Part shown: piece after piece, positions 1 to 64,000 of the stretch
Layout: each line of letters begins with the position of its first letter
Numbering within the stretch: position 1 is the stretch's first letter
Source of the DNA: Prevotella sp.
GTDB taxonomy: Bacteria; Bacteroidota; Bacteroidia; Bacteroidales; Bacteroidaceae
Assembly (NCBI GenBank): GCA_017557405.1
Contig: JAFYYV010000047.1
Coordinates: 1-64,000, forward strand
Direction: 5' to 3'
Length of the DNA: 64,000 nt
The notes under the pieces: generated by a model
Told to the model about the DNA's origin: nothing
Databases searched by the model: none
The model's input: the letters and a program-made list of their open reading frames with translations, nothing else
Program-made: the position numbers and the translations under genes

Positions 1-2
1 CA

Positions 3-44
3 GAACTGCAAGCATTCCTCTCACGGCTCTATGATAAAGACTAA
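3..44 (+). CDS. C-terminal end of an upstream gene (partial)
   Basis: An open frame runs from the window edge to a TAA at 42-44 and reads ELQAFLSRLYDKD. It lies on the same strand as the next three genes, so it may be the end of another gene of the same mobile-element-type cluster. The fragment is too short to assign, and another frame could be the real one. Confidence 0.3.
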   Translation, partial: ELQAFLSRLYDKD

Positions 45-70
45 TGTATAACCCTTAAACATAGCAGATT

Positions 71-616
71 ATGAAGATTATCGTAATGGACAGCGCCAAC
101 GTGCGCATCGAGGTTTTGAATGTAGCCGACCACATGCTGGAGGACGAAATAGAATTGTTCCTCTCCGAGCACGGCTATTCGTTGAACAACATTTCTTGGA
201 TGGCAGCACCCATCGACTTTGTGCCGGTGCAGTTCCATGAGTATGACACCGACAAGGAGAACGGCGAAGAAGTTTACGCCACACGTAGCGGACGACTGAA
301 GGACTTTTCCATCTATGACAGTGTGCAGGAGGTGAAGCACCGTGAGCAGGAAGAACTTGCAGCAGCACTTAAACTTCATGGCGAGAAGGTGGATGATGGC
401 TATGAATGGCACTTCGAGGGTGAATGTCCCATCGTAGCTGCATACGACTATGACGAGCCTTGTGACGTGGTAATCCTTTCCGTCAGAGCGAACAAGGATG
501 GAGGTCTCACCATCATAGGTGACGAGAAGAACGACCGGGGAAATGAGCATGAGATTGAGGCAGATGACATCTTTGCCGGACACATGGACTTCATCACTTC
601 GGAGATTGGAGATTAA
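71..616 (+). CDS. acidic protein of unknown function, mobile-element type
   Basis: A 181-residue protein that I do not recognise. It begins MKIIVMDSANVRIEVLNV and is rich in Asp and Glu throughout, ending in a strongly acidic tail (HEHEIEADDIFAGH). There is no signal peptide or membrane segment, so it is probably cytosolic. Two more small genes of unknown function follow on the same strand at short spacing, which resembles the accessory cargo of Bacteroidales conjugative or mobilizable elements. The acidity might suggest a DNA-mimic anti-restriction role, but no family motif supports this. The start codon is the first ATG of the frame, after an AT-rich leader. Confidence 0.7.
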   Translation: MKIIVMDSANVRIEVLNVADHMLEDEIELFLSEHGYSLNNISWMAAPIDFVPVQFHEYDTDKENGEEVYATRSGRLKDFSIYDSVQEVKHREQEELAAALKLHGEKVDDGYEWHFEGECPIVAAYDYDEPCDVVILSVRANKDGGLTIIGDEKNDRGNEHEIEADDIFAGHMDFITSEIGD

Positions 617-673
617 ACGACTTCGGGAATAGGTGGCAAGGGAGCTGCCTATTCCCAATAATACCCAAGCAAT

Positions 674-976
674 ATGAGACAGATATTTGTTGTTTACGAG
701 ACTGACGCATGGCACAGCACAAACCATCGGGAATGTGCTGGCGTATTCACCAGCAAATGGGCTGCCGTGAATGCCATCGTGAAGAACCACCGCATAGAGC
801 TGGATGAGTTCTTTAGCGAGGAAGATATTGAAAAGACCTCCAAGAGAGTGCTGGAAGCCGACGCAAGGCGCAGGCTCCGCAAGGAACTGGAGTTTGCCTA
901 CCAGACACAGGGCTATGAAACCAACTATGATATTGAGGTCTGGAATATCAACGAATGGTATCTAACTAAATATTAG
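674..976 (+). CDS. hypothetical small protein
   Basis: A 100-residue charged protein beginning MRQIFVVYETDAWHSTNHRE, with no signal peptide or transmembrane segment. The middle (about residues 30-70) is predicted helical and rich in Glu, Lys and Arg. It lies 57 bp after the preceding acidic protein and only 5 bp before the next small gene, so the three are likely cotranscribed. I do not recognise the family. The N-terminal pattern resembles small accessory proteins of Bacteroidales mobile elements, which is an inference from context only. Confidence 0.65.
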   Translation: MRQIFVVYETDAWHSTNHRECAGVFTSKWAAVNAIVKNHRIELDEFFSEEDIEKTSKRVLEADARRRLRKELEFAYQTQGYETNYDIEVWNINEWYLTKY

Positions 977-981
977 GCGAT

Positions 982-1224
982 ATGACCAACAAGCAGAGAA
1001 AAACAATGATTGAGCAATGGGTCACTCAGCTGAACCCTAAAGCCATCCTCCGTGCAGCCGATGCCCGATGTGGGGCGAGGTATGCCGTATATGTGGTAGA
1101 GAAGCCAGGAGAGTTCGGGACAAGATGCACCGACTATCTGCCTCTGGAGCAGCTGGAGCAATACCTTCTTGGGGTATTCTATGCCAGCGAGTTTAACAGA
1201 CTGATTGGAAAGAAGTCTGCATAA
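982..1224 (+). CDS. hypothetical small basic protein
   Basis: An 80-residue basic protein (MTNKQRKTMIEQWVTQLNPK) with no recognised domain and no export signal. It starts 5 bp after the preceding stop, so the two genes are probably translated from one message. It is the last of the small-gene cluster; a stem-loop follows directly after the stop codon. The function is unknown. Confidence 0.6.
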   Translation: MTNKQRKTMIEQWVTQLNPKAILRAADARCGARYAVYVVEKPGEFGTRCTDYLPLEQLEQYLLGVFYASEFNRLIGKKSA

Positions 1225-1229
1225 ACCAA

Positions 1230-1263
1230 AGCCCTTCGAGCATCGCAAATGACTCGAAGGGCT
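1230..1263 (+). terminator. stem-loop after the small-gene cluster
   Basis: AGCCCTTCGAG (1230-1240) pairs perfectly with CTCGAAGGGCT (1253-1263), starting 6 bp after the stop of the last small gene. The downstream sequence is not T-rich, so termination may be weak or factor dependent. Confidence 0.5.
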
Positions 1264-1395
1264 GCTTACATTTGCCAGGACAACCCACCTCAAACAAGTT
1301 TCGAGTTTTACCCTTGGCAAAAAACAAAACGATTTCTGCCAAGTCAAATTTAACAAATCGGGCCTTAATTTTAACATTAACGCCTACGGTGGAAG

Positions 1396-1440
1396 CATGG
1401 TGATTTGTTCCACCATACATTCCACCATCAAATCACCATG
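1396..1440. repeat. 12-bp inverted repeat with TTCCACCAT repeats in the loop
   Basis: CATGGTGATTTG (1396-1407) is a perfect inverted match of CAAATCACCATG (1429-1440). The 21-bp loop contains TTCCACCAT twice, and a related GATTCACCAT follows at 1441-1450. Short open frames crossing this stretch look like chance. The structure resembles a protein-binding or replication/transfer site more than a terminator. Confidence 0.6.
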
Positions 1441-1468
1441 GATTCACCATTTACATTTAATAGCTATA

Positions 1469-1505
1469 GCTACACGTTGCTACATATTGCTACATCATCG
1501 CTACA
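1469..1505. repeat. iteron-like GCTACA array
   Basis: GCTACA occurs at 1469, 1479, 1489 and 1500, with spacings of 10, 10 and 11 bp, which is one helical turn. The copies read GCTACACGTT, GCTACATATT, GCTACATCATC and GCTACATGCTA. The array lies 28 bp after the 12-bp inverted repeat, in a roughly 600-bp region without a convincing gene. Confidence 0.6.
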
Positions 1506-1599
1506 TGCTATTATTGACGTGTATCATCGTAACTTACTGTTATTCAACGCCGCTACTCATCGATACATCCTTTTACGCAATTTTAAGAAAAGATGTTGT

Positions 1600-1719
1600 T
1601 TAGGTTTTGTGTGGGGTTCTTTGTCCTTTGCCGGTGATTTCGGCAAGGTTGTAGAGGACGCGGCGGAGGTCTAAACAGGAAAAAATTGCGATTATAGAGT
1701 CATTCAAATCATAAAACAT
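1600..1719 (-). CDS. possible 39-residue small protein
   Basis: A minus-strand frame runs from ATG (1717-1719) to TAA (1600-1602). It is hydrophobic at the N-terminus (MFYDLNDSIIAIFSCLDLRR) and ends LYNLAEITGKGQRTPHKT. The C-terminal half has the composition of real protein and may be the tail of a degraded gene. No ribosome binding site is evident, and I do not recognise it. Confidence 0.25.
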   Translation of the reverse strand: MFYDLNDSIIAIFSCLDLRRVLYNLAEITGKGQRTPHKT

Positions 1720-1758
1720 CCGATTTTTGATGCACAAAGCAAAATAAATGAGAAAACC

Positions 1759-1790
1759 TTTGGTCATATCAGATTATTTTAATACTTTTG
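1759..1790 (+). promoter_or_regulatory. Bacteroidetes promoter for the three-gene operon
   Basis: TTTG at 1759-1762 and TACTTTTG at 1783-1790 match the -33 and -7 (TAnnTTTG) elements, with a 20-bp spacer. The predicted start of transcription is about 35 bp upstream of the first gene of the winged-helix/nucleotidyltransferase operon. Confidence 0.7.
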
Positions 1791-1831
1791 CATCGTTTTA
1801 ATAGCACTTAAAATGAAGCAAGATTTATAAT

Positions 1832-2794
1832 ATGAAAACTGTTATTATATCAGGGAAGCCCATTTCGCTTCAAGAAAGGAGCAAGGCTCAGATGAAAGGC
1901 ATTAGCATCGGCGATTCGCTGTCATTCCGATTCTACGATGGTAATTTTCATGGCATCGCCCTGCTTTTTGCTGAACCCAAAGGAAACATTCCTACTCCAC
2001 GTTCTTTAGCATTTACCGCAAGCGAACTTAATGAAAAGTTTGGTCTGCCAGTTGTCTTTCTCCTGCATGAGTGTCCTGCATACGAAAGACAGAGACTTAT
2101 ACATAAAGATGTTTATTTTATCGTTTCAGAAAAATATGCACACTTGCCTATGCTCATCGCAAATGAACGCATACGCAAGACAAAACAAGCTAAGGGATTA
2201 AGCCCTGTAGCTCAATTTCTTCTACTCTTCCATCTGCAAGTTGAGAGTCTTGAAAGAAAGGCTGCACGTGACATTGAGAACAAGGTTCCGTATTCTTATC
2301 CGAGCATCACACTTGGAATCACGTGTCTTGCAGACCTTGGCTTTTGCAAAAAGATCGCCGATGGTTCAAAACGCAAGGTTATACACTTCAATGAAAGTGG
2401 AAGGTCGTTATGGGAGAAAGCTCAACCTTATCTTATAAATCCAGTGGAAGAGCGTGTCTATTGTGACGATTTCCACTCAGAAAACAGTTTCCCTGTCTGT
2501 GGCATCAATGCCCTTGCGCATTATACATGGCTCAATCCTGACCCAGAGAAAACGATTATGATGAGTGTGAAGCAACTAAGAGAATTTACAGCAGCCGGGG
2601 CATTGGTTCGCCCCAATCAGTATGATGGTAATATTCTTATAGAGGCATGGAAATACCCCCCTGTATTCAAGATTGGTACTGAAGCCGAATGGGTGGACAG
2701 GCTATCATTGGCCGTTTCACTCCGTGAGGATGCAGATCCACGAGTGGAAGGCGAAGTTGAACGTTTAATAAATGATATAGAATGGAAGGATTAG
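1832..2794 (+). CDS. winged-helix regulator / AbiEi-like antitoxin candidate
   Basis: A 320-residue cytosolic protein without signal or membrane segments. The central part (about residues 125-205) has the rhythm of a winged helix-turn-helix: LSPVAQFLLLFHLQ, then SYPSITLGITCLADLGF, then a KRKVIHFNESGRSLW wing. The C-terminal third is a conserved-looking domain of unknown role. The gene overlaps the following nucleotidyltransferase gene by 13 bp, the arrangement seen for AbiEi/AbiEii-type antitoxin-toxin pairs, so it is the likely DNA-binding, autoregulating partner. It has its own promoter. The antitoxin role is inferred from context; a plain transcriptional regulator is the alternative. Confidence 0.7.
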   Translation: MKTVIISGKPISLQERSKAQMKGISIGDSLSFRFYDGNFHGIALLFAEPKGNIPTPRSLAFTASELNEKFGLPVVFLLHECPAYERQRLIHKDVYFIVSEKYAHLPMLIANERIRKTKQAKGLSPVAQFLLLFHLQVESLERKAARDIENKVPYSYPSITLGITCLADLGFCKKIADGSKRKVIHFNESGRSLWEKAQPYLINPVEERVYCDDFHSENSFPVCGINALAHYTWLNPDPEKTIMMSVKQLREFTAAGALVRPNQYDGNILIEAWKYPPVFKIGTEAEWVDRLSLAVSLREDADPRVEGEVERLINDIEWKD

Positions 2795-3567
2795 AGAAAT
2801 TCCGCGAAGCTTTTGAAGCTTACTCAGAGAACTACGTTATCATCGGTGGCACGGCTTGTGACATCGCTATGACCGGGACAGCAGTACGTCCTCGTGCAAC
2901 CCACGACATTGATATGATTGTCATTGTCGAAAAGATGACCGCTGACTTTGCCGAACACTTCTGGCAGTTCGTGCGAGAAGGCGGTTATCGCCCAGAAAAG
3001 CGCAAGCAGTCTGAAGGTGAAGCTCCTAAGTATGAGTTGTACCGATTTGTCAATGGCAAAACAAACTATCCCGAAATGATAGAACTGCTGTCACGGTATC
3101 CAGACATTCTCGGTGAACCGAAGGGACTGACCATTGAGCCGTTGCCTGTGGACGAGGAAACGTCAAGCCTGAGTGCCATCATCATGGATGATGATTTCTA
3201 TCACTTCACCATCGACCACAGCAAACTGACCAACGGGCTTCGCCATGCTGACTCGGCAGCCCTCATCGCCCTGAAGTCACGTGCCTACCTCAATCTTTTG
3301 CAGGACAAGGCTAATGGCAAGCATGTCAACAGCAAGGACATCAAGAAGCATCGTTCTGACGTGCTGAAGAACGTGGTCATCATGGAAGACAGTCAGATTA
3401 CGGCTCCAGAACCTATCGTTTCTTGCATAAAAGAATTTGTCACCTCAATCAGAAATGATTGGGATGCACTCTCAGAGCCTCTTGCAAAGGCTCTTGACCA
3501 GGATCCTTCGTTCATCGAGGCTCTGCTTGAACAATTAGATGGATTATTTGCCATAGAACAGCCATGA
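2782..3567 (+). CDS. nucleotidyltransferase, AbiEii/AbiGii-like toxin candidate
   Basis: A 261-residue cytosolic protein with the DNA polymerase beta-type nucleotidyltransferase signature: IIGGTA (G22-G23), then T40-H-D42-I-D44 for metal binding, and probably a third acidic residue near PEMIELL (about 105-110). AbiEii-family enzymes transfer nucleotides to tRNA acceptor ends and arrest growth. This gene overlaps its upstream partner by 13 bp and shares an ATGA overlap with the following phosphoesterase gene. The catalytic family is clear from the motifs; the toxin role is inferred from the arrangement. A housekeeping nucleotidyltransferase is less likely given this setting. Confidence 0.8.
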   Translation: MEGLEKFREAFEAYSENYVIIGGTACDIAMTGTAVRPRATHDIDMIVIVEKMTADFAEHFWQFVREGGYRPEKRKQSEGEAPKYELYRFVNGKTNYPEMIELLSRYPDILGEPKGLTIEPLPVDEETSSLSAIIMDDDFYHFTIDHSKLTNGLRHADSAALIALKSRAYLNLLQDKANGKHVNSKDIKKHRSDVLKNVVIMEDSQITAPEPIVSCIKEFVTSIRNDWDALSEPLAKALDQDPSFIEALLEQLDGLFAIEQP

Positions 3568-4325
3568 AGATACAGTATGCGTCAGACCTCCATCTGGAGT
3601 TTGCCGACAACTGGCGATACCTGAAGGAGAATCCCCTGCAAGTGACAGGGGACATTCTCGTTCTGGCTGGCGACATCGGCTACTTGGGGGATGACAACTA
3701 TACCAAACATCCCTTCTGGGACTGGGCATCGGAGAACTACCAGCAGGTAATAGCCTGTATGGGCAACCATGAGTTCTACAAGTTCTACGACATCGCAAAG
3801 CTGAACGATGGTTATAGCCTTGAAATACGTCCTAATGTCCATAGCTATTATAATGCCGTAATACATATAGGTGACATTGACTTCATCATAACCACATTGT
3901 GGGCCAGGATTCCCCTGAAGGAGGCATATTATACGGAACAAGTGGTAAGCGACTTCCGGCGCATCATCTTCAATGGCGATATTCTCACCTTTGCTGATTT
4001 CAACAGGGAACATGAAAGGTGCCTGGCATTCCTGAAGAACGCAGTATCAAGAAGCATAGCCAGAAAAAAAATTGTCGTAACCCATCATGTTCCATCCTTC
4101 CAGATGCAATGTCCCAAGTTTGCCGAAAGCCAAGCTAACGGAGCTTTCACGGTTGAACTGGAAGACTACATTAAGGACAGCGGCATCGATTACTGGATAT
4201 ATGGCCACTCCCACTACAACGTGGATGTCGAGATAGGCAATACCAAATGTGTGTCCAATCAGTTGGGGTATGTATTTCATGGGGAGCATGAATCATTCGA
4301 GCCAGATAAATATATCGAAGCATAA
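3564..4325 (+). CDS. calcineurin-like metallophosphoesterase
   Basis: A 253-residue protein with all motifs of the calcineurin-like phosphoesterase fold: D8-L-H10, GD (G36-D37), GNHE (G67-E70), THHVP (about 172-176) and GHSH (about 214-217), which together bind two metal ions. It has no signal peptide, so the substrate is cytosolic. Its ATG overlaps the TGA of the nucleotidyltransferase gene, so the two are translationally coupled. In this setting it could reverse or complete the partner enzyme's modification, or degrade a nucleotide signal; that is inference. The enzyme class is secure, the substrate unknown. Confidence 0.88.
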   Translation: MKIQYASDLHLEFADNWRYLKENPLQVTGDILVLAGDIGYLGDDNYTKHPFWDWASENYQQVIACMGNHEFYKFYDIAKLNDGYSLEIRPNVHSYYNAVIHIGDIDFIITTLWARIPLKEAYYTEQVVSDFRRIIFNGDILTFADFNREHERCLAFLKNAVSRSIARKKIVVTHHVPSFQMQCPKFAESQANGAFTVELEDYIKDSGIDYWIYGHSHYNVDVEIGNTKCVSNQLGYVFHGEHESFEPDKYIEA

Positions 4326-4348
4326 CACCCCATGAAATTCTCAATGAT

Positions 4349-4672
4349 ATGTTCACTCAATTCTCAAAAATATCTTCTCAGATCACCCCTGCGGATAAGG
4401 CTAAGGGTGTAAAACGCTTACTTTTTTCGCAACAATATATTGAGCATAAAATATCAACATTTGACGAAACAATCAACAAAATGGAAGAACGAAAGACCAT
4501 AATACATAGTTTAATGAAGGTAGCTCACTCCTTCAAGAATAGCTTAAACACTGTATTTTCGCCTATTTTGGGCCTACTCGGAGCATGTTCCATCTTAATA
4601 AATGTTAATTGTGTTAAAAATGCGATTTTTGAAAATTATTTTGAGCAGTTTTCGCACTTTTCTACCGTTTAA
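4349..4672 (+). CDS. doubtful hypothetical protein
   Basis: A 107-residue frame beginning MFTQFSKISSQITPADKAKG, with a charged helical middle (about 30-55) and a hydrophobic stretch LGLLGACSILI (about 74-84). It starts 24 bp after the phosphoesterase stop, so it could be a fourth gene of that operon. Its last 35 residues run into very AT-rich sequence of poor coding quality and no family is recognised. It may be a degraded gene. Confidence 0.3.
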   Translation: MFTQFSKISSQITPADKAKGVKRLLFSQQYIEHKISTFDETINKMEERKTIIHSLMKVAHSFKNSLNTVFSPILGLLGACSILINVNCVKNAIFENYFEQFSHFSTV

Positions 4673-5313
4673 CACCTAACTATCTGATAATCAACAATGT
4701 TTATTTCCTGCGTGGGAAAGTGACTGTTTTGGATGTCGTTTTATTTATAACTATTTGAATATCAGCGACATAGAGCATTCCTTTAATAATTTTTCACAAT
4801 CTTAATTACTATTCGTAATTGATTGATTTTCAATTAATTACGTAATAATATCAATAACATCCAATAAAATATCAGTTAACATATTGTTATATTTCTCAAA
4901 ATATAACTTGCGATGTGATTGCAACTTCTTGTAAAGTACTATTAATCAGTAACTTATCAAAATATAGAGACTCTTGTAGTTTTGTTATACCATTTATTTC
5001 TTATTTGTTTCTTATTTGTTTTTTGTCCCCAGTTTGTCCCTCGAGTTAACCGACGAGGGACAAAAACTGTCCCCCGGGGGACAAAAAACTGTCCCTCGTT
5101 TATTTCTTGAGAAGTGATTTTTTATAAAAGGAAAAACTTATATAAATGTTGCGATATTATCCAAGATTTGGATATTACAAATTTCCTTTCCCTTTTCATT
5201 TAATTCTTACAAAGGAATAAAATTCTATTTTAACATTATAAAGTCAAATAATTTAGAATAAAAATAATAAAAATAATTGATTAATAGATATATTTTCCTT
5301 AATATATTAAATA
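4673..5313. other. AT-rich intergenic region with GTCCC hairpins
   Basis: About 640 bp without a gene. CTGCGTGGGAAA lies at 4708-4719. At 5025-5098 there are repeated GTCCC boxes: two direct copies 11 bp apart (5025, 5036), a hairpin GTCCCTCG/CGAGGGAC (5036-5043 with 5054-5061), a perfect 14-bp palindrome GTCCCCCGGGGGAC (5069-5082), and another GTCCCTCG at 5091-5098. A similar combination recurs at 27641-27945. Confidence 0.6.
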
Positions 5314-5345
5314 TTTGGTCGTTTTCTCCAAAAGTAGTACCTTTG
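5314..5345 (+). promoter_or_regulatory. promoter of the LuxR-type regulator
   Basis: TTTG (5314-5317) and TACCTTTG (5338-5345) are separated by 20 bp, a full Bacteroidetes promoter. The predicted transcription start lies near 5350, downstream of an upstream in-frame GTG at 5315. This rules out that start and places translation at the ATG at 5384. Confidence 0.8.
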
Positions 5346-5383
5346 CACCGTGGTTCTCACACACGAAAACAAAACCGACGCTT

Positions 5384-6025
5384 ATGAAATATTATATTAT
5401 TGCCGATAACCAGGAGCTGACTGGCTTCGCTTTGCAGAACCTGCTGAAGCGCGACGAGAATAATGTCGTGAATCGCGCAGTGGACAAGGCTGGACTCATA
5501 CAGTTGCTGAAGGAGCATGAGGATTCTGTCGTAGTGCTCGACTATACGTTGTTTGATTTTCAAGACGAGGAAAGTCTGTTGATTGTCAGCGAGCGTTTCT
5601 CGATGGCTACATGGGTGCTCATCAGTGATGAGCTGACAAAACATTTCCTGCAGAAAACCATCTATACATCGCACGTGTTCAGTATTGTCTTCAAGGACGA
5701 ACCATTGAAAGAGATACGCGATGCCATCCAATATGCCTCGTCGGGTAGGCGCTACATCAGTCAACGTGCCACCGACCTCATCCTGGCTCAAAAGCAGGAA
5801 GACGACGAACCTGCTGTGCTGACGGCAACGGAGATAGAGATTGTGAAGGCTATTGCGCAAGGGAAGACTACGAAGGAAATTGCCATCGAGCGTTTCTCGA
5901 GCATTCACACCATTACCACCCATCGCAAGAACATCTTCCGTAAATTGGACATTAACACGGCGCACGAGGTGGTGAAATACGCACTACGTGCAGGGTTGAT
6001 AGATCCAAGCGAGTTCTACATCTAA
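5384..6025 (+). CDS. response regulator with LuxR-type HTH
   Basis: A 213-residue protein. An N-terminal receiver-like domain (about 1-120) has D8 near the acidic pocket, a likely phosphoacceptor D53 in VVVLDYTLFD, and a Lys in VFKDEPLK near residue 104. A C-terminal LuxR/NarL helix-turn-helix follows (about 148-210: LTATEIEIVKAIAQGKTTKE, ending in KYALRAGLI). No histidine kinase is adjacent. It converges on the sulfur locus and shares a bidirectional terminator with it. It is a possible regulator of that locus, but nothing in the sequence links it to the operator described below. Confidence 0.85.
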   Translation: MKYYIIADNQELTGFALQNLLKRDENNVVNRAVDKAGLIQLLKEHEDSVVVLDYTLFDFQDEESLLIVSERFSMATWVLISDELTKHFLQKTIYTSHVFSIVFKDEPLKEIRDAIQYASSGRRYISQRATDLILAQKQEDDEPAVLTATEIEIVKAIAQGKTTKEIAIERFSSIHTITTHRKNIFRKLDINTAHEVVKYALRAGLIDPSEFYI

Positions 6026-6064
6026 GTGATTTTTTTAGTTTAGTGTTTTTCTATATTTAAGAGT

Positions 6065-6096
6065 AAAAGTGAAGAGGTTTCTCTTCACTTTTATTG
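6065..6096. terminator. bidirectional terminator between convergent genes
   Basis: AAAAGTGAAGAG (6065-6076) and CTCTTCACTTTT (6081-6092) form a perfect 12-bp stem with a 4-nt loop and A/T tracts on both sides. It sits between the converging regulator gene and the sulfhydrylase gene, and overlaps the stop codon of the latter. Confidence 0.8.
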
Positions 6097-7323
6097 TAGG
6101 CTCTGCTTGATATCCTCCAGCAAATCCTCACCGTCTTCGAGGCCGATGCTCAGGCGGACTGTGGTATCGGGGACTGACATCTCGGCGCACTGCTCGGGGG
6201 TGAAGAGCCCGAAGATGGTTGAGGCGGGATGAATGGCCAGCGACTTGCGGTCGAAGAGGTTCGTGGCGCGGCGGATGATCTGTAGCTTGTCGATGAACGC
6301 CCAAGCGGCTTCCTTCGAGGCGAGGTCGATAGTGAAAACGGCTCCTGGCAATGAACCAAATTGCCTTTCAGAAAGTTCATGGAACGGATTATCCTCCAGC
6401 CCTGTATAGTTCACACGTTTGATTTCCGGCAAAGCCTGACACTGCTTGGCGAGCCACAACGTGGTCGAGGCCTGCCGTTGGAAACGGATGTCGAGTGTGT
6501 CGAGGCCCAGCGTCTCCATATACGCCACCTGCGGCGTCATCAATGCACCGAGGTTTGTCACCAGTTCAGTCTTTACGCGTGCTGTGAACGCCAGTTTCCT
6601 GCCAACACGCTTCGTGCGACTCTGCAAAGCAGGCGAGGGCGACTGCGACCAATCGAACCGACCATAGTCGATGAGCAGGCCACCTAAGCCTGTGCCGCCG
6701 CCAGAAATGTATTTCGTGCTCGACACCACCTCGATGTCCACACCGAAATCTCCTGCACAAAATGCCGGGAACGGCACAATGGTCGTATCGGCTATCAGAG
6801 GTACACCTTTACGATGGGCAATCTCCGACAACGCTTTGATGTCGGCCACGAACAATTGTGGATTGGTGATAATCTCGAAGAACAAGGCTGCGGTCTTGTC
6901 GTCAATCTGGGCTTCCACCTCTTCGGGCTTCGTGAAGTCGGCAAAACGCGGCTCCACGCCAAAACAACCCAACGTATCACGAATCAGCGAGACACTGTTG
7001 CCAAACAGATGCTTCGAGGCCACAATGTTCAATCCTGCACCACTCACCGCCGTCAGAGCATAAGCGATAGCCGCCATACCCGTATTCAGCGCCGTCACAC
7101 TCTGTGCGCCTGTTATCTGCCTGACGCGTTCCTCCAGATAGGTTACTGTGGGGTTGGCGATGCGGGCATATGACGGTGCCATCGAGCGACCGCAAAAGGC
7201 GTCGCTCATCGCCTTGGCATCGGGAAACTCGAACGCTGCAGTCAGATAGACGGGCATCGATAGCGCCCCATAGGGGTCGGGCTTTTGATACTTTGTGGTC
7301 AATACTTTCGTTTCGTATTTCAT
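6091..7323 (-). CDS. O-acetylhomoserine sulfhydrylase-like PLP enzyme (MetY type)
   Basis: A 410-residue cytosolic enzyme of the Cys/Met-metabolism PLP family. Seen: the N-terminal YARIANPT segment, NTGMAAIAYAL for cofactor binding, and the Schiff-base lysine K204 in SSTKYISGGG. The family joins a sulfur nucleophile to O-acetylhomoserine or cleaves related thioethers. It is the last gene of the minus-strand unit DsrE-like, TusA-like, encapsulin, desulfurase, sulfhydrylase. Together with the ThiS-like/E1/JAMM trio under the same operator, this suggests a MetY that takes sulfur from a protein thiocarboxylate, as described for Wolinella succinogenes; that is inference. Cystathionine gamma-synthase is the main alternative. 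Confidence 0.85.
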   Translation of the reverse strand: MKYETKVLTTKYQKPDPYGALSMPVYLTAAFEFPDAKAMSDAFCGRSMAPSYARIANPTVTYLEERVRQITGAQSVTALNTGMAAIAYALTAVSGAGLNIVASKHLFGNSVSLIRDTLGCFGVEPRFADFTKPEEVEAQIDDKTAALFFEIITNPQLFVADIKALSEIAHRKGVPLIADTTIVPFPAFCAGDFGVDIEVVSSTKYISGGGTGLGGLLIDYGRFDWSQSPSPALQSRTKRVGRKLAFTARVKTELVTNLGALMTPQVAYMETLGLDTLDIRFQRQASTTLWLAKQCQALPEIKRVNYTGLEDNPFHELSERQFGSLPGAVFTIDLASKEAAWAFIDKLQIIRRATNLFDRKSLAIHPASTIFGLFTPEQCAEMSVPDTTVRLSIGLEDGEDLLEDIKQSLQ

Positions 7324-7357
7324 CTATGTGATTTACGATTTACAAATATACGATTTA

Positions 7358-8902
7358 CTATTTCTGGCGACTCCCCACGATCTTGCGCACGGCAATCACG
7401 AGTTTATCTACGTCCTCGCGAGTGTTGTAGAGGGCGAATGTAGGACGGACGCTCATCTCGTAGCCAAGTGCACGGAGGGCAGGTTGGGCGCAGTGGTGAC
7501 CAGCACGTACGGCGATACCCTCTTTGTCGAGCAGGGTGCCCGTCTCTGGAACGGGGATGCCGTCGAGCACGAAACTCACCACCGACACGCGGTTCTTGGG
7601 GTTGCCGATGAGTGTGAGTCCCTTGATCTGAGCCAATTGCTCACGGGCGTACTCGGTGAGTTGGTGTTCGTGGTGCTCGATGTTGCGGATACCGAGACGG
7701 CTCACGTAGTCGAGGGCGGCACCGAGTCCAATGGCGTCGGCCACGTTGGGCGTGCCAGCCTCGAAACGGGCAGGCGGCACATTGTACTCCGTGCGTTCGA
7801 TGGTCACATCCTTAATCATATTACCACCACCTTGCCAAGGCTGCATCTTGTCGAGCAGGTCCTTGCGGCCATAGACCACGCCGATGCCGTTGGGCCCGTA
7901 GATTTTGTGGCCTGAGAAGACGAAGAAGTCGGCTCCCAACTGCTGCACATCCACGGGTGTGTGAGCAATCGACTGTGCACCGTCAATCAGCACGGGGATA
8001 TTGTGCGAGTGGGCAATGTCGATGATACGCTTCACATCGTTGATGGTGCCGAACGTGTTGTTCACATGTCCCACGCTGACGAAGCGCGTGCGAGGTGTAA
8101 TCAATCGCTCGAACTCGGAGAGAATCAGGTCGCCGTTCTTGTCCGTCGGGATGGCCTTCAGCGTAGCACCCTTCTCGCGAGCCACCTGCTGCCAGGGCAC
8201 GATATTGGCGTGGTGGTCGAGTTCGCTGACTATGACCTCATCGCCAGGCGTCAGGAACTGCCGACCATAGGTCTGTGCCACAAGGTTGATGCCCTCGGTC
8301 GTGCCGCGCACGAAGATGATCTCCTCGCTACTAGAGGCATTGATGAATCGCTGCACCTTTTCGCGGGCTTCCTCGTAGGCATCCGTGGCGCGGGCAGCCA
8401 ACGTGTGGGCACCGCGGTGGATGTTCGAATTGTAGTTTTTGTAATAGTGGCTGATTTTGTCGATCACCTGCAGTGGTTTCTGCGTGGTGGCGCCGTTGTC
8501 GAGCCATACGAGGTCGTGGCCGTTCACCTTCTGATGGAGCACGGGGAAGTCCTTCTTGATTTCCTCCGAGTTCAGCGTATCCACCTCTTCGTAGTTCAGT
8601 TCGCGCAGCTTCTGTGTCTCTGGGATGCCAATGCCGAAGCCATTGTCCTGAGGCACCGCCTTCACCGAATCGCGCGAATCGTCAGGGTCGCCGAAGTAAG
8701 GTAGGTCGGCATAGCCACTTCCACCAGCCAGCAGTTGCTTGAAGCCCGCCTCCAGCTCCGTGAGGTTCAGGGCTGAGTCAGGCAGCACACTCTGACGAAT
8801 CTCCCTGGCCTCCTCGGGGCAATATTTTGAGGCGACTTCTCGAAGCAACGCAAAACCAGGGTCCTCGATGCCGTAGCCACTGATATTTTGTAGTTCAATC
8901 AT
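7358..8902 (-). CDS. cysteine desulfurase (SufS type) with N-terminal extension, probable encapsulin cargo
   Basis: A 514-residue protein. From about residue 105 it is a complete class V PLP desulfurase: WLDNGATTQKP, K333 in SGHKIYGPNGIG for PLP, and the catalytic C471 in AGHHCAQP. It removes sulfur from cysteine as a persulfide. The first 100 or so residues are an extra, partly disordered segment (for example YADLPYFGDPDDSRD) absent from ordinary SufS of about 405 residues. Desulfurases with such extensions are the known cargo of family 2 encapsulins, where the extension targets them into the shell. Its ATG touches the stop of the encapsulin gene, so stoichiometry may be coupled. The desulfurase call is firm; cargo status is a strong inference. 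Confidence 0.92.
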   Translation of the reverse strand: MIELQNISGYGIEDPGFALLREVASKYCPEEAREIRQSVLPDSALNLTELEAGFKQLLAGGSGYADLPYFGDPDDSRDSVKAVPQDNGFGIGIPETQKLRELNYEEVDTLNSEEIKKDFPVLHQKVNGHDLVWLDNGATTQKPLQVIDKISHYYKNYNSNIHRGAHTLAARATDAYEEAREKVQRFINASSSEEIIFVRGTTEGINLVAQTYGRQFLTPGDEVIVSELDHHANIVPWQQVAREKGATLKAIPTDKNGDLILSEFERLITPRTRFVSVGHVNNTFGTINDVKRIIDIAHSHNIPVLIDGAQSIAHTPVDVQQLGADFFVFSGHKIYGPNGIGVVYGRKDLLDKMQPWQGGGNMIKDVTIERTEYNVPPARFEAGTPNVADAIGLGAALDYVSRLGIRNIEHHEHQLTEYAREQLAQIKGLTLIGNPKNRVSVVSFVLDGIPVPETGTLLDKEGIAVRAGHHCAQPALRALGYEMSVRPTFALYNTREDVDKLVIAVRKIVGSRQK

Positions 8903-10341
8903 TATTTCTCTACTTTATTTCGATGCTGATAATCGTGATAATAGCCCACTTCCACGTTCTCAAGCACAGCGATGGCGTCGTCGGTGAGGGCGGCCAGTGA
9001 GAAGTATTTCGTGAGCAGATATGAGGCTACACCGAATTTGTCGAGACCCATCAGACGAGCACTCAAACTTGGTGCAATCTCACCAGGGATGCCACTTTGG
9101 TGTAGACCGATGACACCCTGGTTCTGCTCGCCAGTACGCACGAGGATGATTTTCGTGGTGCCTACACCGCGGCCCGTCAGATATTGGCCTTCCACCTCCA
9201 CCTTGTCTGAAGGAATCAGGGGCACGCCGCGCCACAGGATGACATTGGTGCCGAAGAGGTCGGTGGTCACAGGGGGCACACCGCGCCAAGTGCACTCGCG
9301 CTCGAAGGCGGCGATGGCACGCGGATGGGCCACGAAGAATGCAGGCTCCTTCCAAACAAGACTCAACAGTTCGTCGAGGTCATCTGGAGTTGGTGCACCA
9401 TAACGTGTGGTGATACGATAGGCAGGGTTGGCAGCAGCCAGCAAGCCGAACTGCTTGTTGTTGATGAGTTCCCACTCCTGACGTTCCTTGATGCTCTCAA
9501 TCGACAGGCGCAACTGCTCTTCCAACTGGTTGTAGGGATTGTTATAGAGATCGCTGACTCGGGTGTGCACACGCACCACGGTCTGTAGGGTGTTCAATGA
9601 GAATTCCGTAGGGTTCTCCTCGTAGTCGATGTAGGTCTCAGGGATGATATTGTCCTCCTCGTGACCGCTCACCAAGTCTATGTGCTTCTCGCCGTTGTCG
9701 TTGACAGAGGCTTTCAGGCGCAGTTGTTTGTCAACTGCCTTGTTGAATGTCTCGCGGAAGTCGGGCACCTCTTTGATGAACTTCACCAGTTCCTTCAGTT
9801 TCAGGCCAAGGAACACGGTGGGTGTGATGGCGCGAACGCTGACGGTCGATTCCTGCTCGTCCAGCAGATCAGCCTCGCCGAAATACTCGCCGTCACCCAA
9901 CAGAGCAATCCGTAGTTCCTCACCATGAGGTCCTTTGCTGATGACCTCAGCTTGGCCGTTGGCTACGATGAAGAAACGCTGCTTGTCTTTGCCTTCCTCT
10001 ACGAACAGCTTGTCAACATCCACTTCCTTCGTCTCAAACGAGCTGACCAATCGGTTCAGAATCTCATCGTCGAACTCAGAGAACAAGGGGATGGCCTTCA
10101 GGTTCTTTGCCGTAAACGAGGGCACACCGTCCACATATTGAATGGGGAGGCGGTCGTTCTTCCGGAGTTCCACTTTCGTGCGGTTAACGCGGAATGTACC
10201 ACCGCTTACTTGCACCCAAGGCAATAGTTTCAGGAGTAATCTTGGGGTGATACTGCCCATCTGCGGGGCGGTCTTCGTTGTTGTCGCCAGTCTTCTGGCG
10301 GTAGCAGTGGTCACACTGCGCTGAAGATTTGATTCTGCCAT
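8902..10341 (-). CDS. family 2 encapsulin shell protein with cyclic-nucleotide-binding insert
   Basis: A 479-residue HK97-fold-type shell protein. Residues 1-80 form the N-terminal arm (RTKVELRKNDRLPIQYVDG). Residues 84-200 are an inserted CRP-like cNMP-binding domain (IPLFSEFDDEIL, ANGQAEVIS, GEYFGEADLL, VSVRA). The rest is the shell core (TSLNTLQ-like start, KEPAFFVAHPRAIAAFE, QSGIPGEIAPSLSARLMGLD). The insert is the hallmark of the subtype usually called 2B. The cassette keeps G151-E152 and G155-E156, but the usual phosphate-binding Arg of the R-T/S-A-S motif is replaced (QESTVSVR). The desulfurase follows directly, so the particle probably stores or handles sulfur. Confidence 0.92.
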   Translation of the reverse strand: MAESNLQRSVTTATARRLATTTKTAPQMGSITPRLLLKLLPWVQVSGGTFRVNRTKVELRKNDRLPIQYVDGVPSFTAKNLKAIPLFSEFDDEILNRLVSSFETKEVDVDKLFVEEGKDKQRFFIVANGQAEVISKGPHGEELRIALLGDGEYFGEADLLDEQESTVSVRAITPTVFLGLKLKELVKFIKEVPDFRETFNKAVDKQLRLKASVNDNGEKHIDLVSGHEEDNIIPETYIDYEENPTEFSLNTLQTVVRVHTRVSDLYNNPYNQLEEQLRLSIESIKERQEWELINNKQFGLLAAANPAYRITTRYGAPTPDDLDELLSLVWKEPAFFVAHPRAIAAFERECTWRGVPPVTTDLFGTNVILWRGVPLIPSDKVEVEGQYLTGRGVGTTKIILVRTGEQNQGVIGLHQSGIPGEIAPSLSARLMGLDKFGVASYLLTKYFSLAALTDDAIAVLENVEVGYYHDYQHRNKVEK

Positions 10342-10372
10342 AACTTTAATTCCTTTTTATGTTAATGCTAAT

Positions 10373-10597
10373 TTACTTTTTGATGGTCACCTTATGCGTG
10401 GTTCCTTCTACGTGTTCTACTGAGAGAACGTTGTATCCCTGTTCCTTCGCGTTGCGGGGTACATTGTCGAGAGGTTCGCCCTCGGCGAGGAGTACTTCGA
10501 GGATATCACCCTCATTGAGTTTAGAGAGCTCAATCTTTGTCTTTACGAAAGTCATCGGGCAATGCTCTTTCGTAATGTCTAATACCTTTGTTGCCAT
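10373..10597 (-). CDS. TusA/SirA-like sulfur carrier
   Basis: A 74-residue protein with the TusA-family two-layer fold pattern and the active cysteine in EHCPMTFVKTK (C13). The family's usual CPxP is here CPMT. TusA-type proteins accept persulfide sulfur from a cysteine desulfurase and pass it to DsrE-like or other acceptors. It lies 31 bp upstream of the encapsulin gene, so it is a likely relay for sulfur released inside or at the shell. A YedF-like role is possible. No membrane segments were seen. Confidence 0.88.
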   Translation of the reverse strand: MATKVLDITKEHCPMTFVKTKIELSKLNEGDILEVLLAEGEPLDNVPRNAKEQGYNVLSVEHVEGTTHKVTIKK

Positions 10598-10635
10598 AAA
10601 TGTCGGTTATTTAATGTTTAATCTTTAATGTTTAA

Positions 10636-11115
10636 TCAGATAAACAGCGTTTGTCCGTTTTCAGATAGCTTCAGGAACGAAGCTACGCCTAGTACATCCT
10701 TCACCTCAGGGATGAAATCTTCCTTTTTCAGCCCTAGGACGTGCATCGCCATCTCACAAGCATAGAGGTTGATACCCAGAACCTTGGCAGCCTCTACCAA
10801 TTCCTCCAGAGTAGCCACGTTGTTTTTTCGCATGAGGTAGCGGAATATCTTGGGCCCTGCACCAAGGAAGTTGAATCGTGAGGTAGGTGTCACTTTCAAA
10901 CCACCCATCATGAATCCAAAGAGTTTCGTGAGCCAATTTCCGCCCGTGAAACTACGTCCTTGCTTGCGTTTGATGGCGTCGAGCCCCCAGAACGTGAAGA
11001 AGATGTTGACCTCATACCCTACTGCTGCCGCGCCCGTACCTAATGTAAATACAGCCGTCAGCTTGTCGAAATCGCCACTGAAGGCGATGATGCTTAATTT
11101 CTTGTATTCTGCCAT
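10636..11115 (-). CDS. DsrE/DsrF/DrsH-like sulfurtransferase
   Basis: A 159-residue DsrE-like protein. The start SIIAFSGDFDKLTAVFTLGTGAAA and the motif LYACEMAMHVLGL, with its single conserved cysteine (about C126), match the DrsE_2 group of peroxiredoxin-like sulfur relay proteins. These take persulfide from TusA-type carriers. A Gly/Met-rich stretch around 60-75 may contact membranes, as in relatives. It is the first gene of the encapsulin operon and follows an operator-bearing promoter. The substrate is unknown. Confidence 0.85.
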   Translation of the reverse strand: MAEYKKLSIIAFSGDFDKLTAVFTLGTGAAAVGYEVNIFFTFWGLDAIKRKQGRSFTGGNWLTKLFGFMMGGLKVTPTSRFNFLGAGPKIFRYLMRKNNVATLEELVEAAKVLGINLYACEMAMHVLGLKKEDFIPEVKDVLGVASFLKLSENGQTLFI

Positions 11116-11156
11116 AATTTTGTCGGTTTAAATTGCAGTGTGATTAAATCACGGTG

Positions 11157-11227
11157 CAAAATTAAGGCGATTTCGCTAATTACGAAATCGCCTTAACGTG
11201 GCATTGTGACTACCAAAAGTATGGTAT
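11157..11227 (-). promoter_or_regulatory. sulfur-regulon promoter A (DsrE-encapsulin operon)
   Basis: On the minus strand: operator ATACCATACTTTTGGTAG (11227-11210), 5 bp, a second element beginning ATGCC and containing GGCGATTT, then the -7 box TAATTTTG (11164-11157). The distance from operator to box is 45 bp, exactly as at four other promoters in this window. It drives the DsrE-TusA-encapsulin-desulfurase-sulfhydrylase unit. Confidence 0.8.
11162..11196 (-). terminator. 14-bp perfect stem overlapping promoter A
   Basis: TTAAGGCGATTTCG (11162-11175) and CGAAATCGCCTTAA (11183-11196) form a perfect 14-bp stem with a 7-nt loop. It follows the symporter gene on the minus strand, so it may terminate that message. 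Its arms occupy the spacer and part of the second operator element of promoter A. Confidence 0.6.
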
Positions 11228-11228
11228 T

Positions 11229-12416
11229 TTATTGAAGGTCGTGGTCGGTCATCGCACAGACGCAGGAGTCGGACCACACGTTCTCGGCAGTTTCAACCAT
11301 GTCGATAATGGTATAAATGGGTAGGATGATACCGAGAATGGCTAAAGGAGCGCCAATACCCGACATCAGAGAGAGTGTCAGGAAAAAACAGCCCATGGGG
11401 ACACCAGCGTTGCCAATGGCGGAAACTACAGAGATGAGTATCCACAAGAGGATGGTGCCGAAGGTGAGGTGCGTGCCGCCATTCTGCATCACAAACAATG
11501 AAGTGACGAGTATAAAAGCTGCGCAACCATTCATGTTGATAGTCGTGCAGATGGGGAGCACGAAGCGAGCTATCTCTTTACGCACGCCGAGGCGTTGCTC
11601 TGCCGATTCCATCGTGACGGGTAGTGTGGCGGCACTGCTCTTTGTGAAGAGAGCCATCAAGACAGCAGGCATCATACGGCCGAGGACATGGATTGGATTC
11701 AGACCACGAGCCAAGAGGAAAAGCGGCAGAACGATAAAGAATTGTATGACGTTTCCACCTAGAACCACTATCACATATTTGCCTATCGAATCGGCCACTA
11801 CACCGGCACTGACTTGTGCAGATAGTTGTGCCGAGAAAGCTACGATGCCAAGGGGTAAGGTCCAGATCAATCCACGAATCAACAGAAAGAGCAATTCCTG
11901 CAAGCCTAATAACCCTTTCACTACGACAGATTTGTTTTCGCTCTCAGGCAATTTCGAGAGTCCAATGCCGATGGCAAAGGCCAATAGCAATAGTGAAAGG
12001 ACATTGCCCTCAAGGAAGGGCTTCACGATGTTGTTGGGGATGACGTTCAATATATGGTCATAGAATGATGTTTGAGGGCTGATGTCTGCGGGCTGAGTAC
12101 TGCTGCTGATGGTTTCCACTGGCAGATTGCCTGGAGCCACTAACACATATAGCAAGGCTCCTACTGCTGCGGCAGCGAATGTCGTCAGCAGTGTATAAAT
12201 CAAAGTTCGCCCAAAGATGCGACCAGACCCTTTCGAGCCGAAAGTGGCAAAAGTGGTAATCACCGCCAACACAATCGTCGGCACCGCCAACAACTGAAAC
12301 AGGCGTGTATAAACCGTCGCCACAAAGTCCATTACGTCGTTGAGCCACCCTAATCCGAGCAGCCCTAACACGGCGCCCACTACGAGCGCCCCAATCCATA
12401 TTATCGTCTTTTTCAT
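11229..12416 (-). CDS. dicarboxylate/amino acid:cation symporter (DAACS family), possibly for cystine
   Basis: A 395-residue multi-pass inner-membrane protein. It has the family's serine-rich reentrant loop (TKSSAATLPVTM), the substrate motif NMNGCAAF (NMDGTA in the glutamate carriers) and GNAGVPMG near the second reentrant loop. The family covers glutamate/aspartate, C4-dicarboxylate and cystine (TcyP) transporters, using Na+ or H+. The start is the ATG at 12414-12416, one base after the receptor stop; an upstream TTG is ignored. Being in the sulfur regulon, cystine or another sulfur amino acid is the likely substrate; that is inference. Confidence 0.87.
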   Translation of the reverse strand: MKKTIIWIGALVVGAVLGLLGLGWLNDVMDFVATVYTRLFQLLAVPTIVLAVITTFATFGSKGSGRIFGRTLIYTLLTTFAAAAVGALLYVLVAPGNLPVETISSSTQPADISPQTSFYDHILNVIPNNIVKPFLEGNVLSLLLLAFAIGIGLSKLPESENKSVVVKGLLGLQELLFLLIRGLIWTLPLGIVAFSAQLSAQVSAGVVADSIGKYVIVVLGGNVIQFFIVLPLFLLARGLNPIHVLGRMMPAVLMALFTKSSAATLPVTMESAEQRLGVRKEIARFVLPICTTINMNGCAAFILVTSLFVMQNGGTHLTFGTILLWILISVVSAIGNAGVPMGCFFLTLSLMSGIGAPLAILGIILPIYTIIDMVETAENVWSDSCVCAMTDHDLQ

Positions 12417-12417
12417 C

Positions 12418-14391
12418 CTATAACTCAAACGTCAAATTCAAATAAATATTGCGTCCCTTCTGTGGGATGTGGTTCCAGTCGGCGTAGGTGGCGTACTGCT
12501 TGTCGAAGAGATTCTCGACACCAGCCCTAACTATGAACTGTGAACTATGGACAAAGAACTGATACTGCGCAGCCAAGTTGACTATCGTCCAAGCCTTAGC
12601 CGCTGTCTCGCCGTACTTTGCGCCATAATTGCTTTGGCGAGCATTGCCTTTAATGGTGGCTTGCACCTGTAAACGCTGGTAATGGTATTGCAACTCGGAT
12701 TGCCAACTGACGGGCGAGATAAGAGGAAGTGGATCGCCGTCGGCATCCCGTCCTGTACTATAGCTCACCTTGCCATTCCAATTTACTCGTTCTGTCAGTT
12801 GCCATTCTGCTGTCAGTGATGCATTGGCGATAGTGGCATGCGAAATGTTACCATAAACTTTTACTCCCTCAGCATCGACAGTCATAGGCGACAAACGTGT
12901 CTCGAATTGCCCGATGATGTAGTTGCTGAACAAGAAAGCATTGGCGTCAAAGGCCATTGAACAAAGGCCATTGAACAATGACCATTTCAAGGCACCATTC
13001 ACCTCTACCGCCGACTCGTTCTTCAGCGAGGGATTGCCGATGTAATCGTACTGGTCGAATGTGTTGTTCAGATAGTAACCATAGGCCTCCGTCACCGTGG
13101 GAGCACGACTGCCCCAACCGGCTCCGATGGAGCAATTAAAAAAATTAAAAATAAAAAAATTGTAGTTGGCAGCGATGCGACCCGTTGTCTGATGATACGC
13201 GTCGGTCATGCCAGGGAAGAACACACGCAAGGCATGGTAGCCCTCCTCGTTGTTCAGGCGCTGCTGCTGCCACGCCACTTTGGCTGACAGGCGCAGCGAC
13301 TGATGATGGGTGATACTCACGTTGTCGGTCAGAGCCACACCTGTGTTCAGTGTACCAACGTCGGGCCACGTCACCATATACATGGGTGCCGCGCCACCAG
13401 GGTACATTGTCATGTCTGCAAACAAACGGTTATAGTAGAGGTCGTAGTTTAGCGTCAGGTCATGTAGTTTGCGCGAGGTCGTCAGCAGGCTATACACACC
13501 CGCCGTCCCACTGTCGCCAGGCATATCCATGTGAATGGCTACGTTAGGACGCTTGGTGTCGTCCATCTCGTGGGTGATATGGTTGTAATAGGCCTTCGTC
13601 TCCCAACTGGCACGTGGAAAAAGGTGCTTGTACGACAGTGAGGTGATTAAGCCCTCGGCCTTAGCCACGTCCATGTTCAGGGCGGGATAGCCCACATCGG
13701 TGGCGCGGTCGAAGATGAATGTTGCCTCCAACATATCCTTATCGGCCAATCGCAAGCCAGCATTCGTAAAGACGTTCACCTTTTGGAACTGCGAGAATTG
13801 CAGCTCCTCGCCACCTCCCACCTTGTAGTTGTCGGCATGACGATAGAAAGCGCCCGCATTGAGGTACGTACGATGGTTACTAAGCGCTGCATCGGCACCA
13901 TATACCTGCATGTGACCATTCCACTCATGACCAGCCGAAAGGCTGATGTGTCGAGGATCGTTGTCGAAGCCCGCCTTGCGAAGTTTCAGGTCGAGGCTGC
14001 CACCGATGTTGCCCGTTGCCTGCGGATTGCCATCGAGACCGCTGTTCAGGCTGATGCTTTGCAAGTTTCCACTCTCCACGTACGATGTCACAGGATCCAT
14101 CTTGTCCGTGCAGGCATAGAAAATCTTCATGCCGTCTATGGTCGTAGAGAGACGTTCCGTCTGCATGTTGTTCACCACAGGTTCCCAAGCATAAGAGCCG
14201 CGACGAACGAGGTTCACGTTTCGCAGCTCACTCAGATGTTCATCGATGCTGGCCACCTGGCCCTTTGCCGAGTGTTTCCTTCCCCGCCCCGCCCCCGACA
14301 CGATGACCACTTCGTCAAGGTTCTGAGCCTTTTCGGTGACCACCGTGTCGGACAACAATATAGTTGATAGCAAAACAGTTTCCAGCACCAT
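12418..14391 (-). CDS. TonB-dependent receptor, copper-receptor-like
   Basis: A 657-residue outer-membrane receptor: TonB-box-like LDEVVIVSG (residues 25-33), a plug domain, and a barrel ending in LYLNLTFEL with a C-terminal hydrophobic residue. A C-x3-M motif (C94-TDK-M98, then DP) in the plug and an HMDM stretch in the barrel recall the Cys/Met/His copper site of OprC-type receptors. It follows a lipoprotein with a YtkA/FixH-like domain and precedes the symporter, in a unit with operator B. Metal specificity is inferred from two short motifs. A short repeat-derived insertion (VHSSQFIV) lies near the C-terminus. Confidence 0.88.
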   Translation of the reverse strand: MVLETVLLSTILLSDTVVTEKAQNLDEVVIVSGAGRGRKHSAKGQVASIDEHLSELRNVNLVRRGSYAWEPVVNNMQTERLSTTIDGMKIFYACTDKMDPVTSYVESGNLQSISLNSGLDGNPQATGNIGGSLDLKLRKAGFDNDPRHISLSAGHEWNGHMQVYGADAALSNHRTYLNAGAFYRHADNYKVGGGEELQFSQFQKVNVFTNAGLRLADKDMLEATFIFDRATDVGYPALNMDVAKAEGLITSLSYKHLFPRASWETKAYYNHITHEMDDTKRPNVAIHMDMPGDSGTAGVYSLLTTSRKLHDLTLNYDLYYNRLFADMTMYPGGAAPMYMVTWPDVGTLNTGVALTDNVSITHHQSLRLSAKVAWQQQRLNNEEGYHALRVFFPGMTDAYHQTTGRIAANYNFFIFNFFNCSIGAGWGSRAPTVTEAYGYYLNNTFDQYDYIGNPSLKNESAVEVNGALKWSLFNGLCSMAFDANAFLFSNYIIGQFETRLSPMTVDAEGVKVYGNISHATIANASLTAEWQLTERVNWNGKVSYSTGRDADGDPLPLISPVSWQSELQYHYQRLQVQATIKGNARQSNYGAKYGETAAKAWTIVNLAAQYQFFVHSSQFIVRAGVENLFDKQYATYADWNHIPQKGRNIYLNLTFEL

Positions 14392-14444
14392 TCTTATTTA
14401 CATTTATACGATTTACAATTTGGTTGCGCTAACAGCCACTTCAA

Positions 14445-15398
14445 TTAAATCGTGACTTCCCAATATAGCGAGCTATATCCGTCGCTCAAGTCGTCGCCAC
14501 CAGCCACTATGTTGCCTTGGGCGTCCTTCACAGTGAGATGGATACGCCAACGACCAGTCATCGTCAGATTCACCGTGCCTTGATAGCTACCATCGGCCTG
14601 CTTTGTTAGGGCTACATTGTCGGGCGACGTATGGTTACCCATGTCGGGCATGCGTGGATCAATCTCTATAACGAACTGCTCTGGTGCCAGACCATATGGT
14701 GTTGTGGCAGGTGTGTTCTTTTTCGACACGTAAGCCGTAATCGTATTCTTGCCAGTTTTCCAATCAGAGGGATTCACCAGCGAGAGATAATAGTTGTTGT
14801 TGTCAGCCTTGAATGACTTCAGCCACTGCTGACCTTCGGGCAGCGCGTCCACGGTGATGTCGGCAGCCTCGATGCCGCCATTGGCTCCCAGCACATTCAC
14901 GTTGTAGCCAAGTGTCCACGAACCAGCCTCACTAGTGTTCATCACAAACGATATCCATCCGCGCTTCACGGCCAGATAGTCCTTGTTAAACGTTTCAACA
15001 CTGCCGCTTACGGGCGTGCTATGCTTCATGTTCATTTTGACCATCAGCATCAACGGTGTCAAACCAGTGATGTCGAAGTTCTTAATATAGTTGCCATTCT
15101 TTTTCTTGGTAGCCACGAAGAAAATCTCGTTGTAGCCCGTGTGGAATGATCCGTTGCGCGAATAGGCGAAGATGTCGTATTTGTCGTCTATCGTCGTTGA
15201 TAGTTCTGGGATAATCTTTACAGTCTGCAGGAACCTATACACCTGCAGTGCTTCCTCTGCCGAGCAGCAGTCAATATCGCCATCTATTGTAATACCTGGA
15301 ATCTCAATCGCCTGACTTCCAAAATCATCATTCGAGTTGCATGAGGTCAATCCCATCAGGACTGCCGTTGCCAAAAACAATCTCATTACCTTTTTCAT
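14445..15398 (-). CDS. lipoprotein with YtkA/FixH-like domain
   Basis: A 317-residue lipoprotein: signal peptide with lipobox LMGLTSC (acylated Cys at about 20). The C-terminal domain (about 235-317) contains DPRMPDMGNHTSPDN and TGRWRIHLTVKD, resembling YtkA/FixH-type domains linked to copper handling. The middle is an unassigned beta-rich region. It lies 53 bp upstream of the TonB receptor gene and follows operator B, so it is probably the surface or periplasmic partner of that receptor. A metal-binding role through the Met/His cluster is inference. Confidence 0.8.
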   Translation of the reverse strand: MKKVMRLFLATAVLMGLTSCNSNDDFGSQAIEIPGITIDGDIDCCSAEEALQVYRFLQTVKIIPELSTTIDDKYDIFAYSRNGSFHTGYNEIFFVATKKKNGNYIKNFDITGLTPLMLMVKMNMKHSTPVSGSVETFNKDYLAVKRGWISFVMNTSEAGSWTLGYNVNVLGANGGIEAADITVDALPEGQQWLKSFKADNNNYYLSLVNPSDWKTGKNTITAYVSKKNTPATTPYGLAPEQFVIEIDPRMPDMGNHTSPDNVALTKQADGSYQGTVNLTMTGRWRIHLTVKDAQGNIVAGGDDLSDGYSSLYWEVTI

Positions 15399-15427
15399 AT
15401 CCTTAGTATAATAAAAAATTCACACTG

Positions 15428-15498
15428 CAAAGGTACGGCGATTTTCTCATCCCTACAATCGCCATTTCATGGCATTTCATATACCAAACGTTTGGCAT
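15428..15498 (-). promoter_or_regulatory. sulfur-regulon promoter B (lipoprotein-receptor-symporter)
   Basis: On the minus strand: palindrome ATGCCAAACGTTTGGTAT (15498-15481), 5 bp, second element ATGCCATGAAATGGCGATTG (its TTG is the -33 box), 20 bp, then -7 box TACCTTTG (15435-15428). The distance from palindrome to box is 45 bp. The second element is identical over 20 bases to that of promoter C. Confidence 0.87.
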
Positions 15499-15510
15499 GC
15501 CCCACAAGAC

Positions 15511-15547
15511 AAAACCGCCGAAACCCCAATAAACAAGGCTTCGGCGG
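15511..15547 (-). terminator. intrinsic terminator of the calycin-like lipoprotein gene
   Basis: On the minus strand a CCGCCGAA/TTCGGCGG stem (15547-15540 with 15522-15515) is followed by TTTT. It lies 34 bp after the stop at 15581. Confidence 0.75.
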
Positions 15548-15580
15548 CGCAATTCTTATCTTGTAACCGTACCTAACTGT

Positions 15581-16078
15581 TCATTTTTTGATTCCCTCAA
15601 AATGAATGGTGCCAATCATCTGGCCGGCATGCAGGAAGGTGTAGTCGAGTACCAGTCTCTTGTCCTTGTACTGACCAGCGATGTCGCCTGCAACGGTGTA
15701 GAAACCATTCATGCTTGAGTAGTCTTTTAGCGAGAAGGTGATGGCCTCGTCTGTCAGGACAGCAGGAATCTTGCGCACAATAGCTCCAAGATAGGCACCT
15801 TTGCCAACGTAGAAGGTGGGTTCGTTGATGATGAGAGTGCCGTCGGTGGCATTGACCGTGACGGTAGCTGTTTCAGTACCCTTGGGAGTCACGTCGTAGC
15901 TCTGTCGCTCGCCTGTCTGCGAGATGGTCACCAGCGTACCAGTGGCTTCACCTACATACTCGCCCTCGATGGAATTGATGGTCAGGGCCTCGACAACGTC
16001 ATCTTCATCGTTACTGCACGCCGTGAATGTAAGACTGGCAACGGCAGCTGCAATTAGGAATAATTTGTTTGCTTTCAT
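15581..16078 (-). CDS. small lipoprotein, calycin-like domain
   Basis: A 165-residue lipoprotein: MKANKLFLIAAAVASLTFTAC with acylated Cys at about 21, then a single beta-rich domain that fits the calycin-like (lipocalin-type barrel) proteins of Bacteroidales. The start is the ATG at 16076-16078, because an upstream in-frame start would place 22 residues before a clean signal peptide. It follows SusD, separated by a terminator-like hairpin, so it may be expressed at a lower level from the same message. The ligand is unknown. Confidence 0.75.
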   Translation of the reverse strand: MKANKLFLIAAAVASLTFTACSNDEDDVVEALTINSIEGEYVGEATGTLVTISQTGERQSYDVTPKGTETATVTVNATDGTLIINEPTFYVGKGAYLGAIVRKIPAVLTDEAITFSLKDYSSMNGFYTVAGDIAGQYKDKRLVLDYTFLHAGQMIGTIHFEGIKK

Positions 16079-16109
16079 ATAGTTTCTGTTTTTGTGTGGG
16101 ATAATAAAA

Positions 16110-16141
16110 GCTGGCGTACAAGCTTTTGACTGTACGCCAGC
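16110..16141 (-). terminator. terminator or attenuator after susD
   Basis: GCTGGCGTACA (16110-16120) and TGTACGCCAGC (16131-16141) form a perfect 11-bp stem. On the minus strand it is followed by TTTTATT. It lies between SusD and the calycin-like lipoprotein gene. Confidence 0.78.
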
Positions 16142-16171
16142 CATGGTAAGATTTACATTGTATGTGGTTAA

Positions 16172-17833
16172 TCAATATCCAGGATTCTGGTTGATGCCGA
16201 GATCCTCGCCGTGAAGACCTGTAGGAATGGGTTGGCGATAGTGGCGACCACGTACGTTGTTGTATTTAGCCACCAGGTGATTGTGCACTTTCTGGAAGTA
16301 AGCCTCTTGGTCGGAATTGTAGGTCTGTCCGAGCGAAGTTTTCCAATCGTCGGCAAAGTGTTTGTAGTTCTTTACTTGTTTCACCGAAGAAATGAGGTCC
16401 TTCCAGCGATAGCTGTTCAGCACGGAGAATTGCTCATAGGTAAACTCGTAGTCCCACTCACGCTTGATCTGCTCGAAGGTAGGAGCGCTAACGGTGGCAA
16501 TACCAGCACGCTTACGCAATTGGTTGAAGGGTTCGGCAGCCTCGGTGTTGCGACCCAGCTGCACAAGGGCCTCTGCTTTGATGAGTAGCACTTCGGCATA
16601 GCGAATCTCGATGCGGTCGACTGAATTCTGGGTGATTTCCAGATTCTCAGCATCTTCGTAGCTCTGGTCTACGCCCTTACCATTAATGGGAGTATAGATG
16701 GGCGAGTAGTAGTGGTGCGTGAGTCCTGTCTCTGGATTCTTGACCTCGATGAAGTAGGTCTCTGCTAGACGCTTGTCGTTGGGTTGCTCCTTCTTCCAGT
16801 CGTCATATAGATTGTCGTCGGCAACTTCGGTGTGGTTCTGGCTGTAGCCGTTGCCGTTCTCACCGTTCTGGAAGGGGAATGTCCATGAGCAGTGTGTTTG
16901 GTGGTTGCCCTGTGCATCGTTTCTGTCACCATCGTGGGCAATGGTAAACAGGTGCTCGTTGGTATGGCGCTTGTTGCTTTCATACTCACGTCCCCACAAC
17001 TTGTTATACTCGGGATCGAGGGCCAGTTTTCCGCTCTTAATGACTTTGTCGGCATACTCCACGGCCTTCTCCAGACGGCTGTCGGTCTTGGTGAAAGCGG
17101 GGTCGGTCTGTGTGGCAGCGATGGCCTGCACCTGCTCAGCCGTCAGAGGATTGTCTCCCCATACAAGATAGGTACGTGCGAGCAGAGCCTGAGCAGCCTG
17201 TTTAGAGGGCACACGGGGGTCGCCGTTATAATCGAGCAACAGTTTTTCGGCATCGGTCAGATCGTTGACCACTTGTGTCAATACGTTGTCAATGCTCTGA
17301 CGATCAGTGGTGCTGCCGCCTTCCTCAGTGAACACGGGAACCTCGCCCCACAGCTGAACTAACTTCAGATAAGCCAAGGCGCGTAAGAACTTCGCCTTAC
17401 CCACGGAGGCATTATAACCATTCTGCGTCACTTTGCCCAACTTCAGTGAGTTGCTGATGGTCGTGATGGCCTCGTTGTCTTGGGCAATGCCTAAGAGCAG
17501 GTGATTGAATATCTTGATTTGGTACCATGTTGTGGGTTCCTGCTCGAAGCGGCTGTTTACGGGACCTGCCTCACTTTCTTCCCCCTCGAACGAGATGAGT
17601 TTGTTTGAGTTCAGCTCGATGATGAATGAGAACGATGATGAGAGTGGTTGCCAATGACTATAAACACCATTCACCAACGAGAGAGCACTGGCGTCGTCGT
17701 TCACCACGTTAGTTTCGTCTATTTGGTTGCCCCCGCTGTTATTGTCATCCTCATTGTCATTTGAGCAGGCCGAAAGACCTATTGTTGTTGCTACTGCCAC
17801 TAAGGCTGCGAAAAGTAATTGCTTCTTTTTCAT
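16172..17833 (-). CDS. SusD/RagB-like outer-membrane lipoprotein
   Basis: A 553-residue SusD-family lipoprotein: signal peptide and lipobox IGLSAC (acylated Cys near 23), the TPR-like helical region (KAKFLRALAYLKLVQLWGEVPVF), and C-terminal RWKDLIS-like and QNPGY segments. SusD proteins bind the substrate and lid the SusC channel at the cell surface. It lies downstream of its SusC partner but has its own operator-bearing promoter in the gap. Most SusCD pairs import glycans; here the shared operator suggests a sulfur-containing or sulfur-status-dependent substrate, which is inference. Confidence 0.93.
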   Translation of the reverse strand: MKKKQLLFAALVAVATTIGLSACSNDNEDDNNSGGNQIDETNVVNDDASALSLVNGVYSHWQPLSSSFSFIIELNSNKLISFEGEESEAGPVNSRFEQEPTTWYQIKIFNHLLLGIAQDNEAITTISNSLKLGKVTQNGYNASVGKAKFLRALAYLKLVQLWGEVPVFTEEGGSTTDRQSIDNVLTQVVNDLTDAEKLLLDYNGDPRVPSKQAAQALLARTYLVWGDNPLTAEQVQAIAATQTDPAFTKTDSRLEKAVEYADKVIKSGKLALDPEYNKLWGREYESNKRHTNEHLFTIAHDGDRNDAQGNHQTHCSWTFPFQNGENGNGYSQNHTEVADDNLYDDWKKEQPNDKRLAETYFIEVKNPETGLTHHYYSPIYTPINGKGVDQSYEDAENLEITQNSVDRIEIRYAEVLLIKAEALVQLGRNTEAAEPFNQLRKRAGIATVSAPTFEQIKREWDYEFTYEQFSVLNSYRWKDLISSVKQVKNYKHFADDWKTSLGQTYNSDQEAYFQKVHNHLVAKYNNVRGRHYRQPIPTGLHGEDLGINQNPGY

Positions 17834-17893
17834 ACTGAAAATCTCCTTTTACCTTTAAATTAATAATATGTAATATTTCTCTTAATCGCACTG

Positions 17894-17964
17894 CAAAGGT
17901 ACAGCGTTTTCGCCTACCATAAAATACCATCTGAACGGCATTTTGCATACCAAACAATGGGTAA
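17894..17964 (-). promoter_or_regulatory. sulfur-regulon promoter D (susD)
   Basis: On the minus strand: TTACCCATTGTTTGGTAT (17964-17947), 5 bp, second element beginning ATGCCG and containing ATGGTATTT, then TACCTTTG (17901-17894), with the 45-bp distance kept. It lies between susC and susD, so susD can be made independently. Confidence 0.8.
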
Positions 17965-17970
17965 TCGCTT

Positions 17971-20900
17971 TTAAAGCGTTACATTCACGCCAAAGGTGAA
18001 AGTACGTGAAGCCGGATAAGTACCGCTGTCGGTTCCACTGCTGACCTCAGGATCGTAGCCCTTGTAAGGGGTGATGGTGAAGAGGTTGGAAGCGGTGGCG
18101 TAAACTCTTAAACTATGAACGATGAACTTAGAACTATGAACTGTGTAGCCAAACGTGAGGTTACGCAACTTCAAATAGCTGGCGCTCTGCACGTAGCGGC
18201 TATCGATGTAGCCAAAGGGACGAGCGTTAGAGGCCAGAGGCAGAGTGTTGCCGCCATTTAGGGGAGTCCATGAATTCTTGACGGTAGAAAGAACATTGTA
18301 GGAGTCGCCCGTAAGCTCCAAACGGCGCTGCAATGCGTTGTAGAGTTTGTTGCCATAGCTGCCAGCGAAGGAGGCTGAGAGGTCGAAACCACCGTAGTTG
18401 AGTTGGGTGGTGAATCCATATATGATGCTGGGCTGTATGCTTCCGAGGATGACGCGATCGTTGCCATCGATACTGCCATTGTGGTCGAAGTCGGCATATT
18501 TCAGGTCGCCTGCCTTTGGTGTTTGGCCATTGACGGTGGGCAGATGGGTGACGTCCTCTCCCTGCTGCACGATGCCGATGAATTGGAGTCCATAGAATGC
18601 TCCGAGAGGTTCTCCACGGCGCAAAATCTGCTGTTTGTCGGAACCTTGGATGACGTCGTTGGTGGTGCCCATATCTGTAATTTCGTTACGGTTGTAGGCA
18701 GCGTTGGCACTAACGCTCCAGTTGAGGCCCTTACGTTGCAAGAGAGTGGTGTTCACAGAGAATTCCAGACCCTTGTTAACCACGTTACCTACATTCCGCA
18801 ACTGCGAGGTGACACCACTGGCGAAGCCCATTGGCACCACGAGCAGCAGATCGCTGGTCTTTTTGTAGTAAGCATCGAACACGATGTTCAGACGACGCTT
18901 GAACAAGCCCAAATCGAAGCCAAGGTTATAAGATGCGGTGGTCTCCCACTTCAGGTTGGCGTTCGACGTGTTTTGTTTGGAGTAACTGCTGGAGCCACCG
19001 TAGGAACCAGTGGCATAGGAGGTGGCAAATGCATAATCAGGAATCTCCTGATTACCTACTAATCCACCCGAGAGGCGTAGTTTCAGGTAATCGATGGTCT
19101 TGACATCGCGCAAGAAAGACTCTTGGTCGACATTCCACGAGAGACCTAGTGAGGGGAAATAGCCCCAGCGATGATTCTTTGAAAAACGACTGGAGTTGTC
19201 GGCACGGAAGGTGGCTGTGGCATTGTAGCGGTCGAACAGTGTGTAGTTGACGCGGGCGATGAGTGAGTTGAGTGTTGACTCAGATATGCCAGTTTGTGGA
19301 GTGTAGGTGCCCGAACCGTCGCCCAAGTTATACTGCTTCAGTGTCTCGTTGGTATAATGGTTGGTACGTATGTTACTATACGTTGAGGTCGAGGTCTGGC
19401 GTGTATAGCCCACGAGTGCATCTACATAGTTTGCCTCGTCAATGTTGCGGCTGTAGGTAGCGGTGTATTCCTGTTGCCACACATCGGTCTGTCGGTTGCC
19501 CGTTCCACCGATGCCCTGAGTGGCCAAGCCTAATGAGGTGTAGGCACCAGAAAAATAGTTTTGCGTCAGTCGCTCACTATTCAGCCCGATAGTGGCTTTC
19601 AGTGTCAGGTCGTCAATGGTGTAGCTCGTCCAGAGGTTCGACAGCAGGTAGTTGTTCACGTTTTCGGCCACACTCTCCTTCAGGTCATATACGGGGTTGG
19701 CTGCATGGTCTCCAATGGCAAAGTATGCATATTCATAGGGGTTGGTGAAATTGTAAGAACCATCTTCACGATATACGTTGATGACCGGTGGCATTAGCAG
19801 AGCATACACAAAACTATTGGTAATACCTGCCGAATAGGGAGACGAGTTGAAGACCTGCTCCTCGGTGGTGGTCAGACCCTGCTGTTTCGAGCGACCATAG
19901 GTGGCATTGACGCCGAATCTCAACCCTTTTTGCAGTTCCCACTCCACATTGGTATGGAAATTGTAGCGCTGGAAACCTGAGTTCAGAAGGATGCCATCTT
20001 GATTGGTATGGTTTGCCGAGAATGCATAACGGTTTCTTTCACCGCCCCCCGTTATACTCAACTCGTGACTTTGTTGAATAGAATTGCGCAACACGGCCTC
20101 CTGCCAATTAGTGCCCTCACCTAAGGCTGCAATCTCTGCGTCAGTGTAGCCGCCCTTGTTACTCCAGTAATCTTTCTGGAACTGTGCCCACTCCGAGGCG
20201 TTGAGCAAATCGAGTTTCTTGCTGATATGGCTTACGCCTATATTATAGGTGTAGTTAATCAGTGCTTGCTTTTCACCGCGTTGGCCTTTCTTGGTGGTGA
20301 TGAGTATGACGCCATTGGCTCCGCGCGAACCATAGATTGCGGTGGCTGAGACATCCTTCAGCACTTCTACACTCTCAATGTCATTGGGATTGATAGTGGC
20401 CAGTGGATTGAGGCTACCTTCGATGCCTCCCAATCCTGTTGAGCCTAAGCTGGCGTCCTTAAAATAAATAAAACCATCGATGACATAGAGTGGTTCATTG
20501 GAGGCATTGACAGAGTTACCGCCGCGGATGCGGATTTGACTGTCGGCTCCCGGCTGGCCACTACTGGCTGTTACGCCTAGACCTGCCACCTGACCACTGA
20601 GGGCTCCGTCGAGCGTTGCCGACTGTGACTGACTAAATACATCTGCTTTCACTTTCGTCACGCTACCCGTCAGTTGTGTCCGTTTCTGTGTGCCGTATCC
20701 AACGACGACGATTTCATCCAAATGATGGTTCTCTTCTTGGAGTGCTACGACAATATCGTCATCGTCGCCTTTTAAGTGAATGCTTTGCTGCTCATAACCT
20801 ACATAACTTATTTTCAGTTCCGATGGGAACGATGCCACGTCAATAGAGAAGCGGCCTTCGATATCGGTCACCACACCTACATGTCCATGTGAGTCATATA

Positions 20901-21033
20901 TAGTAGCACCAATAATTGCTTCGCCAGTCCCGGCGTCGGTTACCCTACCATTAATGGGGGTAGCCGACGCTACATAATAAAAAACAATGGCAAAAGCTGA
21001 TGTAATAATTCGTGTTGTCTGAAAAATCTTCAT
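17971..21033 (-). CDS. SusC/RagA family TonB-linked outer-membrane transporter
   Basis: A 1020-residue SusC-family transporter: signal peptide; carboxypeptidase-like domain (about 26-95: INGRVTDAGTGEAIIGATI); TonB box DEIVVVGYGTQ (about 105-115); plug with the RIRGGNSVNASNEPLYVIDG motif; and a large barrel ending in FTFGVNVTL. It forms the import channel with the SusD that follows. The barrel carries a low-complexity insertion (VHSSKFIVHSL, DNA 18110-18147) of a type also found in other genes here. It is transcribed from promoter C. Confidence 0.95.
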   Translation of the reverse strand: MKIFQTTRIITSAFAIVFYYVASATPINGRVTDAGTGEAIIGATIYDSHGHVGVVTDIEGRFSIDVASFPSELKISYVGYEQQSIHLKGDDDDIVVALQEENHHLDEIVVVGYGTQKRTQLTGSVTKVKADVFSQSQSATLDGALSGQVAGLGVTASSGQPGADSQIRIRGGNSVNASNEPLYVIDGFIYFKDASLGSTGLGGIEGSLNPLATINPNDIESVEVLKDVSATAIYGSRGANGVILITTKKGQRGEKQALINYTYNIGVSHISKKLDLLNASEWAQFQKDYWSNKGGYTDAEIAALGEGTNWQEAVLRNSIQQSHELSITGGGERNRYAFSANHTNQDGILLNSGFQRYNFHTNVEWELQKGLRFGVNATYGRSKQQGLTTTEEQVFNSSPYSAGITNSFVYALLMPPVINVYREDGSYNFTNPYEYAYFAIGDHAANPVYDLKESVAENVNNYLLSNLWTSYTIDDLTLKATIGLNSERLTQNYFSGAYTSLGLATQGIGGTGNRQTDVWQQEYTATYSRNIDEANYVDALVGYTRQTSTSTYSNIRTNHYTNETLKQYNLGDGSGTYTPQTGISESTLNSLIARVNYTLFDRYNATATFRADNSSRFSKNHRWGYFPSLGLSWNVDQESFLRDVKTIDYLKLRLSGGLVGNQEIPDYAFATSYATGSYGGSSSYSKQNTSNANLKWETTASYNLGFDLGLFKRRLNIVFDAYYKKTSDLLLVVPMGFASGVTSQLRNVGNVVNKGLEFSVNTTLLQRKGLNWSVSANAAYNRNEITDMGTTNDVIQGSDKQQILRRGEPLGAFYGLQFIGIVQQGEDVTHLPTVNGQTPKAGDLKYADFDHNGSIDGNDRVILGSIQPSIIYGFTTQLNYGGFDLSASFAGSYGNKLYNALQRRLELTGDSYNVLSTVKNSWTPLNGGNTLPLASNARPFGYIDSRYVQSASYLKLRNLTFGYTVHSSKFIVHSLRVYATASNLFTITPYKGYDPEVSSGTDSGTYPASRTFTFGVNVTL

Positions 21034-21082
21034 ACCTTATTTTAATATACACCTAATGTTTCATAGTGAATGAATCACGGTG

Positions 21083-21153
21083 CAAAGGTACGATGGTTTT
21101 CAGAGGTATACAATCGCCATTTCATGGCATTCTGAATACCAAACAGAGGGTAT
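21083..21153 (-). promoter_or_regulatory. sulfur-regulon promoter C (susC)
   Basis: On the minus strand: ATACCCTCTGTTTGGTAT (21153-21136), 5 bp, second element ATGCCATGAAATGGCGATTG, 20 bp, then TACCTTTG (21090-21083). The distance from palindrome to box is 45 bp. Confidence 0.87.
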
Positions 21154-21157
21154 TCGG

Positions 21158-21463
21158 CTATTTTTGCTTCTTCTCCTTATTCTGTTTGACCTCAGAAGCC
21201 TCGTATTTTATCTTCTTGAAGCCCTGAATGATGTTGCTGACATTGGTTTTGTCTGCATCATACTCGATGGTGACTGTTTTGTTCTCGAGACTCGTCTTGA
21301 TGGACTTGATGCCCTTCTCGAAGCGGATGTTATCCTTGATTTTCTTCTCACAGTTGGCACAGTGCATCTCGGGTTGGGTCTTCAGCACAACAGTCTTGAT
21401 GTCCTTGGCGAATAGCGCTACGCTAAATGACAAAGCAAAAATGATAAATGATAAACGTCTCAT
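21158..21463 (-). CDS. periplasmic heavy-metal-associated (HMA) domain protein
   Basis: A 101-residue protein: signal peptide (MRRLSFIIFALSFSVALFA) and one HMA domain with the metal-binding motif M-H-C-A-N-C (about residues 33-38), then a Lys-rich tail. HMA domains bind Cu(I) or similar soft metals. It lies 20 bp after the TonB receptor gene of the same unit, so the two probably act together in the uptake or control of a metal. It ends 5 bp before the susC operator. Confidence 0.85.
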   Translation of the reverse strand: MRRLSFIIFALSFSVALFAKDIKTVVLKTQPEMHCANCEKKIKDNIRFEKGIKSIKTSLENKTVTIEYDADKTNVSNIIQGFKKIKYEASEVKQNKEKKQK

Positions 21464-21483
21464 AATTCTTAACTATTATTTAT

Positions 21484-23487
21484 CTATATTCTGTTCCAAT
21501 TCAAACGGATGCCAATATAATATACTGCACCATGTAGAGGTCCCCATATCATGGTGGAGTCGAAATGGCTGCCCCATGGGTTGTCGGCTCCGATAATGGG
21601 ATTCTTCTGCTTGAAGCCTGTGATGTTCTCAGCGCCAGCGTAGATGCTCCAATAGCGGAAGAAACGTGTTATCTGGGCATTCAACTGTTCATACCCTTTG
21701 AAACGTTCACTCCAGGAAGGCAAGCCTTCGTCGGTCGTGTAGGTTGTTGGCATTCGTCCGCCACCATTCAGTTGTAGCGTTGCGTCAAACTGCCACTTGC
21801 CGAGTCCTGGGGTATAAGAAGCTGTCAGCAAGCCTTTGTATCTGTTGGTCAGTGGTTTCTCTTTTAGGAGTCCGCCATAGGTGCATTTCACATTCGTGCG
21901 ACGATAGGTGGCCGTCAGTGTAAAATCCTCATGGAATGAGTAGGTGGCTTCCACCTGATAGGTGTGGGAATAGCTGTCGCCCTCGAGGTTGGTGAAGTGT
22001 ACGGCATGTGGGTCGCTATCCAGGTCTATCACCGTTTGGTGAAGAAAGTTGGTATAGTAGTACTCCGCACTCAGTTCCATCTTCTTTTCGCCAATGGGGA
22101 TGCTCAAAATGGCACTGACACCATAGTTCCAGGCCTCTTCCTGTTCCATGTTGTCGTCGACGATGATGTCGCGTCCACTCGCCAGCAGATAGTTGTTCTC
22201 TGCCAGCACATGACTTGTGCGATAGCCTTTGCCAATGGAGCCACGGATGGTGACTATGTCGTTGGGCGAGAACTTCAGGTGCATTCTCGGTGTGACGAAA
22301 CTGCCGTAAATGTTGCTGTGATCCCAACGGAGGCCGCCCATCACAGTCAACTTCTCATCGAGTTTATAAGTGTATTGTCCATAGATGCCAGGAGTGGTCT
22401 CTTTATCATTGAACATTGACCACTGAACATTGAACATTTCTTGTCCAAGGTAGTCATGATTCAGACTGAGACCTGTCGAAATGTTATGATGCTCGCCGAT
22501 ATCACTTTCTAACATCAACGAGGCATAGCCGTTGCGTTGGTCGGCCTTGTAGGGTTTGTGTCCAAAGGTGGCATTCTCGTGGTGCAACGATCCTGAGAGA
22601 ATCAGCGCGATGTTCGTGGCATGTTCCTCGTTGATGAAATAAGCATTTTTCGTAAATGCCTCGTAACGTTCGTTGGTGATGTCTATCACATAGGGGTGAT
22701 AGGCGAGAGGTGAGTGGTGAGAAACCTGCCCTCCCTCACGATGCTCTTTCAATCCTTTGACGGATGCTTGGAAAATGTAACGGTCACCCATCCACGCCCA
22801 GCGACTCTGCAACGCCCCTTGTCTTGTCTTTGGCATATCAGCGAAACTATCTCCATTCCCATCGTGCACTTTGTCAAGAATTTCGTAATGCCCCAAAAGG
22901 GCTGTGCTCCACCGCTGAGACAACTGCAGGTTCGCTCCGAGGTTGCCTTCCAGCTTTCCCTTTGAATTAAGATATAGGTTCGCATCGGCAAAGGGAGTCG
23001 CTTGCGGCTTCTTGAACTCCACGTTGATTTGTCCTGTAATACTTTCGTAGCCGTTTTTTACAGACGAGGCTCCCTTCGACACCTGTATGCTTTGCATCCA
23101 AGGGCCAGGGATATAACTCAACGAGAACGGAGCAGCCAGTCCACGGTAGTTGGGGATGTTTTCAGTCAGCATTTGCACATAGGTGCCTGAGAGGCCCAGC
23201 AACTTAATCTGCCGCGCGCCAGTGGCGGCATCGGCGTAGTTCACATCGACAGAAGGGTTGGTGGTGAAACTCTCGCCCAGATTACAGCAGGCGGCACGCA
23301 ACAGTTCCTTTGAACTAATCAACTCCGTGTTCCCAATGGTGCTGGCCTTCACCCTTCCCCACTGATGTGCCGACACCGTCACCTCGTTAATCTGCTGCGT
23401 CTTAAGGGTGTCTACATCATCTTGGCTCTGTCCGAAAGAAGACAGGGCGACGCAGAGCAATGTTACGATGTAGCCAACCTTCCTCAT
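21484..23487 (-). CDS. TonB-dependent receptor, metal-linked
   Basis: A 667-residue outer-membrane receptor: signal peptide (about 1-20), TonB-box-like INEVTVSAHQ, plug with GARQIKLLGLSGTYVQMLTE and PGPWMQSIQVSKGASSVKNG, and a barrel ending in GIRLNWNRI. It pairs with the HMA protein 20 bp downstream, as in metal-uptake loci of Bacteroidales. Its promoter has a TATCTTTG box but not the regulon operator. A repeat-derived insertion (EMFNVQWSMFNDKE) lies mid-barrel. Copper is the likely substrate class by association. Confidence 0.88.
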   Translation of the reverse strand: MRKVGYIVTLLCVALSSFGQSQDDVDTLKTQQINEVTVSAHQWGRVKASTIGNTELISSKELLRAACCNLGESFTTNPSVDVNYADAATGARQIKLLGLSGTYVQMLTENIPNYRGLAAPFSLSYIPGPWMQSIQVSKGASSVKNGYESITGQINVEFKKPQATPFADANLYLNSKGKLEGNLGANLQLSQRWSTALLGHYEILDKVHDGNGDSFADMPKTRQGALQSRWAWMGDRYIFQASVKGLKEHREGGQVSHHSPLAYHPYVIDITNERYEAFTKNAYFINEEHATNIALILSGSLHHENATFGHKPYKADQRNGYASLMLESDIGEHHNISTGLSLNHDYLGQEMFNVQWSMFNDKETTPGIYGQYTYKLDEKLTVMGGLRWDHSNIYGSFVTPRMHLKFSPNDIVTIRGSIGKGYRTSHVLAENNYLLASGRDIIVDDNMEQEEAWNYGVSAILSIPIGEKKMELSAEYYYTNFLHQTVIDLDSDPHAVHFTNLEGDSYSHTYQVEATYSFHEDFTLTATYRRTNVKCTYGGLLKEKPLTNRYKGLLTASYTPGLGKWQFDATLQLNGGGRMPTTYTTDEGLPSWSERFKGYEQLNAQITRFFRYWSIYAGAENITGFKQKNPIIGADNPWGSHFDSTMIWGPLHGAVYYIGIRLNWNRI

Positions 23488-23533
23488 TAATCAATGTTTC
23501 ATGTTAAAAACATAAACAATTATATATCAAGTG

Positions 23534-23541
23534 CAAAGATA
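23534..23541 (-). promoter_or_regulatory. -7 element of the metal-linked receptor unit
   Basis: TATCTTTG on the minus strand (23541-23534), 47 bp before the receptor ATG. No good TTTG is seen 20 bp upstream, and the regulon palindrome is absent at the 45-bp position. Confidence 0.55.
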
Positions 23542-23587
23542 CAATTTTTCCACTAATCGCATCACTTTTGTTGGGAATTTCACTGAT

Positions 23588-24343
23588 TCAGATGACGTAA
23601 TCGGTATCTGGCGTGAGCAGTTTTTCGATGAAATAAACGATCTGCATTCGCCACCAGGCCCAGTCGTGGGCGGAGTCGAAGCCCCAGTAGTCGATCCAGG
23701 CAGGAACGTTTTTCTCCTTGAGCAGGGCATCCATCTGACGGGTGCTGTCGAGCAGTTCGTCTTCCCATGAACCCTGTCCCACACACAGGATGATGCGGCG
23801 GTGGCGGTAGATGTCCCAGTAGGGATGGTCGTCGGGCATCTGACGCAGGAAATCGTAGGGCGAGTTGTCGTAGATGAGAGGGTCCTGATAGTTGGGGAAG
23901 AAATAGCCCGCATAGTAGAGTCCGCTCAGTGCCAGCAGCGTGTCGAAGAGGTCGGGACGGCGGAAGAAGAAGTTGCCAGCGTGGAAACCGCCCATGGAGC
24001 AGCCCGTGACAATGAAGGTCTCGTTGCTGAAGTGGCGCACTTCGGGTATCAGCTCGTCGACGATGTAGTGGTACCAGCGCTCGTGCAGTTCGATGCGGCG
24101 ATGGTAGTCGCCGCCCGTGTCGGACCACGTCTCGCGGTCGATGCTATCGACACAGATCAGGCGTATCTGCCCACGATCTATAAAACTGGAGAGTACGCCT
24201 ACCATGTCGAAGTCCTGGTAATCGTAGAATCGTCCGTCCTGCGACGGGAAGACGAGCACGGGATGTCCCTTGTCGCCGTATGTTTTGTATTCCATGTCAC
24301 GTCCGAGGGCGGCAGAATATTTCTTCACGTAATTGATGTTCAT
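23588..24343 (-). CDS. alpha/beta-hydrolase esterase
   Basis: A 251-residue cytosolic esterase-like hydrolase: nucleophile motif TGCSMGGFHA (Ser at about 116), and a likely catalytic His in SAHDWAWW near the C-terminus. It resembles the esterase D/enterochelin-esterase-like group (PVLVFPSQDGRFYDYQ). Its ATG overlaps the TGA of the upstream ATP-grasp gene, so the two are translationally coupled and may make and cleave the same ester or amide. The substrate is unknown. Confidence 0.82.
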   Translation of the reverse strand: MNINYVKKYSAALGRDMEYKTYGDKGHPVLVFPSQDGRFYDYQDFDMVGVLSSFIDRGQIRLICVDSIDRETWSDTGGDYHRRIELHERWYHYIVDELIPEVRHFSNETFIVTGCSMGGFHAGNFFFRRPDLFDTLLALSGLYYAGYFFPNYQDPLIYDNSPYDFLRQMPDDHPYWDIYRHRRIILCVGQGSWEDELLDSTRQMDALLKEKNVPAWIDYWGFDSAHDWAWWRMQIVYFIEKLLTPDTDYVI

Positions 24344-25533
24344 TTCTTCAAGTGTACAAATTCAACAAATTCATTAACTTCCTCCATGCTTTCCAGACGA
24401 ACCGTGTACATCTGCTGACCCATGGCGGCGGAGAACAGTTCCGGCATGCGTTCGCACATCACTATGCGATTGCCGTAGCGCTTCAATACTTCGTCGTGCG
24501 AATGGACGTACTGGTAGATGTCGCGACGGCTGGCAAAGGCACAGTAGTGCTGCTCGCCGATGGCGGTATGGCTCTTGCCGAAGGCCACCATGTCGGCCCA
24601 TATCTTATAGACATCGGTCGAGTGGGCGTAGTTGATCATGTCGGGTGTATAGCCGCCGGCGGGACGCATATTCACTTCCAGCGCCACAAAGTCACCCTTC
24701 TTGCCAAGGCCCTCGCGGTCGCTGTCGAGCCGGAAGAACTCCAGATGCACGAAACGATTCCAAACGCCGAAGGCCTTCACCGTGCGGCGTCCCAGTTTGC
24801 GCAGTGGCTCGGGCATATCTTTGTCGACGTAATATGAAAGGTCGAGCTTCTTGTTCACGATGTCCATGATGGAAGGTGGCCAGACGGTCATCGACTCGAA
24901 GATGGGTTCGCCCTCACGACTGATGACGGCATCATAGGAGCAAATCTCGCCAGTGATGAACTCCTCCACCACATAGAGGTTGTGGTTGGTTTCAGTCTCG
25001 TAGAACTGCTTCAACTCCGCGTCGTCGTGTATCTTATACGTTCCGCTGGCTCCCACGCCAACATCGGGTTTGGCGATGATGGGATAGCCTGTTTTCGCAG
25101 CAAACTGCCTGACGGCCTCCTCGCCCTCGGTGGCACTTATCTGTCGCGCCGTAGGCACTTGCCCCTTGGCATAATATTTCTTCATCTCCGACTTCTCCTT
25201 GATGGCACGGATGCGGTCGGTCTGTATGCCGGTTGTCACGTTGAAGTCGGTACGTAGTCGGGCGTCCTGTGCCAGCCAGTACTCGTTGTTCGACTCAATC
25301 CAGTCGATGTGCCCATAGCGGAAAGCTAGATAAGCCACGGCGCGATACACGTCGTCGTAGTTCTCCAACGAGCCCACGCGGTAGTACTCCGTCAGCGACT
25401 CTTTCAGTTCGTGAGGCAGGCTCTCATACGGCGCATCGGCGATGCCCAAAACAGTCACCCCGTTCTGCTTCAGCCGCTGGCAGAAGTTCCAGTAGGTATG
25501 CGGGAAATGTGGTGATATAAATACGAAATTCAT
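24340..25533 (-). CDS. ATP-grasp carboxylate-amine ligase-like enzyme
   Basis: A 397-residue enzyme with the ATP-grasp pattern: an N-terminal Rossmann-like part (MNFVFISPHFPHTYWNF), a nucleotide-binding central domain (YPIIAKPDVGVGASGTYKI), and a metal-binding C-terminal part (ALEVNMRPAGGY). Such ligases activate a carboxylate as acyl phosphate and couple it to an amine or thiol. The start is the ATG at 25531-25533; an upstream TTG lies before the promoter's -7 box and is rejected. It is coupled by a 4-bp overlap to the esterase. The substrate is unknown. Confidence 0.85.
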   Translation of the reverse strand: MNFVFISPHFPHTYWNFCQRLKQNGVTVLGIADAPYESLPHELKESLTEYYRVGSLENYDDVYRAVAYLAFRYGHIDWIESNNEYWLAQDARLRTDFNVTTGIQTDRIRAIKEKSEMKKYYAKGQVPTARQISATEGEEAVRQFAAKTGYPIIAKPDVGVGASGTYKIHDDAELKQFYETETNHNLYVVEEFITGEICSYDAVISREGEPIFESMTVWPPSIMDIVNKKLDLSYYVDKDMPEPLRKLGRRTVKAFGVWNRFVHLEFFRLDSDREGLGKKGDFVALEVNMRPAGGYTPDMINYAHSTDVYKIWADMVAFGKSHTAIGEQHYCAFASRRDIYQYVHSHDEVLKRYGNRIVMCERMPELFSAAMGQQMYTVRLESMEEVNEFVEFVHLKK

Positions 25534-25541
25534 ATGGAGTG

Positions 25542-25549
25542 CAAAATTA
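25542..25549 (-). promoter_or_regulatory. -7 element giving a near-leaderless message
   Basis: TAATTTTG on the minus strand (25549-25542), only 8 bp before the ATG of the ATP-grasp gene. The predicted mRNA leader is about 4 nt, leaving no room for a ribosome binding site. Confidence 0.6.
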
Positions 25550-25648
25550 CACAATTAATTTGAAAAAGCGACGCATCGTGCGCAGAAACTATAACCGACA
25601 AACAGTTTCAGGCAGATGCATCGCAATGAAAGAACAAGTCTTGTTTCT

Positions 25649-26047
25649 TTATAAGTGTATCTCCTTATCCACCACCTCACCGTTTAGAATCTTGAAGGAA
25701 TTCAATCTCGGTTCTCCATCAAGCAGCGAGAGGATGGCGTAACGGATTGTTGGGTCGTTGGCCAGACGCAGGTCTTCTTGCGAGGGGCGCGAGGGCGAGG
25801 CTGGGTGCGAGTGCCAGTTGGCGAGTATCTTCAGCCCTTTCTCGCGCGCATAGCGCAGGGCGGCAAACTGGTCTTTCGGTGCGAAAGAGAAGTGATCGGA
25901 TGAGTGGTCGATGTTCTCCATCCAATAGTTCTCGACAACCTCGTCAGCTGTCCCCAGCAGATAGCCGCACGACTCATCAGGCGCATCCTTCCGAGCCTGG
26001 GCTATCAGTTCATCTATGATGTTCTGTGGAATTTTCATAATGCTCAT
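25649..26047 (-). CDS. JAMM/Mov34 metallopeptidase (HcyD/Mec+-like)
   Basis: A 132-residue metallopeptidase with the complete JAMM motif: an early Glu, then WHSHPASPSRPSQED (H-x-H-P, later S and D) binding zinc. Mec+/HcyD/QbsD-type enzymes trim the tail of, or release products from, small ThiS-like sulfur carriers. The ATG at 26045-26047 overlaps the E1 stop. It directly follows a carrier with residues after its glycines, which fits a tail-trimming or product-releasing peptidase. The family is firm; the role is inferred. Confidence 0.9.
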   Translation of the reverse strand: MSIMKIPQNIIDELIAQARKDAPDESCGYLLGTADEVVENYWMENIDHSSDHFSFAPKDQFAALRYAREKGLKILANWHSHPASPSRPSQEDLRLANDPTIRYAILSLLDGEPRLNSFKILNGEVVDKEIHL

Positions 26048-26853
26048 TGCTGTTTGAGGTCGCACGCGGCCTGTTCATAATCTATCAGATGGTCGATGGT
26101 GGGGTTTGAGCCGCAGATGGCGCACGAGTCACGACGCTTCACTGGCACCGTGCGGAACTGCATGGTTTTGGCATCGAACGTCAGCAAACGGTTGGTCAAC
26201 AGCTCGCCGATACCCGTAAAGTATTTCAGTGTCTCGGCTGCCTGGATGGTGCCCAACATGCCTGCGATGGCACCAAGCACGCCTGCCTGCGAACACGTTG
26301 GTACAGCGCCAACGGGTGGTGGCTCTTTAAACATACAACGGTAGCAGGCCGTACCAGGCAAGTGGGTGAACGTCTGTCCGTTGAAACGCAGGATGCCGCC
26401 ATGCGAGAATGGTTTCCCTGCCATCACACACGCATCGTTGATGAGAAACTTCACGGGGAAGTTGTCGGTGCCGTCCACCACGAAGTCGTATTCCTTGATG
26501 ATATCCAGTGCGTTCGATGAGTCGAGGAATTCGTAGTAGGTGTCCACCTGCACGTCAGGGTTGATGGCCTTGATCTTCTCCTCGGCACTCTTTACTTTCG
26601 GCACGCCCACGTCTTTCGTGAAATGAATAACCTGACGCTGCAGATTACTCAGGTCTACCACATCGGCATCCACGATGCCAATGCGTCCGATGCCAGCCGC
26701 TGCCAGATAGAGGCTTACGGGAGCTCCAAGGCCGCCGGCACCCACCACGAGCACGCGTGCGTTCATTATTTTCTCTTGTCCTTCAACGCCTACATCCTGC
26801 AATAGGATATGTCGCGAGTATCGCTGTATTTGTTCTTCAGTAAAGTCAATCAT
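26044..26853 (-). CDS. ThiF/MoeB/HesA-family E1-like adenylating enzyme
   Basis: A 269-residue enzyme: nucleotide-binding VLVVGAGGLGAPVSLYL, the DNLQRQV-type arginine motif (SNLQRQVIHF), D in DGTDNF, a candidate active Cys in PTCSQAGVLG, and two zinc CxxC pairs (CYRC and CAIC). It adenylates the C-terminal Gly of ThiS-like carriers before thiocarboxylation. It overlaps both its carrier (4 bp) and the JAMM peptidase (4 bp). MoeB and ThiF are named alternatives; the partner genes favour an HcyF/CysO-type pathway. Confidence 0.92.
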   Translation of the reverse strand: MIDFTEEQIQRYSRHILLQDVGVEGQEKIMNARVLVVGAGGLGAPVSLYLAAAGIGRIGIVDADVVDLSNLQRQVIHFTKDVGVPKVKSAEEKIKAINPDVQVDTYYEFLDSSNALDIIKEYDFVVDGTDNFPVKFLINDACVMAGKPFSHGGILRFNGQTFTHLPGTACYRCMFKEPPPVGAVPTCSQAGVLGAIAGMLGTIQAAETLKYFTGIGELLTNRLLTFDAKTMQFRTVPVKRRDSCAICGSNPTIDHLIDYEQAACDLKQQ

Positions 26854-27062
26854 CGTGCGCCTCCTCCCATGAAATAGAGGAAATCAACCTTGTCGCCCTC
26901 TTTCAGCTGGATCGTTTCCCAGTCCTCGCGCTCGGCAAACTCCTCGTTCACCTGCACGTTGACCATCTCTGGATTCTCCACCAGCAACTGTTTGATTAAC
27001 TCTGTCACGTTGAGCGGCAGATTCACTTCCTGCACGTCTCCATTTACATAAATCTTTGCCAT
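26850..27062 (-). CDS. ThiS/MoaD-like sulfur carrier with extra C-terminal residues
   Basis: A 70-residue ubiquitin-fold carrier (MAKIYVNGDVQEVNLPLNV). It ends FMGGGAR, so the diglycine is not terminal: Ala-Arg, or Gly-Ala-Arg, must be removed before adenylation. Carriers with tails (HcyS of Wolinella, QbsE of the quinolobactin pathway) are processed by a JAMM peptidase, and one is encoded two genes downstream. It is first in the operon, under operator E. A role in homocysteine or cysteine synthesis is inferred from the gene set. Confidence 0.88.
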   Translation of the reverse strand: MAKIYVNGDVQEVNLPLNVTELIKQLLVENPEMVNVQVNEEFAEREDWETIQLKEGDKVDFLYFMGGGAR

Positions 27063-27099
27063 AATATTGTCGGTTAAAAAATGAATTCAAATCACACTG

Positions 27100-27170
27100 C
27101 AAAGTTACGACAAAAAACACTGTCGGAAAATCGCACAACAGCGGTAAACTACATACCAAACGATTGGTAT
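27100..27170 (-). promoter_or_regulatory. sulfur-regulon promoter E (ThiS-E1-JAMM operon)
   Basis: On the minus strand: the most symmetrical operator copy, ATACCAATCGTTTGGTAT (27170-27153), 5 bp, a weaker second element containing TGTGCGATTT, then TAACTTTG (27107-27100), with the 45-bp distance kept. Confidence 0.85.
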
Positions 27171-28018
27171 TTTATGTGTTTTTATCATGGATAATTATAC
27201 TAAAAATACACCTAAATCATACTATGGTTTTAGTTTACTTCTTATATAATATAAGCCTATCAAAACTTAAGTCTAACCCACTACTGTATAACCTCAGAAA
27301 GAGGGAAATAAAACAGGAAATATAATTAATACAACAAAACTGTAACTCGAGTTACATTTTACCGTCCAAAAGAAAAAAAGTATCTTTCCTTCTTGGATAA
27401 AGTAATCAGTTTGGTTTAGTCCGTTTTCAGATATACAATGCCTAAACTAAACATATATTCTTAATAATACAATATCAGTCTGATGAGGGTAGGAAAAAGT
27501 CTGAGTTACATTTTGTATGTTAAATGGGCCAGGGAAAGGCAAGAAATAATTGTCAATAATGCATTATCCCATGAGAAATGATAATAAAAGCATAATATCT
27601 GCGTTAAATGATAAAAAACGAAACGGCCTAAAATTAACAATTGGGGGACAAAATTTGCAGGGATTATTCTCCACTCAATAACAGGACAATAATGGTACAA
27701 CAAATGATAAAATCAGTGTTAATAAATATCAAAATGATAAGAAACGAAAAATCGTATTATCATTTGTTATCATTCTTTGTTTTTTGGGTGGCAAAAAAAT
27801 GTAGTTTTTTATCATTTTTTTGTCCCTATTCCGTCCCCCAACTGCAAAAATGTCCCTCAAATAAGATATTCTAATTCGTTGATTATCAACTGTATACAAA
27901 TTTCCCTTGTTACATTCTGCGTGGGAAAATGATTGATTATCAATAGAGTTCACAAATAATCACCAATAAAAAAGCCCCTGAAAGTCAGAGGCTTTTCTTT
28001 TTATAAGATTCTGTTCTC
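27171..28018. other. AT-rich intergenic region with a second GTCCC element
   Basis: About 850 bp without a convincing gene. TTGGGGGAC (27641-27649) is inverted as GTCCCCCAA (27833-27841). GTCCC boxes lie at 27822 and 27833 (11 bp apart) and at 27852. CTGCGTGGGAAA at 27917-27928 is identical to the copy at 4708-4719. GATTATCAA-type motifs lie at about 27879 and 27934. Short open frames here are treated as chance. Confidence 0.6.
27969..27999 (-). terminator. terminator after the DUF4923 gene
   Basis: AAAGCCCCTGA (27971-27981) pairs with TCAGAGGCTTT (27985-27995) with one mismatch and a 3-nt loop. T-rich tracts follow on both strands; it lies 20 bp after the stop at 28019. Confidence 0.7.
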
Positions 28019-28636
28019 TTATTTTGTAAGCTCAAAGCCTACACGAGCACCATCGGCACTCTTAGCAAGCTGGCTGACTGCCTGAACAGCAGCGGTGTTG
28101 CTGACCTTTCCTTCTTTCTGAAGGATGTTGACCATCTGCTTTGAGTCGAACATCAGACCCATTCCTTTCTCCGTCTTTGTAACGTTGCCCTTAATGGTCT
28201 CAGTAGCTGTCTTTAGGGCGATTTCACCGTTTTGGGGGTTATAAACATAGGTTCCGTTGAATGGGATACCATTTACCTTAGCCGAGAACTTGTTACCATC
28301 AAGGAACGAGAAAGAAGTGTTGCTACGATTGATACCGATATTGCTGTAGTTACTTGCCAACGACGAAGCAATGTTGGCAACTGCAGCAGTACCTCCAGCC
28401 TTTGTCAAAGCCTGTTGAGTAGTAAAGGCAGCACTTGGAGCATTGTAGTTCCAGCTACCAAGAAGGCTCGACTGATCAAATGTCATTCCACCCAACAAAA
28501 CACTACTCAACACACTGCCAAGCACGCTACCCAGCACATTACCAGTTGTATTGTTTGTAGTTCCAAGGCCCGTTGATAAGCAGCTCGACAGCATCAGTGT
28601 CATGGCTACAAGAAGTGTCAAAAAGGATTTCTTCAT
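28019..28636 (-). CDS. DUF4923-family lipoprotein
   Basis: A 205-residue lipoprotein: signal peptide with lipobox LMLSSC (acylated Cys near 19), a Gly/Ser/Val-rich repeat stretch (NVLGSVLGSVLSSVLLGG, about 33-50), then a lipocalin-like beta domain with LLGSWNY and NGTYVYNPQNGEI. This matches the DUF4923 proteins found as single-copy envelope lipoproteins in Bacteroidales. The function is unknown. It is a stand-alone gene with its own terminator. Confidence 0.8.
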   Translation of the reverse strand: MKKSFLTLLVAMTLMLSSCLSTGLGTTNNTTGNVLGSVLGSVLSSVLLGGMTFDQSSLLGSWNYNAPSAAFTTQQALTKAGGTAAVANIASSLASNYSNIGINRSNTSFSFLDGNKFSAKVNGIPFNGTYVYNPQNGEIALKTATETIKGNVTKTEKGMGLMFDSKQMVNILQKEGKVSNTAAVQAVSQLAKSADGARVGFELTK

Positions 28637-28919
28637 AAGGTTATAGATATTAAAGGTGAATAATTAACGACACAAAGTAATAGAAAAAAAATGATATCTC
28701 CAAGTTTTTTTCAATTTATCTTAGTTTTAACCGCTTTTTAATCTAATCCGAATCTTGTTACCCGATTATGAGAAATTCCTTCTTCTCTACTAATTAATGG
28801 CATATTATCGCCAGCAGAGTTATTTTTTCTTAAATCTTTGTATCATTATAGTTTCAAATGACGGATTTTATATATTTTTGAAATATCTATCAAATAGCAC
28901 TTTCAAATACTAAATTAGA

Positions 28920-31580
28920 ATGAAAAAGATATTATTGTTGGCATTTCTGGTAATGGGAACTATTGCCAGAGCACAGAGTGAGTATGTGATCAAGGTAGAG
29001 AGCAAGAAGCCATCGGGAATCATCAACGAGATGCTCTACGGTCAGCTTTTCGAGCACATCTATTTCAGTGCCAACAACGGTGTCTGGCAGGAACTCATCC
29101 AGGAGCGCTCGTTCGAGCCTGAGCAGTATCCTGGCATTCCTCCGCGTGACGGATATTTTGACGGGTGGTTCATGGACGACGACAAGGTGCTGCACTCCCC
29201 TACCCGCTACGAACAGCCGCTGAAGATTGACAGCATCGCGACCTGCGACTTCGACCTGACGATGGACGTGAACTGGCGCGCATACAAACTGGCCAGGCGC
29301 AGCTGGAGCGGTGGTCTGATGGACATTCGTTTCGCCGTGCGCAACAAGAAGGACGGCTCGCCATATTTCGTACGCATACACGACCCGTACTATGAAAGCC
29401 GCACGTTCACACCCGCACAGACGCAGTCGCAGATTGACGCCGCCAACGAGGCCGCCGCACGTGCCGCGCTGCAGCAGCAGAACTCTACAGCCGACTTCTC
29501 CATCTGCCAGATGGAGGAACGTGTATCGCAGGGCTTTGGTGGACGTCCGGGTCGCCGCATGAACATGCTGACACCTCTTGTATCGGCTCCTGCCACGAAG
29601 GAGCAGGTGAACGAGAGCCAACAATGGCACAAGCTGCGCATAGAGAGCCGCGGCAGCAAGGTGACCGTGTATTGGGACGGCAAGCAGGTGGTGAGCCATG
29701 ACGGATTGGAAATGGCCGACCGCAACTTCGTGACGTTCTGGGTGAACTATACCGAGGCCACTTACCGCAACATCAAGTTGACGGCAACAGACGGCAAGGT
29801 GCTCTTTGAGGGTACGCCTGGCGATGTGAAGATTCCGGCAGTGGCACCGCAGTGGACGGCCTTCGGCGAGGGTGGCAAATATCGATTAGTCAAGGACGAC
29901 GCCATCAACATGCGCTATTCGCAGGAGATCACGGCAGGCAAGACTATGGCCGGCATCTACCAAGGTCCGCTGGACATTGATGGCGAGGAACTTGTGGGCT
30001 CCATCTATGCCAAAGGCGAGGGAGAGCTGATTGTGGGCCTGTGCAGTACGAAAGACAATCTGATTGCCCACCAGTCGTTCAAGGTGAGCAAGAGTTGGAA
30101 GAAATATGAATTCACGCTCCGCCCCGAGATGATCGAAGGCAGCGATGGTCATTGCAGAATCTGCGCGGAAACCGTCCCGATACCCAGTTCCCTTAAAGGG
30201 CTCGCCGATTCCCTGGGCGTAAAGAGCGAGAACGTCAAGACGCTCACCAAGTTCAGCTGCGACTGCGACTTCGTCATCATGGCCAAGAACGGAACGATTC
30301 AGGTCGATATGGCGACCATGACTACGCAGACGGGTAAGAAGCTGGGCGGATTCCGTCCCGACATCCTGCAAGCCGTGAAGGAGCTGCATCCGACGTGTCT
30401 GCGCTGGCCGGGTGGCGGATATGTGGCACAGTACGACTGGAAGTGGGGCATCGGTCCGCAGGAGAAGCGTCAGCGCTGGGACCACTGGATGTGGATGGAC
30501 TACGACCAGAACTGCTTTGGAACGGATGAGTTCATACGCTTCTGCCGCGAGGTGAACAGCGAGCCTATCATCGTGGTGAGCGTGAAGTTCGAACGTCCTG
30601 CCGAGGAGTACGACAGCATTCTGCAGGATGCGGTGAACTGGGTGCGCTACTGCAATGCCCCCGCAACCGACGAGTGGGGTGCGAAGCGTGCCGCCAACGG
30701 ACATCCCGAGCCCTACAACGTGAAGTATTGGGAGATTGACAACGAGATGTGGGAGATGGGCATCGACCGCTATGAGAAATGCGTGCGCGACTTCAGCACC
30801 GCCATGCGCAAGGTGGACCCGAGCATCAAGATCATCGCCTGTGGCGGATTCCGCGAGGACGAGCAGTTCATCGAACGCAGTGGCAACTATTTCGACTACC
30901 TGAGCCTGCACCACTATGAGCAGCAGGGTGGCTACGCTACGGGTCCGGCACGGCTGGGACAGCAGTACGACCGCTATGCGAAGATGATTGCTGAGGGGCC
31001 TAATCCGAACATCAAACTGTTCATCTCGGAGTGGAACCTGAACAGCATCGACTGGCGCACTGGTCTGTTTGCCGGCGGATTCCTCAACATGTGCGAGGCT
31101 CGCGACGTGGTGGCCATGGGTGCCGCCGCCTTGTTCCTGCGTCGTACGGACGCCCCCGACTGGAACAACGCTTTCATCAACTTCGACTACACGGGCCTGT
31201 TCAAGGCGCCCAACTGCCAGGTGACCGAACTGTGGTACGACCATTTCTCGAAGTATCGGCTGGCCTACAGCGGCGAGACGGGCAACCTGAGTGTGAGCAC
31301 CACGATGGAGGAGAATGGCTCGGGAGTGATCGTGAAGGTGGTGAATCCCACCGAGGAGCCTGCCACGCTGCGCATAGAGGGCGACTGGACGGGCGTGAAG
31401 GAGACGGTCTTCGAGTATTACGCCCCAGGTTCGCTGACCGTTGCCAACAGCATGAAGAACAAGCACGCCGTCGCCCTGCAGAAATCGACGGCAAAGACCG
31501 ATGGCAACGATGTAGTGCTCGACGTGCCTGCCCTCTCGGCAGGGGTGCTGACAATTACCAAGTTGCAGACTATTGAATAA
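28920..31580 (+). CDS. alpha-L-arabinofuranosidase, GH51
   Basis: An 886-residue secreted glycosidase. It has a signal peptide (MKKILLLAFLVMGTIARA), a start typical of GH51 (INEMLYGQLFEHIYFS), and a long beta-sandwich-like insertion (about 85-310) of the laminin-G/carbohydrate-binding kind. The catalytic (beta/alpha)8 barrel follows, with LRWPGGGY, the acid/base E609 in WEIDNEMW and the nucleophile E704 in ISEWNL, and then a C-terminal beta domain. It removes arabinose from arabinan or arabinoxylan in the periplasm or outside the cell. At 886 residues it is longer than minimal GH51 enzymes of about 500 residues because of the insert. It stands alone, without a polysaccharide-utilization cluster. 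Confidence 0.94.
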   Translation: MKKILLLAFLVMGTIARAQSEYVIKVESKKPSGIINEMLYGQLFEHIYFSANNGVWQELIQERSFEPEQYPGIPPRDGYFDGWFMDDDKVLHSPTRYEQPLKIDSIATCDFDLTMDVNWRAYKLARRSWSGGLMDIRFAVRNKKDGSPYFVRIHDPYYESRTFTPAQTQSQIDAANEAAARAALQQQNSTADFSICQMEERVSQGFGGRPGRRMNMLTPLVSAPATKEQVNESQQWHKLRIESRGSKVTVYWDGKQVVSHDGLEMADRNFVTFWVNYTEATYRNIKLTATDGKVLFEGTPGDVKIPAVAPQWTAFGEGGKYRLVKDDAINMRYSQEITAGKTMAGIYQGPLDIDGEELVGSIYAKGEGELIVGLCSTKDNLIAHQSFKVSKSWKKYEFTLRPEMIEGSDGHCRICAETVPIPSSLKGLADSLGVKSENVKTLTKFSCDCDFVIMAKNGTIQVDMATMTTQTGKKLGGFRPDILQAVKELHPTCLRWPGGGYVAQYDWKWGIGPQEKRQRWDHWMWMDYDQNCFGTDEFIRFCREVNSEPIIVVSVKFERPAEEYDSILQDAVNWVRYCNAPATDEWGAKRAANGHPEPYNVKYWEIDNEMWEMGIDRYEKCVRDFSTAMRKVDPSIKIIACGGFREDEQFIERSGNYFDYLSLHHYEQQGGYATGPARLGQQYDRYAKMIAEGPNPNIKLFISEWNLNSIDWRTGLFAGGFLNMCEARDVVAMGAAALFLRRTDAPDWNNAFINFDYTGLFKAPNCQVTELWYDHFSKYRLAYSGETGNLSVSTTMEENGSGVIVKVVNPTEEPATLRIEGDWTGVKETVFEYYAPGSLTVANSMKNKHAVALQKSTAKTDGNDVVLDVPALSAGVLTITKLQTIE

Positions 31581-31620
31581 TAGTGGTTATCCATCGTTCT
31601 CTGATGTTGTAAAAAATTCT

Positions 31621-32223
31621 TCAAGTATATTCCTTTAGCATTTTCTCTATTAAAGAAACATACCATGTGCGGACTTCATCGGCCGTGGGGGTGTGATTGC
31701 CAGGGAAGTGGAAGCTATGTGTGTAATGCTCAAGGAAAAGGGGTTCGAAATGGGCTAACGTGTCGTGTTCTCCGAACAAGCCCCAAATGCGGTCTTTACA
31801 TTCGGGAGTGCAATGATTGAACTGAATGGCCTCCAGTTCGGCAAACTCCTCAATCAAGGCTTCATCAATAACAAAATGTTGATGACCGTCCTTGCGAGGC
31901 GACTTGTATTGATGTTCTCCTATGCGTGGTTTCAAGAACTCCGTCATTTGGAAATGGGGATTGCCTAACAACGCCGGCACTCCCACGATGGGCGCAAGCA
32001 TCTGGGCATAGAACGAACCACAACTGTTGCCCACCAGCAAATCAGGGTTCTCCTTGTCGCATATCTCCTTGATTTGCGCAATGGCCATTCGTGGATGTAT
32101 CGGTAGGTCGGGTGTCAGAACTTGCGCTCTGCCTTCAAATGCCTCACGCAAGGTCAAGGCTGGTATACATTGGCCACTGGCATAGAATCCGTGAAGGAAC
32201 AATATCTTTTTGTCTTTTATCAT
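31621..32223 (-). CDS. YqiA/YcfP-type alpha/beta hydrolase
   Basis: A 200-residue cytosolic hydrolase of the YqiA/YcfP group: KILFLHGFYASGQ near the start, nucleophile VGNSCGSFYA (Ser at about 67), and a final His in FHFPGNHTPT. Members are small carboxylesterases of unknown substrate. It lies 13 bp downstream of the BASS transporter gene on the same strand, so the two may be cotranscribed. Confidence 0.82.
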   Translation of the reverse strand: MIKDKKILFLHGFYASGQCIPALTLREAFEGRAQVLTPDLPIHPRMAIAQIKEICDKENPDLLVGNSCGSFYAQMLAPIVGVPALLGNPHFQMTEFLKPRIGEHQYKSPRKDGHQHFVIDEALIEEFAELEAIQFNHCTPECKDRIWGLFGEHDTLAHFEPLFLEHYTHSFHFPGNHTPTADEVRTWYVSLIEKMLKEYT

Positions 32224-32236
32224 ACACCAACGCTCT

Positions 32237-33193
32237 TCAATTGGTCATAGATTCTTCTTTACTGTTCCTATCAGTTAGTCGTTGATAGAATTTGGCAGCC
32301 AATGCACCACTGATGTTGTGCCACACGCTGAACACAGCTCCAGGAATTGTTGCAAGCGGATAAGCGGCAAAATGCAGCACAGCCAACGAGGAAGCAAGAC
32401 CTGAGTTTTGCATACCCACCTCAATACTGACTGCCACACATTTTGGATTCGGCAATCGTATGAAGCGTCCTAACAGGAAACCGATGGCGAGTCCAAGTAG
32501 ATTGTGTGCCATCACCACCAAGATGACCAACATTCCTCCCACTAACAAACGGTCGGCATTATGGGAAACAACGATGCCCACCACCATAGCTATCACTATC
32601 GATGAGAATGCTGGTAGATAAGGAACAATACTCTTTGTCAGTTTTGGAAGGAATCGTTGGCACAAAAGACCGATGACTATTGGTGCGATGACCACATAGA
32701 CAATGCTTTTCAACATGCCAATGGTGTCAACATCTACCATCGTTCCAGCCATCAGCCAAACCAATAATGGCGTCAGGATGGGAGCCAACAATGTGGAAGT
32801 TGCGGTCATACCAACAGAGAGTGCCAAATCGCCTTTTGCCAGATAGGTGATGACATTGGAAGCCGTACCACCTGGACAGCATCCTACGAGAATGACACCA
32901 AGTGCCAATTCTTTTGGTAATGAGAATGCATAAGTCAATCCCCATGCCAACAGAGGCATCACGGTGAACTGAGCCAGACATCCGATGAGAATGTCTCTGG
33001 GACGACTCAACACGATCTTGAAGTCATGTGGTGAGAGAGTCAAACCCATTCCGAACATAATCAACCCCAGCATTGGGTTGATGGCCCACGTATCAATCCA
33101 TAAGAACGATGATGGCCAGAACAAAGACACGACAGCCACCAACAGCACCATCAAGCCCATCCATTTGGCAATGAAATCACATACTTTTTTCAT
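32237..33193 (-). CDS. bile acid:sodium symporter family (BASS) transporter
   Basis: A 318-residue inner-membrane protein with about nine or ten hydrophobic segments. Two family motifs around the crossing helices are present: GCCPGGTASN and SIEVGMQNSGLA, which form the Na+ sites. Bacterial members carry organic anions such as pantoate, keto acids or bile acids. It lies in a string of small membrane-protein genes; the substrate cannot be told from sequence. Confidence 0.9.
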   Translation of the reverse strand: MKKVCDFIAKWMGLMVLLVAVVSLFWPSSFLWIDTWAINPMLGLIMFGMGLTLSPHDFKIVLSRPRDILIGCLAQFTVMPLLAWGLTYAFSLPKELALGVILVGCCPGGTASNVITYLAKGDLALSVGMTATSTLLAPILTPLLVWLMAGTMVDVDTIGMLKSIVYVVIAPIVIGLLCQRFLPKLTKSIVPYLPAFSSIVIAMVVGIVVSHNADRLLVGGMLVILVVMAHNLLGLAIGFLLGRFIRLPNPKCVAVSIEVGMQNSGLASSLAVLHFAAYPLATIPGAVFSVWHNISGALAAKFYQRLTDRNSKEESMTN

Positions 33194-33217
33194 CTGTTCA
33201 ATCAGTTGTCTCTTGTT

Positions 33218-33700
33218 TTAGAAATACCTCCCTACTCTTTTCTTATAGTCAAGATAATCTTGACCGAAATTTTTCTCCAAGCGTTTCTCCTCACTACGTA
33301 CCTGCATGGTCAGCAAGATGACCTCTACAATGAATACCACCAAAGGTATTAACGACCATAGCCACATAAGAACGCCCAAATCGTAGATGTAGATACCCAC
33401 AAGCATCGGATTGCGGCAAAGGCGATATGGCCCTTGCGTCATCAGATTTTGGGTGCGTGGAGCCACTTCATGGTTATAAGCATCAAAAGGATTCCCTTTG
33501 CCAACAATCCGCATATAGACAATACTATATATGCTGAGCGCCAATCCACAGATGGCGAGCAACACCGCAATTACACATAAGATGATGGAATCGGGAACGT
33601 ATGGGAACGGTCTTCCTGACACCAACCACATCAAAGCTGGTATTCCTATGACAAAAATGAGTAATCCCAACAGATAGCCAAAAATGTGCGACTTATTCAT
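33218..33700 (-). CDS. isoprenylcysteine carboxyl methyltransferase family protein
   Basis: A 160-residue integral membrane protein with four or five hydrophobic helices and the ICMT/PEMT signature near the C-terminus: YRLCRNPMLVGIYI, then EEKRLEKNFGQDYLDYKKRVGRYF, which binds S-adenosylmethionine. Bacterial members methylate membrane-embedded substrates that are mostly unknown. It sits 24 bp upstream of the BASS gene, so a shared operon is likely. Confidence 0.88.
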   Translation of the reverse strand: MNKSHIFGYLLGLLIFVIGIPALMWLVSGRPFPYVPDSIILCVIAVLLAICGLALSIYSIVYMRIVGKGNPFDAYNHEVAPRTQNLMTQGPYRLCRNPMLVGIYIYDLGVLMWLWSLIPLVVFIVEVILLTMQVRSEEKRLEKNFGQDYLDYKKRVGRYF

Positions 33701-33745
33701 TTATTCCTTTTGTTTTTGATAATTCTATTTGGTTGTAATCCTCCC

Positions 33746-34024
33746 TCATCGATTCATCAACCAATATACGAGGGCGACTTGGGCAATAAGGATGATGGGA
33801 ATGCCAAACCTGAACTTCGCATGGAGCGTCTTGTGATGCCAGAACTTCATGCCCATCCACGCCCCTATGCTTCCACCAACAACGGCAAGTCCTATCAACG
33901 TGCTCTCGGGAATGCGCCACTTGGAGCGCACGGCCTTATACTTGTCGACGCCATACACGATGAAAGTGACCACATTGATGGCAACAAGGTAGATGAGGAC
34001 GATTTGAAGAGTCAGGTCGTTCAT
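33746..34024 (-). CDS. DUF1294 membrane protein
   Basis: A 92-residue protein with two or three hydrophobic helices and the DUF1294 pattern: VYGVDKYKAVRSKWRIPESTL, then GGSIGAWMGMKFWHHKT. The family is small, widespread and uncharacterised. It lies between the peptidase and methyltransferase genes in the same orientation with short gaps. Confidence 0.85.
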   Translation of the reverse strand: MNDLTLQIVLIYLVAINVVTFIVYGVDKYKAVRSKWRIPESTLIGLAVVGGSIGAWMGMKFWHHKTLHAKFRFGIPIILIAQVALVYWLMNR

Positions 34025-34036
34025 GCTTCTCCACTT

Positions 34037-35302
34037 TTACATTAGTTCGTGTGCCTTGGCAACCTTTATCAACCAGAGCACATACTCTATCTGGGTGTCT
34101 TTGCCATCCATGAAATCCTTGATGGTTTGATGCACGACGCGATGGGGTTGGATGGCTTTCCCTTCGGTAGGATGACCTCCTGGCGTCGTGATATGATTCA
34201 TGACGGGGAGACGAAAACAAACGCCATGAGAGGTCTTATATGGAAGTATGACGCCACCCATGTCACCCGCCGAGGGTTCTCCCACCAACACAACATCACC
34301 ACTTTCCTTCAACTCCACAAGGAATGTCTCGGCAGCAGAGAACGAGTTCGGTCCCATGAGCACATACACCTGTCCCTTGAAACAGTTCTTGTTCATCGTC
34401 AACTGCTCCCCCATCCAATTCTTGCAATCGTGTTTGATGAGATACTCTGCAATACGGTCGCCATTCCGACTGTTTCCACCACCATTCTCCCTCACGTCAA
34501 CAATGAGATAAGGAAGATTGCGGTACTCCTCTAAAGCCTTGGTAAAAGAGCTCACAACAGAGTCTTCATCCAACATGTTGATGGCAATGTAACCCACCTC
34601 GGGAGTGAGTTGCTTATGTGTCAGCTGATGCCATACCTTACCCGAACGTTGTTGTGAGTTAAGTAGGTTCACCGTCAATTCCATCTCCTCCTCACCACGA
34701 CGTATGCCGAAGATGCGGACGGAATCAACATGGTCGTAGGTAATCTCGAGAACCGTGTTCACAAGGCGCGACGCTTCGGTGGAAGCCGATATGTATTTCG
34801 AGTGATTCTGCAACCATTCAGCCGTAGGCACATGATTGACCGAGAGAATCTCGTCCTTGTCCATGAAACCAGCCTTCTGAGCCGCCTGACTGGGATTGCT
34901 GATGAACACTCGATTCTCGATGAGAATGGCATCGTTGCCGATATGATAGGGATGGAACGAGATGCCCGCATGTCCTGCCTTGAGACTGGCAAAGAACTCA
35001 CGCAGCAGCAGCGCGTAATCCGTCTTTCGTTGGATGGTGTCCAGTCGGCTGACGAACGCGTCGTGAATGGAATCCATGTCCAGATGCTTCGCCTCGATAT
35101 AGGCAAAGCGGTTCAGAGTCTTCTGGTAGATTTCCTCGAAGTCGGCCTTGAAGTCCTGAGGTTCAACCGGCAACTCACTCATATAGTAAGTCTGATAGTC
35201 GCTCCAATCGATGTAATCGCGATTCAAACATCCTTGCAGCAAAGCCAATGGAGCCATGCAGACAAACAAAACGATGTAAACGATGCTCTTCTTTGTTTTC
35301 AT
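34037..35302 (-). CDS. S41-family peptidase lipoprotein
   Basis: A 421-residue lipoprotein protease: MKTKKSIVYIVLFVCMAPLA with lipobox LLQGC, an N-terminal helical region, a PDZ-like segment (about 140-200: KAGFMDKDEILSVNHVP), and the S41 tail-specific-protease core with candidate nucleophile Ser in GPNSFSAAETFL. The start at 35300-35302 was chosen because the promoter's -7 box ends only 4 bp upstream, and because the signal peptide begins there; a longer frame upstream lies before the promoter. Targets are unknown. Confidence 0.88.
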   Translation of the reverse strand: MKTKKSIVYIVLFVCMAPLALLQGCLNRDYIDWSDYQTYYMSELPVEPQDFKADFEEIYQKTLNRFAYIEAKHLDMDSIHDAFVSRLDTIQRKTDYALLLREFFASLKAGHAGISFHPYHIGNDAILIENRVFISNPSQAAQKAGFMDKDEILSVNHVPTAEWLQNHSKYISASTEASRLVNTVLEITYDHVDSVRIFGIRRGEEEMELTVNLLNSQQRSGKVWHQLTHKQLTPEVGYIAINMLDEDSVVSSFTKALEEYRNLPYLIVDVRENGGGNSRNGDRIAEYLIKHDCKNWMGEQLTMNKNCFKGQVYVLMGPNSFSAAETFLVELKESGDVVLVGEPSAGDMGGVILPYKTSHGVCFRLPVMNHITTPGGHPTEGKAIQPHRVVHQTIKDFMDGKDTQIEYVLWLIKVAKAHELM

Positions 35303-35306
35303 GTTG

Positions 35307-35338
35307 CAAAGATAACGCATTCCTTCGTTATCGCCAAA
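35307..35338 (-). promoter_or_regulatory. promoter predicted to give a leaderless peptidase mRNA
   Basis: On the minus strand: TTTG (35338-35335), a 20-bp spacer, TATCTTTG (35314-35307), then CAAC and the ATG. The -33/-7 match is complete and transcription should begin at or next to the start codon. Confidence 0.75.
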
Positions 35339-35427
35339 TAAACGGACATGAAAAAGGGACCTGTTGTTAAACAAGTCCCCTTCTTCGTTGTTATTCTGTA
35401 AAAGCATGTTTCTTTTGAAAAACCGCC

Positions 35428-35613
35428 TTAATTCCAAATGTCTTTTTTGGTGGCGTACCCCCAGATGTTATCCTCTGTGTCGAAGGAATCGTTGTTGTTC
35501 TCTTTGGCACCGGCTAATGAGGGATCACCCCATCCGACGCTATCTGTTTTCAACAATCTTTCCGTTTTAGTTGCAATAACCTCTAATGCCGGTTTCAAAT
35601 ATATCTTTTTCAT
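35428..35613 (-). CDS. small protein with MKKIYLKPxxEV start
   Basis: A 61-residue protein: MKKIYLKPALEVIATKTERL, then a Gly/Trp/Asp-rich part (SVGWGDPSLAG, later NIWGY). Short proteins with this start and acidic Trp/Gly tail are common in Prevotella and lack a known function. It follows the BspA-like gene by 17 bp, so it is probably expressed with it. The start is the ATG just before KKIY; an ATG five codons upstream is also possible. There is no signal peptide; the N-terminal part could be a leader. Confidence 0.6.
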   Translation of the reverse strand: MKKIYLKPALEVIATKTERLLKTDSVGWGDPSLAGAKENNNDSFDTEDNIWGYATKKDIWN

Positions 35614-35630
35614 TTTATCGTCCCCCATGT

Positions 35631-38600
35631 TTACTTGATAATCACTTTCTTTCCATTCACAATATAGATGCCCTTGGTGGTAGGCGAATCCACTTTCACA
35701 CCCTGAAGCGTGAAGATGCCCTGCTGGACACGCTCGGCATTCGAATGGCTGACAACTTCGTCAATACCATCCGTCACATCCTCTTTTTGTGCCAGCGGCC
35801 AGATCATGCCATACTTCTCTACGTCGTATTCAAAGAACAAAGTCGTCTTTGCATTTCCCGTATTTGAATATGGGTCTGTAGAGGTTTCATCATAAGTATT
35901 GAAAGCATCTCCTGCCTGTGTATTCCACGGGTTAGGACCTTCTATATCGCTTTCATTGTCATTGGTGAACATATCTGTCGGCAGACTTAAGAATGCCCTA
36001 TTATTAGCCATCGTGCCATACTGAGTACGAACGAACTGATGTGTATCCTTACGCATGATGAAGTTGCGGTGGTCAAAATCAGAAGTTCCTTTTAACTCAA
36101 AACTATTATTTCCACTATATGGACCTTTGCTAACTGGGCCGACTTTTACGCCACTTACAGCAGGAACTAAATAGTTCAACTTATCAGTATTAATCTCCTC
36201 ATGTGGGAATGGTGTGGGTGTTCCTATAGGATCACCTAAATATATCTTTGATATTGATGTTTCATCTGTGACAACATACTTATTGGTTGAAATCAACAAT
36301 ACACCAGTTTCTGTGGGAACCTGATCAATCATTTTCAATACCAATCGTCCTTTGATTGTCTTCCCGTTTGCGCCAGTTTTAGCTTCTTTGTAATCAGTCA
36401 CCCTGAATGGTATAAGGCCTTTGGGCAGACTACATGCCTTGGCAGTACTATAGGTCATATATACATAGCCCTTGAAAACGACCTCACGAGGAGAAGCTGT
36501 CGTAGCGAACTGCTGCCAACCATTTGCAGGTGCATACTCCTTGGTATTGTCAGAAGGATGATAAAAGCCGTCGCTGTTATTGTCAATCTGAGCGTAACCG
36601 CCAGTTATATCATTCTCACTTTGAGTTGGTGCTGCTATATAATTTCCTCCTGCATTTGACACACCATCTTTAATACCATTCAAACCGGACTGATCAAAAG
36701 CCATTCCCTTCTTCCAAGCACCAGCATAATAGTCGAAATTCTCCTCAGCAAAGTGAAGTGTGGCCATTTCGCTACCCTCTGCAGTTTGTCCTTCCATAGA
36801 ATGGTAGTCGAAGGCATTATACTCACAAATCAACTTACGCTCTGCAGGATTTACGTTTAAATATATATCCTTGATATGGTCGCTCTGCTGGAAAGCATTA
36901 TTCTTGATTACTAACGGATTGGGGTTAGTATTCACGAAAGTAACAGTTTCCAAACTTTGGCATGTATGAAATGCTTCTGTCTCAATCAGCTCTACGCTTG
37001 AAGGAATCTTAAGGCTTGTAATGCCTGTTTCTCTGAAAACAGCATTAGGGAGAACAGTAATCTTGCAATCATCATCGAAATTCACCGTTTTTAATGTGCT
37101 GATGCCGTTAAACATACCAGCACTCAATGTTGTAACATCTTCATTGATATTGACCGTCTCAAGACTATTGATATGATTACCTAACACGGTATGGCCTAAA
37201 GCAAAGTCACCAGCATTCAATGTAAGGGTTTTCAGTTTTGTACAATCTGTGCACAACTGTTCAGCCATCGGACCCGTTGCATATTTGGAAGTGATGATTT
37301 CTTCTACAGTATCTTTCCAATAATCAAACTTCATCTGGGCGTAGTTGTCAACTTCGGTATTTCCAGCGCCTTCTACCCATTGTGAACCGTCATAAGAATA
37401 CTCATAAGTTGAACTTTTATCTACAACTACTGCATAAAGATCTTCTTTTGTAGGCGTAATTGCTTGGAGTTCTTCTTCTGTCCCTTCTATATACGAAATA
37501 AGTTTTTCGTCACCTTCCGAATAATCCTGAGCAATCCATCCATACGATTGTGCCAACTCTACCTTTTTGTACACATGATCTTCAGTTGCAAACCTTATAT
37601 ATTCATTATTTGAATATGCATTTAGATTTTCGCTATTATTCATGTTTTCTTCCGTGAATGAAGGATCTCGTGGATTTGTCACCTCAGAAACATTTGTAAT
37701 AGGAACATATCGTGGATTATTAATTTTCTTATAATAATTGAAGTTCACAGGGAATTTCACATAATGATTTCCATTAGAATAATTTGACGCATTAGCTTCT
37801 GAAACAGGAATCGAGGCCTCGGCAAAATCATTGGAAGATATTTCATCATTGTCTGTTACAAGTTGGAATTCCCATTGATAAGTATTGGGATTTAGAACGA
37901 CCTTATAATAAGCATACTCGTTTGTCTGTGCAAATCGAATAAAATCACCAACACTATGCTGTTCTTCATTCGCTGCAGTAAATTGGCCATCAATCCAACC
38001 ATAATGATCCCTAAGATTATTTGGATTTATATTATTAATCTCATCCTGATTAGTTACTAACTGCCATTCAAAATTTCTCTTTTGATAATAATTATACGAG
38101 GAAAACTTAATATATTGACCAACTTGCTTATCCTGAGTATGCTCTGTGTTTAGATTCTCTTCAGTCCAAGAAGGATCGTATGACTCATATGTATCAATAT
38201 TATTAATTTCATCCTGATCGGTAACACGCTGCCATTCATATGTATGAATTGCTGTGCTTTTATATAAGACACCTCCTACAATGGCTTGGTCACCTGTATT
38301 TAATTGTCCACTGTAAATGTTCTTTTCATTTTCCGATGAAAAGAGCCTGTAAACAGAGGATGCACTCACAAACTTCGCCTTACTCATATCCACAGTTTTC
38401 TGTGTGCAACAACCTGCGTCTTTTAGAGCCTGTAGGTCTGAAGAGTTAAACTTACCATCGAATACGATGGTTTCAGCACTACTGATGGCTAATTTATCAG
38501 CATCAGAAGCAGCTTGCAGATACGTCTGTAAATCACCTGCTTTTTCTGTTTTAATGGTTACAGTAGTACCAGACACTGTTACAGTGGCAGCAGCCCAAAT

Positions 38601-38666
38601 GCTCTGCGGCATCACCAATCCCACTAAACAAATGACGATTAAGAGATAAACCTTTTTCATTTTCAT
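35631..38666 (-). CDS. large BspA-like leucine-rich-repeat surface protein
   Basis: A 1011-residue secreted protein: signal peptide (about 1-26); an N-terminal domain; four imperfect repeats of 55-60 residues (about 140-380) built on W-Q-x-V-T-x-x-D-E-I-N-N, SWTEENLN and YIKF-type blocks; BspA-type LRR_5 repeats (about 470-620: LKTLTLNAGDFALG, LETVNINEDVTTL, LKTVNFDDDCKITVLP); a long beta-rich part; and a C-terminal sorting-like domain (GIFTLQGVKVD, GIYIVNGKKVIIK) typical of Prevotella secreted proteins. Adhesion or interaction at the cell surface is likely. Confidence 0.85.
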   Translation of the reverse strand: MKMKKVYLLIVICLVGLVMPQSIWAAATVTVSGTTVTIKTEKAGDLQTYLQAASDADKLAISSAETIVFDGKFNSSDLQALKDAGCCTQKTVDMSKAKFVSASSVYRLFSSENEKNIYSGQLNTGDQAIVGGVLYKSTAIHTYEWQRVTDQDEINNIDTYESYDPSWTEENLNTEHTQDKQVGQYIKFSSYNYYQKRNFEWQLVTNQDEINNINPNNLRDHYGWIDGQFTAANEEQHSVGDFIRFAQTNEYAYYKVVLNPNTYQWEFQLVTDNDEISSNDFAEASIPVSEANASNYSNGNHYVKFPVNFNYYKKINNPRYVPITNVSEVTNPRDPSFTEENMNNSENLNAYSNNEYIRFATEDHVYKKVELAQSYGWIAQDYSEGDEKLISYIEGTEEELQAITPTKEDLYAVVVDKSSTYEYSYDGSQWVEGAGNTEVDNYAQMKFDYWKDTVEEIITSKYATGPMAEQLCTDCTKLKTLTLNAGDFALGHTVLGNHINSLETVNINEDVTTLSAGMFNGISTLKTVNFDDDCKITVLPNAVFRETGITSLKIPSSVELIETEAFHTCQSLETVTFVNTNPNPLVIKNNAFQQSDHIKDIYLNVNPAERKLICEYNAFDYHSMEGQTAEGSEMATLHFAEENFDYYAGAWKKGMAFDQSGLNGIKDGVSNAGGNYIAAPTQSENDITGGYAQIDNNSDGFYHPSDNTKEYAPANGWQQFATTASPREVVFKGYVYMTYSTAKACSLPKGLIPFRVTDYKEAKTGANGKTIKGRLVLKMIDQVPTETGVLLISTNKYVVTDETSISKIYLGDPIGTPTPFPHEEINTDKLNYLVPAVSGVKVGPVSKGPYSGNNSFELKGTSDFDHRNFIMRKDTHQFVRTQYGTMANNRAFLSLPTDMFTNDNESDIEGPNPWNTQAGDAFNTYDETSTDPYSNTGNAKTTLFFEYDVEKYGMIWPLAQKEDVTDGIDEVVSHSNAERVQQGIFTLQGVKVDSPTTKGIYIVNGKKVIIK

Positions 38667-38950
38667 TTATGATAATAAGTTAATAATTCCTTTAGTTAAG
38701 TCGAGAGAGCTAATCCTGACCGTTATCGCACACAAATCTTTAGGGTTTGATGCAAAAATCGGCGCAAAATTACAACAATCTATTGAAACAACAAAATAAA
38801 ATAAGGTAAAAACACGACAATTGAGTGTAATTATTACAAAAACTATGCTTTTTTGTTACATTTCGTAATGTTGTTTTGTGCATGGACAAAGTCAAAGAAA
38901 TCAGAAAAATGGGATTGTGTCTGGTTCTATGAAAGGATGATAATAGTTTT

Positions 38951-39016
38951 GTCAAAGCTATGGAATGACACGGTCAAAGCTATGGAATGAGCGTGTCAAA
39001 GCTATGCAATGGGAAA
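38951..39016. repeat. three tandem 22-bp repeats
   Basis: GTCAAAGCTATGGAATGA starts at 38951 and 38973, and a variant (GTCAAAGCTATGCAATGG) at 38995: a strict 22-bp period, two helical turns. It lies in non-coding sequence between the BspA-like gene and the tRNA-Arg terminator; nothing else was seen in 38667-38950. Confidence 0.75.
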
Positions 39017-39038
39017 ATTGAAAAGGGCAAAAGAAAAA

Positions 39039-39060
39039 GAGCCCCACAAGCGTGGAGCTC
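39039..39060 (-). terminator. intrinsic terminator of tRNA-Arg
   Basis: On the minus strand GAGCTCCAC, a 4-nt loop and GTGGGGCTC form a stem (39060-39039) followed by TTTTTCTTTT. It lies 10 bp after the tRNA 3' end. Confidence 0.8.
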
Positions 39061-39069
39061 TCAAATCTG

Positions 39070-39143
39070 TGATTCCGTTGGGACTCGAACCCAAAACCTA
39101 CGGCTTAGAAGGCCGTTGCTCTATCCAGTTGAGCTACGGAACC
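39070..39143 (-). tRNA. tRNA-Arg (anticodon TCT)
   Basis: A 74-nt cloverleaf on the minus strand: acceptor GGTTCCG with CGGAATC, D-arm TAGCTCAACTGGATAGAGCA, anticodon loop CTTCTAA in a 5-bp stem, and T-loop GGTTCGAGTCC. The discriminator is A and CCA is not encoded. It reads AGA codons. Confidence 0.95.
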
Positions 39144-39244
39144 AACCGGTTTTAAGGATTTTGAAATATGACTTTCAAAACTGGATGCAAAATTAATAAA
39201 AAGAATCGAGAGGCGAACAAACGATAGTCATAGCATGCGGAATG

Positions 39245-40333
39245 TTAAGGTTTTTTAACCATGCTGACTCTGAAGTGATACTTATCAGTATAGATGATGC
39301 GCATCAATCGGCGAGGCATTGTTTCATCTACTTCGAACGAAAGCGCCACATGTCCCATCGTACGACGAAGATTCAATTCTACGCATGGGTGCAGAAGGAA
39401 GTGGTTGTCGCTATCGGAAACAATCATCATGTCAACACCCAACGGACCTTGATAGCGACTATGTAGTTCGCGTTGGAGGATGTTGCAGATGAGATTCCTG
39501 ACATCTTCGAGCAAAGTAGAAGATACGAAACGCTCCAACAGTTCAGTCTTCGCCTGCTCGGTATCGATTATACTACCACTATAGGCGCCGTTGATGGTTT
39601 GGAAGAGTGAGAGCCCATCATAGCTTACCGAACCATCTTTGTGAGCCGTGAACTCCATACCGAAATCCTTGACCTTATTATAATAAGGCTCCAACATAAT
39701 TCCACCTTGTCGTTCAATCACATGATGCGCCCACGTCTGGTTTCGAAGCCAATGGTCGTTGTGAGAAACATATCGAATCCCTCTCCCACTGCTGCTCCAA
39801 GGGGCTTTCAAGACATATCGTCCACCATCGGAAACTTTCTCGGCGAGCTCTTCAAAACTCGTTATATGGTGCGACTCACCTATCAAGCTTATGTTGGATT
39901 CAACCACTTGTGGAAGCAAATGCTCTGACGCCCACTTTCGATTGCTCAACTGACGTATCTCCTCCAATCGTTTTTCATTGGGAATCAAGCAGGTAGGTAA
40001 GTTTGATTTAATTAAATTCTCAACCACCGCATTATCCCATCCCCAAGGCTCCACTCCATCGATTTCATCGAGATGCTCATGAAGATGATGAAGTGAAGAA
40101 GCATCGTTCAAAGACACCAAATCAACTTTGGCCACATAACGTCTCAATCGGTTCAAACGTCTTTCGGCAGCAGGAATGTCATCAACCAGCACAACGTCTC
40201 CATCCTCCGCCCACAACGCAGGCAGGAAACCCATTTCCGACCTCAACTGACGGGCTGAATGAGGAGCCGTAAACCGACGCACATGAGTAGCGAGGGCAAT
40301 GTCGTGTTCGGGGTTGAATATATGTAATTTCAT
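39245..40333 (-). CDS. ATP-grasp-like protein of unknown substrate
   Basis: A 362-residue cytosolic protein (MKLHIFNPEHDIALATHVRR). It has an ATP-grasp-like nucleotide segment (GRYVLKAPWSSSGRGIRYV) and a C-terminal metal-binding stretch (LLHPCVELNLRRTMGHVAL) of that superfamily. It is conserved-looking but I know no named family. The start at 40331-40333 follows a TATCTTTG box by 23 bp; upstream in-frame sequence is non-coding, low-complexity DNA. It is divergent from the AAA ATPase gene. Confidence 0.75.
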   Translation of the reverse strand: MKLHIFNPEHDIALATHVRRFTAPHSARQLRSEMGFLPALWAEDGDVVLVDDIPAAERRLNRLRRYVAKVDLVSLNDASSLHHLHEHLDEIDGVEPWGWDNAVVENLIKSNLPTCLIPNEKRLEEIRQLSNRKWASEHLLPQVVESNISLIGESHHITSFEELAEKVSDGGRYVLKAPWSSSGRGIRYVSHNDHWLRNQTWAHHVIERQGGIMLEPYYNKVKDFGMEFTAHKDGSVSYDGLSLFQTINGAYSGSIIDTEQAKTELLERFVSSTLLEDVRNLICNILQRELHSRYQGPLGVDMMIVSDSDNHFLLHPCVELNLRRTMGHVALSFEVDETMPRRLMRIIYTDKYHFRVSMVKKP

Positions 40334-40356
40334 CTCTTCTACTGTATTTTCGAGTG

Positions 40357-40364
40357 CAAAGATA
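40357..40364 (-). promoter_or_regulatory. -7 element of the ATP-grasp-like gene
   Basis: TATCTTTG on the minus strand (40364-40357), with TTG 20 bp upstream (40387-40385). It sets the start of the gene at 40333. Confidence 0.6.
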
Positions 40365-40414
40365 ATCAAAAACGACAAAAATGACAAGAATTTAGAAGAT
40401 TTTGCAATCTGCAC

Positions 40415-40445
40415 TTTGCAATTTGGGATTTTATTAGTACCTTTG
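40415..40445 (+). promoter_or_regulatory. promoter of the AAA ATPase gene
   Basis: TTTG (40415-40418) and TACCTTTG (40438-40445) with a 19-bp spacer. Transcription should start near 40450, so the ATG at 40470 is the start and an upstream open frame is not translated. Confidence 0.75.
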
Positions 40446-40469
40446 CATTTGATATACACAAATCACAAG

Positions 40470-41657
40470 ATGGAAGCATTCTTTCGTACTCATTCCTATT
40501 TGGTAGAGCATGTTCATGCTCCTGTGCGTCGTGGCCTCATGGATGAAATTGATTGGAACGACCGAATGATTGGCATCAAGGGAACGCGAGGTGTGGGTAA
40601 GACCACGTTCCTGCTTCAATATGCCAAGGAGAATTTTGACGTCCAAGACCGCCAATGCCTCTACGTGAATATGAACAACTTCTATTTCCAAGGGCGCGGA
40701 ATAGCCGATTTCGCGGGCGATTTTGTGAGACGTGGAGGAAGAGTGTTGTTGATTGACCAAGTGTTCAAACAACCCGACTGGAGCAAGGAGCTCAGAAGAT
40801 GTTACGATTTGTACCCTGAGTTGAAGATTGTTTTCACGGGTTCGAGTGTCATGAGGCTGAAAGAAGAAAACCCCGAGTTGAACGGTATTGTTCAGAGCTA
40901 CAATCTTCGTGGATTCTCATTCCGCGAGTTCCTCAACTTGAGGGCTGGCACAAATTTCCAACCGTTTACGCTCGATGAAATTCTCTTGCATCATGAACGC
41001 ATCATCAAGGACATTCTGCCCAAAGTTAGTCCGCTTCAGCATTTCCAAGACTACATCCATCATGGTTTCTATCCGTTCTTCTTGGAACAACGGAATTTCT
41101 CGGAGAACTTACTCAAGACGATGAACATGATGACCGAAGTGGACATCTTGCTTATCAAGCAGATTGAATTGAAATACCTTACGAAAATCAAGAAGCTTTT
41201 CTATCTGTTGGCCGTTGATGGTCCTAAAGCTCCGAATATCAGCCAGTTGGCACAAGACATCGAGACGAGTCGTGCTACGGTAATGAACTACATCAAATAT
41301 CTGGCCGACGCTCGACTCATCAACATCATCTATCCCGTTGGCGAGAAATTCCCCAAGAAGCCATCGAAGGTGATGATGCACAACTCGAACCTGATGTACG
41401 CCATCTACCCCATCAAGGCCGAGCGCCAGGATGCGATGGAGACTTTCTTTGTGAACTCGCTTTGGAAGGACCACACCGTGAACCAAGCCGGCAAAGACCT
41501 TTATTATATGGTGGACGGCACACGCAAGTTCCGCATATGCGACGCCAAGAGCGAACACAAGATGCGCATCAATCCAGATACCATCTACGCCCGATACAAC
41601 ACCGAGGTGGGAAAAGACAATCTGATTCCGCTTTGGTTGTTTGGATTCTTGTACTGA
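40470..41657 (+). CDS. AAA-type ATPase with C-terminal DUF4143-like region
   Basis: A 395-residue protein: Walker A GTRGVGKTT (38-46), Walker B-like VLLIDQVFKQ with Gln where Glu is usual, a sensor-like IVFTGSS, a winged-helix-like middle (APNISQLAQDIETSRATVMNYIKYL), and a C-terminal nuclease-like region (FRICDAKSEHKMRINPD). This fits the AAA_14/DUF4143 family common in Bacteroidales, whose role is unclear and may involve DNA or toxin-antitoxin functions. It is a single gene. Confidence 0.85.
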   Translation: MEAFFRTHSYLVEHVHAPVRRGLMDEIDWNDRMIGIKGTRGVGKTTFLLQYAKENFDVQDRQCLYVNMNNFYFQGRGIADFAGDFVRRGGRVLLIDQVFKQPDWSKELRRCYDLYPELKIVFTGSSVMRLKEENPELNGIVQSYNLRGFSFREFLNLRAGTNFQPFTLDEILLHHERIIKDILPKVSPLQHFQDYIHHGFYPFFLEQRNFSENLLKTMNMMTEVDILLIKQIELKYLTKIKKLFYLLAVDGPKAPNISQLAQDIETSRATVMNYIKYLADARLINIIYPVGEKFPKKPSKVMMHNSNLMYAIYPIKAERQDAMETFFVNSLWKDHTVNQAGKDLYYMVDGTRKFRICDAKSEHKMRINPDTIYARYNTEVGKDNLIPLWLFGFLY

Positions 41658-41695
41658 CAAGACTACAACAAAACCACGCAAAACCGAAAGAAACA

Positions 41696-41727
41696 TTTGG
41701 TGGTTTCGTTGAAAAGCAGTAATTTTG
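41696..41727 (+). promoter_or_regulatory. promoter of nifJ
   Basis: TTTG (41696-41699), a 20-bp spacer and TAATTTTG (41720-41727). The predicted leader is about 70 nt. Confidence 0.75.
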
Positions 41728-41799
41728 CGGTTCAATAAGAGAGATACATTGTGAATTGAAGAAAATCATATTATAACACAAGCATTAATTTAAAACAAA

Positions 41800-44700
41800 A
41801 TGGCTAAAGAAAAAAAGTTTATCACTTGTGATGGTAACGAGGCCGCCGCTCACGTGAGCTATATGTTCTCGGAAGTCGCCGCCATCTACCCCATCACTCC
41901 GTCTTCGCCTATGGCGGAGCACGTTGACGAATGGGCCGCCCGTGGTCGTAAAAACCTTTGGGGCCAGACCGTAAGTGTGCAGGAAATGCAATCTGAAGGT
42001 GGTGCCGCTGGTGCATTGCACGGTTCGTTGCAAGCTGGTGCCTTGACCACCACGTTCACCGCTTCTCAAGGCTTGCTGCTCATGATCCCCAACATGTACA
42101 AGATTGCTGGTGAGATGCTGCCTTGTGTGTTCGATGTTTCCGCTCGTACACTTGCTTCCCACTCGCTCTGTATCTTTGGTGACCATCAGGACGTGATGGC
42201 TTGCCGTCAGACAGGCTTCGCCATGTTCTGTTCGGGTTCGGTGCAGGAAGTCATGGATTTGACCGCTGTTCCCCACCTCGCCACGTTGAAGACGGAGATT
42301 CCATTTGTGAACTTCTTCGATGGATTCCGCACTTCTCATGAGTATCACAAGATTGAGGTCATGGATCAAGAGGAAATCGCCAAGCTCGTCGATTCTGCTG
42401 ATGTTGAGCGTTTCCGCAACCGCGCCCTTTCTCCTGAGCGTCCAATGACTCGTGGTACCGCTGAGAACCCCGAGACATTCTTCACTCATCGTGAAGCTTG
42501 CAATGCCGCTTACGACAAAGTGCCCGAGGTGGTAGAGGCTTACATGAAGAAGATCAGCGAAATTACTGGTCGTGAGTACCACCTCTTCGACTACTACGGA
42601 GCCAAAGATGCCGATCGCGTTATTATTCTTATGGGTTCTGCCACAGAGGCTGCTCGCGAAGCCATTGACTACCTGACCGCTCAGGGTGAGAAGGTTGGTA
42701 TGGTTGCCGTTCACCTCTATCGTCCGTTCTCAGTGAAGCACCTGCTTGCTGCTGTTCCTAAGACAGCCAAGCGCATCGCTGTGCTCGACCGCACCAAGGA
42801 GCCCGGAGCAGAGGGTGAGCCTTTGTATCTTGATGTGAAGAGCGCCTTCTACGATGTAGAGGACAAGCCGCTGATTGTTGGTGGTCGCTATGGTCTCGGT
42901 TCTTCCGATACCACTCCTGCCAAGATCATCGCTGTGTTCAAGAACCTTGCTCTCAACGAGCCGAAGAATCACTTCACCGTTGGTATCGTTGATGATGTAA
43001 CCTTCACTTCTCTCCCAGAAGAAGAGGAAATCGCAATGGGTGGTGCTGGCATGTTCCAAGCCAAGTTCTATGGTTTGGGTGCTGATGGTACCGTTGGTGC
43101 TAACAAGAACTCTGTGAAGATCATTGGTGACTCTACCGACAAGTATTGCCAGGCTTACTTCTCTTACGACTCCAAGAAGTCGGGTGGTTTCACCTGTTCT
43201 CACCTCCGTTTCGGTGACACCCCGATTCGTTCGACCTATCTGGTGACCACACCTAACTTCGTGGCTTGCCACGTTCAGGCTTACCTTCACATGTACGATG
43301 TGACTCGTGGTTTGCAGAAGAATGGAACGTTCCTGTTGAACACCATCTTCGAAGGCGATGAGTTGGCTAACTTCATGCCTAATAAGGTGAAGCGCTATTT
43401 CGCTCAGAACAACATCACGGTTTACACCATCAACGCAACCAAGATTGCTCAGGAGATTGGTCTCGGCAACCGCACGAACACTATCCTCCAATCGGCATTC
43501 TTCCGTATCACGGGCGTGATTCCTGTGGAGTTGGCCGTTGAGCAGATGAAGAAGTTCATCGTGAAGTCTTACGGTAAGAAGGGTGAAGACGTTGTGAACA
43601 TGAACTATGCAGCCGTTGATCGTGGTGATGAATACAAGCAGTTCCCCGTTGATCCCGCATGGGCAAATCTTGCTGATGATGCCGAGAAGGCCGATGATGC
43701 TCCCGCATTCGTGAAAGAGCTTGTTCGTCCTATCAACGCTCAAGCAGGTGACCTGTTGAAGGTTAGCGACTTCGTGAAGTTCGACACCGTTGATGGTTCA
43801 TGGGCAAATGGCACTGCTGCATATGAGAAGCGTGGTGTGGAAGCCTTCGTTCCCGTTTGGAATTCTGAGAATTGTATCCAGTGTAACAAGTGTGCATTTG
43901 TTTGTCCTCACGCTGCCATTCGTCCGTTCGTTTTGACTGACGAGGAGTTGGCTGGTTTCAACAACTTCGACACCATCGAAATGAAGGCTCCTGCAGCCAT
44001 GAAGGGTATGCACTTCCGCATTGAGACCTCTGTACTCGACTGTCTGGGATGTGGCAACTGTGCTGACGTCTGCCCGGGTAATCCTAAGTTGGGCAAAGCC
44101 CTCAAGATGGTTCCGTTCAATCCCGATGCAGAGGATATGAAGCAGGAAGCCAAGAATTGGGACAAGCTCGTGAAGGATGTTACCTCCAAGCAAGACCTCG
44201 TCGACATCAAGGGCAACGTGAAGAACTCACAGTTCGCACAGCCGCTCTTCGAGTTCTCGGGCGCATGCTCTGGTTGCGGTGAGACTCCTTATGTGAAGCT
44301 CATCTCCCAGCTCTTCGGTGACCGCCAGATGATTGCCAACGCTACAGGTTGCTCGTCCATCTATTCTGCTTCCATCCCCTCTTCACCCTACACTAAGAAT
44401 GCAAAGGGACAAGGTCCTGCCTTCGACAACTCGTTGTTCGAGGACTTCTGCGAGTTCGGTATGGGTATGGTGCTCGGAAACAAGAAGATGAAGGAGCGTG
44501 TGGTGATGCTGCTCAAGCAGATGATTGAAAGCGACAAGACCAGCGATGAATACAAGGCTCTTGCACAAGAGTGGATTGACAACAAGGATGATGCCGACAA
44601 GACCAAGGAGATAGCTCCGAAGCTTCGTGCTTGCATCGCTGAGAGTGCTGCCAAGGGCTGTCCTGTATGCAAGGAATTGCAGACCCTCGACCACTATCTT

Positions 44701-45381
44701 GTGAAGCGTAGCCAGTGGATCATCGGTGGTGACGGTGCTTCTTACGACATCGGTTACGGTGGTCTCGACCATGTGATTGCTTCTGGCGAGGATGTGAACC
44801 TGCTCGTGCTCGATACTGAGGTTTACTCCAACACGGGTGGTCAGTCTTCGAAGGCTACTCCGCTTGGTGCCATCGCTCAGTTTGCCGCACAAGGTAAGCG
44901 CATCCGCAAGAAGGACCTCGGTATGATTGCCACTTCTTATGGTTATGTATACGTCGCTCAGGTTGCTATGGGTGCCGACAATGCCCAGTGCTTGAAGGCT
45001 ATCCGTGAGGCAGAGGCATATCCTGGACCATCACTCGTCATCGCATACGCTCCCTGTATCAACCACGGTTTGAAGATCAAGGGTGGCATGGGACGTTCGC
45101 AGGCTGAGGAAGGTCGTGCCGTTGAGTGTGGCTACTGGCACTTGTGGCGTTACAACCCCGCTCTTGCTGACGAAGGTAAGAATCCGTTCAGCCTTGACTC
45201 CAAGGAGCCGCAATGGGAGAAGTTCCGCGACTTCCTGCTCGGTGAGGTTCGCTATCTGTCAGTTCAGAAGGCTTATCCCAACGAGGCCGACGAGCTCTTC
45301 GCAGAGGCAGAGCGTATGGCTAAGCTTCGTTACCAGAGCTATGTGCGCAAGTCGAAAGAGGACTGGAGCGAGATTATCTAA
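41800..45381 (+). CDS. nifJ: pyruvate:ferredoxin (flavodoxin) oxidoreductase
   Basis: A 1193-residue single-chain enzyme of full length. It has the N-terminal pyrimidine-binding domain (AAHVSYMFSEVAAIYPITPSS), the gamma domain, an EKR-like linker, two [4Fe-4S] motifs (CIQCNKCAFVC and CLGCGNCADVC), and the C-terminal thiamine-diphosphate domain (ACSGCGETPYVKL, GDGASYDIGYGGLDH, NTGGQ). It converts pyruvate and CoA to acetyl-CoA and CO2, reducing ferredoxin or flavodoxin, a central step in anaerobic metabolism. Its uniform codon use suggests high expression. Confidence 0.97.
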   Translation: MAKEKKFITCDGNEAAAHVSYMFSEVAAIYPITPSSPMAEHVDEWAARGRKNLWGQTVSVQEMQSEGGAAGALHGSLQAGALTTTFTASQGLLLMIPNMYKIAGEMLPCVFDVSARTLASHSLCIFGDHQDVMACRQTGFAMFCSGSVQEVMDLTAVPHLATLKTEIPFVNFFDGFRTSHEYHKIEVMDQEEIAKLVDSADVERFRNRALSPERPMTRGTAENPETFFTHREACNAAYDKVPEVVEAYMKKISEITGREYHLFDYYGAKDADRVIILMGSATEAAREAIDYLTAQGEKVGMVAVHLYRPFSVKHLLAAVPKTAKRIAVLDRTKEPGAEGEPLYLDVKSAFYDVEDKPLIVGGRYGLGSSDTTPAKIIAVFKNLALNEPKNHFTVGIVDDVTFTSLPEEEEIAMGGAGMFQAKFYGLGADGTVGANKNSVKIIGDSTDKYCQAYFSYDSKKSGGFTCSHLRFGDTPIRSTYLVTTPNFVACHVQAYLHMYDVTRGLQKNGTFLLNTIFEGDELANFMPNKVKRYFAQNNITVYTINATKIAQEIGLGNRTNTILQSAFFRITGVIPVELAVEQMKKFIVKSYGKKGEDVVNMNYAAVDRGDEYKQFPVDPAWANLADDAEKADDAPAFVKELVRPINAQAGDLLKVSDFVKFDTVDGSWANGTAAYEKRGVEAFVPVWNSENCIQCNKCAFVCPHAAIRPFVLTDEELAGFNNFDTIEMKAPAAMKGMHFRIETSVLDCLGCGNCADVCPGNPKLGKALKMVPFNPDAEDMKQEAKNWDKLVKDVTSKQDLVDIKGNVKNSQFAQPLFEFSGACSGCGETPYVKLISQLFGDRQMIANATGCSSIYSASIPSSPYTKNAKGQGPAFDNSLFEDFCEFGMGMVLGNKKMKERVVMLLKQMIESDKTSDEYKALAQEWIDNKDDADKTKEIAPKLRACIAESAAKGCPVCKELQTLDHYLVKRSQWIIGGDGASYDIGYGGLDHVIASGEDVNLLVLDTEVYSNTGGQSSKATPLGAIAQFAAQGKRIRKKDLGMIATSYGYVYVAQVAMGADNAQCLKAIREAEAYPGPSLVIAYAPCINHGLKIKGGMGRSQAEEGRAVECGYWHLWRYNPALADEGKNPFSLDSKEPQWEKFRDFLLGEVRYLSVQKAYPNEADELFAEAERMAKLRYQSYVRKSKEDWSEII

Positions 45382-45410
45382 GCCTCTCGAAGCTTATCCA
45401 CCAACAAATA

Positions 45411-45446
45411 AGAGCATCCGAATCAGTTCGGGTGCTCTTTGTTTTT
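45411..45446 (+). terminator. terminator of nifJ
   Basis: AGAGCATCCGAA (45411-45422) and TTCGGGTGCTCT (45427-45438) form a stem with a 4-nt loop and one G-T pair, followed by TTGTTTTT. It lies 30 bp after the stop. Confidence 0.85.
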
Positions 45447-45594
45447 GGAGTGAATAGAACATTCGACGCAAACTATAATTCTGAGCATTACGGACAAATA
45501 ATTCATTTACACGTTTGCCCATTCGTTTAAGTAGGCAGCTCACCATACCACTACCGCCAAATGCATCAAGTACAGAATGAAACTCGTAACCTCC
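45447..45594 (-). pseudogene. remnant of a D12-class DNA adenine methylase
   Basis: Read on the minus strand, the gap after nifJ encodes SVLDAFGGSGMVSCLLKRMG, then VNELFVRNAQNYSLRRMFYS. The DAFGGSG motif is the S-adenosylmethionine-binding signature of Dam/D12-type methylases. The frame is closed by a TAG just upstream (45595-45597) and runs on into the nifJ terminator, so only an internal fragment survives. No start or catalytic DPPY is present. Confidence 0.65.
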
Positions 45595-45762
45595 CTAACA
45601 ATTATACAACCTAGGAAGAAATGACTATTCATATTACTTCTTCATACTCTGCTCATTCATAAATCTTATATCGGAGGCGGGATAAATGTTGAATTGCGAA
45701 CGTTTTGTAAAGTACTGCTAATGAGCATATTACAAATTGCACAATTTTTGCGCAATAAAAAA

Positions 45763-45794
45763 TTTGGAGGAAATGATAGTTTTCCTTATCTTTG
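45763..45794 (+). promoter_or_regulatory. promoter predicted to give a leaderless TPR-lipoprotein mRNA
   Basis: TTTG (45763-45766), a 20-bp spacer and TATCTTTG (45787-45794), followed by 5 bp and the ATG. It fixes the start at 45800. Confidence 0.78.
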
Positions 45795-45799
45795 CAAAC

Positions 45800-47452
45800 A
45801 TGAAACTAAAGTGGATTCTGCTAACACTCGTCCTCTTCGTCCTGACGGCCTGCACAGCCGACCATGAGGCAATGCGACAGCGGCTGAAGTACCTCAGCGA
45901 CTGCAACCGTGCCGACACCGTGTTCACAGGCCGGTGGCTCCCCACCGTTGATTCCCTTGTGGTTTACTTCGACCGTCACGGCTCGGCAAACGACCGCATG
46001 ATGGCCCACTATGTGCAGGGGCGCGTCTACCACGATATGGGCGAAGCCCCTCAGGCACTGGAGTGTTACCAGAGAGCCGCCGAGCAAGCAGACACCACTC
46101 GCTCGGACTGCGATCTCTACACGCTTTATGCTATATATGGTCAGATGTCTGTACTCTTCCATTCGCAGTTCCTTCCCGATGATGAAATGCAGGCATTACA
46201 AATGTCAGAGTGGATAGCACGCAAAAATAGCGATACTATTGCAGCTATTAAAGCATACGAATTAAGAATCAGACCTTATTCTTTGAAAGGCGAAAAGGAC
46301 AGTATGATCTTCATCATGAAGAATGCCAGAAAGCAGTATTTATTAGCAAAGGATACTGCACATGCTGCCACGGCAATCTATGCTGCAATAAGTATTTATC
46401 TTGATTGCCATAATTATTCTGAGGCAAAACAGTTGTTGGATATCTATGAAAAAGAATCAAGTAATTTTGATGAAGATGGCAAACTAATAAAAGGCGAATT
46501 GTATTATTATGACAAGGGCCGTTATTTGTTAGAAATAGGCAAGACTGCAGAAGCAAAACAATACTTTGAAAAGATATCTGATAGAGGGTTGTATGAAGCA
46601 AAGTTTCGTGGACTACTCTCAGTCTACGAGAAGCAGGGCACCCCAGACTCTATTTCTAAATTTGCCAAACTTTTTGCTGCTGCCAACGACTCCAGTTTTT
46701 TATATGTCAACCAACAACAGGTGGAACAGGTTCGAGCAAACTATAATTATCATCACCAGCAGCAGATGGCAGAGAAAAGGAAGCAAGAAGCGAGGAATTG
46801 GATGATAGGAGTCATTGGAACTGTCATGACCGCGTTGCTGTTGATTGCTATCCTTATATTATTGTTTTATCGTTTTAAGGTAAGGCAGCTTGAGGAAATA
46901 AGCGACTTGAGGGAAACTAAGGAGAATCTGGAACAGTTGTTGGCAGAAAAGGAAGTGACCTCTGAAGAAATAAGAAAGGAAATCGTCCGGTTGAACAATA
47001 AGAACTCCAGCAATTCAAAGAGACACAAGGAAAACGTCAGCAGATTGCAAGTACAGATAGAAACCCTGCAGAAGAAGCTACTGGATAGCATACAGACAGC
47101 AGAGACTGATCCTAGTTTTGAACACTTGATAGTCGATTTCAAGAACAGGTTGCTGGAATATCATAAAGGCGATAAACCACCGACTGAATCAGAATGGGCG
47201 CAGCTGAAAAAAGCTTTTTCTTACAACCATCGTAGCGGTTACCTGCTGGTTACGTCACCACGTAACATGACGGAAGAGCAAATCCGCGTATGCCTGATGA
47301 CGATGTTGAGGATCAGTGAGAGCATGATGGCCTTTGCCCTTGATACTGACGGTAGACGCGTTGACAGAGTTAAGCGTCAGGCAAACAAGAAACTCTTCGG
47401 TGAAGACAATGCAAGGACGTTGAAGAGCAACCTTCAGCCATATTACCCATAG
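45800..47452 (+). CDS. TPR lipoprotein with transmembrane helix and coiled coil
   Basis: A 550-residue protein: signal peptide with lipobox VLTAC (Cys near 18), TPR-type helical repeats (about 60-320), one transmembrane helix (about 345-370: VIGTVMTALLLIAILILLF), a coiled coil (about 375-455, many Leu/Glu/Lys heptads), and a C-terminal cytosolic region. This is the architecture of Bacteroidales TPR sensor-like proteins, here without a clear DNA-binding domain (a remnant LuxR-like fold is possible). It precedes the peptide locus and could sense or regulate it; that is inference. Confidence 0.78.
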   Translation: MKLKWILLTLVLFVLTACTADHEAMRQRLKYLSDCNRADTVFTGRWLPTVDSLVVYFDRHGSANDRMMAHYVQGRVYHDMGEAPQALECYQRAAEQADTTRSDCDLYTLYAIYGQMSVLFHSQFLPDDEMQALQMSEWIARKNSDTIAAIKAYELRIRPYSLKGEKDSMIFIMKNARKQYLLAKDTAHAATAIYAAISIYLDCHNYSEAKQLLDIYEKESSNFDEDGKLIKGELYYYDKGRYLLEIGKTAEAKQYFEKISDRGLYEAKFRGLLSVYEKQGTPDSISKFAKLFAAANDSSFLYVNQQQVEQVRANYNYHHQQQMAEKRKQEARNWMIGVIGTVMTALLLIAILILLFYRFKVRQLEEISDLRETKENLEQLLAEKEVTSEEIRKEIVRLNNKNSSNSKRHKENVSRLQVQIETLQKKLLDSIQTAETDPSFEHLIVDFKNRLLEYHKGDKPPTESEWAQLKKAFSYNHRSGYLLVTSPRNMTEEQIRVCLMTMLRISESMMAFALDTDGRRVDRVKRQANKKLFGEDNARTLKSNLQPYYP

Positions 47453-47463
47453 GCGGATCCGAA

Positions 47464-47540
47464 GGGTGTAGAAATGTGTAGATATTTTGTTCAAGTTGAT
47501 AATCAATGAGTTAGGGCGGAGGGTGTAGATAAGTGTAGAT
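47464..47540. repeat. paired GTGTAGA direct repeats
   Basis: GGGTGTAGAAATGTGTAGAT (47464-47483) and GGGTGTAGATAAGTGTAGAT (47521-47540) match at 18 of 20 bases. Each holds two GTGTAGA copies 10 bp apart. They lie upstream of the DUF3244 gene in a non-coding gap and flank GTTGATAATCAATGAG (47495-47510). Confidence 0.65.
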
Positions 47541-47559
47541 TTTTTCTGATATTTTTTTG

Positions 47560-47590
47560 TTTGAGCATTTTTCTTTTTACAATATCTTTA
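47560..47590 (+). promoter_or_regulatory. possible promoter of the peptide locus
   Basis: TTTG (47560-47563), a 19-bp spacer, then TATCTTTA (47583-47590), one base off the consensus. It lies 20 bp after the second GTGTAGA pair, so that pair could be an activator site. Confidence 0.45.
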
Positions 47591-47621
47591 CAACCAGTAA
47601 AACCAATTATTGCAAAGAATT

Positions 47622-47990
47622 ATGAAGAGAAAAATTTTGTTACTCATTGCCATTGTAAGTATGACATTCACATCATTCTGTTATGCAAGTGAGGCTGGAG
47701 AACCTATATCCTTAGAAGGAGGGTATATAGATCCGACATCTCCACATGATGATCCCCACAAAGGCCCCGTTCTGGTTCCTGAGGTCTCTCTTGATGACCA
47801 CACGCTGTACTTCTTCACTCCGTGTGACGGCTACACGCTGAACCTCGTGGACGAGAATGATGTAGTGGTCTACACCATCGTGATTCCCACAGGTACTACC
47901 TCATGGGTACTTCCTGCAACCCTCTCTGGCGAGTATGAACTCCAGCTTATCAATGGCAACTACTGCTTCTGGGGGATGATTACTTTATAA
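47622..47990 (+). CDS. DUF3244-type secreted protein
   Basis: A 122-residue protein: signal peptide (MKRKILLLIAIVSMTFTSFCYA), then a single immunoglobulin-like beta domain with LPATLSGEYELQLINGNYCFWG, the DUF3244 pattern of small Prevotella/Bacteroides periplasmic proteins. The ATG at 47622 was chosen because the signal peptide starts there. It sits 62 bp before the VKOR fusion gene. It could be an accessory or protective protein of the peptide locus, but no evidence fixes this. Confidence 0.7.
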   Translation: MKRKILLLIAIVSMTFTSFCYASEAGEPISLEGGYIDPTSPHDDPHKGPVLVPEVSLDDHTLYFFTPCDGYTLNLVDENDVVVYTIVIPTGTTSWVLPATLSGEYELQLINGNYCFWGMITL

Positions 47991-48052
47991 ATTAATGTAG
48001 CAAGCCATAAGTGCAAGTAATTCTTTTCAAGCATATTCTGTTTTTATCCACG

Positions 48053-49669
48053 ATGAATTTCATCAGAAATCTGCTATACCCCATGTCAAATGTAGAAGAG
48101 ATTGCATTTCTCATCTGCGAAGATCTTGGTGTCAAGGTGTCTCTCAATAGCTTGTCTAAACATTTGCGAGAACATCCTTATTTCCCAAGTTTATTGGCCG
48201 TACATGATGAGCTCAAGACTATTGGAATAGACACTTTGACACTGAAAACCAATGACATACAACAAGTTAAGCAGCATACAGCGTTGGTTCAAATAAAAGC
48301 AGAAGATGGCGGACACCTGTTTGCCTATACTTATGCCCAAACAGACGAATGCCTTGACTGGTTCAATCCCATAAAGCACAAGCGAGAAATCATAAAGCAC
48401 GAGGATTTTTCGGGAATTTTTACGAGTTATGTGATGCTGTTTGAAGCATCCAGCAGTGCTGGTGAAAAAGACTATCCGTCATCGCACCGTTCTGAAACCA
48501 GACAAAGCATCATAGAATTCGCTCTGATACTTTTCGTTCCCGTCTTTTTTGCCTTGACGACAACTATTCATATTTCGCAGACTGGATTTGAATTTTGGCA
48601 GCGATATCTCTATGTCTTGTTTCTTTTGGTAGGATACGCTATCTGCGGCCTGTTGCTGCTTCACGATTACAACGAAGAAAGCTCCATTTTGTCAAACTTT
48701 TGCGGACGAAACGAGAAAACCAATTGCGCTGCCGTTTTGCATTCAAAAGGCTCTCAATTTTGGGGAATCTCGTGGAGCGTCATCGGAGGCGCGTATTTTC
48801 TGGGGATGCTTCTTACTCTACTCATCTCTTTCTATGACAGCAGAATATTCCATACCATTGCCGTCTTACACGGGTTTACCCTGCCTTATGTCATCTATTC
48901 CCTTTATTACCAGAGATTTAAGATAAAACAATGGTGTACGCTGTGCTTGTCCGTACAGGCAGTACTTGTAATCCTATTTTTCCTATCTGTGATTTTCGGG
49001 GCATATCACCATATCAAAGAGATTACTGTATCCTCAATAATTTTTGTTTTGGGCATATCGTTTTTGGCTTTTACTTCTTTATTCTTTTTGTGGCACCTCG
49101 CAAAACAAGTGAAAGAAAATCGCTATGGAAAAAGAATGCTGAACAGATTCAAGTACGACAAAGATGTTTTCAATGCGTTATTGCAAAAGCAGAAGAAAAT
49201 CACCATCCCGACGGAGGACTATGGCATCATTTTAGGCAATCCGAATGGAAACATTCATATCGTAGAAGTCTATAATCCGTATTGTGGTCATTGTGCCAAT
49301 GCACAGGCGGAATTACGGAAATTATTGGAAACGAATGATGAAATAAAAGTGCATATCATTTTTGCCGCCGACCCAGATTCTGAATACTATGACCAAATGC
49401 CCATTGACATGTTTTTGAGTCTTTACGAGGAGAAAGCCGATGTAGCATCTGCCCTCTCGGATTGGTTCGACGGGAAAGTTAAAACCACTGAAGAGTTAAA
49501 ACAGAAATATCCCGTTACCCACGTAAACACTCCCAAAAACAGGGAAAATGCAAAGGCAATGGATCGATTCTGCAAAGAAACGGAGATTACGGGGACACCC
49601 ACTATATTTATCAACGGAAATCGGTTGCCAGACATTTATCGTACTGGTGATTTGATGTTTTTTTATTAA
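48053..49669 (+). CDS. C39-like / vitamin K epoxide reductase / thioredoxin fusion
   Basis: A 538-residue inner-membrane oxidase. The N-terminal cytosolic domain (about 1-125) looks like a C39 peptidase fold without its catalytic Cys (VEEIAFLICEDLGVKVSLNS, HPYFPSLLAVHDEL). A VKOR domain follows with about five helices, loop cysteines (SNFCGRNEKTNC, near 220-230) and the active pair C295-T-L-C298. A periplasmic DsbA/thioredoxin-like domain comes last, with C411-G-H-C414. Together these make disulfides, passing electrons to quinones. The gene is followed 32 bp later by a six-cysteine peptide precursor, its probable substrate. An upstream in-frame ATG at 48011 is less likely. Confidence 0.88.
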   Translation: MNFIRNLLYPMSNVEEIAFLICEDLGVKVSLNSLSKHLREHPYFPSLLAVHDELKTIGIDTLTLKTNDIQQVKQHTALVQIKAEDGGHLFAYTYAQTDECLDWFNPIKHKREIIKHEDFSGIFTSYVMLFEASSSAGEKDYPSSHRSETRQSIIEFALILFVPVFFALTTTIHISQTGFEFWQRYLYVLFLLVGYAICGLLLLHDYNEESSILSNFCGRNEKTNCAAVLHSKGSQFWGISWSVIGGAYFLGMLLTLLISFYDSRIFHTIAVLHGFTLPYVIYSLYYQRFKIKQWCTLCLSVQAVLVILFFLSVIFGAYHHIKEITVSSIIFVLGISFLAFTSLFFLWHLAKQVKENRYGKRMLNRFKYDKDVFNALLQKQKKITIPTEDYGIILGNPNGNIHIVEVYNPYCGHCANAQAELRKLLETNDEIKVHIIFAADPDSEYYDQMPIDMFLSLYEEKADVASALSDWFDGKVKTTEELKQKYPVTHVNTPKNRENAKAMDRFCKETEITGTPTIFINGNRLPDIYRTGDLMFFY

Positions 49670-49701
49670 TCTTATTTATTCATTTAAAACGTTTAAAACG
49701 T

Positions 49702-49947
49702 ATGAAAAAGTTAAAATTGAATTTGTCACCGAATCTCGGTGAGGTGTTAACGAAAGACGAACTCAAACATGTGTTCGGAGGTAGTGGGGTTGGAAGCGGA
49801 TCAGGATCAAGTTCTGGTACTTTAGAAAATTGTGGTTGCAGCGGCAAAAAAGAAAATGACTCATGCTGTTATTACAAAGACGGTACTAAGTACGATGGAC
49901 ATTGTAAGTATCTGCCATTCTCAGGACTTCAGTGCTGGGGTGGTTAA
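49702..49947 (+). CDS. double-glycine-leader peptide precursor with six cysteines
   Basis: An 81-residue precursor. The leader (1-27, MKKLKLNLSPNLGEVLTKDE then LKHVFGG) has the LS-x-EL-x-GG form cut by C39 peptidases, as in GG-type Bacteroidales natural-product precursors. The core (28-81) begins with a Ser/Gly tract (28-39) and has cysteines at 44, 46, 55, 56, 68 and 78, enough for three disulfides. The adjacent oxidase, two glycosyltransferases and C39 exporter suggest a disulfide-bonded, possibly glycosylated secreted peptide such as a bacteriocin or signal; that is inference. Confidence 0.85.
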   Translation: MKKLKLNLSPNLGEVLTKDELKHVFGGSGVGSGSGSSSGTLENCGCSGKKENDSCCYYKDGTKYDGHCKYLPFSGLQCWGG

Positions 49948-50000
49948 ATGGCATGTTTTTAATCTTTTTGTGTAATAAACAAATTGAATCTCTCGTTATT

Positions 50001-50040
50001 TACAGTGAGGAGGGTTTTGTAATAATACCCCCTCGCTGTA
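50001..50040 (+). terminator. stem-loop after the peptide precursor
   Basis: TACAGTGAGGAGGG (50001-50014) pairs with CCCCCTCGCTGTA (50028-50040) with small mismatches. It lies between the precursor and the outer-membrane protein gene. Only a weak T-rich sequence follows, so it may act as a partial terminator or 3' stabiliser. Confidence 0.6.
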
Positions 50041-50082
50041 GATTTTAAATGCCATGATGCGATCCTTAAATAAAATAAAGAT

Positions 50083-52908
50083 ATGCAACCTTCAAAAAGC
50101 ATCATTGTAGCCATTTTGCTCACGCTGTTGAGCTTCGTGCAAGCCTCCGCCAAGGAGCACGACCACCAAGTTCAAGGAGTCGTTTTCGACAGTTTTTCCG
50201 AAGACGGACTGCCAGCCCTCATCACGCTGATGACCGCCGACAGCGTCGTTATCGACACCGTCAGGGCTGTTCCCAGCAACTACCCTTTCCGCACCTATCC
50301 CCGTGCCGCCGACTATCGGTTCACGATTCAGAAAGTGGGCCACTACATCGTGAAGGCGGAAATGGAGGGCTACATCGACGCCTACGTGAACTTTGAGTTG
50401 CGCAGTCAGCGAGAGCAGACCGTCAGCGTAAAGCCGCTTCGGATGATGAAGGCGTTTCACGACCTGCCCGAAGTGACCGTGAAGGCAACGAAAATCAAAA
50501 TGGTGATGCGGGGCGACACGATTGTCTATAACGCCGATGCCTTCAACTTGGCCGAGGGTTCGATGCTCGACGCACTGGTGAGCCGGTTGCCAGGCGTGAG
50601 GCTGACAAGGGAGGGCGAGATTTTCGTGAACGACAAGAAGATTGAGAGCCTGCTCGTGAACGGGCGCGACTTCTTCAGCGGCAGTCCGCAGGTGGCACTG
50701 CAAAACCTGCCTGCCTACACGGTGAGCAAAATCAAGGTCTATGATGAGGCCGGTGCCGCCTCGCGCATCATGCAGCGCGACATGAGCGACAAGCGGTATG
50801 TGATGGACGTGAATTTGAAAAAGGAGTATTCCAAGACTTATATCGGCAATGCCGAGGTCGGCTATGGCACAGAAAATCGCTATTTAGTGAAGATTTTCGG
50901 GATGAAAATGTCGGATCTGGAGTGGATAGTTGGTTCTGTCAATGTCAATAACCTGAGCGACAACCAGAAAATCGGATTTGATTATGGAAGCAACGGGTTC
51001 GACTGGACTCCGCAGGATGCGGTCGATGGGCGGATGACCAACCGCGAGGCGGTTTTCGGCTACACACGATTTCTTCGTGATAGTCGTAACTGGTTTAGCT
51101 GCGAAATCACGCTGAACCATAGCAACTACGACAACGAATCGCGCACGACCACGCAGACCTATCTGCCCGAAGGCGATTCCTTCCAGAAAAATCAGAGTCT
51201 TTCCGATTCAAAAACGACATGGTATGAAGGCAGCCTCAATCATCACCTCGAAAAAAATGGCATTTTCAATATGGCGAACTTCAACTTGCACTACAACAGC
51301 CGTGACGGCCTCAGCCACACGATCCAGACCACCAGCGACTCGGTCTCGGTGCTCAACGAAATGCTGTCGCGCGGTTCTTACAAAAATCAGATTATTCACC
51401 CCAGTTTTACTTTGGATGGCGGCGCGAAAATCATCGCCGATATGCTTCGGTGGAATTTCAACGCCGACTACGACCGATACTCCGCCGACCGTTTCTCGCT
51501 CAACGATGTTCAATATATGAACGGCCAGACGCCGCGTGACTTCCGCAACACCTACGGCGACAACGGACATCAGCAGTGGAACATCAAGGCGAACTCCTTG
51601 TACGAAATCTGCTGGCCCGACAAGAAAATCGCGCCCGAATACGAATACAATTACCGTTACAACAAAACCTCGAATATGCTCTATCGCTTGGACAGGCACA
51701 TCGATAGGGATTCCGCGATTTGGGATATGCTGCCGTCGGCCCGCGAAGCTTTGATCGACGTGCTCGACAAGCCCAACAGCTACGATTTCCACGAATATCA
51801 GAACCATCATCGCTTCAAACTTCAAGTGGTATCTGGGGAGGAATACTCCGATGAAAAAGGCATCGTGAATTATTGGCGATTGCAACTTCCCCTGCGCATC
51901 GAGCACAACAACCTTTACTACAACCGCCTCGGACGGCACGACGTCAGGCGACACGCCGTGTTTTTCGAACCGGATTTCAATGTCAAAGGAAAGATTTGGG
52001 ACATCAAATGGAGTTTTTCGGCCAATATGTGGTCGGAAATTCCCGATATGACTATGCTCGTGAACTATCGCGACGACACCAATCCGCTCAACATCCGCCT
52101 CGGCAACCCCGACCTGCGCAATCAGCACTACTACAGTGCATCACTCAACCTTCGGCATTGGATAGACAAACATCAGCAGTCATATTGGCTGACCATCGGC
52201 TACAACCAACAGGACAACGCCGTCGCCTATGCCACCGAGTTCGACAAAAAGACTGGCATCTCCACCGTGCGACCCGTCAGCGTGAACGGCAACTGGAACA
52301 CGAGCGCGAATTTCGGCTTCTCGCGTGCGCTCGGAGAGTCCGAGAAGTTCACCATCAACAACCAACTGGGCTACAACTACCACCACAGCGTCGATATGGC
52401 GACCGTTTCTGGCTTCGCCTCGACCGTGCGCAGCATCGTCAACAACCACCAGTTCAGCGACAACCTCCAACTGACCTTCCGACCCAACGACAACTACGAG
52501 TTCACGCTGCACGGTGGCGGCACCTACTACCTCGTCGGTAGCCGTCGTGAGGGCTTCGAAAACATCAACGCCAGCGACTATCAAGTCGGCTTCAACTCGA
52601 CACTGAACCTGCCTGCGAAGTTCCAGTTCGCCACCGACCTGACAATGTACGCCCGTCGCGGCTATCAGCAGCGCGAGATGAACGCCACCGACTGGGTCTG
52701 GAATGCCCAACTCACGCGCAGTTTCCTCAAAGGAAAACTCCTCGCCAAACTCAAGGGCTTCGACATCCTGCAACAACTCTCCAACACGCGCTACGTGATG
52801 AATGAACAAGGCCGCACCGAGTCGTGGCACAATAGTATTCCGCGCTACGTGATGTTCTCGCTTTCGTGGCGGTTCAATATTACACCACAAAAGAAAAATG
52901 AACTATGA
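50083..52908 (+). CDS. outer-membrane beta-barrel protein, TonB-receptor-like
   Basis: A 941-residue outer-membrane protein: signal peptide (about 1-23), a carboxypeptidase-regulatory-like beta domain (about 28-125), a plug-like domain (GDTIVYNADAFNLAEGSMLDA, LVNGRDFFSG), and a large barrel ending in VMFSLSWRFNITPQKKNEL. It resembles OMP_b-brl_3-type barrels often encoded with peptide exporters. Its codon and base composition is GC-richer than the neighbouring glycosyltransferase genes. Possible roles are export across the outer membrane or uptake/immunity for the peptide. Its stop overlaps the next ATG. Confidence 0.88.
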   Translation: MQPSKSIIVAILLTLLSFVQASAKEHDHQVQGVVFDSFSEDGLPALITLMTADSVVIDTVRAVPSNYPFRTYPRAADYRFTIQKVGHYIVKAEMEGYIDAYVNFELRSQREQTVSVKPLRMMKAFHDLPEVTVKATKIKMVMRGDTIVYNADAFNLAEGSMLDALVSRLPGVRLTREGEIFVNDKKIESLLVNGRDFFSGSPQVALQNLPAYTVSKIKVYDEAGAASRIMQRDMSDKRYVMDVNLKKEYSKTYIGNAEVGYGTENRYLVKIFGMKMSDLEWIVGSVNVNNLSDNQKIGFDYGSNGFDWTPQDAVDGRMTNREAVFGYTRFLRDSRNWFSCEITLNHSNYDNESRTTTQTYLPEGDSFQKNQSLSDSKTTWYEGSLNHHLEKNGIFNMANFNLHYNSRDGLSHTIQTTSDSVSVLNEMLSRGSYKNQIIHPSFTLDGGAKIIADMLRWNFNADYDRYSADRFSLNDVQYMNGQTPRDFRNTYGDNGHQQWNIKANSLYEICWPDKKIAPEYEYNYRYNKTSNMLYRLDRHIDRDSAIWDMLPSAREALIDVLDKPNSYDFHEYQNHHRFKLQVVSGEEYSDEKGIVNYWRLQLPLRIEHNNLYYNRLGRHDVRRHAVFFEPDFNVKGKIWDIKWSFSANMWSEIPDMTMLVNYRDDTNPLNIRLGNPDLRNQHYYSASLNLRHWIDKHQQSYWLTIGYNQQDNAVAYATEFDKKTGISTVRPVSVNGNWNTSANFGFSRALGESEKFTINNQLGYNYHHSVDMATVSGFASTVRSIVNNHQFSDNLQLTFRPNDNYEFTLHGGGTYYLVGSRREGFENINASDYQVGFNSTLNLPAKFQFATDLTMYARRGYQQREMNATDWVWNAQLTRSFLKGKLLAKLKGFDILQQLSNTRYVMNEQGRTESWHNSIPRYVMFSLSWRFNITPQKKNEL

Positions 52909-53567
52909 ATACGAAACAAATATCTGTCTATGCACCAAATCTGTCGGAGCGAAAAGATAGGCTAAAATCCATCCAAAGGCAATTTTCCGGAAAACCCGAA
53001 TTTGACTTCGCCGTAGTTCCTGCTATAAGACATGAAACGGGAGCTTTTGGCCAATGGCAAACATTTGTAAAATTAGTCAAGCAGGAACTGAAAAAAAACA
53101 GCGAGTACTTTATTTTCTGTGAAGATGACCATGTGTTTACAAAAGACTATCGTTTTGAATATCTGTTAGAATGCATTCAGCAAGCAGACCGTTTCGGAGC
53201 GGACATTTTGTGTGGCGGCATCGCTTATGTCATAGATGCCATTCGGTGTACAGACCATTTGTTCTGGATGAAAACATTCAATGGTATGCAGTTCACTGTT
53301 ATTTTCAATCGTTTCTACGAAAAAATCATCCAGTCTGATACAGAAGAGGGCTTTGTTTCGGATTATTATCTTTCAGAAATTAGCGATCATAAATTTGTGA
53401 TGCATCCTTTTATTTCCATTCAAAAGGAATTCGGATATTCTGACATTACGGCGCAGAACAATCAAAAAGGATATGTGAGAAGGTGTTTTAAAACGATCGA
53501 TGAAAAATTACACCTATTAAAGAAAGTAGAACAATTTTACAAAAAAGCAACATATGAAATACGATGA
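52905..53567 (+). CDS. GT25-like glycosyltransferase (paralog 1)
   Basis: A 220-residue cytosolic protein resembling the LPS glycosyltransferase family 25: N-terminal SVYAPNLSERKDRL, and the acidic metal-binding motif C-E73-D74-D75-H76 preceded by a hydrophobic strand (YFIF). It is clearly paralogous to the next gene (EDDHVFTKDY against EDDHIFTKFY; GYSDITAQNN against GYSDVTASNN). It starts within the preceding stop (ATGA). Acting on the peptide precursor would be a glycocin-like role; lipopolysaccharide or another acceptor is possible. Confidence 0.78.
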   Translation: MNTKQISVYAPNLSERKDRLKSIQRQFSGKPEFDFAVVPAIRHETGAFGQWQTFVKLVKQELKKNSEYFIFCEDDHVFTKDYRFEYLLECIQQADRFGADILCGGIAYVIDAIRCTDHLFWMKTFNGMQFTVIFNRFYEKIIQSDTEEGFVSDYYLSEISDHKFVMHPFISIQKEFGYSDITAQNNQKGYVRRCFKTIDEKLHLLKKVEQFYKKATYEIR

Positions 53568-54216
53568 AATATCAATACCGACCTATGTCATCAACCTGCC
53601 TGAGCGTGTGGAACGCAGGGATAACATCATGAGCGAATTTAAAGACAGAAAAGAATTTGAATTACATATCGTAGAAGCCACAAGGCACGAAATAGGAGCC
53701 GTTGGACTTTGGAAAAGCATTAAAGACATCATTCAAGAGGTCGTTTCTAAAAACGAAGACGATGTTATTATTATATGTGAAGACGATCATATTTTTACGA
53801 AATTCTATCAAAGGGATTTGTTTATATCCCAAGTCTGTCGTGCAGCGCAACTTAACACACAGATATTATTTGGTGGCATCGGAGGATATGAAAATGCCGT
53901 GAAAATTTCGGATGATATGTTTTGGATAGATTGGAATTGGTGTACGCAGTTTATGGTTGTATATAAACCAGCCTTTGAAAAAATTCTAAAAGCAAGATTT
54001 ACGAAACGTGATGTTGCTGATGAGTTTCTAAGCAAGATTATTTCCAATAAAATGGTGCTTTATCCTTTTATCTCCCGTCAAAAAGATTTTGGTTATTCTG
54101 ATGTGACAGCATCCAATAACAACAATAAAGGACTGATAGAGAATCTATTCGACAAGACAGAAGCTCGTTTAAATAAAATGATGGATGTTTATCAGAATTT
54201 TTGTGGCTTTCAATGA
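53554..54216 (+). CDS. GT25-like glycosyltransferase (paralog 2)
   Basis: A 220-residue cytosolic protein with YVINLPERVERRDNI at the start, the form most typical of GT25, and the acidic motif E76-D77-D78-H79. It overlaps paralog 1 by 14 bp and the exporter by 4 bp, so the three are tightly coupled. It is as long as its paralog and both keep the acidic motif, so two sequential sugar transfers are possible. The specificity cannot be read from sequence. Confidence 0.8.
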   Translation: MKYDEISIPTYVINLPERVERRDNIMSEFKDRKEFELHIVEATRHEIGAVGLWKSIKDIIQEVVSKNEDDVIIICEDDHIFTKFYQRDLFISQVCRAAQLNTQILFGGIGGYENAVKISDDMFWIDWNWCTQFMVVYKPAFEKILKARFTKRDVADEFLSKIISNKMVLYPFISRQKDFGYSDVTASNNNNKGLIENLFDKTEARLNKMMDVYQNFCGFQ

Positions 54217-56426
54217 AAACACAACGCTTTCCCCATTTGCTTCAATACGATGCCGCCGACTGCGGCCCAGCCTGCCTGCGCATGGTGTCGAAGCATTACG
54301 GCAAGGAATACTCAGCGGAAATGCTACGCCAGCATTGTTTTATTTCTCGCAACGGAGTGTCGATGTTGGGTATCAGTGATGCCGCGGAAAATTTGGGATT
54401 CCACACGATGGGTGTGAAAATTTCGTTTGAGCAGTTGACGGAAGAGGCTGTTTTACCTTGTATTCTGCACTGGAATCAGAATCATTTTGTGGTGTGCTAC
54501 AAAATCGAGAAAAAACGCAAGGGGAATTACAATATCTATATTTCCGACCCTGCTTCAAAGAAACTTTGCTATACGAAAGAGGAGTTCTTGAAATGTTGGT
54601 TGAGCACGAAGTCGGGCGATGTAGAGAAAGGTGTGGCCTTGCTGTTGGAACCCGGCGTGAATTTCGGAGAATGTGATGAAGAAGTCATCACACAGAAGCG
54701 CAGCCTTAGTCATTTTTTGAAATACCTACTTCCCTATAAAAGCCAGTTCTTCCAATTGATATTGGGAATGGTGGTGGGCTGTATGCTCCAACTGCTTTTT
54801 CCGTTTCTGACACAGGCGATGGTGGATCTCGGCATCGAAGGCCGGAATATGAACATCATCACCTTGATTCTCATTGCACAACTAATGCTTTTCTTGGCAC
54901 AACTCAGCGTAGGATATATCCGCAGTTGGATTCTGCTACACGTAAACTCGCGCATAGATATTTCACTGATTTCCGATTTTCTGATCAAATTGATGAATAT
55001 GCCCCTACATTTTTTCGACACCAAGAAAATCGGCGACATCTTGCAGCGTATAGGCGACCACGGGCGCATCAAGAGCTTTCTGATGGGTAATTCCATCAAC
55101 ATCGTCTTCTCTTTGGCGAACTTTTTCATCTTTGCAGCGGTTTTGGCCTACTACCATTACAAAATTCTGGTCATTTTCCTTATCGGAAACTTTTTCTATG
55201 TCTTGTGGATTCTGTTTTTCATGAAGTATCGCCGGGAACTTGACATCAAGCGTTTCAACCAGTCGGCAATGGAGCAGAACAAAGTGATACAGATTATTCA
55301 AGGAATGCAGGAAATCAAGTTGAACAACTGCGAACGGCAAAGACGCTGGGAATGGGAGCGCATACAAGTGAAACTCTTTAAAATCAGCCTGCGCGGATTG
55401 ACCATCGGCCAAATTCAACAAGCAGGCTCTATATTTTTTACGCAGACCACGCACTTCATCATCACATTCATTGCCGCCCGTGCCGTTGTCAACGGCGAGA
55501 TGACGCTCGGTATGATGATGTCGATGACCTATATCATTGGCCAGATTTCGGCTCCGATAGGAGAGTTTATCGGATTTGCTCAGGCTTTGCAGGATGCCAA
55601 GATCAGTTTGGAGCGATTGAACGAAATCCACGCACAGGACGACGAGGAGAAAGACATCGCCCGGAAACTGACCATTTTGCCGGAAAACAAATCCATCAAG
55701 ATAGAGCATTTGAAGTTCAGTTACGACGGCTCAGACAGGCAACACGCCCTTGACGACATCTCACTTGTGATTCCCGAACACAAAGTGACAGCCATCGTTG
55801 GAGAGAGTGGCAGTGGAAAATCGACGCTCGTTAAACTGATACAGGGTTTCTATACGCCCAACAGCGGAAGCATCAAAATTGGTACGGCCAACCTGAACAC
55901 CATCAATCCGCATCTGTGGCGCAGCAAAACAGGAAGTGTGATGCAGGAGAGTTTTATCTTTTCCGACACCATTGCCAACAATATCGCTTTGGGCACGGAC
56001 AAGGTGGACGCGGAACGCCTATATCATGCCTCTGTTATGGCCAATGCCGATGAATTCATTTCCGAATTGCCATTGGGATATAACACGCGCATCGGACAGG
56101 AAGGAATCGGTGTCAGCCAAGGGCAACGACAACGGCTTTTGATTGCGAGGGCCATCTATAAAAATCCCGAATTCATCTTTTTCGACGAGGCGACCAACGC
56201 ACTCGACACGTCCAACGAACGGCTGATTATGGGGAACTTGCAGGAATTTTACATGGGAAAGACCGTCGTAATCGTCGCCCACAGATTGAGCACGGTCGTC
56301 AAAGCCGACCAAATTGTGGTGCTTAAACAGGGAAAGATTATTGAGCAGGGAACGCACAAGGAACTTATTCAATTGGGTGGGGAGTATTATACTTTGGTTA
56401 AGAATCAACTGGAATTAGGAACGTAA
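54213..56426 (+). CDS. C39-peptidase ABC exporter
   Basis: A 737-residue protein: N-terminal C39 peptidase (about 1-150) with catalytic C17 in DAADCGPACL, His in NHFVVCYK and Asp in ISDPA; a six-helix ABC membrane domain (about 160-460); and an ATPase with Walker A GESGSGKST, signature VSQGQRQR and Walker B FIFFDEAT. It cleaves double-glycine leaders while exporting the peptide. The start is the ATG at 54213, overlapping the preceding TGA; an earlier ATG four codons upstream is less likely. The precursor at 49702 is its probable cargo. Confidence 0.94.
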   Translation: MKTQRFPHLLQYDAADCGPACLRMVSKHYGKEYSAEMLRQHCFISRNGVSMLGISDAAENLGFHTMGVKISFEQLTEEAVLPCILHWNQNHFVVCYKIEKKRKGNYNIYISDPASKKLCYTKEEFLKCWLSTKSGDVEKGVALLLEPGVNFGECDEEVITQKRSLSHFLKYLLPYKSQFFQLILGMVVGCMLQLLFPFLTQAMVDLGIEGRNMNIITLILIAQLMLFLAQLSVGYIRSWILLHVNSRIDISLISDFLIKLMNMPLHFFDTKKIGDILQRIGDHGRIKSFLMGNSINIVFSLANFFIFAAVLAYYHYKILVIFLIGNFFYVLWILFFMKYRRELDIKRFNQSAMEQNKVIQIIQGMQEIKLNNCERQRRWEWERIQVKLFKISLRGLTIGQIQQAGSIFFTQTTHFIITFIAARAVVNGEMTLGMMMSMTYIIGQISAPIGEFIGFAQALQDAKISLERLNEIHAQDDEEKDIARKLTILPENKSIKIEHLKFSYDGSDRQHALDDISLVIPEHKVTAIVGESGSGKSTLVKLIQGFYTPNSGSIKIGTANLNTINPHLWRSKTGSVMQESFIFSDTIANNIALGTDKVDAERLYHASVMANADEFISELPLGYNTRIGQEGIGVSQGQRQRLLIARAIYKNPEFIFFDEATNALDTSNERLIMGNLQEFYMGKTVVIVAHRLSTVVKADQIVVLKQGKIIEQGTHKELIQLGGEYYTLVKNQLELGT

Positions 56427-56438
56427 CAGACTGGAAAA

Positions 56439-57164
56439 ATGGAAAACAAAAGTAAAAACATAAACATCGAATTGAGAAGCGAGGAGGTGCAGGAACTGAT
56501 GGGGAGAATACCGCCAGTTATTCTGCGTGTCGGAATCGGAAGTATTCTCTTGATTCTGTTGTTGTTTTTCGTCGCAAGTTTCCACATCAAATATCCGACC
56601 TATGAAACGGTTCCAGTGAAACTAAATATAGGTGAGAATACATGTGATGTTGTTATGCCTTTTGACGGAATTATTGTCAATTTAAATGTCGATGACGGGG
56701 AAAGCATAAAAATGCACGACACGTTGATGCAAGTTGTCAATCCGATACCGTCAGGCAACGACATAACCGTCTTGCGCTCTCCTTCAGATGGAATCGTATA
56801 TGCTTGTGATTTCTTGGAAAAAGGGATGTCTTTCAAGCAGGGAACGCCTCTGTTTGTTATTCGTCAGGGTTGCAACGAAAAAATGACGGGAAAATGCTAT
56901 ATCGGCCAACAAATCAAACAGAAAATGGAGATAGGCACAGAGATAGAATGCGTTGGCCAAGGAGTTGTGTTAAATGGAAGAATCGGAAAGGTGGCGAAGG
57001 TGATGAATCCCCAACAAAAAGGGTATGCTGTAGAAATTGTTTTTGATGAAAATGCATTGCCAGAGGACATTCAGGCAACGAGTGATCTTTTCGCCAAGTT
57101 TCAGATATCGGAAAGCACTATTTTCGAGCTGTTTTTCTTGAAATCGATGCTTCCGAAGATATAA
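56439..57164 (+). CDS. short HlyD-type membrane fusion protein
   Basis: A 241-residue protein: short cytosolic N-terminus, one transmembrane helix (about 30-50: VGIGSILLILLLFFVASFH), then two lipoyl halves in one row (MPFDGIIVNLNVDDGESI and SPSDGIVYACDFLEKGMSF), and a beta-barrel-like end. It lacks the long coiled-coil hairpin of classical HlyD adaptors (usually about 400 residues). It follows the ABC exporter by 12 bp and probably links it to the envelope or outer-membrane protein. Confidence 0.85.
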   Translation: MENKSKNINIELRSEEVQELMGRIPPVILRVGIGSILLILLLFFVASFHIKYPTYETVPVKLNIGENTCDVVMPFDGIIVNLNVDDGESIKMHDTLMQVVNPIPSGNDITVLRSPSDGIVYACDFLEKGMSFKQGTPLFVIRQGCNEKMTGKCYIGQQIKQKMEIGTEIECVGQGVVLNGRIGKVAKVMNPQQKGYAVEIVFDENALPEDIQATSDLFAKFQISESTIFELFFLKSMLPKI

Positions 57165-57190
57165 TAACCAAATGAATTATCGTTTATAAT

Positions 57191-57399
57191 ATGAAACTGA
57201 AGCAGTACCCCTCGCAGTTGAACCTGCGGCGCGTGATGATGAAAAAAATGTAAGCGATGCGGAGTTGGGCCGTCGTATTGATGTGACTCGACAGACAGTA
57301 AATAATTGGGTAAACGGACGGCGAGACATCACCGTCGGACGGTTGCATGAGGTTGCGGATGCACTTGGAGTGCGCGTCCGCGATCTCTTTGATGAATAG
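57191..57399 (+). pseudogene. XRE-type HTH gene frameshifted in a run of seven A
   Basis: From ATG 57191 the frame reads MKLKQYPSQLNLRRVMMKK and stops after a seven-A run (57242-57248). With one more A it continues NVSDAELGRRIDVTRQTVNN, then WVNGRRDITVG and LGVRVRDLFDE, to TAG at 57397-57399, giving a complete 69-residue helix-turn-helix protein. A slippery run, phase variation or a recent mutation are all possible. It sits just upstream of the VapE gene promoter and may control it. Confidence 0.7.
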
Positions 57400-57456
57400 G
57401 GTGTAAACACTTAGGCTGTCATTTCGTGCTGAAGAGAAAATTTGTAACGCGAAAAC

Positions 57457-57487
57457 TTGCATGCACCTGCCGATTGTCTTAATTTTG
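57457..57487 (+). promoter_or_regulatory. promoter of the VapE-family gene
   Basis: TTG (57457-57459), a 20-bp spacer and TAATTTTG (57480-57487). This places the start of transcription near 57493 and the translation start at 57509. Confidence 0.7.
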
Positions 57488-57508
57488 CAGAAGTCAATCC
57501 AAAAAGCT

Positions 57509-59626
57509 ATGGAACTATCAGTATTTCGTAATTTCTGGGACAAGGTGCCGGTCAGCAGTACGCTGGAAGCGATGGTGGAGGCTATCCGCTCTGACCAGCG
57601 GACAAGGGAACTGACGGAGGGGTATCGGCTGCACCAGTTGGACTCGCTGAAGAACGAGAGTATGCTGTTTGCCGTGCCGTGTGTGTTCGAGGGCGGCAAA
57701 GCACAGAAGCATGTGGTGAGGTTGACGGGAATGGCGATGGTGGACTTTGACCACGCCGACCAATTGATAATTGAAAATGGAAAATTGAAAATTCAGACCG
57801 ACCCGCACACACTGCTGTGCTATACGACGATCAGCGGCGAGGGGCTGCGGGTGCTGTACCGCTACGAACTGGACGAGGCGTTTCCGCTGAAGCAGCAGAT
57901 ACAGTACTACCGCAAGGCGTTTGCAACGGGCAATGCGTACTACGGGCAGTTGATTGGCGCGGAGACGGACGTGAAGTGCAAGAACGTGACGAGGCTGACG
58001 GTAGTGGCGCATGACGAGGCAGTGTACTTTAACCCCAAGGCAGAGGCGTTCTCGGCAGCGTGGATAGAGGTCGAATGGGAACGGCTGCAGGGGCCGCAGA
58101 AGGCACAGCGCAAACAACAGCGCGAACTAGCTCGCATCCGCAGGGTGTACGAAAAGACCATCCGGCCGGAAGTGGAAGCCGAAGGGGCGGTGTACACCGA
58201 CGGTTCGCACAACGACTACGTGATGCGCGTGGGCTACCGGCTAAACCAGTTCGGTTTCTCGTTGGAGGCCGCTAAGGAGTGGGCCATCAGCGAGTTCGCG
58301 GATTATGAGCGCACGGCAGACATCATCACGTATTGCTATGAGAAGGAGGAAGAGCACGGCAGCCGTGGCGGACAAAAGCACTACTATGCAGCGGCGGGTG
58401 GCAGCGGGTTTGCGTCGGTGGAGGAGATTAGGACATACCTCGGTGAGCATATCCAGCTGAGGCATAATGTGATAACGATGCGAGTGGAAAGCCGTGTCCC
58501 CTCCCAACTTCCTCTGTATAAGGGAGGAGAATGGTTACCTATCACTGACCGCATAGTAAACTCGCTATGGTCAGAGATGTCGAATAAGAGACGGGTGAAC
58601 GCACAGGACATCTACCGAGTGATAGAGTCGGATTTCGTCAAGGATTTTCATCCGTTCAAGGAGTATCTGGAATCGCTTTCCACACACACCGACCAGACTG
58701 ACTACATCCGCGAACTGGCCGCGACAGTCAGGGTAAAGGGTGGGCCAGCAGAACAGGAACTCTTTTACCTGTATCTGAGGAAATGGCTCGTGGCAATGGT
58801 CGCTGGATGGGTGGACGATGCCGTCGTGAACAATGTCATCCTGGTGCTGATAGGCGAACAAGGCTCGTACAAGACGACGTGGTTCAATTTTCTCCTTCCG
58901 CCAGAATTGTCGAAATATTTCTATACAAAGACCAATGCCAACCGGATGGGGCGCGACGACCTGTTGACGTTGGCGCAGTACGGGCTGGTGTGCTGTGAGG
59001 AACTGGACACCATGCGCCCCTCAGAACTGAACCAGTTGAAGGCTGCGGTCACCATGCAGAGCATCGACGAGCGGGCGGCATATGCCCACTTTCATGAGCA
59101 CAGGATGCACATCGCATCGTTCTGCGGCACGGGCAACAACGTGCAGTTCCTCTCCGACCCCACGGGCAACCGCCGCTGGCTGCCTTTTGAAATCGTGGAC
59201 ATACGGTCGCCCCGTGAACAGCCGTTCAACTACGAGGGTATCTATAGCCAGGCATACCAACTCTATCGCTCGGGGTTCCAGTACTGGTTTTCGAGGGATG
59301 AGATCGTGCGGCTGTCGGAACATAACCGCCAATATGAGACACCTCGGTTGGAGCATGAACTGGTGCAGTTGTACTTCCGACAGCCCAGAGAGTTGGAGAG
59401 CGGCGTGTTCATGAGCGTGGGCCGCGCCCTGCAGATTGTCAGCAGCAACATCTCGCAGAAACTGTCGGTGGTCTATATGGGCCGTGCCTTTGCCGAACTG
59501 GGTTTCCGTCGTGTGAAATGGGGCGGCCAGCGTGGGTATATTGTCTTGCAGCGTACCGCTGAGGAGATTCAGATGGTGCAGCGCTCGATGGCTGCACAGG
59601 CCGTGACGGAGGAAACGGGGCGGTAG
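57509..59626 (+). CDS. BT4734/BF3469-type protein with VirE/VapE P-loop domain
   Basis: A 705-residue protein. The N-terminal part (about 1-200) matches the BT4734/BF3469 primase-like domain (MAMVDFDHAD, TTISGEGLRVLYRYE); the C-terminal half is a VirE/VapE helicase-like ATPase with Walker A LIGEQGSYKTTW (about 450) and ENRRWLP-like TGNRRWLPFEI. Such proteins head the small module of mobile origin found throughout Bacteroidales. A low-complexity insert (LIIENGKLKIQTD, DNA 57761-57796) lies in the N-terminal domain. Confidence 0.88.
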   Translation: MELSVFRNFWDKVPVSSTLEAMVEAIRSDQRTRELTEGYRLHQLDSLKNESMLFAVPCVFEGGKAQKHVVRLTGMAMVDFDHADQLIIENGKLKIQTDPHTLLCYTTISGEGLRVLYRYELDEAFPLKQQIQYYRKAFATGNAYYGQLIGAETDVKCKNVTRLTVVAHDEAVYFNPKAEAFSAAWIEVEWERLQGPQKAQRKQQRELARIRRVYEKTIRPEVEAEGAVYTDGSHNDYVMRVGYRLNQFGFSLEAAKEWAISEFADYERTADIITYCYEKEEEHGSRGGQKHYYAAAGGSGFASVEEIRTYLGEHIQLRHNVITMRVESRVPSQLPLYKGGEWLPITDRIVNSLWSEMSNKRRVNAQDIYRVIESDFVKDFHPFKEYLESLSTHTDQTDYIRELAATVRVKGGPAEQELFYLYLRKWLVAMVAGWVDDAVVNNVILVLIGEQGSYKTTWFNFLLPPELSKYFYTKTNANRMGRDDLLTLAQYGLVCCEELDTMRPSELNQLKAAVTMQSIDERAAYAHFHEHRMHIASFCGTGNNVQFLSDPTGNRRWLPFEIVDIRSPREQPFNYEGIYSQAYQLYRSGFQYWFSRDEIVRLSEHNRQYETPRLEHELVQLYFRQPRELESGVFMSVGRALQIVSSNISQKLSVVYMGRAFAELGFRRVKWGGQRGYIVLQRTAEEIQMVQRSMAAQAVTEETGR

Positions 59627-59662
59627 GACACTATAGGACTGCAGTTTCTGGAAACACCTTGC

Positions 59663-59707
59663 GCGTACGCAGGAACTCCCAAAAGCCTTGATACTTCCTG
59701 CGTACGC
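59663..59707. repeat. 13-bp perfect inverted repeat between VapE and DUF4248 genes
   Basis: GCGTACGCAGGAA (59663-59675) and TTCCTGCGTACGC (59695-59707) with a 19-bp loop, in a 236-bp gap. No T tract follows, so it is not an obvious terminator. Confidence 0.65.
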
Positions 59708-59862
59708 ATGAAAGGAAACGGGAAAACGCTAATGGGTACTGCCCTACTGTCCTCATGGCATTTAATGCAAGTATGGTAGTTACTGACGGTAAACAACATA
59801 CTTAGCACTCGCAAACACCATCCTTTTGAACCGAAAAACATATCGTAATAAAACTGAGAAAC

Positions 59863-60081
59863 ATGAAGAGAAAAAGCTATGCAAAATCAGAGCTCGCCAT
59901 GCTCTACTTCCCCGATAGTGACCCGCACGTGGCAACCGTCCGCCTGATGGGATGGATACGCCGCTGCCACGAGTTGCACGACCGCCTGACCGCCTGCCAC
60001 AGCAGTAAGTTCGCCAAGTTCTTCACAGCCAAAGAGGTGAGCCTGATTGAGGAATATCTGGGAAGTCCCGATGGACAATGA
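59863..60081 (+). CDS. DUF4248 protein
   Basis: A 72-residue small basic protein (MKRKSYAKSELAMLYFPDSD, then LMGWIRRCHEL and FFTAKEVSLIEEYLG) that matches DUF4248, the usual second gene of the VapE/HU/amidase module in Bacteroidales. It probably binds DNA or a partner of that module; the function is unknown. Confidence 0.88.
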   Translation: MKRKSYAKSELAMLYFPDSDPHVATVRLMGWIRRCHELHDRLTACHSSKFAKFFTAKEVSLIEEYLGSPDGQ

Positions 60082-60211
60082 TATTTATCGAATGAATAGA
60101 ACGTAAGGAAAGGGAACGAAGGAAACGTCAGAATGGGATGCCTCTGATGTTGTAACTTTGCTGATACATCAGAGATGCACTTTTCATTATTCACTAATCA
60201 CTTATCAAACT

Positions 60212-60655
60212 ATGATTTTGTACATTTTACGTCAGAACAAGAACCAAACTTCTCTTGCCTACGGCAAGTTCTTCGCCTACCCTGTCATCGAGGAGACTAT
60301 CAACCTGGATGCACTGGCTGAACACATGGCAAACCACAACACACCGTTCTCGAAGGGAGCCATCAAAGGGATGCTCACCGACATGGTGAACTGCATCAAG
60401 GAGCTACTTCTGGAAGGTAAGAACGTGAAGATTGATGACCTTGCCATTTTCTCGCTGGGTATCAGAAACGCTGGTGGTGCCTTAAAAGCTGAGGACTTCA
60501 CCGTGTCGAAGAACATCAAAGGTGTGAAACTCCGTGCCCGTGCCACTGGCGAACTGATTGCCAAGAACCTGAATCTGGAGGCTACGCTAAAGAAGGCTAC
60601 GGCCACAACGAAGGTCTCGAGCAACAACGATGACCTTCCCGTCGTGAATCCTTGA
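60212..60655 (+). CDS. HU-family DNA-binding protein
   Basis: A 147-residue protein with an HU/IHF-type fold: helices LDALAEHMANHNTPFSKGAI, then beta arms (VKIDDLAIFSLGIRNAGG), and a disordered tail. It is the HU variant typical of Bacteroidales modules (DNABI type). The start is the ATG at 60212; an upstream in-frame ATG lacks homology. It bends or compacts DNA. Confidence 0.88.
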   Translation: MILYILRQNKNQTSLAYGKFFAYPVIEETINLDALAEHMANHNTPFSKGAIKGMLTDMVNCIKELLLEGKNVKIDDLAIFSLGIRNAGGALKAEDFTVSKNIKGVKLRARATGELIAKNLNLEATLKKATATTKVSSNNDDLPVVNP

Positions 60656-60860
60656 CCTACTGAGAGGGTGCGAGGTGCAGTCTGGGGCAAAGCGATAGCG
60701 GCCGACGGCTTAAATGAGAAATGAATATAACTCAGCGGCCACCAACATCCAATACATAGCTATGAACGCAGCCTGCTCACCTCACTCCCTCTCTTCTCTC
60801 TACGATACGAATGACCAGATATTATCCAATGAAACCAACACAAACACTAAATTTGATTTT

Positions 60861-60971
60861 ATGAAATTCCTGAAAGACCTGAAGACTTGGAAAACCATCA
60901 TCCAGTTCATCATCACCGTGCTCACCGCCATCATCAGCTCATTTTTCGTGCAGTCGTGCGTGGTGGGGTAA
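60861..60971 (+). CDS. smalltalk protein
   Basis: A 36-residue protein (MKFLKDLKTWKTIIQFIITV, then LTAIISSFFVQSCVVG) with one hydrophobic helix, matching the 'smalltalk' micro-proteins always found beside the amidase of this module. It is too short for ordinary gene callers. A longer in-frame ORF from 60714 has no homology upstream of the ATG at 60861. Confidence 0.85.
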   Translation: MKFLKDLKTWKTIIQFIITVLTAIISSFFVQSCVVG

Positions 60972-61115
60972 GAAGCTAAGACTCTCATTCGAAAACGAAT
61001 TTGCATAATTATCATAATTAAGTCCACGATTTTTTATAATGATTATGGGCAATTACGGTCAATTATGGCAATTCGTTTCCTTCCAATATTCTTAATTTTT
61101 CTTGTTCAATTCCCT

Positions 61116-61532
61116 ATGAGACGAATAGATTTGATTGTCGTTCATTGTTCGGCGACACGCTGCAACCGCTCGTTCCCCTTCGAGGCGCTGGATGCCTGTC
61201 ACAAAGCTAAAGGCTGGAAGTGCTGCGGCTACCACTACTACATCACCCGCGACGGCCAGATGCATCAGGGACGACCCAAGGAGATGGTGGGTGCCCACGT
61301 AGGCCCCAAGTACAACCCTCACAGCATCGGTGTCTGCTACGAGGGCGGCTACGACGAGAACGGCCATGTCGCCGACTCCCGCACTCCCGCCCAAAAGCAC
61401 GCTCTCGTCGCCCTTCTCCGCTCGCTGAAGGCCGACTATCCCGACGCCCAGATCCTCGGCCACCGCGACCTGCCCTGGGTGAAAAAGGCCTGCCCCTGCT
61501 TAGATGCTCGCAAGGAGTATTCGAGCCTGTAA
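61116..61532 (+). CDS. N-acetylmuramoyl-L-alanine amidase (Amidase_2)
   Basis: A 138-residue single-domain amidase of the T7-lysozyme/PGRP type: LIVVHCSAT (zinc His), HYYITRDG, and GHRDLPWVKKACPC with the second His and the Cys ligand. It cleaves the bond between MurNAc and L-Ala in peptidoglycan. It has no signal peptide when started at 61116. It ends the module; a terminator follows. Confidence 0.92.
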   Translation: MRRIDLIVVHCSATRCNRSFPFEALDACHKAKGWKCCGYHYYITRDGQMHQGRPKEMVGAHVGPKYNPHSIGVCYEGGYDENGHVADSRTPAQKHALVALLRSLKADYPDAQILGHRDLPWVKKACPCLDARKEYSSL

Positions 61533-61542
61533 CTTCTCAGAA

Positions 61543-61580
61543 AAAGGGATGTGCATTTCAAATTGCACATCCCTTTATAT
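61543..61580 (+). terminator. terminator after the amidase gene
   Basis: AAAGGGATGTGCA (61543-61555) and TGCACATCCCTTT (61564-61576) form a perfect 13-bp stem 10 bp after the stop, with A/T tracts on both sides. Confidence 0.82.
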
Positions 61581-61636
61581 TATTCTGGTTTCAGAAGATT
61601 TCATGATGCAATGGCAATGACTTGTTTTACAGCTTT

Positions 61637-61966
61637 CTAGTATTCTCTCATGAATTCTCGCATCAGTCCCTTTTGAACAGTTTTATATTGTTGTGTCCAT
61701 TCTGAGTTCCCTTCAATATTGTCCTCGTAAAAATGAGTGATGCAGTCAATTGCCTTATCAATAGTACTTGCTGCAATAGGAGTCTGAAATCCCATTGCAT
61801 TCATTAGGCCGAAACTTAGAAATTCTGCGCACTCAGGTACATTCATCAGCGTTTTCACTTTCCGTACATACGCCTTAAACTCCTCATCTTTCGCCTTCTG
61901 CTCCAATACCTCCAGGAAGATGTCGGCAAGAGTAAGCGGACGTGTATCAGAATTATCACTCTCCAT
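61637..61966 (-). CDS. hypothetical protein, last gene of the RloB operon
   Basis: A 109-residue soluble, mostly helical acidic protein (MESDNSDTRPLTLADIFLEV). No family is recognised. It lies 8 bp after the DUF4145-like gene on the same strand, so it is probably in the same operon; helical partner proteins of this size are common in defence or regulation units, which is inference. Confidence 0.6.
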   Translation of the reverse strand: MESDNSDTRPLTLADIFLEVLEQKAKDEEFKAYVRKVKTLMNVPECAEFLSFGLMNAMGFQTPIAASTIDKAIDCITHFYEDNIEGNSEWTQQYKTVQKGLMREFMREY

Positions 61967-61974
61967 GTCGCAAT

Positions 61975-62703
61975 TTACTTTTTAATATTTGAACGAAACA
62001 ATAATTCTTCTATTATAACCCTATATTCTGTTATAACCTCATCAATATATTGCTTTTTGGTCGTATATTGAATTTTATGAGCGGACAAGTTTCCTAACTC
62101 TCGGATTTTGTTCAAAGAATCCTTTGTCTGCTTTTGTAGATTAAACCTCTTTTTATCTATAATATCCTTGATTATTACATTCAAATTCTTGTACCCCTTT
62201 TCTTCTACAATTTCATCAGACAATCCGTTTGCCTCATAAGTATGTATTAAAAGAATTTCCATGAGCCTTCGCATCAATACTGCACACCCATCAAAAATAT
62301 TATTTTCGTATGAGGCATTAACCTGTTTCGCCAATGATTCTATATAGCCTCTCGTATTAGAATATAGCGATAGAGGAAGAATCATTTCGTTACATACTAT
62401 TTCTTCTGACGGCTGTAACAAATAACTAAACTCTTGATCTAAAGTCTCAATAAGTTTTCTGGAAGGACGATAACCTGTACGCTCCGTTAAGATATCTTTA
62501 CTTTTTCTCAAAGCATCTTTCAAACGGGTAGAATTATACTTAGACAAGTGTGCATCTACAAAATACTGATTTATATGCTCTATAGTACACGACTCAGTTT
62601 CGTGCAACTTATAATGTAGCCACACGAAACTAATTGCTTGCTCTGATTTCAATTTGAATTTATCGCAGATCGCTGAAAGAAGAGAATCCTTATTATTACT
62701 CAT
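61975..62703 (-). CDS. DUF4145/HEPN-like helical protein
   Basis: A 242-residue soluble protein. The C-terminal half resembles the DUF4145/HEPN-type helical fold: ILLIHTYEANGLSDE, then LNKIRELGNLSAH, an R-x7-H motif close to the R-x4-6-H of HEPN ribonucleases, then an Asp/Glu-rich helix. It overlaps the winged-helix gene by 4 bp. It may be an effector RNase or an adaptor; that is inference. Confidence 0.62.
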   Translation of the reverse strand: MSNNKDSLLSAICDKFKLKSEQAISFVWLHYKLHETESCTIEHINQYFVDAHLSKYNSTRLKDALRKSKDILTERTGYRPSRKLIETLDQEFSYLLQPSEEIVCNEMILPLSLYSNTRGYIESLAKQVNASYENNIFDGCAVLMRRLMEILLIHTYEANGLSDEIVEEKGYKNLNVIIKDIIDKKRFNLQKQTKDSLNKIRELGNLSAHKIQYTTKKQYIDEVITEYRVIIEELLFRSNIKK

Positions 62704-63284
62704 TTCTTAGTTTTATTCTTTTGTTTCTTTTTCGAAACACTTGTTGAACGTCCTTCTGCAATTGCTTTCACTTGTTCAACACCAGCAGGAGTAAGGGCAT
62801 AAGAAGAACTATTGGGGGCTGTTATATAGGATCTTTTAATAAGGGCATTAATATTGGATGTAACATTCTTCCGTCTAGAATCAGAATACACCTTATTATT
62901 TCTATACGCCTCAACCACTTCCGAACGATTTATCGGATTCTGGTTACCATTGGACATTTTATAAAGTATCAATAATAGAATATCAGTTTCTGACTTAGTA
63001 TATTGTTTCGTCACTAACTCGTATACTGACGGTATCGTATCTATGACCTCACATTCATCTGAAGACTGTTCCAGGAAATCCGTCTTACAAGTCAATTGAT
63101 TAGATTGACTTACAGGAACTGAGGATGGATTAGTAACAAAAGTATCTCCAATATTAATTAGATTGTACTTTATCAACAAATAGTGAATAACCCTCTTCTT
63201 GGTCTCATCATCTAATTTTGAAAGAGCTTTCGAACATTTAGCCAATGCCTCGAACTCCAATTCGTCATTATCAATTTCTGCCAT
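62700..63284 (-). CDS. winged-helix protein with basic tail
   Basis: A 194-residue soluble protein. A winged-helix-like part (about 105-180: ETDILLLILYKMSNGNQNPI, then SNINALIKRSYITAP and YALTPAGVEQVKAI) is followed by a Lys-rich tail (SKKKQKNKTKK) likely to touch nucleic acid. It lies 42 bp downstream of the rloB-like gene and overlaps the DUF4145-like gene by 4 bp. It could regulate the operon or guide an effector to DNA. Confidence 0.65.
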   Translation of the reverse strand: MAEIDNDELEFEALAKCSKALSKLDDETKKRVIHYLLIKYNLINIGDTFVTNPSSVPVSQSNQLTCKTDFLEQSSDECEVIDTIPSVYELVTKQYTKSETDILLLILYKMSNGNQNPINRSEVVEAYRNNKVYSDSRRKNVTSNINALIKRSYITAPNSSSYALTPAGVEQVKAIAEGRSTSVSKKKQKNKTKK

Positions 63285-63326
63285 AGATCTTAATGTTTAA
63301 TGAAAATTCTACTTAATTATAGATAA

Positions 63327-63938
63327 CTATATCTTCTTCTTTTTTAATAGCTCTATCATATTTCCTAGCTGAGAATATGTACATTCTCTTTCTGTCGTTT
63401 CAATGGACTTGCAAGATCGTTCCGAATTTGCAATGGCATTATCCAATGATCCGCCTTTCTTTATAAAATATTGATGCAATGGATGACGTGCAAAAAACTT
63501 TTGCTCTTTTATGTAACCACATTCTTTATTCAAATCTTTCACTACATCATCCGAGCATATGTATTCTTTTGTGGTATATTTGAAATAATACAAGAAAAAC
63601 AATTCTGTACATCTTTCTGTCTCAAAGAACTTAACTTCACAGTTAATTCCCTTTTTTACTTTTACAACAGGTTTGCGATATTTCCTTTTTAAATTCTCAT
63701 AATCGGTTTTTTCCTTACCTTCTTTTTTGTTATCCATATCTATAACACAAAACACCTTCGAATAACCTTCAGAAACAGCCAATTCTATGCGTTTTTGCAA
63801 TTCCTTAATACTTGAATGTTTCGGCATTTTTGGCTCAATGTTTTGCAAAGAAAGATATTCGTCTTTTAGAGAGTTCAAATAAAAACACTCTGTTGGCCCT
63901 TCGCCTAAGATAATAATAGCATCCTTTAACTTTCCCAT
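63327..63938 (-). CDS. RloB-like TOPRIM protein
   Basis: A 203-residue protein of the RloB family: the TOPRIM glutamate in GEGPTE (E13) and the D67-x-D69 pair in CVIDMDNK form the metal site. RloB is usually encoded with an AAA ATPase (RloA), a pair reminiscent of OLD and PARIS-type ATPase/TOPRIM defence systems. Its ATG lies 9 bp after the stop of an upstream partial gene that could be that ATPase. Confidence 0.8.
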   Translation of the reverse strand: MGKLKDAIIILGEGPTECFYLNSLKDEYLSLQNIEPKMPKHSSIKELQKRIELAVSEGYSKVFCVIDMDNKKEGKEKTDYENLKRKYRKPVVKVKKGINCEVKFFETERCTELFFLYYFKYTTKEYICSDDVVKDLNKECGYIKEQKFFARHPLHQYFIKKGGSLDNAIANSERSCKSIETTERECTYSQLGNMIELLKKKKI

Positions 63939-63947
63939 AGTCGAACA

Positions 63948-64000
63948 TCAATCTAAGTCAATAAAGGGAGAACCTAATTCTGGTTTTGCACCTAATCTTC
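63948..64000 (-). CDS. C-terminal end of an upstream gene, possibly RloA-type ATPase
   Basis: The minus strand reads RLGAKPELGSPFIDLD to a TGA at 63948-63950, 9 bp before the rloB-like ATG. The position is where the AAA ATPase partner of RloB is expected. The fragment itself is too short to identify. Confidence 0.45.
   Translation of the reverse strand, partial: RLGAKPELGSPFIDLD

What the first reader, a model, noticed from the sequence alone, without database searches (positions are those of the whole stretch)
47464..57164. Peptide locus combining disulfide formation, glycosyltransferases and C39 export
An 81-residue GG-leader precursor with six cysteines and a Ser/Gly tract is flanked by a VKOR-thioredoxin oxidase, an outer-membrane protein, two GT25-like enzymes, a C39 ABC exporter and a short HlyD adaptor. 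The last four genes overlap or nearly touch. This gene set predicts an oxidised, possibly glycosylated secreted peptide, reminiscent of glycocins but with a different oxidase and glycosyltransferase family.
Basis: partly seen in the sequence, partly recalled or inferred. Interest (0 to 1): 0.86.

Follow-up and report, generated by a model that had tools for sequence, protein, structure and literature searches.

The report
Disulfide peptide locus with paired glycosyltransferases
This stretch of a Bacteroidales genome looks like a machine for making, folding and exporting a small cysteine-rich peptide, and comparison with dozens of related loci suggests that its two sugar-adding enzymes decorate a serine-glycine stretch at the front of the peptide, which would be a new way of making a sugar-coated bacterial peptide.

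Summary
The genes are as described: a C39-like/VKOR/thioredoxin oxidase, an 81-aa GG-leader precursor (54-aa core, six Cys, GSGSGSSSG tract), a beta-barrel, two GT25-like enzymes, a C39 ABC exporter and a short HlyD. The set recurs: 60 of 79 named loci found with the GT profile carry the GT25-like pair, and 57 of these 60 hold a VKOR, a C39 or a Cys-rich GG precursor. New result: the pair tracks a Gly-Ser tract. Among loci with a Cys-rich GG precursor, 30 of 47 with the pair have it, against 5 of 34 VKOR loci without; GSG occurs 81 times against 11.4 in shuffles. Five of six larger Cys-poor substrates beside GT pairs without VKOR also carry GSG islands. Exceptions exist: 17 GT+ loci without the tract, and GSG peptides without GT25 (L128, G785). 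Best reading: VKOR makes disulfides, the GT25 pair O-glycosylates serines of the tract, C39 cleaves and exports. Glycosylation, sugar and activity are inferred. New variant of a known kind; not a bacteroidetocin or classical glycocin by the features tested.

The parts
45803..47452 (+). TPR membrane protein with a helix-turn-helix-like C-terminal end, probable regulator (membership of the unit likely, not certain)
   Evidence: weak TPR matches, none over its cut-off; one TM helix after the N-terminal signal by hydropathy; homologues in VKOR stretches L056, L143, L144, L146, L147, L152; the HTH-like end is my reading of the sequence; terminator-like hairpin at 45410-45439 before it
47622..47990 (+). 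small DUF3244-like protein, secreted by reading of its N-terminus, role unknown
   Evidence: DUF3244 E 0.071 here, 4e-4 for the L056 homologue, both under the cut-off; homologues in L054, L056, L143, L152
48053..49669 (+). C39-like domain + VKOR + thioredoxin: membrane thiol oxidase
   Evidence: Pfam VKOR 64 bits, Thioredoxin_4 39 bits, Peptidase_C39 18.6 bits from profile position 21 on; C39 match at E<=1e-3 in 11 of 13 aligned sequences, not the window's; the profile hits PCAT1-type C39 exporters in the PDB; start chosen from the family alignment
49702..49947 (+). precursor peptide: 27-aa GG leader, 54-aa core with GSGSGSSSG tract and six Cys
   Evidence: aligned with precursors of L035, L057, L079 and L141; TIGR04149 15.4 bits against a cut-off of 25
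49783..49824 (+). Gly-Ser-rich start of the core, proposed acceptor of the sugars
   Evidence: sequence; Ser codons of the tract AGC, TCA, TCA, AGT, TCT
50083..52908 (+). outer-membrane beta-barrel (OMP_b-brl_3), possible outer-membrane exit or partner
   Evidence: Pfam 71.5 bits; goes with the short HlyD
52905..53567 (+). GT1, first GT25-like glycosyltransferase
   Evidence: NxxxRxxR, EDDH and GYSD motifs; in the 'first' clade, 100/99 support; no PF01755 match itself
53554..54216 (+). GT2, second GT25-like glycosyltransferase
   Evidence: same motifs; 'second' clade; PF01755 15.1 bits, under the cut-off
54213..56426 (+). C39 peptidase-containing ABC exporter
   Evidence: Pfam C39 111.5, ABC_membrane 95.1, ABC_tran 104.1 bits; the only strong C39 place in the genome
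56439..57164 (+). short HlyD-type adaptor (241 aa)
   Evidence: Pfam HlyD_3 25.7 bits; one TM helix; forms under 300 aa in 11 other rows, 10 of them distinct stretches

Best explanation
The locus makes a secreted, disulfide-rich, O-glycosylated peptide, most likely a weapon against related bacteria. The ribosomal precursor is recognised through its GG leader. In the cytoplasm GT1 and GT2, two GT25-like enzymes that split by an old duplication, put sugars on serines of the Gly-Ser tract that follows the cleavage site (one step each, for example priming and extension). The C39 exporter cuts after Gly-Gly and moves the core across the inner membrane, the VKOR-thioredoxin protein forms three disulfides on emergence, and the short HlyD with the beta-barrel takes it through the envelope. 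Shown: genes, motifs, conservation, the association of GT pair and Gly-Ser tract, even Cys number. Inferred: that the GTs act on the peptide, on those serines, the sugar, the order of steps, and the antibacterial role.
For: Recurrent gene set in 79 named loci: VKOR in 40 of 59 tandem-GT loci but 1 of 18 GT4-GT25 loci. Gly-Ser tract in 30 of 47 GT+ against 5 of 34 GT- loci that have a Cys-rich GG precursor (Fisher P 1.1e-5, loci not independent); GSG 81 observed against 11.4 shuffled in GT+ cores, 8 against 4.1 in GT- cores. ORFs under 450 aa with three or more GSG: 16 in 62 GT-pair stretches, 13 of them with GG or GG-like leaders; 0 in 19 GT4-GT25 or single-GT and 0 in 49 VKOR control stretches. 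Larger Cys-poor GG proteins beside GT pairs without VKOR carry GSG islands (L028, L075, L076, L094, weaker L091; not L095). On the VKOR tree the GT label needs at least 7 changes, so it is not one clade. First and second GT domains form separate 100/99 clades. By a strict nine-residue test 38 of 63 loci keep two intact GT domains; of those with a Cys-rich precursor 24 of 31 have the tract, against 6 of 16 loci with one intact domain.
Against: 17 of 47 GT+ loci have precursors without the tract, among them four of the seven GT loci with a methyltransferase (L039, L040, L045, L046; L056 and L086 have it, L066 has no precursor). Five of 34 GT- loci have it. G785 carries GG precursors with GGSG or GSSG and no GT25 was found in that genome. 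L128 has six Cys-free GG peptides containing KGSGNGSG and no GT25 (Cys-free, so not in the counts). The tract occurs with one degenerate GT in L063 and L113 and, in a Cys-poor substrate, L028, so two intact GTs are not always needed. The Chryseobacterium loci with a degenerate first GT and no tract are one lineage. No sugar, mass or activity was observed; no structure could be predicted.
Confidence: 0.6

Rival explanations
1. The peptide is glycosylated by the GT pair but elsewhere (Cys, Thr, Tyr or other Ser of the core); the Gly-Ser tract is only a flexible spacer inherited with the system.
For: 17 of 47 GT+ loci lack the tract yet keep GT genes; some GSG peptides have no GT25 in the stretch (L128) or genome (G785).
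Against: GSG enrichment far beyond composition in GT+ cores and much weaker in GT- cores, and again in Cys-poor substrates; the odd Cys expected for S-glycosylation is rare (9 of 83 odd).
Confidence: 0.18
2. The GT pair does not act on the peptide but on a cell-surface glycan or the neighbouring barrel, for example for self-protection; the peptide is an ordinary unglycosylated disulfide bacteriocin like a bacteroidetocin.
For: PF01755 is described as an LPS biosynthesis family; the GT genes touch exporter and barrel genes; bacteroidetocins have no GT in their four-gene region and no immunity gene (PMC6671954, passages).
Against: 51 of 60 GT-pair stretches have no hit to the window's barrel; the pair tracks precursor features and occurs with Cys-poor GG substrates too.
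Confidence: 0.15
3. The product is not a toxin but a secreted signal, adhesin-like or surface-coating glycopeptide (compatible with the glycosylation model; it concerns the role).
For: GG proteins of 169-256 aa are likely substrates of the same GT pair in six loci; I recognised no immunity gene.
Against: Small Cys-rich cores, several variant precursors per locus (for example L079, L043, L103) and a patchy distribution fit weapons better; no activity was tested.
Confidence: 0.25

Closest known systems
Bacteroidetocins (class IIf bacteriocins; PMC6671954, passages read)
   Same: Bacteroidales GG peptide with several Cys, a thiol oxidoreductase and a C39-type ABC exporter; no immunity gene seen
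   Different: Leader 27 not 15-16 aa; core 54 aa with six Cys and a Gly-Ser tract; no separate five-TM gene in the run; GT25-like pair, barrel and HlyD added
Glycocins (sublancin, glycocin F, thermoglycocin; PMC12457901, passages read)
   Same: GG-type leader, C39 exporter, thiol oxidoreductases, disulfides, a dedicated peptide glycosyltransferase expected
   Different: Two GT25-like enzymes in place of one SunS/GccA-type enzyme (GT2 family, recalled); VKOR fusion in place of separate thioredoxin-like proteins; Gly-Ser tract; Bacteroidota in place of Gram-positives (the latter recalled)
rSAM GG-Bacteroidales peptide systems (TIGR04149, TIGR04150, TIGR04157)
   Same: Bacteroidota GG precursors, C39 export, a glycosyltransferase nearby; L071 combines a TIGR04150 protein with a GT4-GT25 protein (its TIGR04157 score, 42.5 bits, is far under the cut-off)
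   Different: No radical SAM or pseudo-rSAM among the window proteins scanned; VKOR present; GT25 stands as a pair without GT4
Ser-Gly attachment tracts of proteoglycans and xylosylated (G4S)n linkers (abstract starts of PMC4598785 and PMC12567180 seen in the listing)
   Same: Ser beside Gly in an open tract as O-glycan acceptor
   Different: Animal secretory-pathway enzymes; analogy of acceptor only
Class IIb microcins with Ser/Gly-rich tails carrying a glucosylated siderophore (recalled)
   Same: GG leader, C39 export, Ser/Gly tract joined to a sugar-dependent modification
   Different: Tract is C-terminal there; no siderophore gene recognised here; Enterobacteriaceae

Membership tests
Bacteroidetocin (class IIf) | 15-16 aa GG leader | tested here: not met
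   27-aa leader; definition from PMC6671954 passages
Bacteroidetocin (class IIf) | separate five-TM protein gene | tested here: not met
   no such gene among the proteins read and scanned between 45.7 and 59.6 kb; TM reading by eye, hydropathy run only on some
Bacteroidetocin (class IIf) | thiol oxidoreductase and C39 ABC exporter | tested here: met
Glycocin | sugar on Ser, Thr or Cys of the core | not testable with these tools
   needs mass spectrometry
Glycocin | SunS/GccA-type glycosyltransferase | tested here: not met
   the GT profile finds no such enzyme in the PDB at E<=10, best hit a mimivirus R655 glycosyltransferase at 0.0036; PF01755 is the family matched by relatives. That SunS structures are in the PDB is recalled; no direct comparison with SunS or GccA was made
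Glycocin | GG-type leader and C39 exporter | tested here: met
   leader positions -4, -7, -12
rSAM GG-Bacteroidales peptide (TIGR04149) | TIGR04149 match above cut-off | tested here: not met
   15.4 bits, cut-off 25. Of six relatives' precursors scanned, one (L055, Chryseobacterium) passes with 26.5 bits
rSAM GG-Bacteroidales peptide (TIGR04149) | radical SAM or pseudo-rSAM partner | tested here: not met
   none among the ten window proteins scanned from 45.7 to 59.6 kb
GT25 glycosyltransferases (PF01755) | match above the gathering score | tested here: inconclusive
   window GT2 15.1 bits, under 24, GT1 none; 51 of 58 alignment members at E<=0.01; L073 43.1 and L075 43.5 over, L040 23.9 under
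VKOR-thioredoxin disulfide oxidases | VKOR domain with loop Cys pair and CxxC, and thioredoxin CxxC | tested here: met
   invariant C207, C215, C285, C288, C401, C404 in 13 aligned sequences; Pfam VKOR and thioredoxin over cut-off

The most novel reading that the evidence does not exclude
A Bacteroidota-wide, undescribed class of exported glycopeptides in which a GT25-like pair builds a row of O-glycans on a Gly-Ser runway, in the small peptides placed directly behind the C39 cleavage site, used as an exchangeable module on both disulfide-rich peptides and larger Cys-poor proteins: a bacterial counterpart of the Ser-Gly tracts of proteoglycans.
Probability: 0.42. Interest if true: 0.82.

Novelty: new variant of a known kind. 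Interest (0 to 1): 0.63.

Why it matters
If true, it adds an enzyme family (GT25) and a simple, portable acceptor (Gly-Ser tract) to ribosomal peptide chemistry, explains how Gram-negative Bacteroidota could make glycosylated disulfide peptides, and gives a testable two-enzyme tool for sugar-coating peptides. It also marks a family of likely interbacterial peptides in oral, rumen and other Bacteroidota (habitats from record titles). NCBIfam gave no match for the window's GT1, GT2 or precursor above cut-off, nor for the two relatives' GT proteins scanned, and I saw no paper on it in the listings of my searches (open-access PMC only).

Tried and rejected
Rejected: the reading as a bacteroidetocin (leader length and five-TM gene not met) and as an rSAM peptide (no rSAM partner, TIGR04149 under cut-off). 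The surface-sugar reading of the GTs was kept as a rival but made less likely by the linkage to GG peptides. A search of viral contigs with GT2 found no relative. PADLOC matched only the ABC exporter of five proteins scanned. Promoter and terminator counts are near those of shuffles (21 against 21.6; 10 against 12.2). I considered an inhibitor-cystine-knot fold because the Cys order C-C-CC-C-C fits (pattern recalled) but could not test it. A VKOR phylogeny paper (PMC4555120, term search only) does not hold the words C39, peptidase or bacteriocin.

Rows dropped before counts: precursors with fewer than four Cys or a core of 130 aa or more were left out of the comparison (reported apart); 16 of 63 GT+ and 15 of 49 GT- loci had no precursor passing the filter. 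GT+ loci include near relatives (for example L061, L062, L072, L138), so P values overstate. I wrote the leader pattern after seeing window-like leaders; it may miss others. VKOR places G390 and G530 were not put among the controls because their stretches (L022, L024, the same as L040, L086) carry the GT pair. For the GT tree I chose 58 rows and left out domains scoring under 230 bits; 'first' and 'second' come from gene or domain order, for 14 rows (L051, L053, L069, L082, L094, L103, L110) set by hand. In one search L022 and L040 are the same stretch, so 8 of 11, not 9 of 12, distinct short-HlyD stretches have the barrel. Some relatives are partial or broken copies (L031-L033), and L034 has GT25 without C39 exporter or VKOR found beside it.

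Full report
What is there. Between about 45.8 and 57.2 kb the window holds a run of + strand genes: TPR membrane protein, small DUF3244-like protein, C39-like/VKOR/thioredoxin protein, the 81-aa precursor, an outer-membrane barrel, GT1, GT2, a C39 ABC exporter and a short HlyD. The barrel, GT1, GT2 and exporter genes overlap at their ends and the HlyD gene follows after 12 nt. The precursor leader ends in Gly-Gly and has V-4, L-7 and L-12, the residues that fill the pockets of a C39 protease (passages of PMC6363468). The exporter keeps the C39 triad and is the only strong C39 place in the genome (the second, weak one is the VKOR protein itself).

The oxidase. Thirteen aligned sequences (window included) share six invariant redox cysteines: loop pair, CxxC, thioredoxin CxxC. 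Eleven of the 13 match Peptidase_C39 at E<=0.001 (the window's own match is 0.0017). In the matches shown in detail the match begins at profile position 20-21, behind the part where the exporter's catalytic Cys lies, and no Cys is invariant in that N-terminal part, so I read it as a C39-like domain without the nucleophile. Such domains recruit substrates in other exporters (PMC6363468 passages); that it binds the leader here is inference. Cysteine number is even in 74 of 83 precursors of GT-pair loci and in 62 of 65 of VKOR loci without the pair.

How common it is. GT2 homologues are rare: 2 of 295 genomes sampled from the order and 12 of 301 from the family, own genome included in both; with the larger profile and E<=1e-10, 1 of 198 of the phylum, the own genome. 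A profile scan of the species collection gave 119 confirmed stretches; the best 80 were kept, 79 distinct loci. Their titles name Bacteroidota genera or groups (Caccomonas and Longitalea checked, those in the VKOR tree named, the rest recalled). I labelled 59 as tandem GT (two adjacent genes or one protein with two domains), 18 as GT4-GT25 (fused or split) and 2 as single; one of the two (L105) has its two GT genes 0.9 kb apart and was then counted with the tandem class, making 60. VKOR lies in the fetched stretch in 40 of 59 tandem loci and 1 of 18 GT4-GT25 loci; LanC-like proteins in 0 of 59 and 11 of 18. Stretches are often cut by contig ends, so absences are weak. Of the 60, 45 have a Cys-rich GG precursor, and only L036, L100 and L109 have no VKOR, C39 or such precursor found; L036 holds a Cys- and GSG-rich candidate with another end to its leader.

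The Gly-Ser tract. Reading the precursors suggested that those of GT-pair loci begin with xGS or GSG. I tested this with controls chosen by VKOR only: 247 phylum and 301 family genomes gave 24 and 23 genomes with a VKOR match, own included in both. Besides two places already held and GT-positive (G390, G530), I fetched the other 50 VKOR stretches (L114-L163); one, L138, has GT25 domains, leaving 49 controls. With the same finder for both sets, 47 of 63 GT+ loci (the 60, the window, L028, L138) and 34 of 49 GT- loci have a Cys-rich GG precursor. GS within five residues of the cut: 28 of 47 against 3 of 34 (P 2e-6); GSG or SGS before the first Cys: 24 of 47 against 4 of 34 (P 3e-4); either: 30 of 47 against 5 of 34 (P 1e-5). 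By precursor, GS near the cut in 48 of 83 against 5 of 65. GSG occurs 81 times in GT+ cores against 11.4 in shuffles (0 of 2000 as high) and 8 against 4.1 in GT- cores (92 of 2000). ORFs below 450 aa with three or more GSG: 16 in the 62 GT-pair stretches examined, of which 13 have GG or GG-like leaders and 3 are Pro-rich frames in Chryseobacterium that I take not to be genes; none in 19 GT4-GT25 or single-GT and none in 49 control stretches. Ser codons mix AGY and TCN in 5 of 7 tracts printed (window, L024, L028, L056, L075; not L073, L081), which argues against pure DNA slippage in those five.

Two kinds of substrate. GT-pair loci without VKOR in the stretch (L075, L076, L094, L091, L095, and L028 at a contig end) have GG or GG-like proteins of 169-256 aa with zero to two Cys. 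Five of these six have more GSG than shuffles (L075, L094, L028 0 of 2000; L076 2 of 2000; L091 33 of 2000); L095 does not (915 of 2000). So VKOR tends to go with Cys, and the GT pair with GSG in both kinds. This is not strict: seven tandem loci with Cys-rich precursors have no VKOR in the stretch.

Descent. On a tree of 88 VKOR proteins the GT label needs at least 7 changes, so the pair was gained or lost repeatedly. Tracts occur with the pair in the large clade that holds the window (though not in its members L060, L077 and L106), in the Pedobacter group, in L086 and in L056; the pair without tract occurs in L040/L045/L046 and in Chryseobacterium. The window's VKOR groups with two Hoylesella oralis copies inside a 21-row clade (100) otherwise made of Chitinophagaceae, Sphingobacteriaceae and a MAG titled only Bacteroidetes, which suggests transfer between these and oral Prevotella relatives (direction not tested). 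The first and second GT domains are two separate clades (100/99; 27 and 31 rows): an old duplication whose two products stay together, as expected for two different steps. By a strict nine-residue test 38 of 63 loci keep two intact domains and 25 keep one; with a Cys-rich precursor, 24 of 31 of the former and 6 of 16 of the latter have the tract (some of the 25 differ by one residue or a short start only). In eight Chryseobacterium-type loci the first domain has lost its motifs and seven of these lack the tract, but they are one lineage; L113 and L028 have a degenerate second domain and still a tract. A natural contrast is L141: a precursor with nearly the window's Cys order in a VKOR/C39 locus without GT25 and without the tract; its contig ends about 30 bases from the VKOR start, so a GT there cannot be ruled out.

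Evidence against. 17 of 47 GT+ loci lack the tract and 5 of 34 controls have it. G785 carries GG precursors with GGSG or GSSG and no GT25 was found in its genome or in 48 kb read around them. L128 has six short Cys-free GG peptides containing KGSGNGSG beside VKOR without GT25; being Cys-free they were not in the counts. The association is between genes, partly by shared descent; no chemistry was seen.

Compared with what is known. Bacteroidetocins (passages of PMC6671954) share oxidase, C39 exporter and GG peptide but not leader length, five-TM gene or GTs. Glycocins (passages of PMC12457901) share the logic but not the enzyme families. A Bacteroidales RiPP survey (passages of PMC10352776) reports rSAM, LanC and some glycosyltransferases; the words glycocin, vitamin K and thioredoxin do not occur in its main text. 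Searches pairing 'glycosyltransferase family 25' with RiPP or bacteriocin, and vitamin K epoxide reductase with bacteriocin, glycosyltransferase and Bacteroidetes, found no paper. NCBIfam matched neither window GT nor the two relatives' GT proteins scanned at a meaningful score; of six relatives' precursors one passes TIGR04149 (L055, 26.5 bits) and one the bacteriocin leader signature TIGR01847 (L040, 18.3 bits). Ser beside Gly as O-glycan acceptor is known from proteoglycans and from xylosylated Gly-Ser linkers (abstract starts).

Verdict. My odds: disulfide-rich, C39-exported peptide about 0.93; GT pair acting on the precursor about 0.78; on the Gly-Ser tract about 0.6; antibacterial role about 0.6.

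Noticed in passing
window 56439-57164 with 50083-52908; L039, L040, L045, L046, L147, L152, L155: A short HlyD (228-254 aa) goes with an OMP_b-brl_3 barrel in the same stretch: barrel in 9 of 12 rows with a HlyD under 300 aa (8 of 11 distinct) against 2 of 66 with a longer one, both of which also have TolC. The barrel may replace TolC in export.
   Followed up: partly
window 48053-48450 and VKOR relatives: The VKOR oxidase carries a C39-like domain, apparently without the catalytic Cys, which could dock the GG leader; the side of the membrane it faces was not settled.
   Followed up: partly
L039, L040, L045, L046, L056, L066, L086: GT-GT-methyltransferase fusions of 615-669 aa (L086: separate methyltransferase gene). 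Precursors without tract in the first four, a very long tract in L056, a long one in L086.
   Followed up: no
L023, L031, L059, L068 and other GT4-GT25 loci: A sister system: GT4-GT25 proteins, often LanC-like proteins, and larger GG proteins that share a start like GGGxGTxxxPYTxxEF.
   Followed up: no
L118 (G679:C3): Fourteen different Cys-rich GG precursors in one VKOR/C39 stretch without GT25.
   Followed up: no
L127, L128, L132, L133, L134: Short Cys-free GG peptides, up to six per stretch, with Gly/Asn/Ser tracts in their second half, on the strand opposite to VKOR and without GT25.
   Followed up: no
L164 (G785:C20): Seven GG precursors alternate with lipoprotein-like ORFs of 357-393 aa; no GT25 in the genome.
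   Followed up: partly
L035 and L070 (Hoylesella oralis): Two copies of the system in one genome; the exporter reads as two frames (313 and 421 aa) with the same scores in both.
   Followed up: no
window 57461-59626: VapE/BT4734-like primase directly downstream, of a kind common on mobile elements (recalled); GT genes are 36-37% GC against 53% for the barrel, so the locus looks mosaic.
   Followed up: no
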